Source: Acidobacteriota bacterium
GTDB taxonomy: Bacteria > Acidobacteriota > Vicinamibacteria > Vicinamibacterales > Fen-181
Direction of reading: 5' to 3'
Length of the DNA: 44,635 bases
Assembly: GCA_017883185.1 (NCBI GenBank)
Contig: JADGOB010000017.1
Span: forward strand, 1 to 44,635
Part shown: piece by piece, positions 1-44,635 of the stretch
Layout of the letters: each line of letters starts with the position of its first letter
Position numbering within the stretch: the stretch's first letter is position 1
Translations under genes and position numbers: made by a program
The notes under the pieces: generated by a model
The model's input: the letters and a program-made list of their open reading frames with translations, nothing else
Told to the model about the DNA's origin: nothing
Database searches by the model: none

Positions 1-65
1 AGGCTCCAGGGGACACGAGGCAGGATCCAAGCCAGTCCAACCGGGAGGCGGCGCCGGTCTTCGGC

Positions 66-71
66 TATAAT
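66..71 (+). promoter_or_regulatory. candidate -10 box upstream of dedA
   Basis: A perfect TATAAT lies 44 bases before the GTG start of the DedA gene. I see no clear -35 hexamer at the right distance, so this is a plausible promoter, not a proven one. Confidence 0.45.
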
Positions 72-115
72 TATCCGTTTTCGGTGGTGCCCGAACGAGG
101 ATAGGAGCGTGCGGC

Positions 116-748
116 GTGGAAGTGATCCAGGAGTTCTTCAGGACGGTCTATGACGTCCCAGGGTTGATCCGGCTCGTGGGGCTGTACGGACTGATCTTCA
201 TCGTGTTCGCCGAGACCGGCCTGATGGTCGGGTTCTTCCTGCCCGGGGATTCGCTGCTCGTCACGGCCGGGCTGTTCGCGGCGCGGGGTGACCTGAACAT
301 TGCCACCCTCATCCCCTGCCTCATCATTGCGGCGATCGTCGGCAACGCGACGGGGTACCTGATCGGTCACAAGGCGGGCCACGCGCTCTACAGTCGGCCG
401 AACTCGTTGTTCTTCCGGCGGGAGCACCTCATCCGCACCCACGCCTTCTACGAACGCCACGGCGGCAAGACGATCATCCTCGCGCAGTTCATGCCGATCG
501 TCCGCACGTTCGCGCCCGTCGTAGCCGGCGCGGCCGACATGACCTACCGTCGCTTCGCGGCGTTCAACGTCGTCGGCGCGGGGCTGTGGATCAGTTCGAT
601 GTGCCTGACGGGGTTCTTCCTCGGGCGGGCCATCCCGGACCTCGAGAAGCGGATCCACCTCGTCGTGGCCGTGGTCATCTTCCTGTCGCTGCTCCCGGTG
701 ATTATCGGGTGGCTGAGATCGAAGCGCGTGGCCGAACCGGCGAAGTGA
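116..748 (+). CDS. DedA family (SNARE-associated/VTT) membrane protein
   Basis: This is a 210-residue polytopic inner-membrane protein of the DedA/VTT family, whose members act as lipid (undecaprenyl-phosphate or phospholipid) flippases or in membrane homeostasis. The family signatures are visible: an acidic-glycine loop FAETGLMVGFFLPGDSLL near residues 31-48, a G-rich segment with GY..GH around residue 80, and F-P-x-V-R-x-F-A-P-V-V-A-G around 125-139, followed by C-terminal hydrophobic segments. The GTG start is preceded by an AGGATAGGAG ribosome-binding stretch at about 98-107, which decides the start. Its 3' end overlaps the convergent msrQ gene by 47 bases. The family assignment is firm; the transported substrate cannot be read from sequence. 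Confidence 0.93.
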   Translation: MEVIQEFFRTVYDVPGLIRLVGLYGLIFIVFAETGLMVGFFLPGDSLLVTAGLFAARGDLNIATLIPCLIIAAIVGNATGYLIGHKAGHALYSRPNSLFFRREHLIRTHAFYERHGGKTIILAQFMPIVRTFAPVVAGAADMTYRRFAAFNVVGAGLWISSMCLTGFFLGRAIPDLEKRIHLVVAVVIFLSLLPVIIGWLRSKRVAEPAK

Positions 749-1349
749 CGCCGCCGGCTTTCCGGTAGGCGACGAACAGGCGCGAACCCAGCAGAACGGC
801 CAGCGCCATCGCGTAGAGGCGCGGTCGGCTGACGTCGGCCTTCACCAGCCACCAATAGTGCACGACGCCCGCGATCGCCGACAGGTAGACCAGGCGGTGG
901 AGTCGCCGCCAGGCGCGGCCTCCCATCCGGCGGATCATGCCGGCGGTCGAGGTGGCCGCCAGCGGCACCAAGACCACGAACGCGAGAAACCCCATCGTGA
1001 TGAACGGTCGCCGGGGAATGTCGCGGGCAATCTCTCGCCACGAGAAGAACTTGTCGAGCCAGACGTACGTGAGCAGGTGCAGGCTGGCGTAGAAGAACGC
1101 AAACAGCCCGAACATCCGCCGAAATCGGACCAGCGGGTTCCAGCGTGTGAGCGTACGGAGGGGCGTGACCGCGAGGGTCAGGAGCAGGAAGCGGAGCGTC
1201 CAGTCTCCCGTCCCGTGGGTGATGGCCTCAATTGGGTTCGCGCCGAGACCGCCGGTGAAGGCGCCGAAGACCAGCACGCCCAGGGGGCCGAGCGATGCCG
1301 CACAGACGGCCGGCTTGAGCACGAAACGAATCAACCGGGCGGACGACAT
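702..1349 (-). CDS. msrQ: MsrQ, heme-binding membrane subunit of the MsrPQ methionine sulfoxide reductase
   Basis: MsrQ (YedZ) is the inner-membrane b-type cytochrome that passes electrons from the respiratory chain or flavin reductase to the periplasmic molybdoenzyme MsrP, which repairs oxidised methionine in envelope proteins. The 215-residue product has the ferric-reductase-like transmembrane layout. Candidate heme-ligand histidines fall at H91 (ASLHLLTYVWLDK), H151 (RRLHRLVYL) and H164 (VVHYWW), matching the residues known for E. coli MsrQ. Its ATG shares one base with the msrP stop (TGATG), so the two are translationally coupled as in the usual msrPQ operon. The tail overlaps the end of the convergent dedA gene. 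Confidence 0.95.
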   Translation of the reverse strand: MSSARLIRFVLKPAVCAASLGPLGVLVFGAFTGGLGANPIEAITHGTGDWTLRFLLLTLAVTPLRTLTRWNPLVRFRRMFGLFAFFYASLHLLTYVWLDKFFSWREIARDIPRRPFITMGFLAFVVLVPLAATSTAGMIRRMGGRAWRRLHRLVYLSAIAGVVHYWWLVKADVSRPRLYAMALAVLLGSRLFVAYRKAGGVTSPVRPRASISATR

Positions 1350-2299
1350 CAGAAGTTCTTTCTGAGGTCCATTCCCGCGTACATGCCCGCCACCTGGTCG
1401 CCGTATCCGTTGAACATCAGTGTCTTGCGTTTGAAGAACTCACCGAGGCGCCGTTCCGACGCCTGGCTCCACCGCGGATGGTCCACCTGCGGGTTGACGT
1501 TGGAATAGAAGCCGTACTCGCTCGAGCTCTGCCGCTCCCAGGCGCCCACCGGCTGCCGGTCCACGAAGCGAATGCGCACGATGGACTTGATTCCCTTGAA
1601 CCCGTACTTCCACGGCACCACCAGACGGAGCGGGGCCCCGTTCTGGTTTGGCAGCACCGCCCCGTACAACCCGACCGCGAGAATCGTCAGCGGGTGCATC
1701 GCCTCGTCGAGGCGCAACCCCTCGACGTAGGGCCAATCGAGAACCGAGCTCCGCTGCCCCGGCATCTGGCGCGTGTCCCTGAGGGTCGTGAACTCCACGA
1801 ACTTCGCACGCGAGGTTGGCTCGAACCGCTTGAGCACGTCGCCCAGGGGGATGCCCACCCAGGGAATCACCATCGACCAGCCTTCGACACACCGCATGCG
1901 GTAGACGCGCTCCTCCAGGGTGTGCGGCTTGATGAAGTCGTCGATGTCGTAGTCCGCGGGGCGGTCGCACTCGCCGTCAACCTTCACAGTCCATGGACGA
2001 GTTTTCAGTGAGCCTGCCGTCATGGCCGGAGACGACTTGTCGGTGCCGAACTCGTAGAAGTTGTTGTAGGTCGCGACGTTCTCGTAAGGGGTCAACGCCT
2101 CGGTCGTCCCGAACGGCCCCCTGGCAACGTTCTCGAGCTTGCGCGGTCGCGCCGCCGCCTGGGCGTTCACGGCGATGGGGCTCGCAGCGAGGCCGACTGC
2201 CGCCAGCCCGCAGGCCTGCAGGAACTCGCGACGCCGCACATACACCCGTTCGTCGGTAATCTCGGAAGATGGAATCTCCGTAGCCGGGCGGATCAACAT
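1349..2299 (-). CDS. msrP: MsrP, periplasmic molybdopterin methionine sulfoxide reductase catalytic subunit
   Basis: MsrP (YedY) reduces protein-bound methionine sulfoxide in the periplasm using a molybdopterin cofactor. A twin-arginine signal is visible (VRRREFLQ, residues 21-28, then a short hydrophobic stretch ending near VNAQA). The sulfite-oxidase-fold core carries the molybdenum-ligand cysteine in [11 protein letters not shown] (C137). The 316-residue length fits the family. I prefer the ATG at 2299 because the sequence just upstream (gagagggagaaggtg) is a good ribosome-binding site; an in-frame TTG at 2323 would add eight residues. The protein is a presumptive substrate of the Tat system, a component of which (TatA) is encoded at 36527-36685. 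Followed by the coupled msrQ. Confidence 0.96.
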
Positions 2300-2368
2300 C
2301 ACCTTCTCCCTCTCTAGAGACAAGAACCCCCGGGCGTCCCTGGTTATTCCAGCCTGTCCGCCGTGCCA

Positions 2369-2423
2369 TTCAGGGTTGCCGGGGGCACGCGGCGGTAGGG
2401 CGACCCTTCAGGGTTGCCGGGGG
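2369..2423 (+). repeat. pair of 17-bp direct repeats
   Basis: TTCAGGGTTGCCGGGGG occurs at 2369-2385 and again at 2407-2423, 38 bases apart, in the divergent gap between msrP and the histidine kinase. The second copy ends just before a TGCTAGCAT promoter-like element. It could be a repeated regulator site or a duplicated intergenic repeat. Confidence 0.6.
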
Positions 2424-2428
2424 GCGCG

Positions 2429-2437
2429 TGCTAGCAT
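2429..2437 (+). promoter_or_regulatory. extended -10-like element TGCTAGCAT before the histidine kinase
   Basis: TGCTAGCAT matches an extended -10 pattern (TG-N-TANNAT). Similar elements precede two other genes here (25867 and 37708). If real, transcription would start near 2444, which supports the downstream ATG at 2475 over the in-frame ATG at 2436 lying inside the box. Confidence 0.4.
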
Positions 2438-2474
2438 GGGAAGACTGGCGTTCGACCACACGACACCGCGCTGT

Positions 2475-3179
2475 ATGACCGACAATCGCGACCATGGCGC
2501 CAAGCTGCTTTCGCTGGCGGTTCACGAGTTCCGCACCCCCGTGTCCGTCGTCGCCGGGTACTTGCGGATGCTGCTGCGTCACTTCGGTGACACGCTCACC
2601 GACCAGCAGCGAAAACTGGTGGAAGAGAGCGAGAAGTCGTGCGGATCGCTCGCCGGCCTGCTGAACGAGTTGAGCGACCTGGCAAGTCTCGAGGCCGGGC
2701 CATCGAGCCTCCGACGCGAGCGCGTGGACCTCGCCCCCATTCTGACCCAACTGGCCAGGGACGTGCACGAGGGTGAAGATCGCGGGATCACCCTGGAGGT
2801 TCAACGCTGTGACGAACGGACGCAGGTGCTCGGGGATCCTGTTCGCCTCGCGTCGGCGTTGATGACGCTGGTGACCGCCGCCATCCGCGAGCGGTCGGAA
2901 CCGACGTCGATGATGGCGGTGTGCAGAGTCGCGGACACTCCCGACGGGCGCATCCTGAAAATCGCGATCGCCGAACAGGAGACGATTGACACGATCCTGA
3001 CCAGCCCGGGTGAAGGCACGTTCGACGAATACCGGGGCGGCCTCGGGTTTCGGCTCGTGCTGGCGTCTCGCATCATCGCCGCCCATGGCGGGCGCATCGC
3101 CACACCGATCGCCGAACGAGGGTACCTGGCCGTCGTCGTTTCCCTTCCGGCCGCGCCGGAACCGGAGGGCATCGGATGA
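2475..3179 (+). CDS. small histidine kinase with degenerate ATPase domain
   Basis: The 234-residue product has a HisKA dimerisation domain right at its N-terminus, with the phospho-acceptor H17 in LSLAVHEFRTPVS, then a region equivalent to HATPase_c. No sensor domain or transmembrane segment precedes it. The ATP-binding motifs are poor: where an N-box asparagine is expected the protein reads MTLVTAAIRERSEP, and the D-x-G-x-G box is replaced by IAEQETID. Only the glycine-rich lid GGLGFRLVLASRIIAAHGG is kept. It may be a pseudokinase, a phosphotransfer or phosphatase protein, or an adaptor. No response regulator adjoins it. An in-frame ATG at 2436 is possible, but 2475 follows the likely promoter. 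No strong Shine-Dalgarno is present. Confidence 0.75.
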   Translation: MTDNRDHGAKLLSLAVHEFRTPVSVVAGYLRMLLRHFGDTLTDQQRKLVEESEKSCGSLAGLLNELSDLASLEAGPSSLRRERVDLAPILTQLARDVHEGEDRGITLEVQRCDERTQVLGDPVRLASALMTLVTAAIRERSEPTSMMAVCRVADTPDGRILKIAIAEQETIDTILTSPGEGTFDEYRGGLGFRLVLASRIIAAHGGRIATPIAERGYLAVVVSLPAAPEPEGIG

Positions 3180-3238
3180 AGATGCGGGCCGCGTAACAGG
3201 GCTTGCGTGGCGTCACTCCAGCAGGTAGATTCTCTGCC

Positions 3239-3895
3239 ATGCGCACTTCGCTGATAGCGGCCGCTGGCCTCGCCGTCTGGCTGACGTGCGCTCCCGCCCA
3301 GATCCGCCTGCTCGACGACACCGACAGAAACGCGTGCCGCGCGTGGCTCATCGTCCTCGCGGACGCGCAGTTCTACCGGCCCACGGCCGATGTCACCGAT
3401 TGCGCGGGCCTCGTGCGCCACGCACTGCGCGAAGCGCTGCGTCCCCATAGTGCCGAGTGGCTGCGCCACTGGTCGCTGCCCGGCATGCCGTCGTATGCCG
3501 ACGTGCGCCAGCCGCCGCCGGCACGAAACGGTGCCTGGCCGCTGTTTCGCATCGATGGCGACCGCTACGCCGAGTTCGCGGACGCGCGCACGATCATCCA
3601 GTACAACGCCCGCCTGGTCGGGCGGTCGATGAACGCGGCCCGGCCGGGCGATCTGCTCTATTTTCACCAGGCCGAGGGCGCCACGCCGGACCACCTGATG
3701 GTCTTCGTGGGGCCGTCGGTCTTCGACAGCACCGCCGCTGACTGGATCGTCTACCACACAGGGCCTGATGGCGCCCGCTCGGGCGAAGTGCGCAAGACGC
3801 GCGCCTTCGATCTCGCCCGTCACCCGGCCCCGCGATGGCGTCCTGTTTCCGAGAATCCGATCTTCGTCGGCGTCTTCCGCCTGGCGTTCCTATGA
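3239..3895 (+). CDS. DUF1175 (YfaT-like) secreted protein, NlpC/P60-like fold
   Basis: A 218-residue exported protein resembling the DUF1175/YfaT family, known as a neighbour of alpha-2-macroglobulin genes such as yfaS in E. coli. A short hydrophobic signal segment spans residues 1-20. Three positions resemble an NlpC/P60-type cysteine peptidase site: C55 in DVTDCAGLVRHAL, H152 in PDHLMVFVG after a GDLLYFHQ strand, and H173 in VYHTG. Catalysis is inference; the family's activity is, to my knowledge, uncharacterised. The ATG at 3239 is chosen because it begins the signal peptide. The stop overlaps the next gene's start (ATGA at 3892-3895), so it is translationally coupled to the macroglobulin gene and probably works with it in the periplasm. 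Confidence 0.85.
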   Translation: MRTSLIAAAGLAVWLTCAPAQIRLLDDTDRNACRAWLIVLADAQFYRPTADVTDCAGLVRHALREALRPHSAEWLRHWSLPGMPSYADVRQPPPARNGAWPLFRIDGDRYAEFADARTIIQYNARLVGRSMNAARPGDLLYFHQAEGATPDHLMVFVGPSVFDSTAADWIVYHTGPDGARSGEVRKTRAFDLARHPAPRWRPVSENPIFVGVFRLAFL

Positions 3896-6800
3896 CCATG
3901 CCGCTTCGTCGTCACTGTGCAGCCGCGCGCAAGACCCTGCTGGTCCCGCTGATGCTGGCGCTGGCCGCCGTGTTCGCCTCCGCCCCGCCGGCCAGTGCGC
4001 AGGCGACCGACGCGCCCGACACGCGTCCCGCCTTCTCGTTGGCGAGCAGTCATGTCGCGACGACGAAGGAACGGCCGAACATCGACCTGATGTTCCGTCG
4101 CGTGGCGTCGCTCGACTTCCGGGTGTACCGCGTCGAAGACCCGCTCAAGTTCTTCGCCGGTCTCCGCGATCCCCATATGCTGGGAAGCGAGGCGCCGGTC
4201 GTGCCGCAGGAACGCACGCTGCTGGAGCGGATGGCCCGGTGGAAGGCTGCCCGTCGCGACAGCGTGCTCAGCTTCCTGCGGAACCAGTTCAGTCACGGGT
4301 ACCGGCGGGCCCGCCGCGAGACCGTCGCCCGGGGACAGATTGCGTTGCGGCAGCCCCTCGAGTACCGCCAGTTCGCGCAGGTGCCCTTGCTGAACCGCGC
4401 GCAACTGGTCACCGCGTGGCGCGAGACACTCCCGCTCGTTCGGGAGACGGAGGCTCGCCGCATCCCGCTCGACCTGCCCGGCGAAGGCGTGTACGTGGTC
4501 GAAGCCGTCAGCGCGCCGTTCAAGGCCTACACCGTGGTCGTCGTGTCTGATCTCGGCCTGGTGACGAAGGCCTCGCCCGGTCAGTTGGTCATGTTCGCGG
4601 CGAACCGCTTCACGGGCGAACCGGCGTCCGGATGCCCTGCACAGGTGATCGCCAACCGCGCCGTGGTCGCCACGGGGACGCTCGACGGGGATGGGACCTG
4701 GGAGGCCGCCCTGCCGGACACGAAGCCGGAAGACGTCGTGGCCATCGTCCGCTGCGGAAAGCAGGTAGCTGCCACCGACCCTGGCAGCTGGTTCTTCGAG
4801 CAGCGTGCGAAAGATCTCACCGGCTTCATCTATACCGACAAGCCGATCTACCGGCCGGGCCACGAGGTGAACGTCAAGGGAATCCTCCGGTGGCGAATCT
4901 TAGACGCGCTGGCGCCGTTCGACAGGAAGCAGGTCGAGGTCAGCGTGGCGGACCCGAATGACAAGGTCGTCTTCCGCCAACAGGTGCCCGTGGACGAGTT
5001 CGGTTCGGTCCTCGCCACGATCCCGCTGCCGCGGGGATCCGCCCTGGGCCACTACGCCGTCCGCATCGCGAGCGAGGATGCCGAGGCGACGGGAAGCTTC
5101 GAGGTCCAGGAGTATCGCAAGCCCGAATTCGAAGTGATCGTGACGCCGGCGGCGCGGTTCGTGGTGCAGGGAGGAAAGGCCGTGACGACCATCAGCGCCC
5201 GGTACTACTTCGGACAGCCGGTGGCCAACGGCATCGTGAAGTACAGCGCGCACCGGCAGCCCTACTACTCCCCGATCCGCTGGTCGGACGACGGGGACGA
5301 TGAACAGGGGCCCGGACAGTGGTGGTTCGGCGGAGAGGAAGAGCGGCAGGGCACGGCTCGTCTGAACGAGCAGGGGGTCGCCGAGATCAGCATCCCGCTC
5401 GAGGCCAACGAGGAAGGGCACGACTACTCGGTGCGCATCGAGGCCCGCGTGACGGATGCGAGCAGTCGGGAAGTGGCGGGCAACACGATCGTTCACGCGA
5501 CGTTCGGCCGGTTCATGCTCGTCGCGAAAACCGACAACTACGCCTACTCCGCCGGCGGCCAGGCCACCGTGTCGGTCAAGGCAGTGGACTACGTCGGGGT
5601 CGTGCAGCCGGACACCCGGGTCATCGTCGCGCTGGAGCGGCTGACATACGACCAAGGCCGTTGGGAGAAGCCTCGCACCACGCGCCTGGGCGAGGGAATC
5701 GTCACGACCGACGCTGACGGACGCGCGACGTGGACGGTTACCCTGCCTGGGCAAGCCGGGAGCTACCAGTTCCGAGCCGAGGCATCGTCCGAGGGGCGGG
5801 TCGTCTCGGATACGGCGTTCGCGTGGGTGGCGGGACGGCACTCGGGGATCAGCGGAGAAGGCGAACTCGAACTGGAACTGATCCCGGACCGGAAGACCTA
5901 CCAGCCGGGCGACGTCGCCCACCTGGCGATCAAGGGTGAGGCGTCCGCAGCCGCGATCCTCGTGACCAAAGAGGCGCGCCAGGTCGCGTGGCGCCGGGTG
6001 TTCCGCTCGGCTTCGGCGGTCATCGACGTGCCGATCGGCGAGGGCGACCTTGGCGACGTGTACGTCAACCTGGCCTTCCTGAAGAACGACCGCCTCTACC
6101 GGGCCGAGAGACGATTGAGAGTGCCTGCCGTTGGGCGGCTACTGACCGTGGCCATCCTCGCAGATCAGCAGGTCGCCAAGCCGAGACAGCCGGCGACGTT
6201 CACCATCAAGGTGCAGGACCAGGCTGGCAGGCCTGTCCGGGCGCAGGTCAGCCTTGGGGTCATCGATGAAGCGGTCTACGGCGTGAAGCAGGACACTACG
6301 CCGGATCCACTTCGGTTCTTCTACCGCCGCGAGTACAGCCGCGTGGGCACGCAGTTCTCCCGCGAGTACTCGTTCATCGGCTACTCGGGCACGCAACAGC
6401 TGCTCCTCGCACAACGCCGCCGCCCCACCGCGTTGGCCGACTTCAAGGGCGACCGGCCCGCACAGCCGCAAGTGCGAAAAGAGTTCCCCGACGCAATCTA
6501 CTGGAACGGCAGCCTGGTGACCGGGGCGGATGGCACCGCGCGCGTTCAGCTCACCTACCCGGACGCGTTGACGACATGGCGGCTGACCGCGCGAGCGGTC
6601 ACGGCCGACACGCTGGTCGGAACGACCGTCGCGCGAACGATCGTGACCAAGGACCTCATCGTGCGCGTCGTGACGCCCCGGTTCCTGACCGAGGGCGACG
6701 AGGTGGTGGTCCCGACCATCGTGCACAACTACCTGCCAGCGGCGAAGACGGTCAGTATCGTGATGAAGGCCGATGGGGTCTCGATGGGCGCCGGGCAGCC

Positions 6801-8637
6801 CGCTCCCCAGCCTCAGCGCCTGGAGATTGCCCAGGCCGGCGAGGCGCGGAACGACTGGCGGTTCGTGGCGAACCGGGTCGGGACCGCAGCCTTCACCGCG
6901 AGCGCCACGACCGACGCCGACAGCGACGCGGTAGAACTCTCGATTCCCGTCCTGCCCTTCGGCCTCGAGCGGACCGTCGGCGCGGCCGGCTCTCTCTCAG
7001 GCGAAGGGGAGGGAATAGCCGAACTCGCCATCCCGCCATCCGCCAATCCCGCCGCGCGAACAATTCGCGTGTCACTGGCCCCGTCGCTGGCAGGCCCGCT
7101 CCTCGGCGCTCTCGACTTCCTCACGTCCTATCCTTACGGCTGCACCGAGCAGACGCTCTCGAGCTTCCTTCCGAACCTGATGGTGACGCGCGCGATGGAA
7201 CAGCTGAAGATCGCGCCCACCGAGCGTCTCCAGGCGCTCGACCGGCAGGTCTCCGAAGGCCTGCGTCGCCTCTACGACTTCCAGCACGACGATGGCGGGT
7301 GGGGCTGGTGGAAGACGGATGAGAATCACCCGTTCATGACCGCCTACGCGGTCTACGGACTCGTCGAAGCGCAGCGGGCGGGCTACAAGGTCGATGGGTG
7401 GCGGCTGCGAAACGGGACGCGGGCGCTCAGAAAGCTGTTTGCGGAATATCCGCGGGCGATCCCGGATCTCAAGGCGTACATGGCCTACGTCCTGACCGAG
7501 GCGCGGGCGACCGCCGGACGGGACGGCGACTCCGAGGACCGAGATGAGACCGGCAAGCAGGCCGTGGAACAGGCGTGGCTCAGGCGAGAGGGGATGACGG
7601 CCTATGGCCAGGCGCTGCTCCTTGTGTCGCTCGACCTGCTGAAGGACCGGCGCGGCGACGAGTTGGCCAGGACGCTGGCCGGCACGGCGCAGAAGAAGGG
7701 CGACCTGGTGTGGTGGAGCGTGACGACCGATCCACTTCTCGATGATTACGGTGACACGAGCGTCGAAGCGACGGCGTTCGTCGTCAAGGCGATGTCGGCG
7801 CGCGATCCCGGGAGCCCTCTCCTCGGACCGGCCGTCCGCTGGCTGCTGCTCAACCGCAACTACGGGGCGTGGTGGTCGAGCACCAAGCAGACGGCAATGG
7901 TGCTCTACGGTCTTCTCGACTACATGCGGGCGCGCCGCGAGGGCGCGTCGGACTCGAGCGTCGAGGTGCTGGTGAACGGGGTCTCAGTTGCCACGCGCGC
8001 GTTCACGGCCGCCTCGCTCACCGCACCCGACCCGATCGTGGTGACCGCGCCAGCTGCCAGCGGAAAGAACACCGTGGTGATTCGCAAGAAGGGGGGCGGC
8101 AGCCTCTACTGGTCTGCCGCGGCCAGGTACTACGACACAGCCGGCCCGTTCGAGCGAACCGGGTCGAGGAAGCTTGCACTGGTGAGAAAGTACTACTCGC
8201 TCACGCCGGTGCGCGTGCAGAACCGAATCGTCTACCGGGAGACACCGTTCAACGGGACCGCCACGCCGGGCGACCTGTTGCTGGTGCGCGTGGACGCGGC
8301 CGGTTCCCCGGACTGGCGCTACCTCGTCATCGAGGACCCGCTGCCGGCCGGCGTGGAAGCCGTTCAGCAGCGCAACCTCTACGAGCTCGAGCAGCGGACC
8401 GAATTCTGGGACGGCAGCCGGCGTGAGTACCGGGACGACCGGGTCGTCTTCTTCCAGGAATCGTTCACCGCCGGGCACTATCAGTTCGCCTATCTTCTGA
8501 AGGTCACGACGCCCGGGGTCTTCCGGGCGATGCCCGCGCAGATCTCGGCGATGTACGTGCCCGGCGCCACCGCCTCCAGCGAACCTCAAACGTTGACCGT
8601 CGGGGCCGACCCGCGGTTGGCCGGAACACGCAAATGA
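3892..8637 (+). CDS. bacterial alpha-2-macroglobulin with thioester motif
   Basis: A 1581-residue periplasmic alpha-2-macroglobulin, a protease-trapping protein thought to inhibit foreign proteases that breach the outer membrane. A signal peptide ends near ASA-QA (residue 37). Landmarks in order: the MG-type domain motif TDKPIYRPGHEVNVKG (about 320-335), further MG domains, the alpha-2-macroglobulin family block FPDAIYWNGSL...YPDALTTWRL (about 864-900), the thioester YPYGCTEQ with C1084 and Q1087, then the all-helical thioester domain (DDGGWGWWKTDENHPFMTAYAVYGL) and a C-terminal MG-type region. There is no lipobox, so it looks soluble or peripherally held. It is coupled to genes on both sides by ATGA overlaps. 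The peptidoglycan synthase pbpC, a frequent partner of the YfhM type, is absent; the DUF1175 neighbour points to the YfaS type. Confidence 0.95.
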   Translation: MTMPLRRHCAAARKTLLVPLMLALAAVFASAPPASAQATDAPDTRPAFSLASSHVATTKERPNIDLMFRRVASLDFRVYRVEDPLKFFAGLRDPHMLGSEAPVVPQERTLLERMARWKAARRDSVLSFLRNQFSHGYRRARRETVARGQIALRQPLEYRQFAQVPLLNRAQLVTAWRETLPLVRETEARRIPLDLPGEGVYVVEAVSAPFKAYTVVVVSDLGLVTKASPGQLVMFAANRFTGEPASGCPAQVIANRAVVATGTLDGDGTWEAALPDTKPEDVVAIVRCGKQVAATDPGSWFFEQRAKDLTGFIYTDKPIYRPGHEVNVKGILRWRILDALAPFDRKQVEVSVADPNDKVVFRQQVPVDEFGSVLATIPLPRGSALGHYAVRIASEDAEATGSFEVQEYRKPEFEVIVTPAARFVVQGGKAVTTISARYYFGQPVANGIVKYSAHRQPYYSPIRWSDDGDDEQGPGQWWFGGEEERQGTARLNEQGVAEISIPLEANEEGHDYSVRIEARVTDASSREVAGNTIVHATFGRFMLVAKTDNYAYSAGGQATVSVKAVDYVGVVQPDTRVIVALERLTYDQGRWEKPRTTRLGEGIVTTDADGRATWTVTLPGQAGSYQFRAEASSEGRVVSDTAFAWVAGRHSGISGEGELELELIPDRKTYQPGDVAHLAIKGEASAAAILVTKEARQVAWRRVFRSASAVIDVPIGEGDLGDVYVNLAFLKNDRLYRAERRLRVPAVGRLLTVAILADQQVAKPRQPATFTIKVQDQAGRPVRAQVSLGVIDEAVYGVKQDTTPDPLRFFYRREYSRVGTQFSREYSFIGYSGTQQLLLAQRRRPTALADFKGDRPAQPQVRKEFPDAIYWNGSLVTGADGTARVQLTYPDALTTWRLTARAVTADTLVGTTVARTIVTKDLIVRVVTPRFLTEGDEVVVPTIVHNYLPAAKTVSIVMKADGVSMGAGQPAPQPQRLEIAQAGEARNDWRFVANRVGTAAFTASATTDADSDAVELSIPVLPFGLERTVGAAGSLSGEGEGIAELAIPPSANPAARTIRVSLAPSLAGPLLGALDFLTSYPYGCTEQTLSSFLPNLMVTRAMEQLKIAPTERLQALDRQVSEGLRRLYDFQHDDGGWGWWKTDENHPFMTAYAVYGLVEAQRAGYKVDGWRLRNGTRALRKLFAEYPRAIPDLKAYMAYVLTEARATAGRDGDSEDRDETGKQAVEQAWLRREGMTAYGQALLLVSLDLLKDRRGDELARTLAGTAQKKGDLVWWSVTTDPLLDDYGDTSVEATAFVVKAMSARDPGSPLLGPAVRWLLLNRNYGAWWSSTKQTAMVLYGLLDYMRARREGASDSSVEVLVNGVSVATRAFTAASLTAPDPIVVTAPAASGKNTVVIRKKGGGSLYWSAAARYYDTAGPFERTGSRKLALVRKYYSLTPVRVQNRIVYRETPFNGTATPGDLLLVRVDAAGSPDWRYLVIEDPLPAGVEAVQQRNLYELEQRTEFWDGSRREYRDDRVVFFQESFTAGHYQFAYLLKVTTPGVFRAMPAQISAMYVPGATASSEPQTLTVGADPRLAGTRK

Positions 8638-9368
8638 CCTCACGCCTGTTTGCCATCACCGCGTGGCTGGCCTCCGGGCACGCGGTGCTGTTCGGACTCT
8701 TCTGGTTGTTGCTGGCGATCCCAGAGTCGAACGTCGCGATGCTGGTGGCCTCGGCGCTGATCGTGGTGCTCATGATCGTGCTGTTCGGATGGGTCGAGGG
8801 CCTCGGGTTGCTCGCCTGGAGCGCCGAGACACCGGCCCGGCAGTTGCCGCAGCGAGCCATCCCGGCCATCCCCGTCGTCCTGCTGGGCACGGCGCTGTTC
8901 GTCGTGATGTGGTATCTCACCGAGCAGGCGGGAACCTGGTGGAGTGCGCACCAGGGCGAGACCGACGCCTGGTTGATGCTGCGCTTCGGCTGGACGAGCA
9001 CCGGAAGGCTGCACGTCGGCGTCGGCTGGCTCCTGGCGTTCGTGCGCTACGGCCTCGGGATCACGCTCTCGGTCGCCCTCGCAGCGTCCGTGCTCGATGG
9101 CGGCTTCGGCCGGGTCGTCGGGGCCGGGTGGATTCGCAAAGGCCTGTCGCCGCGGCGCGTGCTGCTGACAACCGTCCTGCTGCTCGCGTTCGCCTGGCTG
9201 CCGTGGCGTGGCGTGGGCTGGCGGCCGACCTGGCTGTCGCCGAACTGGCAGGAGTTGGTGTTTGTCGGGCTGAAGCTCGGCGTGCTCTACCTGGGGGCCA
9301 ACCTCGGCTGGGCGCTGGTCCTCGGCACGTCACGACACAACAACGATTCTCTGTCTCCGACGTCATAG
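8634..9368 (+). CDS. unknown polytopic membrane protein of the macroglobulin operon
   Basis: I do not recognise the family. The 244-residue product has about six hydrophobic segments: two in the first 60 residues, one near 85-100, one around 130-150, one at 180-195 and one at 205-230. It is rich in tryptophan (for example LPWRGVGWRPTWLSPNWQE near 190-208). Its ATG overlaps the macroglobulin stop by four bases, so it is co-translated with that gene. The arrangement suggests an inner-membrane partner for the periplasmic trap or its DUF1175 neighbour, but no catalytic motif supports a specific role. Confidence 0.8.
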   Translation: MTSRLFAITAWLASGHAVLFGLFWLLLAIPESNVAMLVASALIVVLMIVLFGWVEGLGLLAWSAETPARQLPQRAIPAIPVVLLGTALFVVMWYLTEQAGTWWSAHQGETDAWLMLRFGWTSTGRLHVGVGWLLAFVRYGLGITLSVALAASVLDGGFGRVVGAGWIRKGLSPRRVLLTTVLLLAFAWLPWRGVGWRPTWLSPNWQELVFVGLKLGVLYLGANLGWALVLGTSRHNNDSLSPTS

Positions 9369-9401
9369 ACTTCGCCCGCAGCGGGCTGACGCAGCCGGAC
9401 T

Positions 9402-9450
9402 AGTGAGTTCAGAAGTGAGAGTTCAGAAGTCAGAAGTCAGAACTTGAGAG
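9402..9450 (+). repeat. 7-bp repeat array, left of the nucleotidyltransferase module
   Basis: Seven consecutive 7-mers related to TCAGAAG run without spacers: four copies read TCAGAAG or TCAGAAC (9409-9415, 9423-9429, 9430-9436, 9437-9443), with diverged units between and around them. The same motif in the opposite orientation forms the array at 10485-10540. It begins about 34 bases after the stop of the upstream membrane-protein gene. Confidence 0.8.
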
Positions 9451-9502
9451 TACCGTTTTCTAAGGAGATGGTCGTCACGCGATCAGTCGGAGACGCCCGC
9501 CA

Positions 9503-9590
9503 CCCCTCGACCCTGCTCGGGATGACCCTGAGCTTGTCGCCGTTCGACCAGGCTCACGGCGACCCTGAGGTTCTCGAAGGGTCGAAGGGT
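9503..9590 (+). repeat. REP-like palindromic element
   Basis: The stretch repeats complementary words of the type CCCTGAG, GTTCGACCAGGCTCA and CGAAGGGT (CCCTGAGCTTGTCGCC, then GTTCGACCAGGCTCACGG, then CCCTGAGG and CTCGAAGGGTCGAAGGGT). Related words recur inside dnaE2 (22025-22065) and imuB (23580-23645). With the 7-bp array at 9402-9450 it fills most of the 307-base gap 9369-9675; I see nothing coding there. Confidence 0.6.
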
Positions 9591-9675
9591 CAGAACGGCG
9601 AGCCGCTCCAGCAGTTCCAGCCGAATGTGCGGCTTCCCCGCGCAGGCGGATGTCAGTACACTGTCCGTGTCATCC

Positions 9676-9966
9676 ATGACCAGAGAGCAAGTCACGATCT
9701 ATCGCCGCATGAGTGCCGCCGAACGGCTGCGGGTCGCGTTCGGGCTCCATGCATTCGCCCGGAAGCGGCTCGAGGCGGCTTTGCGCCGGGAGCACCCGGA
9801 CTGCTCCGACCGCGAACTCGCCCACGAGGTCATGAGGAGGTTCCTCGGTGAACCAGGAAGAGTTCTTCGTGGCCGTGCTGAAGGCCCTCGAGAACTGCCG
9901 GATCCCATACATGATCGGGGGATCCGTCGGGGCGATGGTGTACGGGGAACCGCGCCTCACGAATGA
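9676..9966 (+). CDS. small partner protein upstream of a nucleotidyltransferase
   Basis: The ATG at 9676 begins a 96-residue basic, helical product (TREQVTIYRRMSAAERLRVA, then LHAFARKRLEAALRREHPD and a E-L-A-H-E-V-M-R-R-F-L segment). Similar short proteins are commonly paired with AbiEii/MNT-like nucleotidyltransferases in soil bacteria, possibly as antitoxin or cofactor; the function is not established. A TACACT box at 9657-9662 could be its -10 element. The conserved-looking part ends near residue 57 (MRRFLGE), yet the frame runs on 119 bases into the next gene, which is unusual and may reflect a lost stop or a 3' frameshift. Confidence 0.6.
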   Translation: MTREQVTIYRRMSAAERLRVAFGLHAFARKRLEAALRREHPDCSDRELAHEVMRRFLGEPGRVLRGRAEGPRELPDPIHDRGIRRGDGVRGTAPHE

Positions 9967-10420
9967 CATCGACATCATCGCCGACCTCCAGGCGACGCAC
10001 GTGGACGCACTCCTCTCCGCCTTTGCGTCGGAGGCGTACTACGTCCCGTCCGCGGAATTCGTGCAGGCGATCATCCGCCGCCACGGAATGTTCAACATCA
10101 TCCACGTCGAGAGCGGCTCGAAGGCCGACATCATCATCCTGAAGGACGATCACTTCGGCCGAACCGAGTTCGCACGGCGCGCGCGGGTCCCGTTCACGAT
10201 GGGCTGCGAGGCCTACGCGGCGTCACCGGAGGATGTGATCGTCGCGAAGCTCCGGTACTACCTGACCGGACGCTCGGAGAAACATCTGAGGGACATCGCC
10301 GGGATGATTCAGATCTCCGGCGAACGCCTGGACCGCAGCTACATCGAGCAGTGGGTCCACAGCCTGGGCCTCGGTGACGGCTGGAGCGCCGCCACCCGAC
10401 TGGCCGAAGCCGACGAGTAG
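9848..10420 (+). CDS. nucleotidyltransferase (AbiEii/DUF6036-like)
   Basis: A 190-residue DNA-polymerase-beta-fold nucleotidyltransferase. The signature is complete: MIGGSVGAMVYGEPRLTNDIDII has GGS at residues 24-26 and the paired aspartates D40 and D42. Related proteins are toxins of type IV toxin-antitoxin systems (AbiEii) or tRNA/antitoxin-modifying enzymes (MNT). The GTG start is set by an AGGAGG at 9835-9840. It overlaps the preceding small gene in another frame, and both sit between inverted 7-bp repeat arrays, which suggests acquisition as a unit. No HEPN partner is seen, so an MNT/HEPN pair is unlikely; a toxin role is inference only. Confidence 0.85.
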   Translation: MNQEEFFVAVLKALENCRIPYMIGGSVGAMVYGEPRLTNDIDIIADLQATHVDALLSAFASEAYYVPSAEFVQAIIRRHGMFNIIHVESGSKADIIILKDDHFGRTEFARRARVPFTMGCEAYAASPEDVIVAKLRYYLTGRSEKHLRDIAGMIQISGERLDRSYIEQWVHSLGLGDGWSAATRLAEADE

Positions 10421-10484
10421 CCGGGGGGATCGGCGAGCAGGTGGTCAGGGCCGCCGAACGGAGGCTTCGGACGATAGTCCGGAA

Positions 10485-10540
10485 TGACTTCTGACTTCTG
10501 AATTCTGCCTTCTGACTTCTGCCTCCTGCCTGCCTGCGTC
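10485..10540 (-). repeat. 7-bp repeat array, right of the nucleotidyltransferase module
   Basis: Eight tandem 7-mers related to TGACTTC (10485-10491, 10492-10498, 10513-10519, plus TGAATTC, TGCCTTC, TGCCTCC and diverged ends) form the reverse complement of the TCAGAAG array at 9402-9450. It stops 13 bases before the end of the convergent penicillin-binding/SpoIID gene. Confidence 0.8.
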
Positions 10541-10553
10541 GGAACTCCGCCCG

Positions 10554-12794
10554 CTATCGGACGGCGTAGCAGGCGGCGGCGCGGCGATAGGCCTTCTGCA
10601 ACTCGTCAGGAGAGCGAATCGCACGCCACTCTGCATCGGTCGGACAAGGCAGGGGACCCTCGCGAGTTCTCCCGTCCCGCCCCATCTCCGCCGATCTCGG
10701 GTCGCCGGCCAGATCCATCGCCACGGCCTCTCTCAGCCAGATTGGCTGCCCCTTCACCCGGTCGCCCGTGACCACGTGTGCCAGCTCGTGCCGAAGCGTC
10801 ACTTCGAGCAGGCCGCGTTGCCGAAGCGCTGACAAGGGGATGAAATCGACCAGCGCACCCCGCGTGGCTCCGGCGGTCCACCAGGGCTGACCGCTGGCCC
10901 GCGTGTAGGATTCCACCGTCGCGTGGAAGACGAGCGTCACCCGCGCAGGAATGCTGACGCCGGTCTTCCCGGAAAACTCGCGAAGCGTCGCCGCGCTGAT
11001 GCCTTCCACCCGCGCGCGCTCGCGCTCTTCGCCAGCCGGCACGACGATGTCCACGCGCGCGCGCGGAACCAGGACCGCGCCAGACTCGTCCGCAGCACGG
11101 ATCTCGGTGCCTGGAAAATACGCACCAAGAATGGCCATCGCCGACTGGCCGCGCGCTGCCAGCCGGGCGGAGCCGACGACACACAGGCCCACGCCGTGAC
11201 CGCGGCCGCTTCCTCGGAAGCGGTAGCCCGCAGCCGTGCGCTCGACGTCGAACAGCGTGCTCTTGAGAACCTGCCATCCAAGTGAGCGGCCCACGGCAAG
11301 GCGGAAATCCTCGCCGTCGATCTCCTGCGGTTCAAACCCGTCGATGCGAAGCCGGGTGACGCGACCCGAACCGCTTCGCGCCAGCACCGCCAGGTTGCGC
11401 AGGACCTGTCCTCGGCGGCCTGACAGCATCAGCGCCCGCTGCAGGTTGGTGGCCGGTATCTCGTTCTGCCAGGAACTGTCGTCGCGACACTCCGGCTCCG
11501 CGCGAGCCGCGAGGTGCGGGGGGTCTGCCGCGCCAGGCCAGACAGACGAAGGGCGCTCCGAATGTCCACCGCACGACGCGGTGTAGAAGACATCCGCCAG
11601 CTGGCCGGCGGCAAACAACGACTGGCCGACCGTCGCCTGCGCCGCCTCGTCGCCCCCCCTCGTGCGCGCGCCCATCACCTGGCAGTGCGTCAGGTCGCAG
11701 AGGTCGAACCCGTCCCGCCCGTGCCTGCCCTGATTCCGCAGCGCAAAGGTCCGAGCGACAATGGCCAGCGCCTTGCGAGCTTCGACGCCTCCCGACGGTG
11801 AAGCCTCCGCGCTAACCACGCGCGCCACGTATTCCTCCAGCGGAACCGTCACGATGTCGTAGCCATCGTCACGGCGAGCGGTGCCCACCCGAACCACCCG
11901 GCGCCCGCGGCCGGCCGACACGGTAGGCGTCTCGCCCCGCGGACGGGGACCCGCGGTCGCACCCACCGGCGGCAGGGCTGCGAGCGTATCGGCGGCCAGG
12001 CGCGCCGCGTCGAACCCGGCGGCGCCCGGAGCCATCAGCACGATGCCACGAGTGGGGCGGACGGCCGGCGTCACCGCGACGACGAGGCCCTCGTATCCGC
12101 CACCCGGCATCGGCGCGGTCCCGGTCTTTGCAAGCGCCGAAAGACCACGGTTCCCAAACACGCTCGCCGTGCCATACTCGGCCGCGCCGCGCAGTCCCTC
12201 GAGCACCACCGCGCGGGTGTCGTTGCGCATCCTGGCCGGCGCCTCCGTCGTGATGCGCACGAACGCCGCCAGCAACTGCTCGGCGGACATCCGCGTACCT
12301 TCGAGACCCAGTGCCGCCGAGGCCATGGGCACCGACGGCGACGACGAGGGCAGGCCGAGCTGCGCCAGCGCCCGGTCCAGCGCCTCCCGCCGCAGCCGTG
12401 TCGCGATGGAGGCGAAGTAGCCGTTGCAAGAATGGGCGAGGGCTTCGGCTGGCCCAATCGGCCGGCCGACGTCGGGATGCGAACAGGAATAACGGCGCCC
12501 CTCGATCTCAATCTGCCTCGGGCACAGCATCCGCGTCTCTGGCCGGATCACGCCGCTCTCGAGCGCCGCGACAAGCGTCGCGATCTTGAGGATCGACCCT
12601 GGCAGAACGGGCGTGCGGAGCACGTCCTCCCGGCTCGAGGCCAGGGTCCGGCCCGACGCGATGTCGATGACGCGGTATGCGGGAGTGGCGATCGGAGCGG
12701 GAGGCTGTGGTGATGGCCCAACGGCACCGGGCGTCGCCAGGAGCCACGCCAACAGCAAGACACCGAGCGCCGCGCAGCCGGTGAGACGGATCAT
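10554..12794 (-). CDS. three-domain envelope protein: penicillin-binding-like + SpoIID/LytB + HExxH peptidase
   Basis: A 746-residue exported protein with three fused modules. Residues 1-25 are a signal or anchor helix. About 38-290 resemble a penicillin-binding/serine transpeptidase domain, with S67-x-x-K70 (GSILK), S122-C-N124 and K223-T-G225 (LAKTGTA). About 300-570 are a SpoIID/LytB domain: E330 in VVSAEASPSGG aligns with the catalytic glutamate, H358/C366/C371 could bind metal, and GRGHGVGLC (530-538) is typical. About 575-746 carry HELAH at 669-673 with E689 in WLREAVA, as in gluzincin metallopeptidases. SpoIID proteins are lytic transglycosylases that act on denuded glycan, so one chain may combine acyl transfer, glycan cutting and proteolysis outside the membrane. 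All motif residues look intact. The LTGC at residues 4-7 is too close to the N-terminus to be a lipobox. Confidence 0.88.
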   Translation of the reverse strand: MIRLTGCAALGVLLLAWLLATPGAVGPSPQPPAPIATPAYRVIDIASGRTLASSREDVLRTPVLPGSILKIATLVAALESGVIRPETRMLCPRQIEIEGRRYSCSHPDVGRPIGPAEALAHSCNGYFASIATRLRREALDRALAQLGLPSSSPSVPMASAALGLEGTRMSAEQLLAAFVRITTEAPARMRNDTRAVVLEGLRGAAEYGTASVFGNRGLSALAKTGTAPMPGGGYEGLVVAVTPAVRPTRGIVLMAPGAAGFDAARLAADTLAALPPVGATAGPRPRGETPTVSAGRGRRVVRVGTARRDDGYDIVTVPLEEYVARVVSAEASPSGGVEARKALAIVARTFALRNQGRHGRDGFDLCDLTHCQVMGARTRGGDEAAQATVGQSLFAAGQLADVFYTASCGGHSERPSSVWPGAADPPHLAARAEPECRDDSSWQNEIPATNLQRALMLSGRRGQVLRNLAVLARSGSGRVTRLRIDGFEPQEIDGEDFRLAVGRSLGWQVLKSTLFDVERTAAGYRFRGSGRGHGVGLCVVGSARLAARGQSAMAILGAYFPGTEIRAADESGAVLVPRARVDIVVPAGEERERARVEGISAATLREFSGKTGVSIPARVTLVFHATVESYTRASGQPWWTAGATRGALVDFIPLSALRQRGLLEVTLRHELAHVVTGDRVKGQPIWLREAVAMDLAGDPRSAEMGRDGRTREGPLPCPTDAEWRAIRSPDELQKAYRRAAACYAVR

Positions 12795-12797
12795 GAC

Positions 12798-13460
12798 CTA
12801 CTGTCCGGGAAGGCCCAGGAACCGGGCGCTCTCCAGCCAGATCTGCTCCATGTGCGCCTGCAGCTGGTGGTCGTCGTCCAGCGTTCGCAAGGTGACGTTC
12901 GGCCGGGCGGCGGCCCAGGCCGTCACACGTTCGGGCTTGACCACCATATCGCGGACGCCCTGGAACGCCAGCACGGGAACGTCGGGGCGCGTCTGGAACG
13001 CGTCGTAGCCGTGGCCATCTTCGTAGAGGCCAAAGTGCATCTGGTACGTGCGGCCGTAGGCGTAATGGAAGACCTCGCGACGACCCGTGCGTCGCCACTC
13101 CTGCAGTTCCGCGCCGGTCAGCCACCCGTCACGGCCGGACGCGAAATCCACGGCGGGCGCCAGCAGCACGAGATGGGTGATCGGATGGGCCGCGTCGCTT
13201 CCCTGCTCCCGGGCCGCCGCATGGATCGCCACGAACCCGCCCAGGCTCGAACCGACCAGAGCGACCGGCCCGGGCTCCAGCCGGCCGATCGCCTCCCGCA
13301 CCTGCCCGATCATGCGCGATACGGTCAGCGTGGAAAAATCAGGCTGGTTGAAGTCTGGCGCGTGTAACCTCAGCCCGAGCGGCGCGAGCCGCTCGCGCAA
13401 GTAGGCGGCCTTGCCGGAGTCGGGTGACGAGGCAAAGCCGTGCAGGTAGAACAGATGCAC
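12798..13460 (-). CDS. YqiA-like alpha/beta-hydrolase (esterase)
   Basis: A compact alpha/beta-hydrolase of about 220 residues in the YqiA/UPF0227 group. The family start HLFYLHGFASSPDSGKA is followed by the nucleophile elbow VGSSLGGF, an acid in FQGVRDMVV and a histidine in LDDDHQL, giving a plausible Ser-Asp-His triad. I choose the GTG at 13460 because it puts the LHGF strand at the N-terminus as in relatives and forms a TAGTG overlap with the SET gene stop; an in-frame ATG at 13496 would add 12 residues. The stop lies three bases from the start of the downstream SpoIID fusion gene, so SET, esterase and fusion protein probably form one operon. Substrate unknown. Confidence 0.85.
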   Translation of the reverse strand: MHLFYLHGFASSPDSGKAAYLRERLAPLGLRLHAPDFNQPDFSTLTVSRMIGQVREAIGRLEPGPVALVGSSLGGFVAIHAAAREQGSDAAHPITHLVLLAPAVDFASGRDGWLTGAELQEWRRTGRREVFHYAYGRTYQMHFGLYEDGHGYDAFQTRPDVPVLAFQGVRDMVVKPERVTAWAAARPNVTLRTLDDDHQLQAHMEQIWLESARFLGLPGQ

Positions 13461-13852
13461 TACAGCCTCGTCCTGCAGCCGGGCCGGCATCGGCATTGGA
13501 TGCTCTTCTCGCCCTCGGTCTGGTAGTTGTAGGTCAGCTCGTCACCCGCTTCAATCGTCTTCGCCGCGCGGATCCAGATGACGCCGTCCACGATCTGCGC
13601 GTAGCAGTTCGACGTGCACGAGTGATTGACGAACCGCGCCACGTTGCCGCCGACCGCCCCGTCGATCACCCATCGGCTGTTCAACTTGAAGCACCAGATC
13701 GTGCCCTGATCGAGATACACCTGTTCCCGCGTCGCGCTCTCGCGGTTGGTGATCTTCTCGCCGGCGTAGTGGATAATGCGCTTGTTCTTGGGGATGCGTT
13801 CGGTGGCGAATACGCCCCACCCATGGAGTTTCGAACGACGTCGCTCAATCAT
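13460..13852 (-). CDS. SET-domain lysine methyltransferase
   Basis: A 130-residue stand-alone SET domain, the fold of protein-lysine methyltransferases. It starts with RRRSKLHGWGVFA, has the cofactor and knot motifs RFVNHSCTSNC (N76-H-S-C79) and DELTYNY (Y108, Y110), and ends in a post-SET-like cysteine set (C120, C122, C126 with the earlier C79) that would bind zinc. All catalytic elements appear intact. The ATG at 13852 precedes the first SET strand; the frame stays open to 13966 but shows no homology-like sequence there. Its stop overlaps the esterase start. Bacterial SET proteins may modify ribosomal, chromatin-like or other proteins; the target here is unknown. Confidence 0.88.
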   Translation of the reverse strand: MIERRRSKLHGWGVFATERIPKNKRIIHYAGEKITNRESATREQVYLDQGTIWCFKLNSRWVIDGAVGGNVARFVNHSCTSNCYAQIVDGVIWIRAAKTIEAGDELTYNYQTEGEKSIQCRCRPGCRTRL

Positions 13853-13912
13853 CACGCGAAGGCTCCGCGGTCGTGGACATCGCCGAGCACCTTCGCGCGG
13901 CGTCACCGTGCA

Positions 13913-13918
13913 TTGTAC
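13913..13918 (-). promoter_or_regulatory. candidate -10 box for the SET operon
   Basis: The minus strand reads TACAAT here, about 60 bases upstream of the SET gene ATG, inside the 105-base divergent gap with the RidA gene. No convincing -35 was found. Confidence 0.35.
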
Positions 13919-13957
13919 CTGATGTTCCCAGACACCCGGTCGCGATCGGAGGCACTC

Positions 13958-15145
13958 ATGAGACACGTTGCTCTCGTTCTCGTCGTGGCGCTCGCTGCGG
14001 CCCTGCCGGCGGCGGCCGCGCCGCAGGCGCCTGCCCTGCCTGCGCCGTTCAGCCCGGCCGTCGTGGCCGGCGACCTCGTCTATCTCGCCGGCATGCTCCC
14101 GGCCGATGCGGGCGGCAGGGTGGTGGCCGGCGACGTGCGCGCGCAGACGGCGCGCGTGCTGGACAATCTCGCCGCGCTATTGAAGCAGAACGGCTCGCGC
14201 ATGGAACAGGTGGCCGCGGTCACGGTGTACCTGAAGAACCAGGCGGACTTCGCCGCGATGAACGAGGTGTACGGCAAGTACTGGCCGAAGGACCCGCCGA
14301 CAAGAACAACGGTCATCGTGGACCTCGTCGTACCCGAGGCCCTCGTCGAGATCAGCATGGTGGCCCTGCCGAGCGGCGTCGAACGCCGGGTCATCCACCC
14401 GGCATCGTGGCTGCGGTCGCCCAGCCCGTACAGCTACGGCATCCAGTCGGGACACACGCTGTTCCTGTCGGGCCTGGTCTCGCGCAACGGCAAGGACAAC
14501 ACGGCGGCCCCTGGCGACATGAAGACGCAGACGCAAACCGTGCTGCAGAATGCCCGCGACATCCTGGCCGCCGCCGACATGACCCTGGCGGACGTCGTAT
14601 CGTCGCGCGTGTTCATCACCGACACCACCATGTTCCAGGAGATGAACGCCGTCTATCGGACGGCATTCTTGGCGAACCCGCCGGTCCGCGCGACGGTCAA
14701 GGCCGCGCTGACAGCGCCGCAGTACCTGGTGGAAATCACGATGACAGCCGTCAAGGGAGGCCAGCGCGACGTCCTGACGACGCCGGGCGCGGACGGCACC
14801 CCGGGCAAGCCGAGTCCCCTGCTGAGTTCTGCGATCCGAACAGGAAACCGGCTGTTCCTGTCAGGCATGATGGGGGCGACGGACGCGACCAAGGGCGATG
14901 CCGCAGGCCAGACGCGGGAAACGCTGGCGCGCCTCGGGCGGACGTTGAAGGGTGCCGGATTCGAGTGGAGCGACGTGGTGGACGCGATCGTCTACCTGCC
15001 GAACCTCGAGGACTTCGCCGCGATGAACACCGCCTACCGGGAGGTGTTCGGGAAGTCGTTCCCGGCGCGGGCAACCGTCAAGGCCGGCCTGGTCTCGCCA
15101 GAAGGCCTCGTCGAGATCATGATGACGGCGGTCAAGCGAAAGTGA
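13958..15145 (+). CDS. secreted protein with three tandem RidA (YjgF/YER057c/UK114) domains
   Basis: RidA proteins hydrolyse reactive enamine/imine intermediates and normally form homotrimers with active sites between subunits. This 395-residue product has a signal peptide (residues 1-21) and three RidA repeats, about 31-137, 153-266 and 285-393. Each keeps the substrate-binding arginine and, exactly 15 residues later, the glutamate: R116/E131, R244/E259 and R371/E386, in the contexts PPTRTTV...VEIS, PPVRATV...VEIT and FPARATV...VEIM. It could therefore fold as a one-chain pseudo-trimer in the periplasm. The ATG at 13958 follows CGGAGG with good spacing. Export of a RidA trimer and its periplasmic substrate are unexplained. 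No amino-acid metabolic gene adjoins it. Confidence 0.9.
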   Translation: MRHVALVLVVALAAALPAAAAPQAPALPAPFSPAVVAGDLVYLAGMLPADAGGRVVAGDVRAQTARVLDNLAALLKQNGSRMEQVAAVTVYLKNQADFAAMNEVYGKYWPKDPPTRTTVIVDLVVPEALVEISMVALPSGVERRVIHPASWLRSPSPYSYGIQSGHTLFLSGLVSRNGKDNTAAPGDMKTQTQTVLQNARDILAAADMTLADVVSSRVFITDTTMFQEMNAVYRTAFLANPPVRATVKAALTAPQYLVEITMTAVKGGQRDVLTTPGADGTPGKPSPLLSSAIRTGNRLFLSGMMGATDATKGDAAGQTRETLARLGRTLKGAGFEWSDVVDAIVYLPNLEDFAAMNTAYREVFGKSFPARATVKAGLVSPEGLVEIMMTAVKRK

Positions 15146-15192
15146 TCGGCGTGGTGGGAATCAATGGGGTCGGCAACTGCGAGAACTCAGCC

Positions 15193-16245
15193 CTACCTGT
15201 CCCCGTTGCCGGGGCTCTTCCCCGAGGCGTGGAGGTCCACCATCATCGGCCCGCCCTGGATGTACTCGGTCAGGTGGATCTCCTCGATCTCGCGCAACCG
15301 CCGGGTGACGTCCACGATACGCAGCGAGTTGTTGCGGATCGTCTCGACCCGGGTCACCTGGTCGCGCGTCAGGGTCTGGTTGAAGAGGAGCGATTCCGCG
15401 ATTCCCAGGATCGCGGTCAGCGGGTTGTTGATTTCGTGGTTGAGCGCGATGGTCATCTGGCCCACCAGGGCCATGCGCTCCTTCCTGATCAACTCGTTCT
15501 CGAGGCCGACTGTCTTCGTCACGTCGTCCGTGATACAGATGGCCCCCGGCAACCGGTCTTCCTCCGCCGCCAGCGGCACGAAGTTGACCAGGAAGTAGCT
15601 GACCGGGTTCGACCGCGGGTACGGCAGCTTCGCACAGGTCACCATCTCGCCCGTTCGCAACACGCGCGAGTAGATGCTCTCCCACTCCTCGGGCGTGAGG
15701 ACCGGGTACGTCTCGCTGATCGGGTTCCCGATGATCTCGAAGATCGACTTCTCGACGCCCAGCCGCTTGAACAGCGCGGCTTGGTCCTTGTTGAAGAAGG
15801 TGGTGTTGAAATTGGCGTCGAGGACGATGACGCCGAGCTCCAGGTGGTTGAGCACCGCCTCGAGGTACCCTCGGGCACGGCTCTGGATCTCCTCGATCTT
15901 CAGGTGCTGGGAGATCTCGTCGAAGACGGCGACGTAGGTATCCAGGCGGGCGCGCGTCACGTGCACGTCGAACACCCGCCCATCGTCGGCGGCCGGCGAC
16001 CACCGGCAGTCGCTCGTCCATCCGACGGTGCGGAGCTTCGACACGGCGCGCGTGAGCGCGTTGTTCAGCGTGGGCGAGGACCGGACCGCCTCGGTCAACG
16101 CCTCGCAGTCCTCTCCGCGGCAGCGGAATAGCTCCGAGAACGCCTGGTTGGCAAAGCAGACGTCGAGCCGTGCCGATACGATGGCGATCGGCTTGGGCAG
16201 CGCCGCCAGCAGGTCTTGCTCCACGATCACATCAGCCGCCTTCAT
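15193..16245 (-). CDS. PAS-PAS-HisKA sensor protein lacking an ATPase domain
   Basis: The 350-residue product starts with two PAS-like domains (about 10-110 and 125-245) and a HisKA dimerisation helix bearing H270 in IALNHEINNPLTAILG. The protein then ends about 25 residues after the helical hairpin (LREIEEIHLTEYIQGG) with no HATPase_c domain. It is soluble, with no transmembrane segment. It might act as a phosphotransfer or sensing adaptor that uses another kinase's ATPase domain, or be a kinase cut short. A fragment with the reciprocal content (ATPase plus receiver, no HisKA) lies at 37748-38491, far away. Four bases separate its ATG from the stop of a 26-codon ORF upstream. Confidence 0.82.
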   Translation of the reverse strand: MKAADVIVEQDLLAALPKPIAIVSARLDVCFANQAFSELFRCRGEDCEALTEAVRSSPTLNNALTRAVSKLRTVGWTSDCRWSPAADDGRVFDVHVTRARLDTYVAVFDEISQHLKIEEIQSRARGYLEAVLNHLELGVIVLDANFNTTFFNKDQAALFKRLGVEKSIFEIIGNPISETYPVLTPEEWESIYSRVLRTGEMVTCAKLPYPRSNPVSYFLVNFVPLAAEEDRLPGAICITDDVTKTVGLENELIRKERMALVGQMTIALNHEINNPLTAILGIAESLLFNQTLTRDQVTRVETIRNNSLRIVDVTRRLREIEEIHLTEYIQGGPMMVDLHASGKSPGNGDR

Positions 16246-16249
16246 ACCG

Positions 16250-16330
16250 TCAGAGCGCCAGGGTGCCCGCCAGCTCGTGGTCGAGCTGCAGGTAGACGTC
16301 CTGGACGTCGGTCATCAAGACCTTCTTCAT
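16250..16330 (-). other. 26-codon ORF directly upstream of the PAS sensor gene
   Basis: ATG at 16330 to TGA at 16250 encodes a 26-residue acidic peptide (MKKVLMTDVQDVYLQLDHEL, then six more residues). The stop lies four bases before the sensor ATG, which is a leader-peptide or coupled-ORF layout. No Shine-Dalgarno is seen and I recognise no family; it may be a chance ORF or the end of a lost gene. Confidence 0.25.
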
Positions 16331-16435
16331 GCGGTTCGTCTACCTATTCGTTTAGTTCCGTCTCCATCGTTATCGGCACTCGTCGGCGGTTCCTGAAGCT
16401 GGACCCCGAAAGGAAGACGAATTGAGATGGACGAC

Positions 16436-17051
16436 TTAGAACTCGATGCGGATACCGGCGACAGGGGTCAGCCCCCACTGCAGGACCGGCTGCGACTGCT
16501 TCAACGCCTTCGACACGAACCAGTAGGTCGTTCCGGTCGTCCTGCGAAGGGGCGATACCCGGGCGCAACTGCATGACCCGGAAGACATCGTCAAGGCCGC
16601 CGACAGCCGACGCAACCTGCAAGCCGGTGAGGACGGCGGCGCCGAGGGCGGGCGGAGGTGGTGCCGCCGGGGAGTCCGCCGTCGAACCTCTCACCTCAGT
16701 CGTCACGGCCAGGCCGTACTCCAGTTCCACCCGCGCAACCGTGCCTTCCTCCACGGTCACCGTCACCGGCGCGGACGCCACGAACCCCTCCAGCGTGACC
16801 ACGAGCCGATGGCGACCAGGTTGAACGTCGGAGAACTCGAATGCGCCGTCCGCCGCCGTCGTCACTTCGGCGGCGCTGTTATCGAGCAGAACGTGCGCGG
16901 AGCCGATGCCTGCCCGGGACTTGGGATCTACGACGCGGCCGAGAATTCGTGAGGCGGGGCCGGCGGGCTCTGTATCACGCATCGCGAACGCCGGACAGGT
17001 CCCGGCCAGGAGGGCGACAGCGGTCAGTAGACAGGCAACGCCGTGCAGCAT
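16436..17051 (-). pseudogene. internally deleted TonB-dependent receptor
   Basis: The 5' part encodes a signal peptide (MLHGVACLLTAVALLAG), a carboxypeptidase-regulatory-like beta-sandwich (ILGRVVDPKSRAGIGSAHVLLDNSAAEV... about residues 35-125) and the beginning of a plug domain ending LRPGIAPSQDDRNDLLVR. The normal 600-900 residue plug and barrel are missing. From about 16525 another frame reads TGTTYWFVSKALKQSQ...GLTPVAGIRIEF and stops at TAA 16436; a terminal aromatic after alternating residues is how outer-membrane barrels end. So the middle of the gene has been deleted and the ends joined out of frame near 16510-16525. A continuous frame runs past the junction with nonsense sequence. The remnant cannot form a receptor. 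Confidence 0.72.
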
Positions 17052-17127
17052 GAGTCGGGGTATTGTCGAAGCGCGGGAAACAGAAGTCAACCGAGGAACA
17101 GAACGGCGTGGAACAGGATGGCACGGC

Positions 17128-17151
17128 AGGGGCGACGCGTCGGTCGCCCCT
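17128..17151 (-). repeat. AGGGGCGAC palindrome at the end of the radical SAM gene
   Basis: AGGGGCGAC (17128-17136) and GTCGCCCCT (17143-17151) form a perfect 9-bp stem with a 6-base loop. The minus-strand continuation supplies the TAG stop of the radical SAM gene (17152-17150). Related palindromes occur at 20680-20701 and 39753-39772. It may also work as a transcription terminator. Confidence 0.7.
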
Positions 17152-18160
17152 ACTTCCCCGGCGCAGTGTTGCTGAACGAGAAGAACCCGCTCACGTTCTC
17201 CGCCAGCAACTGCGGGAACGGCTTGTCGAGGCTCGACCGGATGGCCACGTAGCACTCGTCGCACGCGTTGTGCGAGGTGAACTCCTTCACCATCTTCGCC
17301 TGGTCGTGCAGGTCGTACCGCTTGAACTGCATCGAGCACGGCTGCAGCTTGCCGTCGCACGTCACCACCAGCCAGCGCAGGCCGGCCTTGCAGTCCGGCG
17401 CGCCGCCGGTCTCGAAGTAGCGCTGCGTGGCATCAATCGTCGTCACCGAGTTGGTCACCCAGCGGCTGTCGATTCGCGTCTTGAGGCGGGCGAACTCGCC
17501 GCGGAGCGTCTCGAGTTGCTCGGGCGTCGTCAGGAAGTAGTCGCGACACCCCGTGCGCCGGGGCGTGTAGGCGCTGTAGTTGATGTTGACACCCCACTCC
17601 TTCGCCTTGTCCGCCGCGGCGTTGATGTGCTCGACGTTCTCCGAGGTAATGCAGTTATTGAGGCAGATGTTGTCGTACCCCAGCTTCGCGGCGGCCGGCA
17701 CGACCTCGCTCAGGTGGTCGTACAGTCCGGCGTGGCCGCGGAAATCGTCGTGCCGCTCGTCGGGGAAATCGAGGCTCACGCTGAACTGATCGACGCCCGC
17801 CTGGCACAGCCCGACGTACCGCTCGAGCGTCATGTGCGACCAGTTCGACACCAGGATGATGAACGGCAGGCCGTTCGGCTGCCGGATCGCCCGGACGACA
17901 TCCGCGAGGTCCTCGCGCATCAGCGGTTCCCCGCCCGACACCTGGACGACGACCGGCCTGAGCTCCTGCATGTATCGGTTGTAATCGGCCGGCTTCATGT
18001 CCCGCGACATGTCCCGAAGCCCCCCATGATCGCAGTGCTTGCAGAAGCAGGTGCACGAGTCGGTAACCTCGAACGAAACGACGATGGGGCGTTCGGCTCG
18101 CCAGTTGAGGGAACCCTGACGGATGATGCGGAGCGACTGCCCCAGCGGAACCTTGCGCAT
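17150..18160 (-). CDS. radical SAM protein with SPASM-like C-terminus
   Basis: A 336-residue radical S-adenosylmethionine enzyme. The cluster-binding motif C36-x3-C40-x2-C43 (TDSCTCFCKHCDHGG) and the SAM-binding VSGGEPL motif near residue 75 are intact. Further cysteines in the last third (DCKAGLRWLVVTCDGKLQPCSMQF and NACDECY) resemble a SPASM/twitch extension that holds auxiliary iron-sulfur clusters, as in peptide-modifying enzymes. No precursor peptide gene is recognisable nearby, so the substrate is open. The gene is divergent from yajQ. Its stop codon lies in a palindromic repeat. Confidence 0.88.
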   Translation of the reverse strand: MRKVPLGQSLRIIRQGSLNWRAERPIVVSFEVTDSCTCFCKHCDHGGLRDMSRDMKPADYNRYMQELRPVVVQVSGGEPLMREDLADVVRAIRQPNGLPFIILVSNWSHMTLERYVGLCQAGVDQFSVSLDFPDERHDDFRGHAGLYDHLSEVVPAAAKLGYDNICLNNCITSENVEHINAAADKAKEWGVNINYSAYTPRRTGCRDYFLTTPEQLETLRGEFARLKTRIDSRWVTNSVTTIDATQRYFETGGAPDCKAGLRWLVVTCDGKLQPCSMQFKRYDLHDQAKMVKEFTSHNACDECYVAIRSSLDKPFPQLLAENVSGFFSFSNTAPGK

Positions 18161-18188
18161 AGCGTCGCAATGTTACCAGACGACCTCG

Positions 18189-18204
18189 GTTCGCGCAAGC
18201 GAAC
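18189..18204 (+). promoter_or_regulatory. small perfect inverted repeat in the divergent radical SAM/yajQ gap
   Basis: GTTCGC-GCAA-GCGAAC is a 6-bp stem with a 4-base spacer. It is placed where an operator for the divergent radical SAM gene could be, but it is short and may be a chance hairpin. A TGTAAGAT box (18331-18338) just before the yajQ ATG resembles a -10 element for leaderless transcription. Confidence 0.3.
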
Positions 18205-18345
18205 GGACGGACGTAAACTCTCTGGAATCAATGATTTCAGGGCGCCTCTCATCTGCCATGCCCGTTCAACCTCCCTCTCCGCCCGTTCGCCCCGTGTCTG
18301 GACCGTTCAGCCGGATTCAGGGCCATCGGATGTAAGATACCGTCC

Positions 18346-18840
18346 ATGCCATCGTTCGACGTCACCTCGAAGGTCGATCTCCAGGAAGTGGACAACGCCG
18401 TGAACCAGGCCCGGAAAGAAGTGGGCCAGCGGTACGACTTCAAGGGGTCGAAGGCGGCGATCGATTTCGACCGCCCGGAGGGCACCCTCACCCTGACGGC
18501 TGACGACGAGTTCAAGCTGCAGGCGCTGTGGGAAGTGCTCGAGACGCGCATGGTCCGCCGGAAGGTGCCGCTGAAAAACGTGAAGCGGGGCGAAATCGAA
18601 CGCGGGGCGAGTGACACCGTCCGCCGCCTGATCACCCTGCAGCAGGGGATCCCCACCGAGGCGGGGCGCGACATCGCCAAGTTTCTCAAGGACCGGAAAC
18701 TCAGGAAAGTGCAGCCGGCCATCCAGGGCGACCAACTGCGGATCTCGTCGCCGTCGCGCGACGAGTTGCAGTCGGTGATGGCGTTGCTGAAGGAACAGGA
18801 TTTCGGCGTCGAACTGCAGTTCGGGAACTACCGTGAATAG
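18346..18840 (+). CDS. yajQ: YajQ family nucleotide (cyclic-di-GMP) binding protein
   Basis: A 164-residue YajQ/UPF0234 protein. The family signature is unmistakable: PSFDVTSKVDLQEVDNAVNQ at the start, RYDFKGSKAAI near residue 30, and the C-terminal VQPAIQGDQLRISSPSRDELQ block. Some YajQ proteins bind cyclic-di-GMP and act as effectors in transcriptional control. Length is normal for the family. The following gene encodes a PilZ domain, another cyclic-di-GMP receptor fold, and begins within 40 bases, so the two may respond to the same second messenger. Confidence 0.95.
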   Translation: MPSFDVTSKVDLQEVDNAVNQARKEVGQRYDFKGSKAAIDFDRPEGTLTLTADDEFKLQALWEVLETRMVRRKVPLKNVKRGEIERGASDTVRRLITLQQGIPTEAGRDIAKFLKDRKLRKVQPAIQGDQLRISSPSRDELQSVMALLKEQDFGVELQFGNYRE

Positions 18841-18877
18841 CCTGACCGAAAGCGGCCGGCCCCCCGAGGAGTCAGCC

Positions 18878-19222
18878 ATGCAGAGTCGTCGCAGGTTGAA
18901 ACGTCGTCATCTTGTCTATTACCTGCAGGTCACTACCGGACAGGACCGAGGCCTGGTCGGCCACCTGGTGGACATCACCCCCGACGGGGTGATGCTGATG
19001 ACGGAACGTGAGATGCAGACCGGCGAGACCCTCCCCCTCCGCCTGACCCTGCCCGGCGAACCGGGCGAGGATCAGGCGCTGGAGTTCGAAGCGACGAGCC
19101 TGTGGTGCCGGCCCGACGTCAACCCCGACTTCTGGGACGTCGGCTTCAAGACGGAAGGGTTGTCGCTCGAGCAGGCGAGCATCATCGAGACGTTGATCGA
19201 GGACTATGGGTTCCGGGACTGA
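18878..19222 (+). CDS. PilZ-domain protein
   Basis: A 114-residue single-domain PilZ protein. The N-terminal arginine motif appears as MQSRRRLKRRH and the second motif as HLVDITPDGVMLMTE (D-x-T-x-x-G in place of D-x-S-x-x-G), so cyclic-di-GMP binding is plausible. The ATG at 18878 follows GAGGAG with seven-base spacing; an in-frame GTG at 18833, overlapping the yajQ stop, would add 15 residues without family resemblance. Probably co-transcribed with yajQ. Confidence 0.82.
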   Translation: MQSRRRLKRRHLVYYLQVTTGQDRGLVGHLVDITPDGVMLMTEREMQTGETLPLRLTLPGEPGEDQALEFEATSLWCRPDVNPDFWDVGFKTEGLSLEQASIIETLIEDYGFRD

Positions 19223-19334
19223 CCACTCGAGCCGCGCCTGCCAGTGATGGCCTCGGCTTTCGGCCCTGGGCTCCTGGCGATCCGCTGGCAACTGTCGGCC
19301 GTTGGCTGTCCGCTGTTTGCACTGCGAGGTGTCC

Positions 19335-19985
19335 ATGAACCGCGCGCGATCCCGGCGTGTTGTTGCGGCGCTTCTCCTGCTGGCCACGGGCGTCCCCGGC
19401 GCGCTCCTCGCGGGCGCCGCAAACGAGCCCTCCGCTCGACGAACGGGGTGGGCGGACCTGTCCGCTGTCCCGCCTTCCACCTCGGTGGTCGTCGTGCTCA
19501 CCGACGGCCGGAGGCTCGAGCGCCACGTGGTCGGCACGACCGCCGAGGCCCTCATCACCGTCGATTTGTCAGCCGTCGCGTCGAGGGACCTGCGCAAGCA
19601 GGTTCTCGCCCTGATGCGCGACTCTCCGCAGCAGTATTTCGGGGCCGCCTTCGTCGAAGACGACGGGAAACGGATCCCGATTGTCCAGCGGTTCGACCGG
19701 GCGTCGATTGTCGTGGTGGCGCGGCCGAAACCGCTGGTGTTCAGGCCGTCAGCGCCACTCAGCTGGTTGTTGTCGTACTCGGCGCCCTGCCCGAATTGTG
19801 ACGCGGCGCAGACCGCGTTCGGCACCACGCCGCTGCCCTCGCCGCTCGCGCGACAGGCCAGCCCCGCCCCGTTGATCGGCGAGGTTCTCTACGCCGCCCC
19901 GTCGGTGGCCGCGCTGGACATGCTCGGTCCGATGACCTGGCGGCAGGTGAAGGACATGCTGCCGACCTCCTTGCGGGGAAAGTAG
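19335..19985 (+). CDS. secreted protein of unknown function
   Basis: The 216-residue product begins with a basic n-region and hydrophobic stretch (RRVVAALLLLATGVPGALLAG), so it is exported. I recognise no family. The middle (residues 40-140) alternates beta-prone segments such as STSVVVVLTDGRRLERHVVG and ASIVVVARPKPLVF. A C-P-N-C pair (APCPNCDAA, near residue 155) could bind metal or form a disulfide, but lacks the thioredoxin context. The upstream 110 bases contain degenerate ACTGNC 7-mers like those inside dnaE2. The ATG at 19335 is chosen because it starts the signal peptide. Confidence 0.65.
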   Translation: MNRARSRRVVAALLLLATGVPGALLAGAANEPSARRTGWADLSAVPPSTSVVVVLTDGRRLERHVVGTTAEALITVDLSAVASRDLRKQVLALMRDSPQQYFGAAFVEDDGKRIPIVQRFDRASIVVVARPKPLVFRPSAPLSWLLSYSAPCPNCDAAQTAFGTTPLPSPLARQASPAPLIGEVLYAAPSVAALDMLGPMTWRQVKDMLPTSLRGK

Positions 19986-20048
19986 AGGCGGAGAGGGGGG
20001 CAGAAGGTGCCAGGGCGGAAAGGCGGGGAGGCGGAAGGATCCCCAGGT

Positions 20049-23000
20049 TCAGTAGAAGTCCCGGGCCTCCACGTCCACGCGGGTGCCTGCAATGCCTTCC
20101 ATCCGCTCGGCGCGCACCGAGGTGACGCCCTCCTGGTTCTGCAGCATTCCCTCCACCAGCAGGAACGGCTCGTGGATGACTGCCATGCGCTGCTCGGCAA
20201 ACAGGTCGGGCCGGATGATGATGTTGGCAATGCCAGTTTCGTCCTCCAGCGTGAGGAACACGAATCCCTTGGCCGTGCCCGGCCGCTGGCGCGTGATGAC
20301 GGCGCCCGCCACCCGCACCCGGCGGCCGTGGCGCTGACGCGGCAGATCGGAGGCCCGGAGCGCGCCCCGCAGACTCATCTCCTCGCGCCGCATGGCCATC
20401 GGGTGCGGGCCGATCGTCAGGCCGGTGCCCTCGTAGTCCGCGACCAGGCGCTCGACGGGCGACATGACAGGAAGGGGACACTCCTCATCTGAAGACCTTG
20501 CGATCTGAAAATCTGAAAACATGTCCCCGGCCGGACGGATCGCGCGTTCGACCTGCCAGAGCGCTTCGCGGCGGGTGTGGCCGAACGCGTTGAGCGCGCC
20601 GATTTCGGCCAGGACCGAGAGTTCCTCGCGGTTGATCCCGGTCCGGGCGATGAGATCTTCAACCGAACGGAACCTGGATGGGGCGACCGGCCGGTCGCCC
20701 CGACACCGTTCATCCACATCCCGATCGCCCCTGCCGTTCAGCGGCCAGTCGTGCGCGCAGTTGTTGCAGAACCCTGAGGCACCGCGGGCATCGGTGACCA
20801 CCTCGAGCATCGACGCGTCGTCGCACCGGCATTTCGGGCAGAGGAACGGCACCCCGGGGCGGTCCACAGGCCTGCCGAGAGGGCAGGGTCGCCCAATCGC
20901 CATCCCCACCTGCGCGCGCAGGCCGGCGACGTAGCGAAGCCCGAGGCGCACCGTGCCATCCTCCTCGACCGTGCAGGGCCAGTCCGAGCGCTGCACGTCT
21001 ACCGGCGCGAAGCGCACGCCGTGGCGCTGCGCGTCCTTGACCAGGGTCGCCGGGTGGTAGAACCCCATTGGCTGGTTGTTGAGCAGCGTCGCGTAGAACG
21101 CCGAGGGGTAGTGCACCTTCAGGTACACGCTCGCATAGACCAGGAGCGCGAAGCTCGCCGAGTGCGACTCGGGAAAGCCGTAGAGCGCAAACGACGCGAT
21201 CGACAGCACGATGTCGTCCGCGGCCTTGCCGGTGATTCCCTTCCGCGTCATCCCTTCGCGCAACTGCACTTCGATCTGCTTCATCCGCCGCTCGGACCGC
21301 TTGAACCCGAACGCCCGCCGCAACTCATCGGCCTGGCCGCCGCTGAATCCCGCCGCGACCATCGCGACCCGCAGCAGTTGCTCCTGGAAGAGCGGCACGC
21401 CAAGCGTCCGCGCGAGGATCGGCTCCAGCGACGGGTGCGGATAGGTCACCCTCTCGCGACCGGCGCGGCGATCCAGGTACGGGTGCACCATCTGCCCGAC
21501 GATCGGCCCAGGCCGGATCAGCGCGACCTCGACCACCAGGTCGTAGAAGTGTTCCGGCTTGAGGCGCGGCAGCGTGGCCATCTGCGCCCGCGACTCCACC
21601 TGGAACACGCCGATCGTGTCGGCCGCCTGCAGCATCCTGTAGACACCGGGATCGTCCTGCGGCAGGTTCCACAAGCCGAGCGGCGTCGCGGTGCGCGGCC
21701 GTTGCCGGTTGATCATCTCGAACGAGTCCTGCAGCGCCGCCATCATGCCGAGGCCGAGCAGGTCGATCTTCACGATGCCCATGTCGGCGCAGTCGTCCTT
21801 GTCCCACTGGACCACGACGCGTCCCGGCATGCTCGCGTTCTCGAGCGGGACGACGCTGTCGAGACGACCCTGGCAGATGACCATGCCGCCCGAGTGCTGG
21901 CCGAGATGCCGCGGCAGATCCTGGACCTGCTGCCACAACTCGGCGAACAGGCGCATGCGCGGCTCCGCCGAGTCGAGACCGGCCTCGTCCAGGTACTTCG
22001 CCAGCGTCTCGCGCTCGTCCCGCGGTTCGACAGGCTCATCACGCCCTGAGCCGGCCGAAGGGTGGAACTCGAAGTGGTGTATCACCTTCGCCAGGCGGTC
22101 CACCTGATCCGGCTCGATCCCGAGCGCCTTCCCCACATCGCGCGCCGCGCTGCGGCCGCGATACGTGATCACATTGGCGGTCATCGCCGCCCCGTACTCG
22201 CCGTACTTCTCGTATACATGCTGGATGACGCGCTCGCGCCGATCGCCGCTGGGAAGATCGAGATCGATATCAGGCCATTCGCCGCGCTCCTCCGAGAGAA
22301 AACGCTCGAACAGCAGGTCCATTCCCACCGGGTCCACCGCCGTGATGCCGAGGCTGTAGCACACGGCACTATTGGCCGCCGATCCCCGGCCCTGCGCCAG
22401 GATCCCCTGCTGGCGGCAGAAGTTGACGATGTCCCAGACGATCAGGAAATAGCCGGGAAGATTCAGTTTTTCGATCAGATCCAGCTCGCGCGCGATCTGC
22501 GCCCTGGCGCGATCGTGGTACGGGCGATACCGCTCGCGGGCGCCCACCTCCGTCATCTTCCTCAGGAACGACGCCATCGTTTCCCCGGCAGGCACCGGGT
22601 AGTCGGGGAAGCGATAGCCGAGGTCCGCCATCGTGTAGTGGAGGCGATCGGCGAGCGCCGCCGTGCTGGCGACGGCGTCCGGAATATCGCGAAAGAGATC
22701 CGCCATCTGCTCGCGCGACTTGAGGTATCGCTCGGCGTTGAACGCCAGCTTGCGCCCCGCCGCCCCGAGGTTCGTCTTGTGGCGGATGCAGGTGAGCACG
22801 TCGTAGAGCGGACGGTCCTCGGGCGCCGCAAAGCGGACGCCGTTGGTGGCCACCACGGGCACGTGGAACGCGGAGGCGAGAGCGATCAGCGCCTGGTTGT
22901 CGGCTTCCTCGTCCCTGATGAGGTGCCGCTGCAATTCGAGGTAGACGTTTGGGCGGCCGAAGAGGCCGACGAGGCGATCCACCAGGCCGCCCACGCCGTG

Positions 23001-23471
23001 CCGCCCACCACGCAACGCCTCGCGCCCGACCAGCGCCACCATCCCCGCGGTGTGGCCATCGAGTTCGTCGAGCGCCAGCGCCCCCTCGCCCTTGGGCGAG
23101 CGGAGATTCATGCGGGTCAGCAGCCGGCAGAGATTCTGGTACCCCTCGCGGGATTCGACGAGGACGGGGAGGCGAAACGTAGTGGCCAGTGGACAGTGGT
23201 CAGTGGTCAGTGCATCACGCCGCGTGGACGACTGACAACTGGCAACTGGCAACTGACCACTCTGCATCGTCAGTTCCGACCCGATGATCGCGCGGAGGCC
23301 GGCCGCCGTCGCGGCCTTGTGAAAACGGGGCGCGCCGTGCACGCCGTTGCGGTCGATCAGTGCCACCGCCGGGTAGCCGAGTTCCGCCGCGCGGTCCACG
23401 AGCGCCTCGGGCAGCGAAGCCGCCTCGAGAAAACTGAAAGCCGAGGAGAGGTGGAGTTCGACGTACGACAT
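20049..23471 (-). CDS. dnaE2: DnaE2/ImuC error-prone DNA polymerase III alpha subunit
   Basis: The catalytic polymerase of the imuA-imuB-dnaE2 mutagenesis cassette, which performs damage-induced translesion synthesis. The 1140-residue chain has an N-terminal PHP domain (YVELHLSSAFSFLEAASLPE), the C-family palm with D401 and D403 in PDIDLDLPSGDRR and the VKIDLLGLG aspartate, a helix-hairpin-helix (SVEDLIARTGINREEL) and a C-terminal OB fold (GAVITRQRPGTAKGFVFLTLED). Three in-frame segments look foreign: a 7-bp-repeat insertion after SELTMQSG (about residues 71-97), a REP-derived stretch HPSAGSGRDEPVEPRDE (about 469-484), and about 80 residues with C-P-K-C and C-N-N-C pairs before the helix-hairpin-helix. 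The catalytic core is intact. The ATG follows the imuB stop by three bases. Confidence 0.95.
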   Translation of the reverse strand: MSYVELHLSSAFSFLEAASLPEALVDRAAELGYPAVALIDRNGVHGAPRFHKAATAAGLRAIIGSELTMQSGQLPVASCQSSTRRDALTTDHCPLATTFRLPVLVESREGYQNLCRLLTRMNLRSPKGEGALALDELDGHTAGMVALVGREALRGGRHGVGGLVDRLVGLFGRPNVYLELQRHLIRDEEADNQALIALASAFHVPVVATNGVRFAAPEDRPLYDVLTCIRHKTNLGAAGRKLAFNAERYLKSREQMADLFRDIPDAVASTAALADRLHYTMADLGYRFPDYPVPAGETMASFLRKMTEVGARERYRPYHDRARAQIARELDLIEKLNLPGYFLIVWDIVNFCRQQGILAQGRGSAANSAVCYSLGITAVDPVGMDLLFERFLSEERGEWPDIDLDLPSGDRRERVIQHVYEKYGEYGAAMTANVITYRGRSAARDVGKALGIEPDQVDRLAKVIHHFEFHPSAGSGRDEPVEPRDERETLAKYLDEAGLDSAEPRMRLFAELWQQVQDLPRHLGQHSGGMVICQGRLDSVVPLENASMPGRVVVQWDKDDCADMGIVKIDLLGLGMMAALQDSFEMINRQRPRTATPLGLWNLPQDDPGVYRMLQAADTIGVFQVESRAQMATLPRLKPEHFYDLVVEVALIRPGPIVGQMVHPYLDRRAGRERVTYPHPSLEPILARTLGVPLFQEQLLRVAMVAAGFSGGQADELRRAFGFKRSERRMKQIEVQLREGMTRKGITGKAADDIVLSIASFALYGFPESHSASFALLVYASVYLKVHYPSAFYATLLNNQPMGFYHPATLVKDAQRHGVRFAPVDVQRSDWPCTVEEDGTVRLGLRYVAGLRAQVGMAIGRPCPLGRPVDRPGVPFLCPKCRCDDASMLEVVTDARGASGFCNNCAHDWPLNGRGDRDVDERCRGDRPVAPSRFRSVEDLIARTGINREELSVLAEIGALNAFGHTRREALWQVERAIRPAGDMFSDFQIARSSDEECPLPVMSPVERLVADYEGTGLTIGPHPMAMRREEMSLRGALRASDLPRQRHGRRVRVAGAVITRQRPGTAKGFVFLTLEDETGIANIIIRPDLFAEQRMAVIHEPFLLVEGMLQNQEGVTSVRAERMEGIAGTRVDVEARDFY
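20680..20701 (-). repeat. perfect 22-bp palindrome inside dnaE2
   Basis: GGGGCGACCGG at 20680-20690 is followed directly by its reverse complement at 20691-20701. It is the same family as the palindromes at 17128 and 39753, but here it lies in frame within the dnaE2 coding sequence and is translated as part of the GDRPVAP segment. Confidence 0.75.
22025..22065 (-). repeat. REP-like element translated within dnaE2
   Basis: TTCGACAGGCTCATCACG, then CCCTGAG and GGCCGAAGGGTGG, matches the word set of the intergenic element at 9503-9590. It is in frame and encodes the low-complexity stretch HPSAGSGRDEPVEPR, atypical for a DnaE2 surface loop. Confidence 0.55.
23181..23261 (-). repeat. 7-bp repeat arms translated within the dnaE2 PHP domain
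   Basis: Left arm: five 7-mers of the AGTGGTC type from 23181 to 23215. Right arm: four of the ACTGGCA type from 23231 to 23258. The arms are roughly inverted and surround a 15-base centre. Read in frame on the minus strand they encode SGQLPVASCQSS and LTTDHCPLATT, which separate SELTMQ from the normal RLPVLVESREGYQNLCRL sequence. Confidence 0.75.
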
Positions 23472-23474
23472 GGC

Positions 23475-24962
23475 TCAATCCACGATGCCGTCGATGAACC
23501 AGCGGTCGCGCGACCGATCGCGATGGACGCGATAGACGCCGCCGTCGGCCAGCGCCACGTCCCACTCGTCGCGGTTCCACCCTTCGACTCGCCCTTCGAC
23601 TCGCCCCTTCGGGGCTCGCTCAGGGCAGGCTCCTTCGACTCGCCACCACTCGCCGGAGGTGCGCCACGGGCCGACGGCCGACGCCACCACTCCCCCGTCC
23701 AGGCCGCGCCGCTCCGTCGTCACGCGCACCGGCCTCCCCTCTTTCACCATCACCCGAGCCGGCACCGGGACGCGGAACCGGCGAATCGCGACACGGGGCT
23801 CGCGTGTGGATGCCGTGGGATCGTCCGCAGATGCAGGGCCCGTCTCGCTGCCTCCCGGGAATCTGGCCATCGCACACACGCCGGGGCGATGCGAATCGAC
23901 CAGCGCGGGCGCGCCGACACGGCTGTCGCCGAGCAGCGCGGAAAGGCGCGCGAGCAGCGTGGCCATCTGCTCCGGAAACGGCCGGGCGCGCGACAACAGC
24001 GAGAACTGCGTGACGCGCGCGGGGGCCGTGTCTACCCGGAGCGCCACGCGATCGACACCGCCAGGCAGCGGGTGCGATTCGAGGTGCAGCAGGATCAACG
24101 TCCGCAGCACCTTGGGATCCCGCATTGGCGCCGGCAGCTGCAACTCCCGCGTCTCCGTCTCGCGCGACATGAGGCGGAACGAGAGGTGGAGCACCACGGC
24201 CGCCAGGTCCAGCACGGCCAGCCGATCGCTGAGCGGCTCGCACATCCGCGCGAGCACGAACGAGAGCGGCTCGAGTCCTTCGACCGGCCACTCGAGATCC
24301 AGCGTTTCCTCGATCGGCACGTCGGGCTCGGTGGCAATGAGCGGCTGCAGGTCCTCCCCGCGCGCCAACCGCTGCCACATCACACCGTCCTGTCCCAGCC
24401 GCTCCGACAACGGGCGGACAGGCAGTCCGGCCAGGTCGCCCAGCGTCCTGAGCCCCCAGCGCCGGAGCAGATCGACGACAGCCGACCCTGTGTCCGCCTG
24501 CTGGCGCTCACTGCTCTTCGAGCGCCGGGCGTCCGGCCGCCTGGGCGGAAGCTGTCGAAGCACGCTCAGCGGAAGCAACGCCAGCGCCTCGCGTTCGCCT
24601 CCGGGCGGGACCACGGTCACGCCCGCACGGGCGAGGGCCAGCAGCATGGCCGCCGTTCGCGTGGGCGCCAGCGCAATGTGGAGACGCAGCCCGCGATCCG
24701 CGGCCGCGCGTCGCAACTCGCCGCCAATATCCGCCGGCGTGCCGAGCAGTCGGCCGAGGCCGGCAATGTCGAGCGACACCAGGCCGGGCTGATGCCCCTG
24801 CACGCGCGGCGAGAACTCGCGCGCGAGCGCCTCGATCGGATCGGCTGCAACACCGCTGTCGTGCGCGGCGCCGTCGCCGTGGCAGGGCAGGACTGCAGCC
24901 GCGCGAGCGACGACCTCGAAAAGACTGCCCTGCGACGACGGCTGGAACAGGCACGCAAACAT
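23475..24962 (-). CDS. imuB: ImuB, catalytically degenerate Y-family polymerase homologue
   Basis: ImuB is the adaptor of the mutasome, linking DnaE2 to the beta clamp; it keeps the Y-family fold but lacks polymerase activity. The 495-residue product starts MFACLFQPS, shows the palm-like GLVSLDIAGLGRLLG without the YDTDA active-site motif, a helix-hairpin-helix (LRRWGLRTLGDLAGLP) near residue 170, a little-finger region, and a C-terminal tail ending DRWFIDGIVD. Close to the end, WRVEGACPERAPKGRVEGRVEGWNR is encoded by a REP-like repeat. It sits 48 bases after imuA and 3 bases before dnaE2. Confidence 0.9.
   Translation of the reverse strand: MFACLFQPSSQGSLFEVVARAAAVLPCHGDGAAHDSGVAADPIEALAREFSPRVQGHQPGLVSLDIAGLGRLLGTPADIGGELRRAAADRGLRLHIALAPTRTAAMLLALARAGVTVVPPGGEREALALLPLSVLRQLPPRRPDARRSKSSERQQADTGSAVVDLLRRWGLRTLGDLAGLPVRPLSERLGQDGVMWQRLARGEDLQPLIATEPDVPIEETLDLEWPVEGLEPLSFVLARMCEPLSDRLAVLDLAAVVLHLSFRLMSRETETRELQLPAPMRDPKVLRTLILLHLESHPLPGGVDRVALRVDTAPARVTQFSLLSRARPFPEQMATLLARLSALLGDSRVGAPALVDSHRPGVCAMARFPGGSETGPASADDPTASTREPRVAIRRFRVPVPARVMVKEGRPVRVTTERRGLDGGVVASAVGPWRTSGEWWRVEGACPERAPKGRVEGRVEGWNRDEWDVALADGGVYRVHRDRSRDRWFIDGIVD
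23580..23645 (-). repeat. REP-like element translated within imuB
   Basis: Three copies of CCTTCGACTCGCC-type words surround a central CCCCTTCGGGG hairpin and a GCTCGCTCAGGGCAGGCTC segment. Words of this kind form intergenic repeats in many GC-rich genomes. Here the element is in frame and yields the repetitive peptide RVEGRVEGWNR near the ImuB C-terminus. Confidence 0.6.
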
Positions 24963-25010
24963 GCAGTGTCACGCTGCTCAATGACTACGCTTCGACAACC
25001 ACGGCATTCG

Positions 25011-25781
25011 CTACGCCCTCGCCGACAGCCGGCATTGCCCTTCTTCCGGATCGCGTGCACGGACGATGCGCGCGTGGATGTCGAGGCCGAGGAACAGCCG
25101 GGGGGTCCATCGTCCGCGCTCGCCATGCGCCGGCGCCAGGTGGATGCTCACTCCTTCGGCGCTGCGCGCCATCGGCGCGGGGCCAAGCAACAGGCACACC
25201 GTTCGGCTGCCTTCGATGACCCGCTGAAGACGAAACCACGTGGTAAACGGCAGCCGCCGGATGGCCTCGGGCGGCACCTCGGCGACATCCAGGACGATCA
25301 GGTCGAACCCTCCGGCCTGCAGCACGAGGTTGAGCGCCTTCAGGGCGCGCTCCAGCAGCCGTTCCAACCCCTTCCCCGCCTCTCGCTGCGGCCACGCCCC
25401 CATCGTCGTCCCCTCGCCGCGGAGCCAGAGCAGGCGTTCGAGGTCCACACCGGTGGCCGCGGCGGATTCAGGATCGAAGGTATCGAGCGGATCGACGAGC
25501 GCCGTCAATTCCCCGCGGCCGGTGGCCGCCGCCAGCGCCGCGCACATCAGGGTGGCCCGGCCGGACGAACGCGGCCCGACGACCTCCGACATCTGACCGC
25601 GCGGCAGGCCGCCGTCCAGGCGTTGGTCGAGGAGGGTGAGGCCGGTGGGCAGCACCGTGTCCGAAGGCCGCGGAGTTCGTTCCGGCGCGGCCGTGTCGCC
25701 CGGCTGGTGGAGCGTACGGTCGAGTTTTCGCGCCCGCAGGAGCGCTTCGAGGTCGGTGCGGGCGAGTGCGCTTTTTGCCAT
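25011..25781 (-). CDS. imuA: ImuA, RecA-like mutasome protein
   Basis: First gene of the mutagenesis cassette. The 256-residue protein has a RecA-like core: TGLTLLDQRLDGGLPRGQMSEVVGPRSSGRATL near residues 47-79, and a Walker-B-like strand GFDLIVLDVAEV near 157-168. The P-loop reads GPRSSGRAT, so the usual lysine is arginine, a weakened ATP site as in many ImuA/SulA-like proteins. ImuA is required with ImuB for DnaE2-dependent mutagenesis. A repeated TTTCGCT/AGCGAAA element lies just upstream (25802-25837) and is the likely control site for the cassette. Confidence 0.88.
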   Translation of the reverse strand: MAKSALARTDLEALLRARKLDRTLHQPGDTAAPERTPRPSDTVLPTGLTLLDQRLDGGLPRGQMSEVVGPRSSGRATLMCAALAAATGRGELTALVDPLDTFDPESAAATGVDLERLLWLRGEGTTMGAWPQREAGKGLERLLERALKALNLVLQAGGFDLIVLDVAEVPPEAIRRLPFTTWFRLQRVIEGSRTVCLLLGPAPMARSAEGVSIHLAPAHGERGRWTPRLFLGLDIHARIVRARDPEEGQCRLSARA

Positions 25782-25801
25782 AACTGCCAGGCCCTGTAGT
25801 A

Positions 25802-25837
25802 TTTCGCTTTTCTTTCGCTCACGAAAATATAGCGAAA
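25802..25837 (-). promoter_or_regulatory. candidate SOS-type operator of the imuA-imuB-dnaE2 cassette
   Basis: Two direct TTTCGCT copies (25802-25808 and 25813-25819, 11 bases apart) and an inverted AGCGAAA (25831-25837) give the palindrome TTTCGCT-N11-AGCGAAA plus an extra half-site. It lies 21-56 bases upstream of the imuA start, between divergent imuA and the MFS gene. It does not match the E. coli or Gram-positive LexA boxes. That it binds LexA or another damage regulator is inferred from position. Confidence 0.5.
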
Positions 25838-25866
25838 GTCGCGCCGGGAATCAAGAGGCAACTGCG

Positions 25867-25875
25867 TGCTACCAT
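25867..25875 (+). promoter_or_regulatory. extended -10-like element TGCTACCAT before the MFS gene
   Basis: TGCTACCAT overlaps the first possible ATG (25874) of the transporter. If it is the -10 box, transcription starts near 25882 and the in-frame ATG at 25892 would be the true start. Confidence 0.35.
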
Positions 25876-27235
25876 GAGTTTGTTCCGCTCCATGCCCGAT
25901 TCGACCGGCGCCGCCGGATCTTCGCCCGTTGTCCCTGGTGCCAGCCCGACCGAGGCACTCCCCCTCACGCCGACGACTGCCTCCCGGGTGGCGCTCCGGC
26001 GCCTGGCCGCGGCTTTCACCTACCCCGAGTTTCGCAAGCTCTGGATGGGCGCCTGCACCTCGAGCATCGGCACGTGGATGCAGAACGTCGCCCAGAACTG
26101 GCTGGTGCTGACGCTCACCAACTCGGCGTTCTACCTGGGGCTGGATGCGTTTCTCGGGCAGTTGCCGGTCATGCTCTTCACGCTCATCGGGGGCGTGGTG
26201 GCCGACCGGCGCGATCGGCGCAGGATTCTGCTGACGTCGCAGTACGTCCAGATGATGTCGGCGTTCACGCTCGCGCTGCTCGTCTATCTCCAGGTGGTGC
26301 GCCCCCCGGACGGGACGGCCGGCCACGCGATCTCGATGACGGTCTGGTACGTCCTCGCGCTCTCGTTCCTCAACGGCTGCGCCCAGGCGTTCGGCGGGCC
26401 GGCCTACCAGTCGCTCGTCCCCTCGCTCGTCGAAAAGAAGGACTTGCCCAACGCGATCGCGCTCAACTCGATTCAGTTCAACCTGGCGCGCATCATCGGG
26501 CCGCTGCTGGCCGGTGTGGCGCTCGCGACGCTCGGGACCGTCTTCTGCTTCGCGATCAACGGCCTGTCGTTCGTGGCCGTGATCGTGTCGCTGATAGTGC
26601 TCACCGTTCCGCCGCGCACGCCCCTGCCGCCGCAGCCGATGCTGCAGCAGCTCCGCGGCGGCCTCTCGTACGTGCGGCACGAGGGTCCGCTTCTCGGCCT
26701 GATCCTCGTCGCGTTCGTGACGACGTTCCTCGGCATGCCGCTCATCACGATGCTGCCGGTGTTCGTGCAGAAGGTGTTTCACCTCGGCGTCACGGAATAC
26801 AGCCAGATGATGGCGTTCCAGGGCGCCGGCGCCGTGTTTGGCGCGCTGATCGTCGCGTGGATGGGGCGGTTCCCGCGGATGGGTTCCGTGGCGCTGAAGG
26901 TCCAGGTTGGTCTGGGCGCGGTGATCGCGGCCTTCGCGCTCTCACGCGTGCCGGCTCTCAGCTACGCCTTGCTGTTCCTGGCGGGAATCGGCCAGATCGT
27001 GGTGTTCTCGCTGGCGAACTCGCTGGTGCAGCTGGTTGTCCCCAACCAGATGCGGGGCCGCGTGATGAGCATCTACATGGTGGCGTTCCGCAGCGGCATG
27101 CCCCTCGGCAGCCTGACGGCAGGCTATCTCGCCAACATCTACTCCGCCCCCACCGTGCTGGTCGGCGGCGGCCTGCTCCTCATGGCCGTCGGCCTCATCG
27201 TCCTCACGACCTACGGACGGCTCAGCGACATCTGA
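25874..27235 (+). CDS. MFS exporter (EntS/MFS_3-like)
   Basis: A major facilitator superfamily transporter of 453 residues with about 12 transmembrane segments, resembling the EntS/MFS_3 group of drug or siderophore exporters. Typical features are FRKLWMGACTSSIGTWMQNVAQNWLVL in the first helix, the loop motif GGVVADRRDRRRILL between helices 2 and 3, and QSLVPSLVEKKDLPNAIALNS in the middle of the N-terminal half. A disordered Pro/Ala-rich leader of about 40 residues precedes helix 1. The start could be the ATG at 25874 or, more consistent with the -10 element, at 25892. Substrate unknown; divergent from the mutagenesis cassette. Confidence 0.9.
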   Translation: MSLFRSMPDSTGAAGSSPVVPGASPTEALPLTPTTASRVALRRLAAAFTYPEFRKLWMGACTSSIGTWMQNVAQNWLVLTLTNSAFYLGLDAFLGQLPVMLFTLIGGVVADRRDRRRILLTSQYVQMMSAFTLALLVYLQVVRPPDGTAGHAISMTVWYVLALSFLNGCAQAFGGPAYQSLVPSLVEKKDLPNAIALNSIQFNLARIIGPLLAGVALATLGTVFCFAINGLSFVAVIVSLIVLTVPPRTPLPPQPMLQQLRGGLSYVRHEGPLLGLILVAFVTTFLGMPLITMLPVFVQKVFHLGVTEYSQMMAFQGAGAVFGALIVAWMGRFPRMGSVALKVQVGLGAVIAAFALSRVPALSYALLFLAGIGQIVVFSLANSLVQLVVPNQMRGRVMSIYMVAFRSGMPLGSLTAGYLANIYSAPTVLVGGGLLLMAVGLIVLTTYGRLSDI

Positions 27236-27244
27236 ACGAAGGAA

Positions 27245-27270
27245 CAACCACGGAGAACACTTTGTGGTTG
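27245..27270 (+). terminator. inverted repeat between convergent MFS and aldo/keto reductase genes
   Basis: CAACCAC (27245-27251) pairs with GTGGTTG (27264-27270), giving a 7-bp stem with a 12-base loop ten bases after the MFS stop. There is no U-tract, so terminator function is only suggested by position. Confidence 0.35.
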
Positions 27271-27291
27271 AAATCGTGGCGGGCAGACACC

Positions 27292-28293
27292 TCACGACGC
27301 AATACTGGTCTTCATCCACGGCGCCGTGTTGTGGAAATCGACTAGGGCGGTGCCGGGCGGGTTGATTGTGTCGCACGCGGCGCGCTGTTCCTCGGTGAGC
27401 ACCAGGTCCAGCACGGGGAGGAGGTCCTGCAGTTGCGCCATCGTGCGCGGCCCGATGACCGGTGAGGTGATGCCAGGCTGATCCTTGCACCAGAGCAGCG
27501 CCAGCTGCCCGGGGGTCAGGCCGTGGTCGCGCGCGAGCGCGGCGAACGTGCGTCCCACTTCGATGCCCCGCGGCGTGACCCGGCGCGAGTAGATGCTGTC
27601 CGGCTGGCGCGCTGCGCGCGAATCGGGCGGCAATGCCTCCCCCGCCTGGTATCGACCGGCCAGGAGTCCCTGCGCGATCGGCCCCCAGGGCAGAATCGCC
27701 AGGTTGTAACGCGCAGCGAGCGGCAGGAGCTCGTTCTCAATCCGCCGGTCGAGCAGATTGTACGGCGGCTGTTCGCTCACGTAGCGCGCGAAGAGGTGCC
27801 GCTCGCTCGCGGCCAGCGCCTCCATCACCATCCACGCCGGGTGCGTGGAACATCCGATGTAGCGCACCTTCCCTGCCCTCACCAGGTCTGTCAGCGCGGC
27901 GAGCGTCTCCTCGATCGGGATCTCGGGGCTCGGGCGATGCACCTGGTAAAGGTCGATGTAGTCGGTGTGCAACCGACGAAGTGACTCGTCGCACGCCTTC
28001 AGGATGTGCAGCCGCGAGTTCCCCCCGTCGTTCGGCCCGTTGCCCATCGGGAAGTGCACCTTGGTCGCCAGCACGACACGATCCCGCCGGCCGGCCAGTA
28101 CCTTCCCGACCGCTTCCTCCGATCGGCCGCCGTGGTAGCTGTTGGACGTGTCGATGAAGTTGACGCCTGCCGCAAGGGCCACGTCAACCATGCGCGCCGC
28201 GTCCTCGTCGGCTGTCGGCCCGCCGAAGTTCAAGGTGCCAAGACACAGCGGCGAGACACGGACCCCCGTGCGGCCGAGCAGGCGGTAGTTCAT
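27292..28293 (-). CDS. aldo/keto reductase
   Basis: A 333-residue TIM-barrel NADPH-dependent aldo/keto reductase. It begins [20 protein letters not shown] and carries the catalytic tetrad in family order: D and Y in [13 protein letters not shown] in VLATKVHF and H in YQVHRP, with the cofactor-binding [12 protein letters not shown] segment near residue 282. It likely reduces aldehydes or ketones in the cytoplasm; the natural substrate cannot be predicted. A TATAAT box lies six bases upstream of the ATG, so the mRNA may be leaderless. Confidence 0.93.
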
Positions 28294-28299
28294 GGGGAG

Positions 28300-28305
28300 A
28301 TTATA
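28300..28305 (-). promoter_or_regulatory. -10 box placing the aldo/keto reductase mRNA start at its ATG
   Basis: The minus strand reads TATAAT six bases before the ATG at 28293. With normal -10 to +1 spacing, transcription would begin at or next to the start codon, implying a leaderless transcript. No Shine-Dalgarno is present. Confidence 0.5.
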
Positions 28306-28310
28306 CGGGA

Positions 28311-28380
28311 GGGATCAGGGATCGGGGGTCGGGGATCAGGGATCATGGGGCAGGGAGCAGGGAACGGGGAACGCGGAGCG
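28311..28380 (+). repeat. array of ten tandem 7-mers
   Basis: Seventy bases divide exactly into ten 7-mers with consensus GGGATCA. Units 1, 4 and 5 are GGGATCA, unit 2 is GGGATCG, units 8 and 9 are GGGAACG, and the others are diverged. The array lies between the aldo/keto reductase promoter and the AstE/ASPA-like gene. Confidence 0.85.
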
Positions 28381-28436
28381 CTTCGCTATCCGCTGTGTCC
28401 GATCTTCCGCTACACTGTGGGCCACATGGAGGACAT

Positions 28437-29513
28437 ATGCGAACGAGACCGATGGGTACGCTGTTTGCGATTCTGATGGGACTCGTGTCGGTTCGGGCGA
28501 ACGCGCAGCCGGCGTTCACGGTTGGTGGCGTCACCGCACAACCGGGCACCACCGTGTACGGTGAACTACAGGTCCCGGCGCGCGGCAGCGACAGCGGCAC
28601 AATCATCCCGTTCTCGATCGTGCACGGCGCGAAGCCAGGCCCCGTGATCACGTTTGTCGCCGGCACGCACGGCGCGGAGTATCCGCCCATCCTCGCGCTG
28701 CAGCGCCTGCGCGCGTCGATCGACCCGAAGGAGCTGTCGGGGACCATCCTGATGGTCCACGTGGCCAACATGCCGGCCTTCCTTGGACGCGCCATCTACT
28801 ACACCCCGGGCGACCACCAGAACCTGAACCGCGTGTTCCCGGGCAAGGCGGACGGCACGATCTCCGAACGCATCGCCGACCTGATCACGCGCGAATTCAT
28901 CGTTCGCACGCAGTACCTGATCGACCTGCACTGCGGCGACGCGAACGAGTCGCTGCGGCCGTACCTCTACTGGACGATCAACGCCGCGCCCGCGCTCGTC
29001 GAGCAGGTGCGCCAGCTCGCGTTCGCCTTCGGGATGGACCACATCATCCTCGACAAGGGGCGGCCCACCGACCCGGCCGCGTCGTTGTATCTCGAGAACA
29101 CCGCGATCACTCGCGGCAAGCCGGCGATGACGATCGAATCGGGCGCGATGGGCCAGAGCGATGAGGAATCGATCCAGCGGATCGAGCGAGGCGTGGCCGG
29201 CGTGCTGAAGCACCTGAAGATGCGGGCCACGGGCCCCGACCCTCTCCAGCACGCCGTGCTCCTCGGGCGGAACCTGGTGATCAACAGCCAGCACACCGGC
29301 ATCTTCTACCCGCTCGTCGAGCGCGGGCACATGGTGGCGGAAGGCGCGCTGATTGGACGCATCACCGATTTCCAGGGCCGGGCGATCGAGGAGATCCGCG
29401 CGCCGTTTGCAGGAGAGATCCTCTACGTGGTGGGCACGCCGCCGACGACCAAGGGAGAGCCGCTCGCGTTCATCGCGGCGCCGGCCACGGCGGAGGAGAT
29501 CCCGAAGCGGTAG
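28437..29513 (+). CDS. secreted AstE/aspartoacylase-like zinc carboxypeptidase (M14 family)
   Basis: A 358-residue exported member of the succinylglutamate desuccinylase/aspartoacylase group of M14-fold amidohydrolases. The signal peptide covers residues 1-24 (cleavage near ANAQP). Zinc ligands are H78 and E81 in AGTHGAE and H165 in LIDLHCGD; the substrate motif NLNRVFPG is at 129-136, and a C-terminal beta domain follows (residues 270-350). It probably removes an acyl or amino-acid group from a periplasmic substrate. The ATG at 28437 follows GGAGGA with good spacing, and TACACT at 28411-28416 could be its -10 box. A stem-loop follows the stop. Confidence 0.88.
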   Translation: MRTRPMGTLFAILMGLVSVRANAQPAFTVGGVTAQPGTTVYGELQVPARGSDSGTIIPFSIVHGAKPGPVITFVAGTHGAEYPPILALQRLRASIDPKELSGTILMVHVANMPAFLGRAIYYTPGDHQNLNRVFPGKADGTISERIADLITREFIVRTQYLIDLHCGDANESLRPYLYWTINAAPALVEQVRQLAFAFGMDHIILDKGRPTDPAASLYLENTAITRGKPAMTIESGAMGQSDEESIQRIERGVAGVLKHLKMRATGPDPLQHAVLLGRNLVINSQHTGIFYPLVERGHMVAEGALIGRITDFQGRAIEEIRAPFAGEILYVVGTPPTTKGEPLAFIAAPATAEEIPKR

Positions 29514-29514
29514 C

Positions 29515-29536
29515 CCGGCCTGTTCATGAAGGCCGG
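29515..29536 (+). terminator. stem-loop after the AstE/ASPA-like gene
   Basis: CCGGCCT (29515-29521) pairs with AGGCCGG (29530-29536) around an 8-base loop, two bases after the TAG stop. The GC-rich stem suits a terminator, though no T-run follows. Confidence 0.5.
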
Positions 29537-29548
29537 AACGGGCCGCCT

Positions 29549-29970
29549 TTGCGGTTCGACATCAACATTCGCCGATACGACGGTCATGCGCAACTGGAAC
29601 GCCTCTACGACTACGTAGCCCGGCTGCCGCAAGCCACAGTCGTCGCCGAATTTCCGTTCGGCGCGACGTTCGACGACGTACGGGCGGCCTACTTCTCGGC
29701 GCGCCATGGACACCCGATTGTGAACGGCTATAGCGGCGAACTCCCGGCCAGCTACCGCAGGCGGCGCGACATTCTCAGCGTGCCGCTGGACCGGCCGAAC
29801 ATCGCGTCGTCGGCGCTCGCCTCGTCGGGGGCGACGTGCGTCGTGGTGCACGAGTGGGCGTTCGAGGGCGGAGCCGGCCGACACGACACGACCCTCGGAC
29901 CGGCCCACACTGCGTTGAGGGGCCATCGCCAGATCGTTGGCCTGTTTGGCCTGTCGCCTGGATCCGTGAG
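29549..29970 (+). pseudogene. C-terminal fragment of a glycosyltransferase-like membrane protein
   Basis: The frame reads RRYDGHAQLERLYDYVARLPQATVVAEFPFG, then VNGYSGELPASYRRRR and SGATCVVVHEWAF. From memory, this order (AEFPFG, NGYSG-PPSY, GATHVVVH) is typical of the extracytoplasmic C-terminal domain of long polytopic membrane proteins related to PMT-type glycosyltransferases. The membrane part is absent: the preceding sequence is the end of another gene and its terminator. Only a TTG could start it, without a ribosome-binding site. I read it as a 5'-deleted relic; the open frame continues antisense to the SDR gene, which is probably meaningless. Confidence 0.45.
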
Positions 29971-30026
29971 CACGCCCAGCCTATTCGGCAATCCTCACAA
30001 GGTGTGGATTCGATGCGACGTGCGGC

Positions 30027-30773
30027 CTACGGGTCGCCGGCCAGCGAGGCGTAGTAACCCACCACGCGCTCGTGGGCGCCCTTGCGTGTGTAGACGTCTG
30101 GCCGCCGCGACTCGACGAGGTCCGCCACCACCGCGGCCACTTCCTCCGCGCTCTGCGAGTCAGGCATCGGGCGCGAGTCGGGCCCGCCATGACGCGCGTT
30201 CAGCCCGAACTCGGTCCGGACGACGCCCGGGGACACCAGAGAGAACTGGATGTCGGGACAGGTCTGCTGCACCTCGGCGCGGAAGGTGGCGGTGAGCGCG
30301 TTCAGGAAGTGCTTCGCGCCGGAGTAGGCCGATCGGTCGGCTACGTACGGCACGCGACCGAGCATCGACGACACGTTGATGACGTGGCCGGTGCGACGGG
30401 ACAGGAAGTGCGGCAGCACCTCCTGCATCCCGTAGAGCGCCGACTTGACGTTGAGCCGCATCATGTCGTCGATGTCGTCGTCGGTCAGCTGCGAGGGCGC
30501 ACGGGAGATCCCCTGGCCGACATTGTTCACCCAGACGTCGATTCGGCCGAAGCGATCGAGCGTATCGTCGACGGCGCGGCGCACTTCGTCCCGGAGTGTG
30601 ACGTCCGCGACGATGGCGTGGGTGCGGTCGCCGCACCGCGCGGCCACCTCGCGCAGGGCGTGCTCACGCCGGGCGATCAGCGCGAGCGAGTCCCCGCGTC
30701 GCGCCAGGGTCTCGGCCAACGCCGCGCCGATTCCGCCGCTCGCACCGGTAATGACGACCACTCTGTCGGGCAT
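30027..30773 (-). CDS. short-chain dehydrogenase/reductase (SDR)
   Basis: A 248-residue classical SDR with Rossmann fold. The cofactor motif TGASGGIG (residues 9-16), the NNVG motif, serine in NVSSMLG and the catalytic Y-x3-K (YSGAKHFL) are all present. An R at the end of the second strand (LIARREH) suggests NADP(H) preference. The ATG at 30773 is chosen because it starts the first beta strand (MPDRVVVITGAS). The reaction cannot be named. A TATAGA-like box lies about 50 bases upstream on the minus strand. Confidence 0.92.
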   Translation of the reverse strand: MPDRVVVITGASGGIGAALAETLARRGDSLALIARREHALREVAARCGDRTHAIVADVTLRDEVRRAVDDTLDRFGRIDVWVNNVGQGISRAPSQLTDDDIDDMMRLNVKSALYGMQEVLPHFLSRRTGHVINVSSMLGRVPYVADRSAYSGAKHFLNALTATFRAEVQQTCPDIQFSLVSPGVVRTEFGLNARHGGPDSRPMPDSQSAEEVAAVVADLVESRRPDVYTRKGAHERVVGYYASLAGDP

Positions 30774-30981
30774 GGGAACTCCGTTACGGATGGGGCGAAG
30801 GTGTGCCTCCGCCGCTCTTCTATATGATGTCCCCCCGAGCCCGGGCTGGCAAGCGCAGCGGCGGCCCTGAACCAAGAACAGCGGCAGCGGTCGGCACTAA
30901 TCCGGGGACTCGTTCGAGTGGTCGCACCGCGATCCGGTGGCTGCCGGGTGTGATCTGGCCCATCCGCAGGCCAGAGGCGTC

Positions 30982-31101
30982 TCAGTCCTTCTCCGCGACG
31001 ATCACAAGCGACCCGATCGCCCGTGCCGCGCGCATCTTCTCCACGTCGCCGTAGTGCCGGCCCTGGTAGTCGGGAGGCGGTTCCTGGCGGAGCCTCGCTG
31101 G
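30982..31101 (-). other. possible 3' remnant of a lost gene
   Basis: In the 332-base gap 30774-31105, the minus strand reads RLRQEPPPDYQGRHYGDVEKM, then RAARAIGSLVIVAEKD to a stop at 30982, which looks like a protein C-terminus without a beginning. I do not recognise the family. The rest of the gap shows only the SDR upstream region and no other feature. Confidence 0.25.
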
Positions 31102-31105
31102 GTTC

Positions 31106-31744
31106 CTATTGGTCCAATGCGGCCCAGAGATACCACGACGCGATGGACCGGTACGGGCGCCATGGCTCTCCCATCCGCAGCACCTGCGCGGCCGATGGCC
31201 GACGTCGCAGGCCGTAGGTCCGCTGAATCGACCGCAGCAGGCCAACGTCATCGAGCGGCAGGATGTCGGGGCGCCCCAACTGGAAGATCAGGATCATCTC
31301 CGCGGTCCAGCGCCCGATCCCCTTCACCGCGGTCAGCGTCTCCATCACCTGCTCGTCGGACATGTCGTCGAGACGGTCGAGCGGCAACGTGCCCGCGGCC
31401 GTCCTCGCACAGAGATCGCGCAGGTAGGACGCCTTCTGTCGGCTCAGCCCCACCTCGCGCAGCTGCTCGAGCGGCACGGCGAGAAGGTCCCCGGGGGCGG
31501 GAAAGCCGTTGTCGGGGAACAGCGCCAGGAACCGCGAGAAGATCGTGGCGGCAGCCTTGACCGACAGTTGCTGGGACACGAGCGCGCGCGCCAGCGCACG
31601 CAGTCGGGGCTCGGTGGACCGCTCGGCAAGGCCGCAGGCCCCGTGTCGTTTGACGATCGCGCCGAGGATGGGATCGGCGCGCATCACGTGCCGTCGTGCC
31701 CGTGCGTAGTCCACCGGTTCGACCACATACGCAGTCGTGAGCAT
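31106..31744 (-). CDS. AlkA-like DNA-3-methyladenine glycosylase (HhH-GPD superfamily)
   Basis: A 212-residue base-excision-repair glycosylase that removes alkylated bases. The helix-hairpin-helix with GPD-type motif is clear: TLTAVKGIGRWTAEMILIF followed by GRPDILPLDDVGL, where the second aspartate of PLDD is the catalytic position. The N-terminal LVSQQLSVKAAATIFSRF helix is also characteristic. It lacks the extra N-terminal domain of E. coli AlkA, resembling the shorter yeast Mag1/AlkC-sized members. The ATG at 31744 follows GGATAGC. It is divergent from the dehydrogenase operon. Confidence 0.92.
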   Translation of the reverse strand: MLTTAYVVEPVDYARARRHVMRADPILGAIVKRHGACGLAERSTEPRLRALARALVSQQLSVKAAATIFSRFLALFPDNGFPAPGDLLAVPLEQLREVGLSRQKASYLRDLCARTAAGTLPLDRLDDMSDEQVMETLTAVKGIGRWTAEMILIFQLGRPDILPLDDVGLLRSIQRTYGLRRRPSAAQVLRMGEPWRPYRSIASWYLWAALDQ

Positions 31745-31891
31745 GTGCTATCCTTTCCCTGCGGTGATTGTCGAGACGAGCCGCGTTCCGGCCCTTTCGG
31801 GGCAAGCCCCTCTGACCGTCCGCCAGGCGCGCCGCGCATTCGTACGTTTTTTCCTCCCAGTTCTTATCGTACGCCGTTAGGAGTCATCTCT

Positions 31892-34027
31892 GTGCCCGAT
31901 CATCGCATTCATGAACATCCCATCCTCCCCGCCCCGGAGCAGGCCGGCGTGGCCTTCTGCTGGCAGGGCCAGCCGTTCCTCGCGCGGCAGGGAGAGACGA
32001 TCGCATCGGCCCTCTTCGCCAACGGCGTGAGGACCTTCGGGCACCATCCGAAGGACGGCGCACCCCAGGGTATCTTCTGCGCCAACGGCCAGTGTGCGCA
32101 GTGCTCGGTCGTCGCCGACGGCCTGCCCGTGAAGTCCTGCATGGTCGTCGTGCGCCCGGGCATGAACGTGCAGCCGCTCGATGGGCTCCCGGTCCTGCCC
32201 GACGTCCAGGGCCAGCCGACGACACATCCCATCGAGACGGTCGATGTCGAGTGCCTCATTATCGGCGGTGGACCCGCCGGACTCACGGCGGCCATCGAGC
32301 TTGGCAAGGCTGGAGTTCGGGCGCTCATCGTGGACGACAAACACCGCCTCGGCGGCAAGCTGGTGCTCCAGACACACAAGTTCTTCGGGTCGATCGAGGC
32401 CTGTCACGCCGGCACGCGCGGCATCGACATCGCGACCAGGCTCGAGCAGGAAGCGCGGCAGTTCGAGAACATCCGCATCTGGCTCAACTCCACGGTCCTC
32501 GCGGTTTTCTCCGACCGGCAGGTGGGCGTCCTCCGCGACAACCAGCAGTACGTCATCGTCCGGCCCGATATCCTGCTGGTCACCGCCGGCGCGCGCGAGA
32601 AGTCGCTCGTGTTCCCGGGCAACACGCTGCCGGGTGTCTACGGGGCGGGCGCGTTCCAGACGCTGGTGAACCGCGATCTCGTCCGGCCGACCGAGCGGCT
32701 GTTCGTCATCGGCGGCGGCAATGTCGGCCTGATCGCCGGCTACCACGCGCTCCAGGCAGGCATTGGCGTTGTCGGCCTCTGCGAGGCCCTGCCCGAGTGC
32801 GGCGGGTACAAGGTGCACAAGGACAAGCTGGTGCGCATGGGCGTGCCGGTCTACACGTCGCACACCATCCTGCGGGCCGAGGGGAAGGACGAAGTCGAGG
32901 CAGTCACGATCGCGCAGATCGACAAGAAGTGGCGGCCGATCCCCGGCACGGAGAAGCGGTTCGAGTGCGACACCGTGTTGATTGCGGTCGGCCTCGACCC
33001 GGTGGACGAGTTTCTGCACAAGGCGAGCGAGTTCGGCCTGCCCGCGGTTGCGGCCGGCGACTCGGAGGAGATCGCCGAGGCGTCTGCCGCCATGTTCACC
33101 GGGCGGATCCGGGGCCTCGAGATCGCCAAGCGCCTGGGGCGCGATGTCGGCGAGGTCCCGCCCGAGTGGCACCACACGGCCGAGATCCTCAAGTCCCGCC
33201 CGGGCATGACGATTACGGAAGACCTGCCGGAGACGCAGACGGGCGTGTTCCCGGTGTTCCACTGCGCGCAGGAGATTCCCTGCAACCCGTGCACCTCGAT
33301 CTGCCCGAACCACTCGATCCGGATCGAGGGTGACGATGTGCTCGGGCTGCCCGAGTTCGTAGGCCACGAGTGCGACGGGTGCGAGAAGTGCGTGGCCATC
33401 TGCCCCGGCCTCGCCATCACGCTCCTCGACTTCCGGAAAGACGCGGCGCAGCCGACCGTGGTGATCCCGTACGAGTTCTCGGCCAAGCGGATCAAGAAGG
33501 GTGATACGGTGACCGTGCTCGATTGCGAGGGCGTCGTGCTCGGCAACGTGGAGGTGACGCGCGTCCGCGCCCCGCGCGAGGCCGACCGCACGCTCCTCGT
33601 GCGCGTGACGGCGCCGGCCGACATCGCGCCGCGCATCTCGGGCATTCGCGTGCAGGAGCCGTGGCAGGCCGAGAGCGCCGAGCGCTTCGAGCAGTCGATT
33701 GGCGACGACGAAATTGTGTGCCGGTGCGAGCGGGTCACGGCGAAAGAGCTCCGCGCGCTGATTCGCTCGGGCATCCGCGACATGAACCACCTGAAGGCGG
33801 TGACCCGCTGCGGCATGGGCGCGTGCGGCGGCAAGACCTGCCCGAACCTGATCAAGCGGATCTTCCGGGAGGAGGGAATCCCGGCCGACCAGGTCGCGGA
33901 CCTGACTCGCCGGCCGCTGTTCATGGAGGTGCCGCTGGGCGCCTTCGCCGGCGTGGTGGCAGGTGAGGCTCTGGTCCAGGATGTGCCGCGGCGGCACGCC
34001 ACCGACGCTCACGAAGGAGGCATGTGA
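31892..34027 (+). CDS. multi-cofactor dehydrogenase alpha subunit ([2Fe-2S], FAD/NAD, two [4Fe-4S], BFD-like)
   Basis: A 711-residue electron-transfer flavoprotein like the large subunits of heterotetrameric sarcosine oxidase, proline/hydroxyproline dehydrogenase and HCN synthase. Domains in order: a [2Fe-2S] domain with C63, C68, C71 and C83; a two-dinucleotide-binding disulfide-oxidoreductase domain (LIIGGGPAGLTAAIELGKAG from about 122, and FVIGGGNVGL); a ferredoxin block with two [4Fe-4S] motifs (CNPCTSICP and CDGCEKCVAICPG); and a C-terminal BFD-like [2Fe-2S] motif (IVCRCERVT ... CGMGACGGKTC). Fusing all modules in one chain is unusual, since they are often separate subunits. The GTG start follows TAGGAG with an eight-base spacer. 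The TGA overlaps the next gene's ATG (TGATG). Confidence 0.92.
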   Translation: MPDHRIHEHPILPAPEQAGVAFCWQGQPFLARQGETIASALFANGVRTFGHHPKDGAPQGIFCANGQCAQCSVVADGLPVKSCMVVVRPGMNVQPLDGLPVLPDVQGQPTTHPIETVDVECLIIGGGPAGLTAAIELGKAGVRALIVDDKHRLGGKLVLQTHKFFGSIEACHAGTRGIDIATRLEQEARQFENIRIWLNSTVLAVFSDRQVGVLRDNQQYVIVRPDILLVTAGAREKSLVFPGNTLPGVYGAGAFQTLVNRDLVRPTERLFVIGGGNVGLIAGYHALQAGIGVVGLCEALPECGGYKVHKDKLVRMGVPVYTSHTILRAEGKDEVEAVTIAQIDKKWRPIPGTEKRFECDTVLIAVGLDPVDEFLHKASEFGLPAVAAGDSEEIAEASAAMFTGRIRGLEIAKRLGRDVGEVPPEWHHTAEILKSRPGMTITEDLPETQTGVFPVFHCAQEIPCNPCTSICPNHSIRIEGDDVLGLPEFVGHECDGCEKCVAICPGLAITLLDFRKDAAQPTVVIPYEFSAKRIKKGDTVTVLDCEGVVLGNVEVTRVRAPREADRTLLVRVTAPADIAPRISGIRVQEPWQAESAERFEQSIGDDEIVCRCERVTAKELRALIRSGIRDMNHLKAVTRCGMGACGGKTCPNLIKRIFREEGIPADQVADLTRRPLFMEVPLGAFAGVVAGEALVQDVPRRHATDAHEGGM

Positions 34028-35184
34028 TGAGCGCCCAGGCCTTCGATGCCATTGTGATCGGCGCGGGCAGCGTCGGGCTGCCGACCGCGCTGTTTCTGGC
34101 CGAGGCGGGTGTCTCGACGCTGGTCATCGACCAGTTTGCCGGCCCCGGCCAGGGGAGCAACAAGGCGGCGATCGGCGGCATTCGCGCCACGCATTCCGCG
34201 CCGGCCAAGATCCGTCTCTGCCTCGAATCGCTGCGCATCTTCTCGACGTGGGAGAAGTCCCACGGCGACGCCATCGAGTGGTTCCAGGGCGGCTACGTGT
34301 TCGTCGCCTACCGCGAGCAGGAGGAACGCTCGCTCGAGGAACTGCTGAAGATCCAGCAGAGCTATGGCCTCAATATCCGGTGGCTGGACCGCGACGAGAT
34401 CATCGCGCTCGTGCCCGACATCAACCGGGAGGGGCTGCGTGGCGGCACGTACTCCCCGGAAGACGGATCCGCGTCGCCGATGATGTCGGCAGCGGCGTTC
34501 TACCGCCGGGCCGTGGAGCTTGGCGTGCAGTTCCGGTTCGGCGAGCGGGTGACGGGCATCATCCGCCGAAAGAACGGCGTCGTCGGCGTGCGCACGGACA
34601 AGGGCGGCTACGCCACCGAGACGGTGATCAACGCAGCCGGCGCCTGGGCCCGACCGCTCGCGCAGTCGGTTGGCCTCGACACCCCGGTCGTGCCCGACAG
34701 CCACGAGGCTGGCATTACCGAGCCGGTGGCCCGGTTCTTCGACACCATGCTCGTGGATATCCGCCCGACCGAGGGCGCTCGCAACTACTACTTCTACCAG
34801 CACAAACCTGGGGGCATCGTCTTTTGCATCACGCCCGACCCGCCCATCGTCGGCACCGACCGGCGTGAAACGTCGGTTTACCTCCCGATGATCGCCAATC
34901 GCATGGTCGGCCTGATGCCGAAACTGGCGAACATCAAGGTGCGCCGCACCTGGCGCGGCCTGTACCCGATGACGCCAGACGGCGCGCCGGTGCTCGGGTG
35001 GTCGAAGACGGTCGAGGGCTACGTACACGCGGAAGGGATGTGCGGTCAGGGCTACATGCTCGGGCCCGGCGTCGGCGCATTGCTGAGCCGAATGGTCCGT
35101 GGCGCCGACAGCGCGGAAGACAAGCAGATCCTGGAAGAGCTGCGGCCGACGCGAGAATTCGGGGGGGAGGAAGCGCTCAAGTGA
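34027..35184 (+). CDS. FAD-dependent amine/imino-acid oxidoreductase beta subunit (DadA/sarcosine oxidase beta-like)
   Basis: A 385-residue DAO-superfamily flavoprotein that would dehydrogenate a secondary amine such as proline, hydroxyproline, sarcosine or an opine. It has the FAD motif DAIVIGAGSVGLPTALFLAEAG (residues 9-30) and the ending GLYPMTPDGAPVLGWSKTVEGYVHAEGMCGQGYMLGPGVG, typical of the family. Electrons would pass to the alpha subunit encoded just upstream, with which it is translationally coupled; AGGAGG precedes the ATG at 34027. The exact substrate cannot be decided from sequence. Confidence 0.9.
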   Translation: MSAQAFDAIVIGAGSVGLPTALFLAEAGVSTLVIDQFAGPGQGSNKAAIGGIRATHSAPAKIRLCLESLRIFSTWEKSHGDAIEWFQGGYVFVAYREQEERSLEELLKIQQSYGLNIRWLDRDEIIALVPDINREGLRGGTYSPEDGSASPMMSAAAFYRRAVELGVQFRFGERVTGIIRRKNGVVGVRTDKGGYATETVINAAGAWARPLAQSVGLDTPVVPDSHEAGITEPVARFFDTMLVDIRPTEGARNYYFYQHKPGGIVFCITPDPPIVGTDRRETSVYLPMIANRMVGLMPKLANIKVRRTWRGLYPMTPDGAPVLGWSKTVEGYVHAEGMCGQGYMLGPGVGALLSRMVRGADSAEDKQILEELRPTREFGGEEALK

Positions 35185-35190
35185 GTCCCC

Positions 35191-35607
35191 ATGTCCCACC
35201 ACACCGTCCGGTCCGCTTACCAGGACCTCGCCGAACGGATCAACCGCTTTCCCCTGGGCGCCCCCCCGTCGGACGTCCTGTTCGCGATCCTGAAGATGCT
35301 CTTCAGCGAGCGGGAGGCCGGGCTCGTCGCGCAGTTGCCCATCAAGCCGTTCACCGTGGCCGACGCGGCCGGGCGCTGGAAGCTGCCGGAGGCGGAGGCC
35401 CAGCGCGTACTAGACGCCCTGTCCGACCGCGCCATCCTCCTCGATGTCGAGCGAGGCCGCCTGACCTTCGGCCAGCAGAGGATTCAGGATTCGGAGGCAC
35501 GGATCCAGGGTGCCTGCTCCGACGATGAGCGCGGCGACGACAAGCGGACGCCAGGTTACGCCGGCCACAGCCACGCGGCGCCGCGGACGCCGCTCGAATC
35601 GCCGTGA
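35191..35607 (+). CDS. C-terminally truncated subunit of the dehydrogenase operon
   Basis: The first 90 residues (AYQDLAERINRFPLGAPPSD, VLFAILKMLFSEREAGLVAQ, then a winged-helix-like DAAGRWKLPEAEAQRVLDAL) resemble the N-terminal domain of a family of iron-sulfur proteins that usually continue with a ferredoxin part. Here the family-like sequence stops at about LLDVERG (35457) and the frame runs into a 7-bp repeat array and then sequence antisense to the ROK gene. No cysteine motif remains. The gene is probably a deletion product; the retained DNA-binding-like domain could still be expressed. It begins 6 bases after the beta subunit. Confidence 0.55.
   Translation: MSHHTVRSAYQDLAERINRFPLGAPPSDVLFAILKMLFSEREAGLVAQLPIKPFTVADAAGRWKLPEAEAQRVLDALSDRAILLDVERGRLTFGQQRIQDSEARIQGACSDDERGDDKRTPGYAGHSHAAPRTPLESP
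35480..35514 (+). repeat. short 7-bp repeat array at a gene truncation point
   Basis: Five consecutive 7-mers (GGATTCA, GGATTCG, GAGGCAC, GGATCCA, GGGTGCC) resemble the GGGATCA array at 28311. They start about 20 bases after the family-like part of the truncated dehydrogenase subunit ends. Confidence 0.6.
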
Positions 35608-36455
35608 CGCGGAGGCACCAGGCGCGTGTCCACGCGGTCCGAGAAGACGTAGCGCGACCAGCGGGCGGGTACGTTCTCGTAGAGCCGTCCGACGTTCGAC
35701 ATGCCGCCGCCGAGCACGATGACGTCCGGGTCGATGACGTTGATGATCGTCGCGAGCGCGCGCGCCATCCGATCCTCGTAGCGCTCGAACGTGGCAGCCG
35801 CTGCCGCATCGCCGGCCTCGGCCCGTCTCGCGATCTCGGTAGGCTCCAGCGTGAGGCCCGTTGCTCGCTGGTGGTCTCTCGCGATACCGGGACCCGAGAG
35901 AAACGTCTCGATGCACCCGTGATGCCCGCAGTAGCACGCGGGGCCCGGCAACTCCTCCGCCTGCGGACGCGGCAGCGGGTTGTGGCCCCACTCGCCCGCA
36001 ATGGCGTTCGGGCCCGTCAGCAGCCGCCCGTTGACGACCACCCCACCGCCCGTTCCCGTCCCGATGATCACTCCGAAGACACACGCGGCCCCCGCCGCCG
36101 CGCCGTCGCTGGCTTCCGACAGCGCAAAACAGTTGGCGTCGTTGGAGAACCGAAGGGGCCGGGCCAGCAGGGCCGACAGATCGTGATCCAACGGCTTCCC
36201 GTTCAACCAGGTGGAGTTGGCGTTCTTGACCAGGCCGGTGGCGGGAGACAGCGCGCCCGGCATGCCGATGCCGACCGTCGCCTGCTGCCCGATGCTCGCT
36301 TCGATCTCGTGAACGAGTCTGGCGATTGCGGAAAGGGTGCCTTCGTAGTCGTGTCGCGGGGTGGCCACGCGCAGCCGGACCGGAATCACCCCGTCGTCGG
36401 CCAGCGCGATGGCTTCGATCTTGGTGCCGCCGAGGTCAACGCCGATGCGAAACAT
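35556..36455 (-). CDS. ROK family sugar kinase
   Basis: A 299-residue ROK (repressor, ORF, kinase) protein, probably a glucokinase, fructokinase or N-acetylhexosamine kinase. The phosphate loop FRIGVDLGGTKIEA starts the protein; the catalytic aspartate lies in RFSNDANCFALSE; and the zinc-binding ROK signature CYCGHHGCIETFLSGPG is complete. There is no N-terminal helix-turn-helix, so it is a kinase, not a repressor. The 3' end overlaps the tail of the convergent truncated gene by 52 bases, consistent with that tail being non-functional. Confidence 0.93.
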   Translation of the reverse strand: MFRIGVDLGGTKIEAIALADDGVIPVRLRVATPRHDYEGTLSAIARLVHEIEASIGQQATVGIGMPGALSPATGLVKNANSTWLNGKPLDHDLSALLARPLRFSNDANCFALSEASDGAAAGAACVFGVIIGTGTGGGVVVNGRLLTGPNAIAGEWGHNPLPRPQAEELPGPACYCGHHGCIETFLSGPGIARDHQRATGLTLEPTEIARRAEAGDAAAAATFERYEDRMARALATIINVIDPDVIVLGGGMSNVGRLYENVPARWSRYVFSDRVDTRLVPPRHGDSSGVRGAAWLWPA

Positions 36456-36526
36456 CCCGGAGATTGTGCGTTGTCACTCTTCGGAATGCAACGGCGGACG
36501 TGGGTGGCGAGATGCAAGGCTGGCGT

Positions 36527-36685
36527 CTACTGCTTGTCCTGCTTGTCGTCTTTCGTGTCCACTTCGCTCTTGAACCCGCGGATCGCCTGCCCGAGCCCCT
36601 TGCCCAGGCCGGCCAGCCGGCTGGTTCCGAAGAGCAGCAGGATGATCGCGAGAATCAGAATCAGCTCGGGAATACCCAGTCTCAT
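36527..36685 (-). CDS. tatA: TatA/E sec-independent translocase component
   Basis: A 52-residue TatA/E protein: one hydrophobic helix (LGIPELILILAIILLLFG) with the family F-G-x-x-x-L hinge (FGTSRLAGLGKGLG), then an amphipathic helix and a short charged tail. TatA forms the pore-like element for export of folded proteins. The ATG follows CAGGAG with good spacing. tatB and tatC are not in this window. Likely Tat substrates nearby are MsrP (1349-2299) and the radical SAM protein at 38514. Confidence 0.93.
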   Translation of the reverse strand: MRLGIPELILILAIILLLFGTSRLAGLGKGLGQAIRGFKSEVDTKDDKQDKQ

Positions 36686-36738
36686 ACCCACTCCTGTCTT
36701 GTCGGGCGGCGGTTTTACGATAGCACGAAACACCGTCC

Positions 36739-37194
36739 CTACTGCGGGATCTTCCCCAGGACCTTCCATACCCAGCGGTGGAACGTGTGGAACGATCCCA
36801 CCGGCTCGGTGAACATCAGGATGCACTGCCCGTGGACCACGTCCAGGCCCTGGTCCTTGCAGAGCTGGAGGGCTTCGGGAGATTCCGCGCCTTGCTGCAG
36901 CCAGATCTGACGGGCTCCGGCCGCAATCGCGTCTCGCACCACGGCCTCGGCCTGGGCCGGCTTCACGACGACCAGGACGCGTTCGACCCGTTCGGGCAGC
37001 GCGGCCAGGCTCGGCCAGCACGGGTCACCCTGGATCGCTCTGGCCGTCGGGTGAATCGGCAGGACCCGGAATCCCCGGCTCTTCAGTTCCTTGTAGGCTG
37101 CGTTGCCGAATCCCTTGCCACGGCTCGACACCCCGACGATGGCCATCGTTTTATCAAACACGAAGCGTTGAATGGCACTGCCCGTGGTAGCCAT
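36739..37194 (-). CDS. CoA-binding protein (YccU-like)
   Basis: A 151-residue single-domain CoA-binding Rossmann protein. The family pattern is present: TMAIVGVSSRGKGFGNAAYKEL (about 16-37), FRVLPIHPTARAIQG, VLVVVKPAQAEAVVRDAI, and ARQIWLQQGAES near residue 93. Members resemble the CoA-binding domain of acyl-CoA synthetases and may sense acyl-CoA; the role is unknown. The ATG at 37194 begins the family sequence closely. It may be co-transcribed with the downstream tatA. Confidence 0.88.
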   Translation of the reverse strand: MATTGSAIQRFVFDKTMAIVGVSSRGKGFGNAAYKELKSRGFRVLPIHPTARAIQGDPCWPSLAALPERVERVLVVVKPAQAEAVVRDAIAAGARQIWLQQGAESPEALQLCKDQGLDVVHGQCILMFTEPVGSFHTFHRWVWKVLGKIPQ

Positions 37195-37210
37195 ACCTGT
37201 TCCCCTCGTC

Positions 37211-37250
37211 CCCCGACTCCTCATCGTCAGCCCCGACTCTTCATCGTCAG
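37211..37250 (+). repeat. 20-bp tandem duplication
   Basis: Two adjacent 20-base units (37211-37230 and 37231-37250) differ at one position, CCCCGACTCCTCATCGTCAG in the first. The second unit contains the stop codon of the OsmC gene. Confidence 0.7.
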
Positions 37251-37669
37251 TTCCCGCCGTACTCGAACACCATCGCGACCTTCACGTCCGGGTGCAGGCT
37301 CTGGCGAACCGGGCAGGTGTCGGCCGCGCGCTCGAGGAGCACGCGATCCGAGGGCGACACCACGCGGCCGGGAGGGACGGTGATAGTCACGGTCAGCGCC
37401 CCGATCCGGCGGACCGGGACGGCGGTCATCTCCTTGATCACGCGCACTCGGGTCCCCGTCAAGTCGAGGCCGTGCCGACTGGCGACGATCCCCATGATGG
37501 TGAGGAGGCAGGTGCCGAGCGCCGTCGCTGCCAAGTCGGTGGGCGAGAACGCCTCCCCCTTGCCGCCGTTGTCCAAGGGCGCGTCGGTCAGGAGTCGCTG
37601 TCCCGACGGCGCATGCACCGCTTCGCAGTGAAGATCCCCGACATATCCCACGTCGATTGTGACTGCCAC
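37247..37669 (-). CDS. OsmC/Ohr family peroxiredoxin
   Basis: A 140-residue OsmC-like protein that reduces organic hydroperoxides through two cysteines. Both are visible: the first in ATALGTCLLTIMGIVA and the second in ADTCPVRQSLHPDVKVA, with the family segment GKGEAFSPTDLAATALG before the first. I choose the GTG at 37669 because GGGAGGA lies just upstream; an in-frame ATG at 37708 would overlap a divergent promoter-like box. It may be co-transcribed with the CoA-binding protein and tatA downstream. Confidence 0.9.
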   Translation of the reverse strand: MAVTIDVGYVGDLHCEAVHAPSGQRLLTDAPLDNGGKGEAFSPTDLAATALGTCLLTIMGIVASRHGLDLTGTRVRVIKEMTAVPVRRIGALTVTITVPPGRVVSPSDRVLLERAADTCPVRQSLHPDVKVAMVFEYGGN

Positions 37670-37707
37670 GGCTTCCTCCCGGGGGCCATCGGTCGGCGCA
37701 GGCCTCA

Positions 37708-37716
37708 TGCTAACAT
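37708..37716 (+). promoter_or_regulatory. extended -10-like element TGCTAACAT
   Basis: TGCTAACAT lies 31 bases before the AGGAGG-GTG start at 37748. It covers the first in-frame ATG (37715), which argues against that ATG as the start. It matches elements at 2429 and 25867. Confidence 0.4.
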
Positions 37717-37747
37717 GAGCCGTCGGTCCGCCGCCCCAGGAGGCCTC

Positions 37748-38491
37748 GTGTCGCAACCCTCTCAGTTTCCAGCAGATCACATCACGACTTCTGCCGTCGG
37801 TTGCGATAGCGGGCACCCGTTGGTCGACTACCTCGGGGAGGAGATGCGCCCCGGCCGGTACGTCTTGCTCGAGGTGGCGGACAGTGGCATCGGGATGAAC
37901 GCCGCGACGCTGGTCCGCGTCTTCGATCCGTTCTTCAGCACCAAGTTCACCGGCCGCGGACTCGGGCTCCCAGCGGTGCTCGGTATCGTGCGCGGGCACC
38001 AGGGCGCGATCCAGATCGACAGCCAGCCAGGAAGGGGCACGACGTTCCGGGTGTTCCTGCCGACGCTGGCGGCAGCGGCGTCGCATACCGACATGCCTGT
38101 CGCCCAATCCGCCTCGACAGCCGAAGCCACCGCGATGGTGCTGGTTGTTGACGATGAGGAGAGCGTGAGGACGCTGGCCGAGCGGATGGTGCAGCGCTGC
38201 GGGCATCGGTCGGTCGGCGCCTCCAACGGTCTCGAGGCGATCCGCGTGATCCAGGACAACCCGGGGGCGATCGCCTGCGTGCTGCTCGACCTGACGATGC
38301 CGCGCATGGACGGCGCGGATACCCTGCGCGAGCTACGGAAGATCGCCAGCGACCTCCCGGTCATCCTGTGCAGCGGCTACCACTCGCAGGAGCTGCGAGA
38401 ACGCTTCGCCGACAACGGGCTTGCCGGGTTCGTGCAGAAACCGTACAAGCTCGCCGACATCAGCGCCGCACTGCAGTCTGCCCTCGAGTAG
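37748..38491 (+). CDS. HATPase-receiver protein lacking the HisKA half
   Basis: The 247-residue product consists of the C-terminal part of a histidine-kinase ATPase domain (YVLLEVADSGIGMNAATLVRVFDPFFSTKFTGRGLGLPAVLGIVRGH: G1 box, F-box and G2 box) followed by a complete receiver domain (VLVVDDEESVRTLAERM, phospho-acceptor aspartate in CVLLDLTMPRMDG, and the K in FVQKPYKLAD). The N-box, the phospho-acceptor histidine domain and any sensor are missing, so autophosphorylation is not expected. The receiver could still accept phosphate. The GTG at 37748 is supported by AGGAGG four bases before it. It is either a hybrid-kinase relic or an expressed receiver with a vestigial ATPase. Confidence 0.7.
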   Translation: MSQPSQFPADHITTSAVGCDSGHPLVDYLGEEMRPGRYVLLEVADSGIGMNAATLVRVFDPFFSTKFTGRGLGLPAVLGIVRGHQGAIQIDSQPGRGTTFRVFLPTLAAAASHTDMPVAQSASTAEATAMVLVVDDEESVRTLAERMVQRCGHRSVGASNGLEAIRVIQDNPGAIACVLLDLTMPRMDGADTLRELRKIASDLPVILCSGYHSQELRERFADNGLAGFVQKPYKLADISAALQSALE

Positions 38492-38513
38492 GCATCCCGG
38501 TGTAGGATGGGCC

Positions 38514-39752
38514 ATGATCTCCCGGCGCGAGTTTCTTGCCACGACCGCGCGATCGGCGTCGGCCGCCGCCGGCGCGGCCCTGGCTCCCGCTTCGGCCCTC
38601 GCGATCGGCGCGCCCCGCTCCCGTCGCGGGCTCCTCGACTGGATGGCCGGGGACGGCGATGATTTCCTGCGGACCGCGCCCAGGGCCCGCTACTGGACCA
38701 CGACCGCGCTTGCCGGCTCCAACTGCACCGCCTGCCACAAGGGCCAGCCCGATCCGGCCAGGGCACGTCCCCACGACCCGGCGAGCGTGCGATGCCTGCT
38801 GTGCGCCCAGCACTGCGACATCCCGGCGGGCAAGTCGGGCCAGTGCCGCGCGCGGATGAACGTGAAGGGCGTGCTGCGCAGCCTCGTCTACGGTCGGCCA
38901 GCCTCGACCCATGTGGACCCGATCGAGAAGAAGCCGTTCTACCATTTCCTGCCCGGCAGCGCCGCGCTCTCGTTCGGGACGTCCGGCTGCCCCCTTCGAT
39001 GCAAGTTCTGTCAGAACTGGGAACTCTCGCAGTCCACCCCGGGAGATCTCGAGGCGCCGTTCACGTCGGCGGCCGAGATGGCGCGGGCCGCGGAATCGCG
39101 GCGAACACCGGTGATCGCCTTCACCTACAACGAGCCCACGGTGTTCACCGAGTACCTGCTCGACGTGGCGGAGGAAGCGCGAACGCGAGGGGTGCGCTCG
39201 GTGATGGTGAGCTGCGGTTTCGCCAACGAAGCGCCGATGGCGGACATCTGCCGGTCGCTGTCGGCGGTGAAGATCGACCTCAAGGGCTTCAGCGAGGAGT
39301 TCTACCGGACCGTGTGCGGCGCCGAACTCCAGCCGGTGCTTCGCAGCATCAAGCAGGTGGCCAGGAGCGGGCGGCACCTCGAGATCGTCAACCTTGTCGT
39401 CCCCACCTTGAACGACTCCGAAAAGTCGCTGCAGGGGTTGGCCTCATGGGTGGCGGGCGAACTCGGGCCGGACGTGCCCATTCACTTCACGCGCTTTCAT
39501 CCCGACTATCAGTTGCTGAACCTCCCGCCGACACCCGTTTCCACGCTCGAGCGGGCGCGAGACATCGCGATGGCGGCAGGCATCCGGTACGCCTACATCG
39601 GCAACGTCCCGGGACACGCCGGCAACCACACCTACTGTCCGGGGTGCCGAAAGGTGATTGTGCGCCGCGAGAGTTTCTTCGTGACCGAGATGCACATGAA
39701 GGGCGGCGCCTGCGCCTTCTGCAAGCGACCGATTGCCGGCGTGTGGTCGTAG
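38514..39752 (+). CDS. amrS: AmmeMemoRadiSam radical SAM enzyme with Tat signal
   Basis: This 412-residue protein is the radical SAM member of the AmmeMemoRadiSam system, a conserved trio of unknown function. It begins with a twin-arginine signal (ISRREFLATTARSASAAAGA), so the folded enzyme would be exported. Next come a heme-type C71-x-x-C74-H75, the AmrS cysteine block RCLLCAQHCDIPAGKSGQCRAR (C94, C97, C101, C111), the radical SAM motif C159-x3-C163-x2-C166 (TSGCPLRCKFCQNW), the barrel (FTYNEPTVFTEY), and a C-terminal cysteine pair set (C375/C378 and C400/C403). A radical SAM enzyme outside the cytoplasm would need SAM and an electron donor there, which is unexplained. The stop codon lies at the edge of a palindromic repeat. 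An MEMO-AMMECR1 fusion follows. Confidence 0.9.
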   Translation: MISRREFLATTARSASAAAGAALAPASALAIGAPRSRRGLLDWMAGDGDDFLRTAPRARYWTTTALAGSNCTACHKGQPDPARARPHDPASVRCLLCAQHCDIPAGKSGQCRARMNVKGVLRSLVYGRPASTHVDPIEKKPFYHFLPGSAALSFGTSGCPLRCKFCQNWELSQSTPGDLEAPFTSAAEMARAAESRRTPVIAFTYNEPTVFTEYLLDVAEEARTRGVRSVMVSCGFANEAPMADICRSLSAVKIDLKGFSEEFYRTVCGAELQPVLRSIKQVARSGRHLEIVNLVVPTLNDSEKSLQGLASWVAGELGPDVPIHFTRFHPDYQLLNLPPTPVSTLERARDIAMAAGIRYAYIGNVPGHAGNHTYCPGCRKVIVRRESFFVTEMHMKGGACAFCKRPIAGVWS

Positions 39753-39772
39753 GGGCGACCGGCTGGTCGCCC
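39753..39772 (+). repeat. GGGCGACC palindrome after amrS
   Basis: GGGCGACC (39753-39760) and GGTCGCCC (39765-39772) form a perfect 8-bp stem with GGCT loop. The element begins with TAGGGGCGACC, in which TAG is the amrS stop codon (39750-39752). Same family as 17128 and 20680. Confidence 0.7.
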
Positions 39773-39810
39773 GGACGCGCCACGGGTTGTCACGGCGCGA
39801 GGATTCAGTC

Positions 39811-41352
39811 ATGACCAAGCAGACGACGTTGATGATCGGCCTTGTCGGCCTCGCGCTGGCGATGGGCTGCCGTGGTGACGTCGAGGCCGCCGGCCCGGCC
39901 GGCCAGGCCGTTCGCGAACCGGCCGTGGCCGGCCAGTTCTACCCGGCCGACGCAAGGACCCTGAACGCCACGCTCGACTCGGTCCTCCTGGACGCGATGC
40001 CGGGCGGCCGCGAGCGCCCCGTCGCGCTCGTGGCGCCGCACGCCGGGTACGTCTACTCGGCGCAGATCGCCGCGGACGCCTGGCGCCAGGCATCGGGACA
40101 GCAGTACGACACGATCGTTATCCTGGGAACCAACCACACCACGGCCGGCTTCGAGCGAATCGCGGTGTACCCGGGCAGCGGCCTCCGCACCCCGCTCGGC
40201 GTGGCGCACGTGGATCAGGCGCTCTCCGCTGCGCTGATCAAGGAGGACCCGGACTGCGTGGCCGACGCGAACGTGCACGCGAAGGAGCACTCCATCGAGG
40301 TCCAGATCCCGTTTGCCCAGCGTCTCTTCCCGAACGCCGCGATCGTCGCGGCCGTCGTCTCGTCCGAAGATGCGGGCGTCGTCACGCGGTTCGGACGAAC
40401 ACTGGCGAAACTGCTGGCCGGGCGCCAGGCGCTGATTGTCGCCAGTTCCGACCTGTCCCACTGGCCCTCGTGGCGCGACGCGGTGATCGCCGACCGCCGG
40501 ACGCTCGAAGCCATCGCCACCCTCGATCCCGACCGTGTCCGCGCGGCCGTGTCGGCCCGCGAGCGCGGCGTCCCGAACCTGGCCACGTGCGCGTGCGGCG
40601 AGGCTGCGGTCCTTGCCGCCATGACCGCAGCCAGGGCGCTCGGTGCGACGAGAGGCCGGGTGGTGAGCTACGCCAACTCGGGCGACCTGCCGGTCGGCGA
40701 TCCGGACCGCGTCGTGGGCTACGGCGCGGTCGCATTCTCTGCCGGCGAGCCAGGCGCCGACGCGACAGTGCTCCTGCCTCGTTCGCCGGCGGCGCAAGAG
40801 CTTCCTCCAACCGCCGCCGACAAGAAGCAGATGCTCTCGCTCGCCCGCGAGACGATCCGACGCTACCTGGAGACCGGCTCGGTCCCGCTGGCGCGCGGCT
40901 TCTCGGCCGGGATGGATCGCCCACAGGGCGTCTTCGTCACGCTTCGAAAGCGCGGTGCGCTGCGCGGGTGTGTTGGCCAGATGGTACCCGGCCGGCCGCT
41001 CCGCGTGCTCGTCGGCAGCATGGCGCTGGCCGCTGCGTTCGAAGACACGAGATTCGACAAGGTACGGGCGAACGAACTGAAAGACCTCGAGGTCGAGATC
41101 TCCGTCCTGACGCCGTTCAAGGAGGTCGCCGGTCCGAACGCGATCGTCGTCGGCCGCGACGGGGTGCTGTTGCAGAAGGACCGGCGGTCCGCGGTCTTCC
41201 TCCCGCAGGTCGCGACCGAAGAGGGCTGGACACGCGACGAGATGCTCGACAACCTGTGCCTCAAGGGCGGCATGTCGCAGGGCTGCTGGCGTTCCGCCGC
41301 GAAGCTCTCGACGTTCCAGGCCGACGTGTTCAAGGAAGGGGACTTCAGGTGA
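39811..41352 (+). CDS. lipoprotein fusion of MEMO1-like (AmrB) and AMMECR1-like (AmrA) domains
   Basis: A 513-residue protein joining two AmmeMemoRadiSam partners. The N-terminus is a lipoprotein signal with lipobox LAMGC (C20). The MEMO domain (about 34-310) has the conserved metal-site residues in VAPHAGYVYS (H77), LGTNHTT (H109) and TCACGEAAV (C262), plus HAKEHSIEVQIPF. The AMMECR1 domain (about 335-510) has the invariant GALRGCVGQ motif (384-389). Both keep their key residues, so the chain should be active, anchored outside the cytoplasmic membrane. It follows amrS after 58 bases and precedes a membrane spermidine-synthase-like gene after 13 bases. AmrA and AmrB are cytoplasmic in most organisms that I recall. 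Confidence 0.92.
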   Translation: MTKQTTLMIGLVGLALAMGCRGDVEAAGPAGQAVREPAVAGQFYPADARTLNATLDSVLLDAMPGGRERPVALVAPHAGYVYSAQIAADAWRQASGQQYDTIVILGTNHTTAGFERIAVYPGSGLRTPLGVAHVDQALSAALIKEDPDCVADANVHAKEHSIEVQIPFAQRLFPNAAIVAAVVSSEDAGVVTRFGRTLAKLLAGRQALIVASSDLSHWPSWRDAVIADRRTLEAIATLDPDRVRAAVSARERGVPNLATCACGEAAVLAAMTAARALGATRGRVVSYANSGDLPVGDPDRVVGYGAVAFSAGEPGADATVLLPRSPAAQELPPTAADKKQMLSLARETIRRYLETGSVPLARGFSAGMDRPQGVFVTLRKRGALRGCVGQMVPGRPLRVLVGSMALAAAFEDTRFDKVRANELKDLEVEISVLTPFKEVAGPNAIVVGRDGVLLQKDRRSAVFLPQVATEEGWTRDEMLDNLCLKGGMSQGCWRSAAKLSTFQADVFKEGDFR

Positions 41353-41365
41353 TCTGATCGCTGCC

Positions 41366-43603
41366 ATGCTGCTGTTCCTGGTCGGCCTGCTTGCGATCCT
41401 CTGCCAGGTCGTCCTGCTGCGCGAGTTGAACGTCGCGTTCTACGGCGTCGAACTCTTGTACGGCATCGCGCTGGCCGCGTGGATGGCTGGAGGCGCAGCG
41501 GGCGCGGCTTGCCTTCCCCGCCTGCTCGTGGCCACGCGGGGACGCCTCGCGTGGCTCCTCGCGGTCACCGCGTTTGCACTACCCGCCGAAGTGGCGCTGA
41601 TTCGCGCCAGCCGGTGGCTGCTCGGTGGCGTGCCCGGGGCCTACCTGCCGTTCGATCGGCAAGCCGTCGTCCTGGCCGTCTCGGTCCTGCCGCCGTCCTT
41701 CATCCTGGGGCTTGCCTTCCGGTGGGCCGCGCAGCTGTCGGCGGCATCCGGCCGCCCGCTGGCCGCCTCATACGGCATCGAGAGCGCGGGCGCGGTGTGC
41801 GGTGCGCTGGTCGCCACGGCCGCGTTCGCCTCCGGCGTGCAGACATTCACCGTCGCGCTGGTCACGGGAGGTCTCGCGCCTCTGGTTCTCATCGCCGTTC
41901 ACCGTCGGACGTTGCCCCGCGTTCGGCAGTGGCTGCTCGCGGCAGCGACGCTGCTGGCGGTCATTACGGCTTCTGTGTCCCTGGCGCCTCGCCTCGATCT
42001 CCTGATGACCGCGTGGTCCCATCCAACCGTCGTCGAGACTCGCGACTCACCCTACGCGCGGGTGCCCGCAACGGCCACCGGTTCGCAGACGGCACTGTTT
42101 CTCGACGATGTGCTGGTGCAGGAGAGCGAGACGGCGCTGCACGAAGAACTCGCTCATGTGACGGCGCTCCAGCACCCCGCGCCAAAGCGGATGCTGTTGC
42201 TCGGAGGCACGCTCGAGCGCATCGATGTCGAGCTCCGTCGCCACGGGCCTGAACGGCTGGACGTCGTAGAACTCGATCGCACCTACGTGCGCGTCGGCGA
42301 ACGCCAGATGGGCCTCCGCTCGACCGCCGTGTTCGACGACCCTCGCGACTTCCTGAGGCGGAGCGGGCAGTACGACCTGATCGTGGTCGCCATGCCGGCG
42401 CCGACGTCCGGGCAGTCCAACCGCTTCTACACCGCCGAGTTCTTCGGCGAATGCCGGAGACACCTCGCGCCGGGAGGCGTCGTGGGCTTCAGGATCGAGC
42501 TCCCCGAGAACGTCCTCACACCCCTGCTGGCGCTCCGCACGGCAAGCCTCGTCTTCGCCGCGCGTTCCGCGTTTCCGTTCGTCGACGTGCTGCACGGCAC
42601 GAGTGGGATCGCCCTCGCGTCGTCCACTCCCCTTCCGGCCGGGGCAGACGTATTGGCACGCAGGCTCGAGGACCGCGGTCTTCTCACCAAGCTCGTCACG
42701 CCCGCGTACCTGCGCTACCTGTATGAGAACGACCGTCGCCTCGAGTTGCGGGAGCGGCTCGAGCGCGTGAAGGCCGATGCCAATTCCGATGCGAGGCCCG
42801 CGTGCTATCAGTTCGCGGCGCTGAACTGGCTGGCGAAGTTCTTTCCGTCCCTGGTGAGATTCGATCCCGGACTCCTCGGGACAGCTGATGCCTGGCGGCG
42901 CGCGGCGCCGTGGGGCATGGCGTTCGCCGCCCTTCTCTTCTCACTCGCGAGGCGGTCGAACCCGATGCGCGCGACGGCGATTGCCGGGGTGGCGGGTCTT
43001 GTGGGAGCGCTTCTCGAAACCGTGCTCCTGCTCGACTACCAGGCCAGGAGCGGCGCACTGTTCGAGCGACTCGGCGTCCTGATCATGGCCTTCATGGCAG
43101 GCCTGGCGGCTGGCGCCTGGACCATAACCCGGTCGAGCCGGAACCACAGAGGCTCGGCCGGGTTATTAGCGGCCTTCGGCCGACACCCACGGTTTCTCTT
43201 CCCCGACGTCGAAGAGTTCGCGCAGAAGAGACGAAGCTGGAGGACCGGCACCTGTCGGGGACCGCGCGCGACGCGCACGTTGACCGCGGGGTTGTTCGTG
43301 ACGATGGGTATCGTCGGGGCGGCGACGGCCGGGCTCATCCGTGGCGGCGCGGATCCGGGCTTCGTCGGGACGGCGCTGCTGATGTTCGTTGTCGGAACGC
43401 TGGTCGCGGCGCTGTTCGGCTGCGCCTGCGTGATGCCGGGGCTGGAGGACGGTCCGGCGATTGGTCGCCTGTATGGCGCGGACCTGGCGGGGGGCGCAGT
43501 CGGATCGCTCCTGGCCGGCCTCGTGCTCGTCCCGATGGCCGGCCTCGTGCCAACGGCCTGGGTGGTCGTTGGCATCTCCCTCCTGGCACTGCTGCTGGTG
43601 TAA
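41366..43603 (+). CDS. polytopic membrane protein with spermidine-synthase-like domain
   Basis: A 745-residue protein with transmembrane segments in residues 1-210 (start MLLFLVGLLAILCQVVLLREL) and again after about 510, flanking a Rossmann-fold domain (about 215-430) of the spermidine/spermine synthase family. The cofactor motif is altered: MLLLGGTLERIDVELRRHGPERLDVVELD replaces the usual GGGDG-x-x-REV, and RFYTAEFFGECRRHLAPGGVVGF matches the second half. So it may bind SAM, decarboxylated SAM or a product without being a normal aminopropyltransferase. A loop near 590-635 (NHRGSAGLLAAFGRHPRFLF and on) is unusually basic. Its place as last gene of the AmmeMemoRadiSam operon suggests a joint role at the envelope. 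Confidence 0.82.
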   Translation: MLLFLVGLLAILCQVVLLRELNVAFYGVELLYGIALAAWMAGGAAGAACLPRLLVATRGRLAWLLAVTAFALPAEVALIRASRWLLGGVPGAYLPFDRQAVVLAVSVLPPSFILGLAFRWAAQLSAASGRPLAASYGIESAGAVCGALVATAAFASGVQTFTVALVTGGLAPLVLIAVHRRTLPRVRQWLLAAATLLAVITASVSLAPRLDLLMTAWSHPTVVETRDSPYARVPATATGSQTALFLDDVLVQESETALHEELAHVTALQHPAPKRMLLLGGTLERIDVELRRHGPERLDVVELDRTYVRVGERQMGLRSTAVFDDPRDFLRRSGQYDLIVVAMPAPTSGQSNRFYTAEFFGECRRHLAPGGVVGFRIELPENVLTPLLALRTASLVFAARSAFPFVDVLHGTSGIALASSTPLPAGADVLARRLEDRGLLTKLVTPAYLRYLYENDRRLELRERLERVKADANSDARPACYQFAALNWLAKFFPSLVRFDPGLLGTADAWRRAAPWGMAFAALLFSLARRSNPMRATAIAGVAGLVGALLETVLLLDYQARSGALFERLGVLIMAFMAGLAAGAWTITRSSRNHRGSAGLLAAFGRHPRFLFPDVEEFAQKRRSWRTGTCRGPRATRTLTAGLFVTMGIVGAATAGLIRGGADPGFVGTALLMFVVGTLVAALFGCACVMPGLEDGPAIGRLYGADLAGGAVGSLLAGLVLVPMAGLVPTAWVVVGISLLALLLV

Positions 43604-43688
43604 GGTCAGCCTCGAGCCCTGAGCCTCACCAGCCGGCCGCCGACCCCTTCTACAGCAGGTTCGTGTCGGGTTGATCGTGGGCAGAGCC

Positions 43689-44195
43689 TTAGCGGCTCAG
43701 GCTGGCCAGCATCTTCGGCGGGGCGAACCACCGCAGGCGCCCAGGGCCGGGCGGGGGGAGTTGATCGATGTCGATCCGGCACACCGCGCCCTTCCTGAAT
43801 TCGAAGCTCCCCCGGTGGCCAACAAGGCGCGCCGCGATCTCGCCGATACCGGGCTGGTGGCCCACCAGCGCGATCCCCGTTACGCGCGCATGCCGCCCGA
43901 GTTCGGCGAACAGGTCCTGGTACCTGGCTCCCGGCTCGAGCGCAGCCGTCTCGACCACTGGCGGGTGCCCTCGCAGCTGTTGCGAGAGGATCTCCGCGGT
44001 CTGTCGGGCGCGAACCATCGGGCTGGTCAGGATGACGTCGATCTCGGCCTCCAGGGCGGCCAGGCCCCGCGCCACTTTCCGAAAGCGCGACGTGCCGTGC
44101 GGCGTCAGCGGACGGATCGCGTCGTCTGGGTACTCGTCGCCCCGGTCGGCGGCGATGGCATGTCGAATCACGTAGAGAGCATAACTATCGGCCAT
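43689..44195 (-). CDS. sixA: SixA-type phosphohistidine phosphatase (histidine phosphatase superfamily)
   Basis: A 168-residue histidine phosphatase. The catalytic RHA motif (LYVIRHAIA, histidine near residue 11), the second arginine in SPMVRARQTAE and the GHQPGIGE histidine are intact, matching SixA, which removes phosphate from histidine phosphotransfer proteins. The ATG at 44195 follows AGAGGAG; a GTG six bases upstream is possible. It overlaps the end of the CHAD gene by 11 bases, so the two are coupled. SixA and CHAD genes often neighbour each other, in a phosphate/polyphosphate context. Confidence 0.92.
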   Translation of the reverse strand: MADSYALYVIRHAIAADRGDEYPDDAIRPLTPHGTSRFRKVARGLAALEAEIDVILTSPMVRARQTAEILSQQLRGHPPVVETAALEPGARYQDLFAELGRHARVTGIALVGHQPGIGEIAARLVGHRGSFEFRKGAVCRIDIDQLPPPGPGRLRWFAPPKMLASLSR

Positions 44196-44635
44196 GACCA
44201 CTCCTCTCGGCCCGTCGCCTCGGCATCGGGCCGACAGCCAGTTTCAGGTCGATCTCACCACGGCAACTGGCGATGACGTCGATGAGCTTGTCCACCCGCC
44301 CGAGGTACGCCGCGTGCAGTTCCCTGGTTTCGCGTTCGACCAGGCGCTGCACGCGCTCGTTCTCGCTGGCGCGCGCATCCTCGTGGGCCCCGCCCTGGCG
44401 GCGTATGTACCCGGCCGCGACTTCCAGGTCGTGCAGGCGGCCCAGGAGATCCTGTGACTGCTTCAGCCGGTTCACGAGACGCAGCGTGCGGACGCGGCCG
44501 AACTCGTGCACGAGCTCGAGGACATAGCGGACCTGCTTGACCGCGATCCGGACGAGGTGGAGCCGGTCGAACGCATAGAGCGCGCCGGCCTCGTCGATCG
44601 CGGCATCGAGCCGATCGACGCGCCGCTCCAGGCGA
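44185..44635 (-). CDS. CHAD-domain protein, 5' end beyond the window
   Basis: The visible 149 codons encode part of a CHAD domain, an all-helical, histidine-rich fold that binds polyphosphate. Evidence is the IAVKQVRYVLELVHEFGRVR helix with conserved basic residues and the later LVNRLKQSQDLLGRLHDLEVA helix, typical of the second CHAD repeat. The frame is open to the window edge, so the true start and any first-half CHAD or CYTH domain lie outside. It overlaps the sixA start by 11 bases. Confidence 0.85.
   Translation of the reverse strand, partial: RLERRVDRLDAAIDEAGALYAFDRLHLVRIAVKQVRYVLELVHEFGRVRTLRLVNRLKQSQDLLGRLHDLEVAAGYIRRQGGAHEDARASENERVQRLVERETRELHAAYLGRVDKLIDVIASCRGEIDLKLAVGPMPRRRAERSGHGR

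Follow-up and report, generated by a model that had tools for sequence, protein, structure and literature searches.

A predicted Tat-exported AmrS-family radical SAM enzyme with a candidate heme c attachment motif, encoded in a conserved cassette with Memo-AMMECR1 and a membrane-bound SAM-type domain

Because radical SAM chemistry depends on SAM and on an electron donor of very low potential, the enzymes that carry it out are regarded as cytoplasmic. One recurring set combines Memo and AMMECR1 with a related radical SAM domain (Burroughs et al. 2019, cited in PMC7159879), and the portion of PMC7159879 that deals with these systems mentions neither export nor heme. For SAM chemistry outside the cytosol, an analogous precedent is NHMT, a fungal 7TM histidine methyltransferase with a SpeE-like domain that is located in the ER and methylates secreted proteins (PMC10349129). 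Homologues of the NHMT 7TM region were found by its authors only in fungi (PMC10349129). Here we analyzed a window of 44,635 nucleotides from an Acidobacteriota bacterium (contig JADGOB010000017.1) that encodes a member of the known AmrS family. Its apparent export, its CxxCH motif, its putatively co-exported partner, and a SAM-type domain predicted to face the periplasm together suggest a new variant of this family. The literature searched, with most subscription papers outside its scope, contained no earlier description of exported radical SAM enzymes or of an exported CxxCH AmrS.

The AmrS gene encodes 412 residues, and its translation opens with MISRREFLATTARSASAAAGAALAPASALA (Table 1). 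This translation bore out the length and the SRREFL start given for the protein in an earlier note on this DNA, as well as the positions of C71/C74/H75 and C159/C163/C166. In a profile search, the protein scored 363.7 bits against TIGR04337, passing the cut-off of 220, and it also matched Pfam Radical_SAM (PF04055) with an E value of 4e-16. Because the TIGR04337 match (residues 88-411; model positions 8-333 of 349) starts only at residue 88, the N-terminal ~87 residues are an extension of the family core. Relatives were gathered by scanning ~85,000 bacterial and archaeal genomes with search patterns that did not include CxxCH, which yielded 80 related loci; 9 further loci were added from genomes near that of the window. 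CxxCH was present in 57 sequences, 48 of them retained at <85% identity.

Table 1. Coordinates of the features discussed in the text (positions within the window)
Feature	Coordinates	Strand	Evidence
AmrS-family radical SAM enzyme, predicted exported (Tat) CxxCH subtype	38514..39752	+	412 aa; TIGR04337 and Pfam Radical_SAM
Predicted Tat signal region, residues 1-47 (RR, residues 4-5, nt 38523-38528)	38514..38654	+	Conserved twin Arg
C71-x-x-C74-H75 (C71-T-A-C74-H75), candidate covalent heme c attachment motif	38724..38738	+	Invariant 48/48
H87, candidate distal axial ligand, ~12 residues past CxxCH	38772..38774	+	46/48 in column
AmrS N-terminal cysteine block C94/C97/C101/C111	38793..38846	+	Invariant in 74/74 aligned relatives
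Radical SAM [4Fe-4S] motif C159-x3-C163-x2-C166	38988..39011	+	Invariant in 74/74 relatives
C-terminal CxxC...CxxC, C375/C378/C400/C403, rubredoxin-like or zinc-ribbon pair	39636..39722	+	Invariant 74/74
Memo + AMMECR1 fusion (AmmeMemoRadiSam proteins B and A), N-terminal signal sequence	39811..41352	+	TIGR04336, TIGR04335
Membrane protein, 7 TM + spermidine-synthase-like Rossmann domain + 7 TM	41366..43603	+	Pfam Spermine_synth; synteny
Spermidine-synthase-like domain, predicted periplasmic	41996..42892	+	Positive-inside rule

Besides the radical SAM cysteines, Y205, E207, P208, D255, and K257 of the core are also invariant in all 74 aligned relatives. This full conservation of the radical SAM residues argues for continued selection on the exported form as a radical SAM enzyme, which by sequence it is. 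The AmrS cysteine block reported in the earlier note is likewise present, as C94/C97/C101/C111, and probably forms an auxiliary Fe-S or metal site. For the C-terminal CxxC...CxxC pair, some members gave weak zinc-ribbon Pfam matches. An AlphaFold2 model of the enzyme had a mean pLDDT of 88, and among solved structures its fold was closest to that of a pyruvate formate-lyase activating enzyme (3cb8; E 5e-16, TM 0.82 across the target). Confidence over the heme-motif region of this model was moderate, with blocks of pLDDT 64-74.

The N terminus of AmrS has the character of a Tat signal. Non-redundant relatives share the pattern [ST]-R-R-x-[FL]-[LF], with F/L at +2, and 46 of 47 N termini have the twin arginine, the single exception being KR. 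The h-regions are moderately hydrophobic, with a mean hydropathy of ~1.3-2.3, and the host has Tat machinery, TatC being encoded on contig C25 of the same genome and a TatA-family gene lying within the window. Candidate cleavage points in the window protein are ALA/IG at 31 or MAG/DG at 47, and the cleavage site is not sharply conserved across relatives. An earlier in-frame TTG occurs at 38421; the start at 38514 is nevertheless supported by the homologues, whose M-[IL]-[ST]-R-R beginnings coincide with it. The earlier note would have given up its export prediction had homologues of this clade begun at or after residue 60 without RR motifs, and the alignment revealed that those of the CxxCH clade do not start after residue 60 and carry RR signals. 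We regard export of AmrS as very probable, and independent evidence from its cassette partners and from signal-less paralogues, set out below, agrees with this.

All nine Tat-type AmrS proteins from genomes near that of the window have both an RR start and CxxCH. A second AmrS in the window's own genome (contig C17) has neither signal nor CxxCH, and non-Tat AmrS proteins of the relatives (fetched loci) start shortly before the cysteine core and have no RR. We also tried curated TIGR/Pfam Tat models as a classifier of export, but these were too insensitive, matching just 4 of 74 members, weakly, with E values of ~0.01.

Within the N-terminal addition, C71, C74, and H75 were each found in all 48 non-redundant relatives, which come from many phyla. 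In contrast to these fixed positions, the XX positions hold 35 different dipeptides among the 48 relatives, and in most linker columns around the motif the commonest residue accounts for <50%. A histidine is present somewhere in the H87 segment in all 48 sequences, usually 7 residues before C94. The earlier note had cautioned that CxxCH can arise by chance and might not be conserved among orthologues. Its invariance within a variable linker speaks against chance, and its conservation among orthologues is matched by a history of one gain and two clean losses. AmrS has the features by which a c-type heme site is recognized, namely a conserved CxxCH, a candidate sixth ligand, and PF01578 maturation proteins in the genome. 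Two members additionally gave weak Cytochrome_C7 / NrfB-like Pfam matches, neither of which was significant. If the enzyme is exported, CxxCH would probably carry heme.

We traced the history of the motif on a maximum-likelihood tree built from the AmrS core alone, with the trait region left out. CxxCH needs three changes on this tree. Read most simply, it arose once, at the base of a 60-row clade (support 100/99), and was later lost twice within that clade, by the Smithella group and by L021. In both losses CxxCH and the distal histidine were deleted as one loop, H87 thus disappearing along with CxxCH in the Smithella group, and the signal, an AP-x-ARYW stretch, and the enzyme core were kept. 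That the motif and the distal histidine were gained and lost together argues that the two work together. The sister clade (L064-L084; ~50% identity) mostly bears RR signals and never has CxxCH. The signal is thus older and more widespread than CxxCH, which was added later to an exported-looking enzyme. Co-occurrence of the Tat signal and CxxCH, proposed as a check in the earlier note, therefore holds for the CxxCH clade but breaks down in the sister clade and the Smithella group, which are Tat-type and have no CxxCH. Because these exported-type proteins do without the motif, the function does not require heme. The emergence of the CxxCH clade inside an exported-type clade is as expected if export first made heme attachment possible.

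Covalent heme attachment would depend on cytochrome c maturation. The genome of the window encodes four PF01578 proteins, CcmF- and CcmC-sized frames among them, and PF01578 was detected in all 48 CxxCH-form genomes (this one and 47 others) versus 28 of 32 genomes without CxxCH (Fisher test, p ~0.02, run with 49/49 rather than 48/48 and not corrected for relatedness). As a sharp discriminator of CxxCH and CxxCH-less genomes, maturation genes (PF01578 and ResB) were rejected: the association goes in the expected direction, yet it is weak because most CxxCH-less genomes also have a maturation system. PF01578 also takes in proteins other than cytochrome c assembly factors. A ResB search revealed the second maturation type in most genomes tested. 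Neither ResB nor a CcmF-length frame was found in three CxxCH metagenome-assembled genomes (MAGs; L010, L028, and L065), gaps that likely reflect MAG incompleteness. Among the cassette flanks, no multiheme cytochrome genes that could serve as electron donors were recurrent.

In the window and in most homologous loci, the Memo-AMMECR1 fusion gene adjoins AmrS on its 3' side. The fusion scored 227 bits against TIGR04336 and 164 bits against TIGR04335, both above cut-off. An N-terminal hydrophobic segment was observed on the fusion in all 55 cassettes of the CxxCH clade or Smithella group in which its start was visible, and it was lipobox-like in 11. The gene for the 7TM-SpeE-like-7TM protein is syntenic in most cassettes, and clustering of neighboring frames revealed no conserved neighbor across the clade besides the three cassette genes.

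Individual loci depart from this arrangement. On the Desulfonema magnum chromosome (L032), from a cultured and completely sequenced organism, the CxxCH AmrS stands alone, and Memo, AMMECR1, and the 7TM protein were not found in the fetched flanks. The signal-less AmrS-family gene on contig C17 of the window's genome (L004, 7944-9023) adjoins genes that we named from their translations as MoaA-like and D-Ala-D-Ala dipeptidase-like. Neither Memo nor AMMECR1 was apparent alongside, and AmrS relatives may therefore function independently of the three-gene system. At a sister-clade locus (L084, 4633-5688), the Tat-type AmrS gene has just upstream of it a gene for a DUF362 protein (Pfam) with an RR-type N terminus, and similar frames are present in L066, L080, L082, and L083; this protein is possibly an additional exported partner in the sister clade. 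In a Syntrophus MAG (L063, 1371-2186), the signal start is altered and runs straight into the middle of the AmrS core, probably through an internal deletion or an assembly error. Two observations concern the DNA upstream of AmrS in the window. A TatA-family gene (PF02416, E 1e-16) lies ~1.8 kb upstream, at 36530-36685 on the minus strand, and clustering of neighboring frames did not find such a gene at other AmrS loci. In addition, a plus-strand frame at ~37700-38491 ends, as judged by its translation, in histidine-kinase ATPase-like and receiver-like domains; it overlaps an OsmC-like gene on the other strand, and its N-terminal part is apparently missing.

An AlphaFold2 model of the third cassette protein (pLDDT 87; pTM 0.88) consists of 7 + 7 long helices around the SpeE-like domain and matched the fold of 1uir with an E value of 8e-13. 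In all 31 homologues analyzed, Lys plus Arg residues are more numerous in even loops than in odd loops, which would put the even loops inside and thus predicts that the spermidine-synthase-like domain is in the periplasm. The protein is unlikely to be classed with spermidine synthases, in which the acidic residue of GxG(D/E)G serves decarboxylated SAM. Column 283, where this acidic residue would stand, holds chiefly I/V/L/A/M and is followed directly by a conserved Glu, and the score of the protein falls well short of the cut-offs for polyamine aminopropyltransferases.

What the sequence shows, namely the signal, conserved motifs, intact catalytic residues, cassette, and topology statistics, suggests a working scheme for export, heme, electron route, SAM supply, and substrate. 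AmrS would fold in the cytoplasm, gain its Fe-S clusters there, and leave in the folded state via Tat, and the Memo-AMMECR1 fusion would take the Sec route or be exported as a lipoprotein. One heme c would then be bound covalently to C71/C74 in the N-terminal AmrS loop, its axial ligands being H75 and probably H87 (bis-His). As the heme would lie ~20 residues before the auxiliary cysteine block, electrons may pass from periplasmic partners to the heme, on to this block, and then to the radical SAM cluster. Such a scheme would require SAM outside the cytoplasm, for which the best candidate supplier or co-user is the adjoining 7TM-SpeE-like-7TM protein with its own SAM-type domain facing the periplasm. 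The substrate would most likely be the co-exported Memo-AMMECR1 or something bound by it. In its general form, a complete AmmeMemoRadiSam module at the periplasmic side in which AmrS of most members has one c-type heme, this is the reading that we lean toward.

We put forward the whole pathway, in which heme c-reduced AmrS acts on Memo-AMMECR1 and the 7TM-SpeE-like-7TM protein either exports SAM or draws on a pool of it in the periplasm, only tentatively, and we would be somewhat surprised if every part of it held. The potential of a c-type heme is normally well above what a radical SAM cluster needs, which counts against a heme relay. A c-type heme on a Tat substrate, which is pre-folded, is uncommon, and the presence of free SAM in the periplasm of bacteria has, to our knowledge, yet to be established.

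Other explanations fit parts of these data. AmrS may be exported and yet have no heme, with C71, C74, H75, and H87 binding zinc (C2H2-type) or forming a structural or redox dithiol and with electrons arriving by another route. Four co-conserved ligands (C, C, H, and H) around a variable loop would also suit zinc, exported relatives work without CxxCH, and in some CxxCH genomes no clear maturation system was detected. However, the C-x2-C-H spacing is the canonical heme c pattern and does not vary in 48 sequences, whereas the XX residues differ widely, in keeping with what heme c lyases tolerate. Moreover, cytochrome c assembly genes of the PF01578 family are found in every CxxCH genome, and the Cytochrome_C7 / NrfB-like matches in two members, although weak and non-significant, point the same way. 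We consider a zinc or dithiol site unlikely, though it deserves serious attention, zinc being the main competitor of heme. A short motif such as CxxCH could also be a chance occurrence, or the TTG at 38421 could mean that the start codon was misassigned. We rejected this explanation, whose probability we regard as negligible, on the basis of the 48/48 conservation, the single gain on the tree, and the homologous start position.

The location of the chemistry can be questioned as well. The RR N terminus could be an uncleaved anchor or a non-functional signal, leaving AmrS cytoplasmic near the membrane and Memo-AMMECR1 anchored with its domains inside. This would agree with the poorly conserved cleavage site, with the few and weak matches to Tat models, and with the normally cytoplasmic location of SAM and radical SAM chemistry, but an ordinary anchor has no need of a near-invariant twin arginine. 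Lipobox-like signals on some Memo fusions, the predicted outside position of the SAM-type domain of the third gene, and the origin of the CxxCH clade within an exported-type clade also make cytoplasmic retention improbable. Alternatively, AmrS might be exported preloaded with SAM and clusters and perform a single stoichiometric modification without an outside SAM pool, the heme serving only to protect or to sense oxygen. Tat does export folded proteins with bound cofactors, and we know of no established bacterial exporter of SAM to the periplasm for such a role, which counts in favor of preloading. A second SAM-type domain predicted to be periplasmic next door suggests instead that SAM is supplied there, and the sequence bears no sign of single turnover; preloading thus seems quite improbable to us. 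The periplasmic module with a heme-bearing AmrS remains our preferred reading.

If the whole pathway put forward above did operate in the periplasm, the cassette would supply a radical SAM enzyme wired by heme c, as well as evidence that SAM occurs outside the cytoplasm of bacteria. In this conserved, multi-phylum cassette the radical SAM enzyme is predicted to lie outside together with its partners and a second SAM-type domain. The question of periplasmic SAM thereby becomes directly testable, and whether heme c can feed a radical SAM cluster is a second question that becomes testable with it. The cassette also offers a handle on an AmmeMemoRadiSam system with the human relatives MEMO1 and AMMECR1, for which we know of no settled biochemical function.

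Compared with known systems, the subtype shares with AmrS (TIGR04337) the whole core, the cysteine blocks, and the adjacency of Memo and AMMECR1 genes. It differs from canonical and paralogous AmrS by the addition of ~87 residues, comprising the Tat signal and the CxxCH-His loop, and by Memo and AMMECR1 being fused and signal-bearing. Pyruvate formate-lyase activating enzyme, a glycyl-radical activase, matches the radical SAM core in fold and sequence. In contrast to AmrS, this enzyme is cytoplasmic, has ~245 residues, and lacks a signal, CxxCH, and the N- and C-terminal cysteine blocks of AmrS, and AmrS scores far below the glycyl-radical activase family cut-offs. With c-type cytochromes, AmrS has in common an invariant CxxCH and a conserved downstream histidine on a predicted exported protein. 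Unlike these cytochromes, AmrS has no recognized cytochrome c domain, its candidate heme being placed on a short loop before the radical SAM core. Finally, NHMT resembles the third cassette protein in having a 7TM region followed by a SpeE-like SAM-type domain and in the hydrophobic replacement of the acidic GxG(D/E)G residue. NHMT is fungal, however, and has no second 7TM block. As homologues of its 7TM region were found only in fungi, the likeness is one of resemblance rather than of demonstrated homology.
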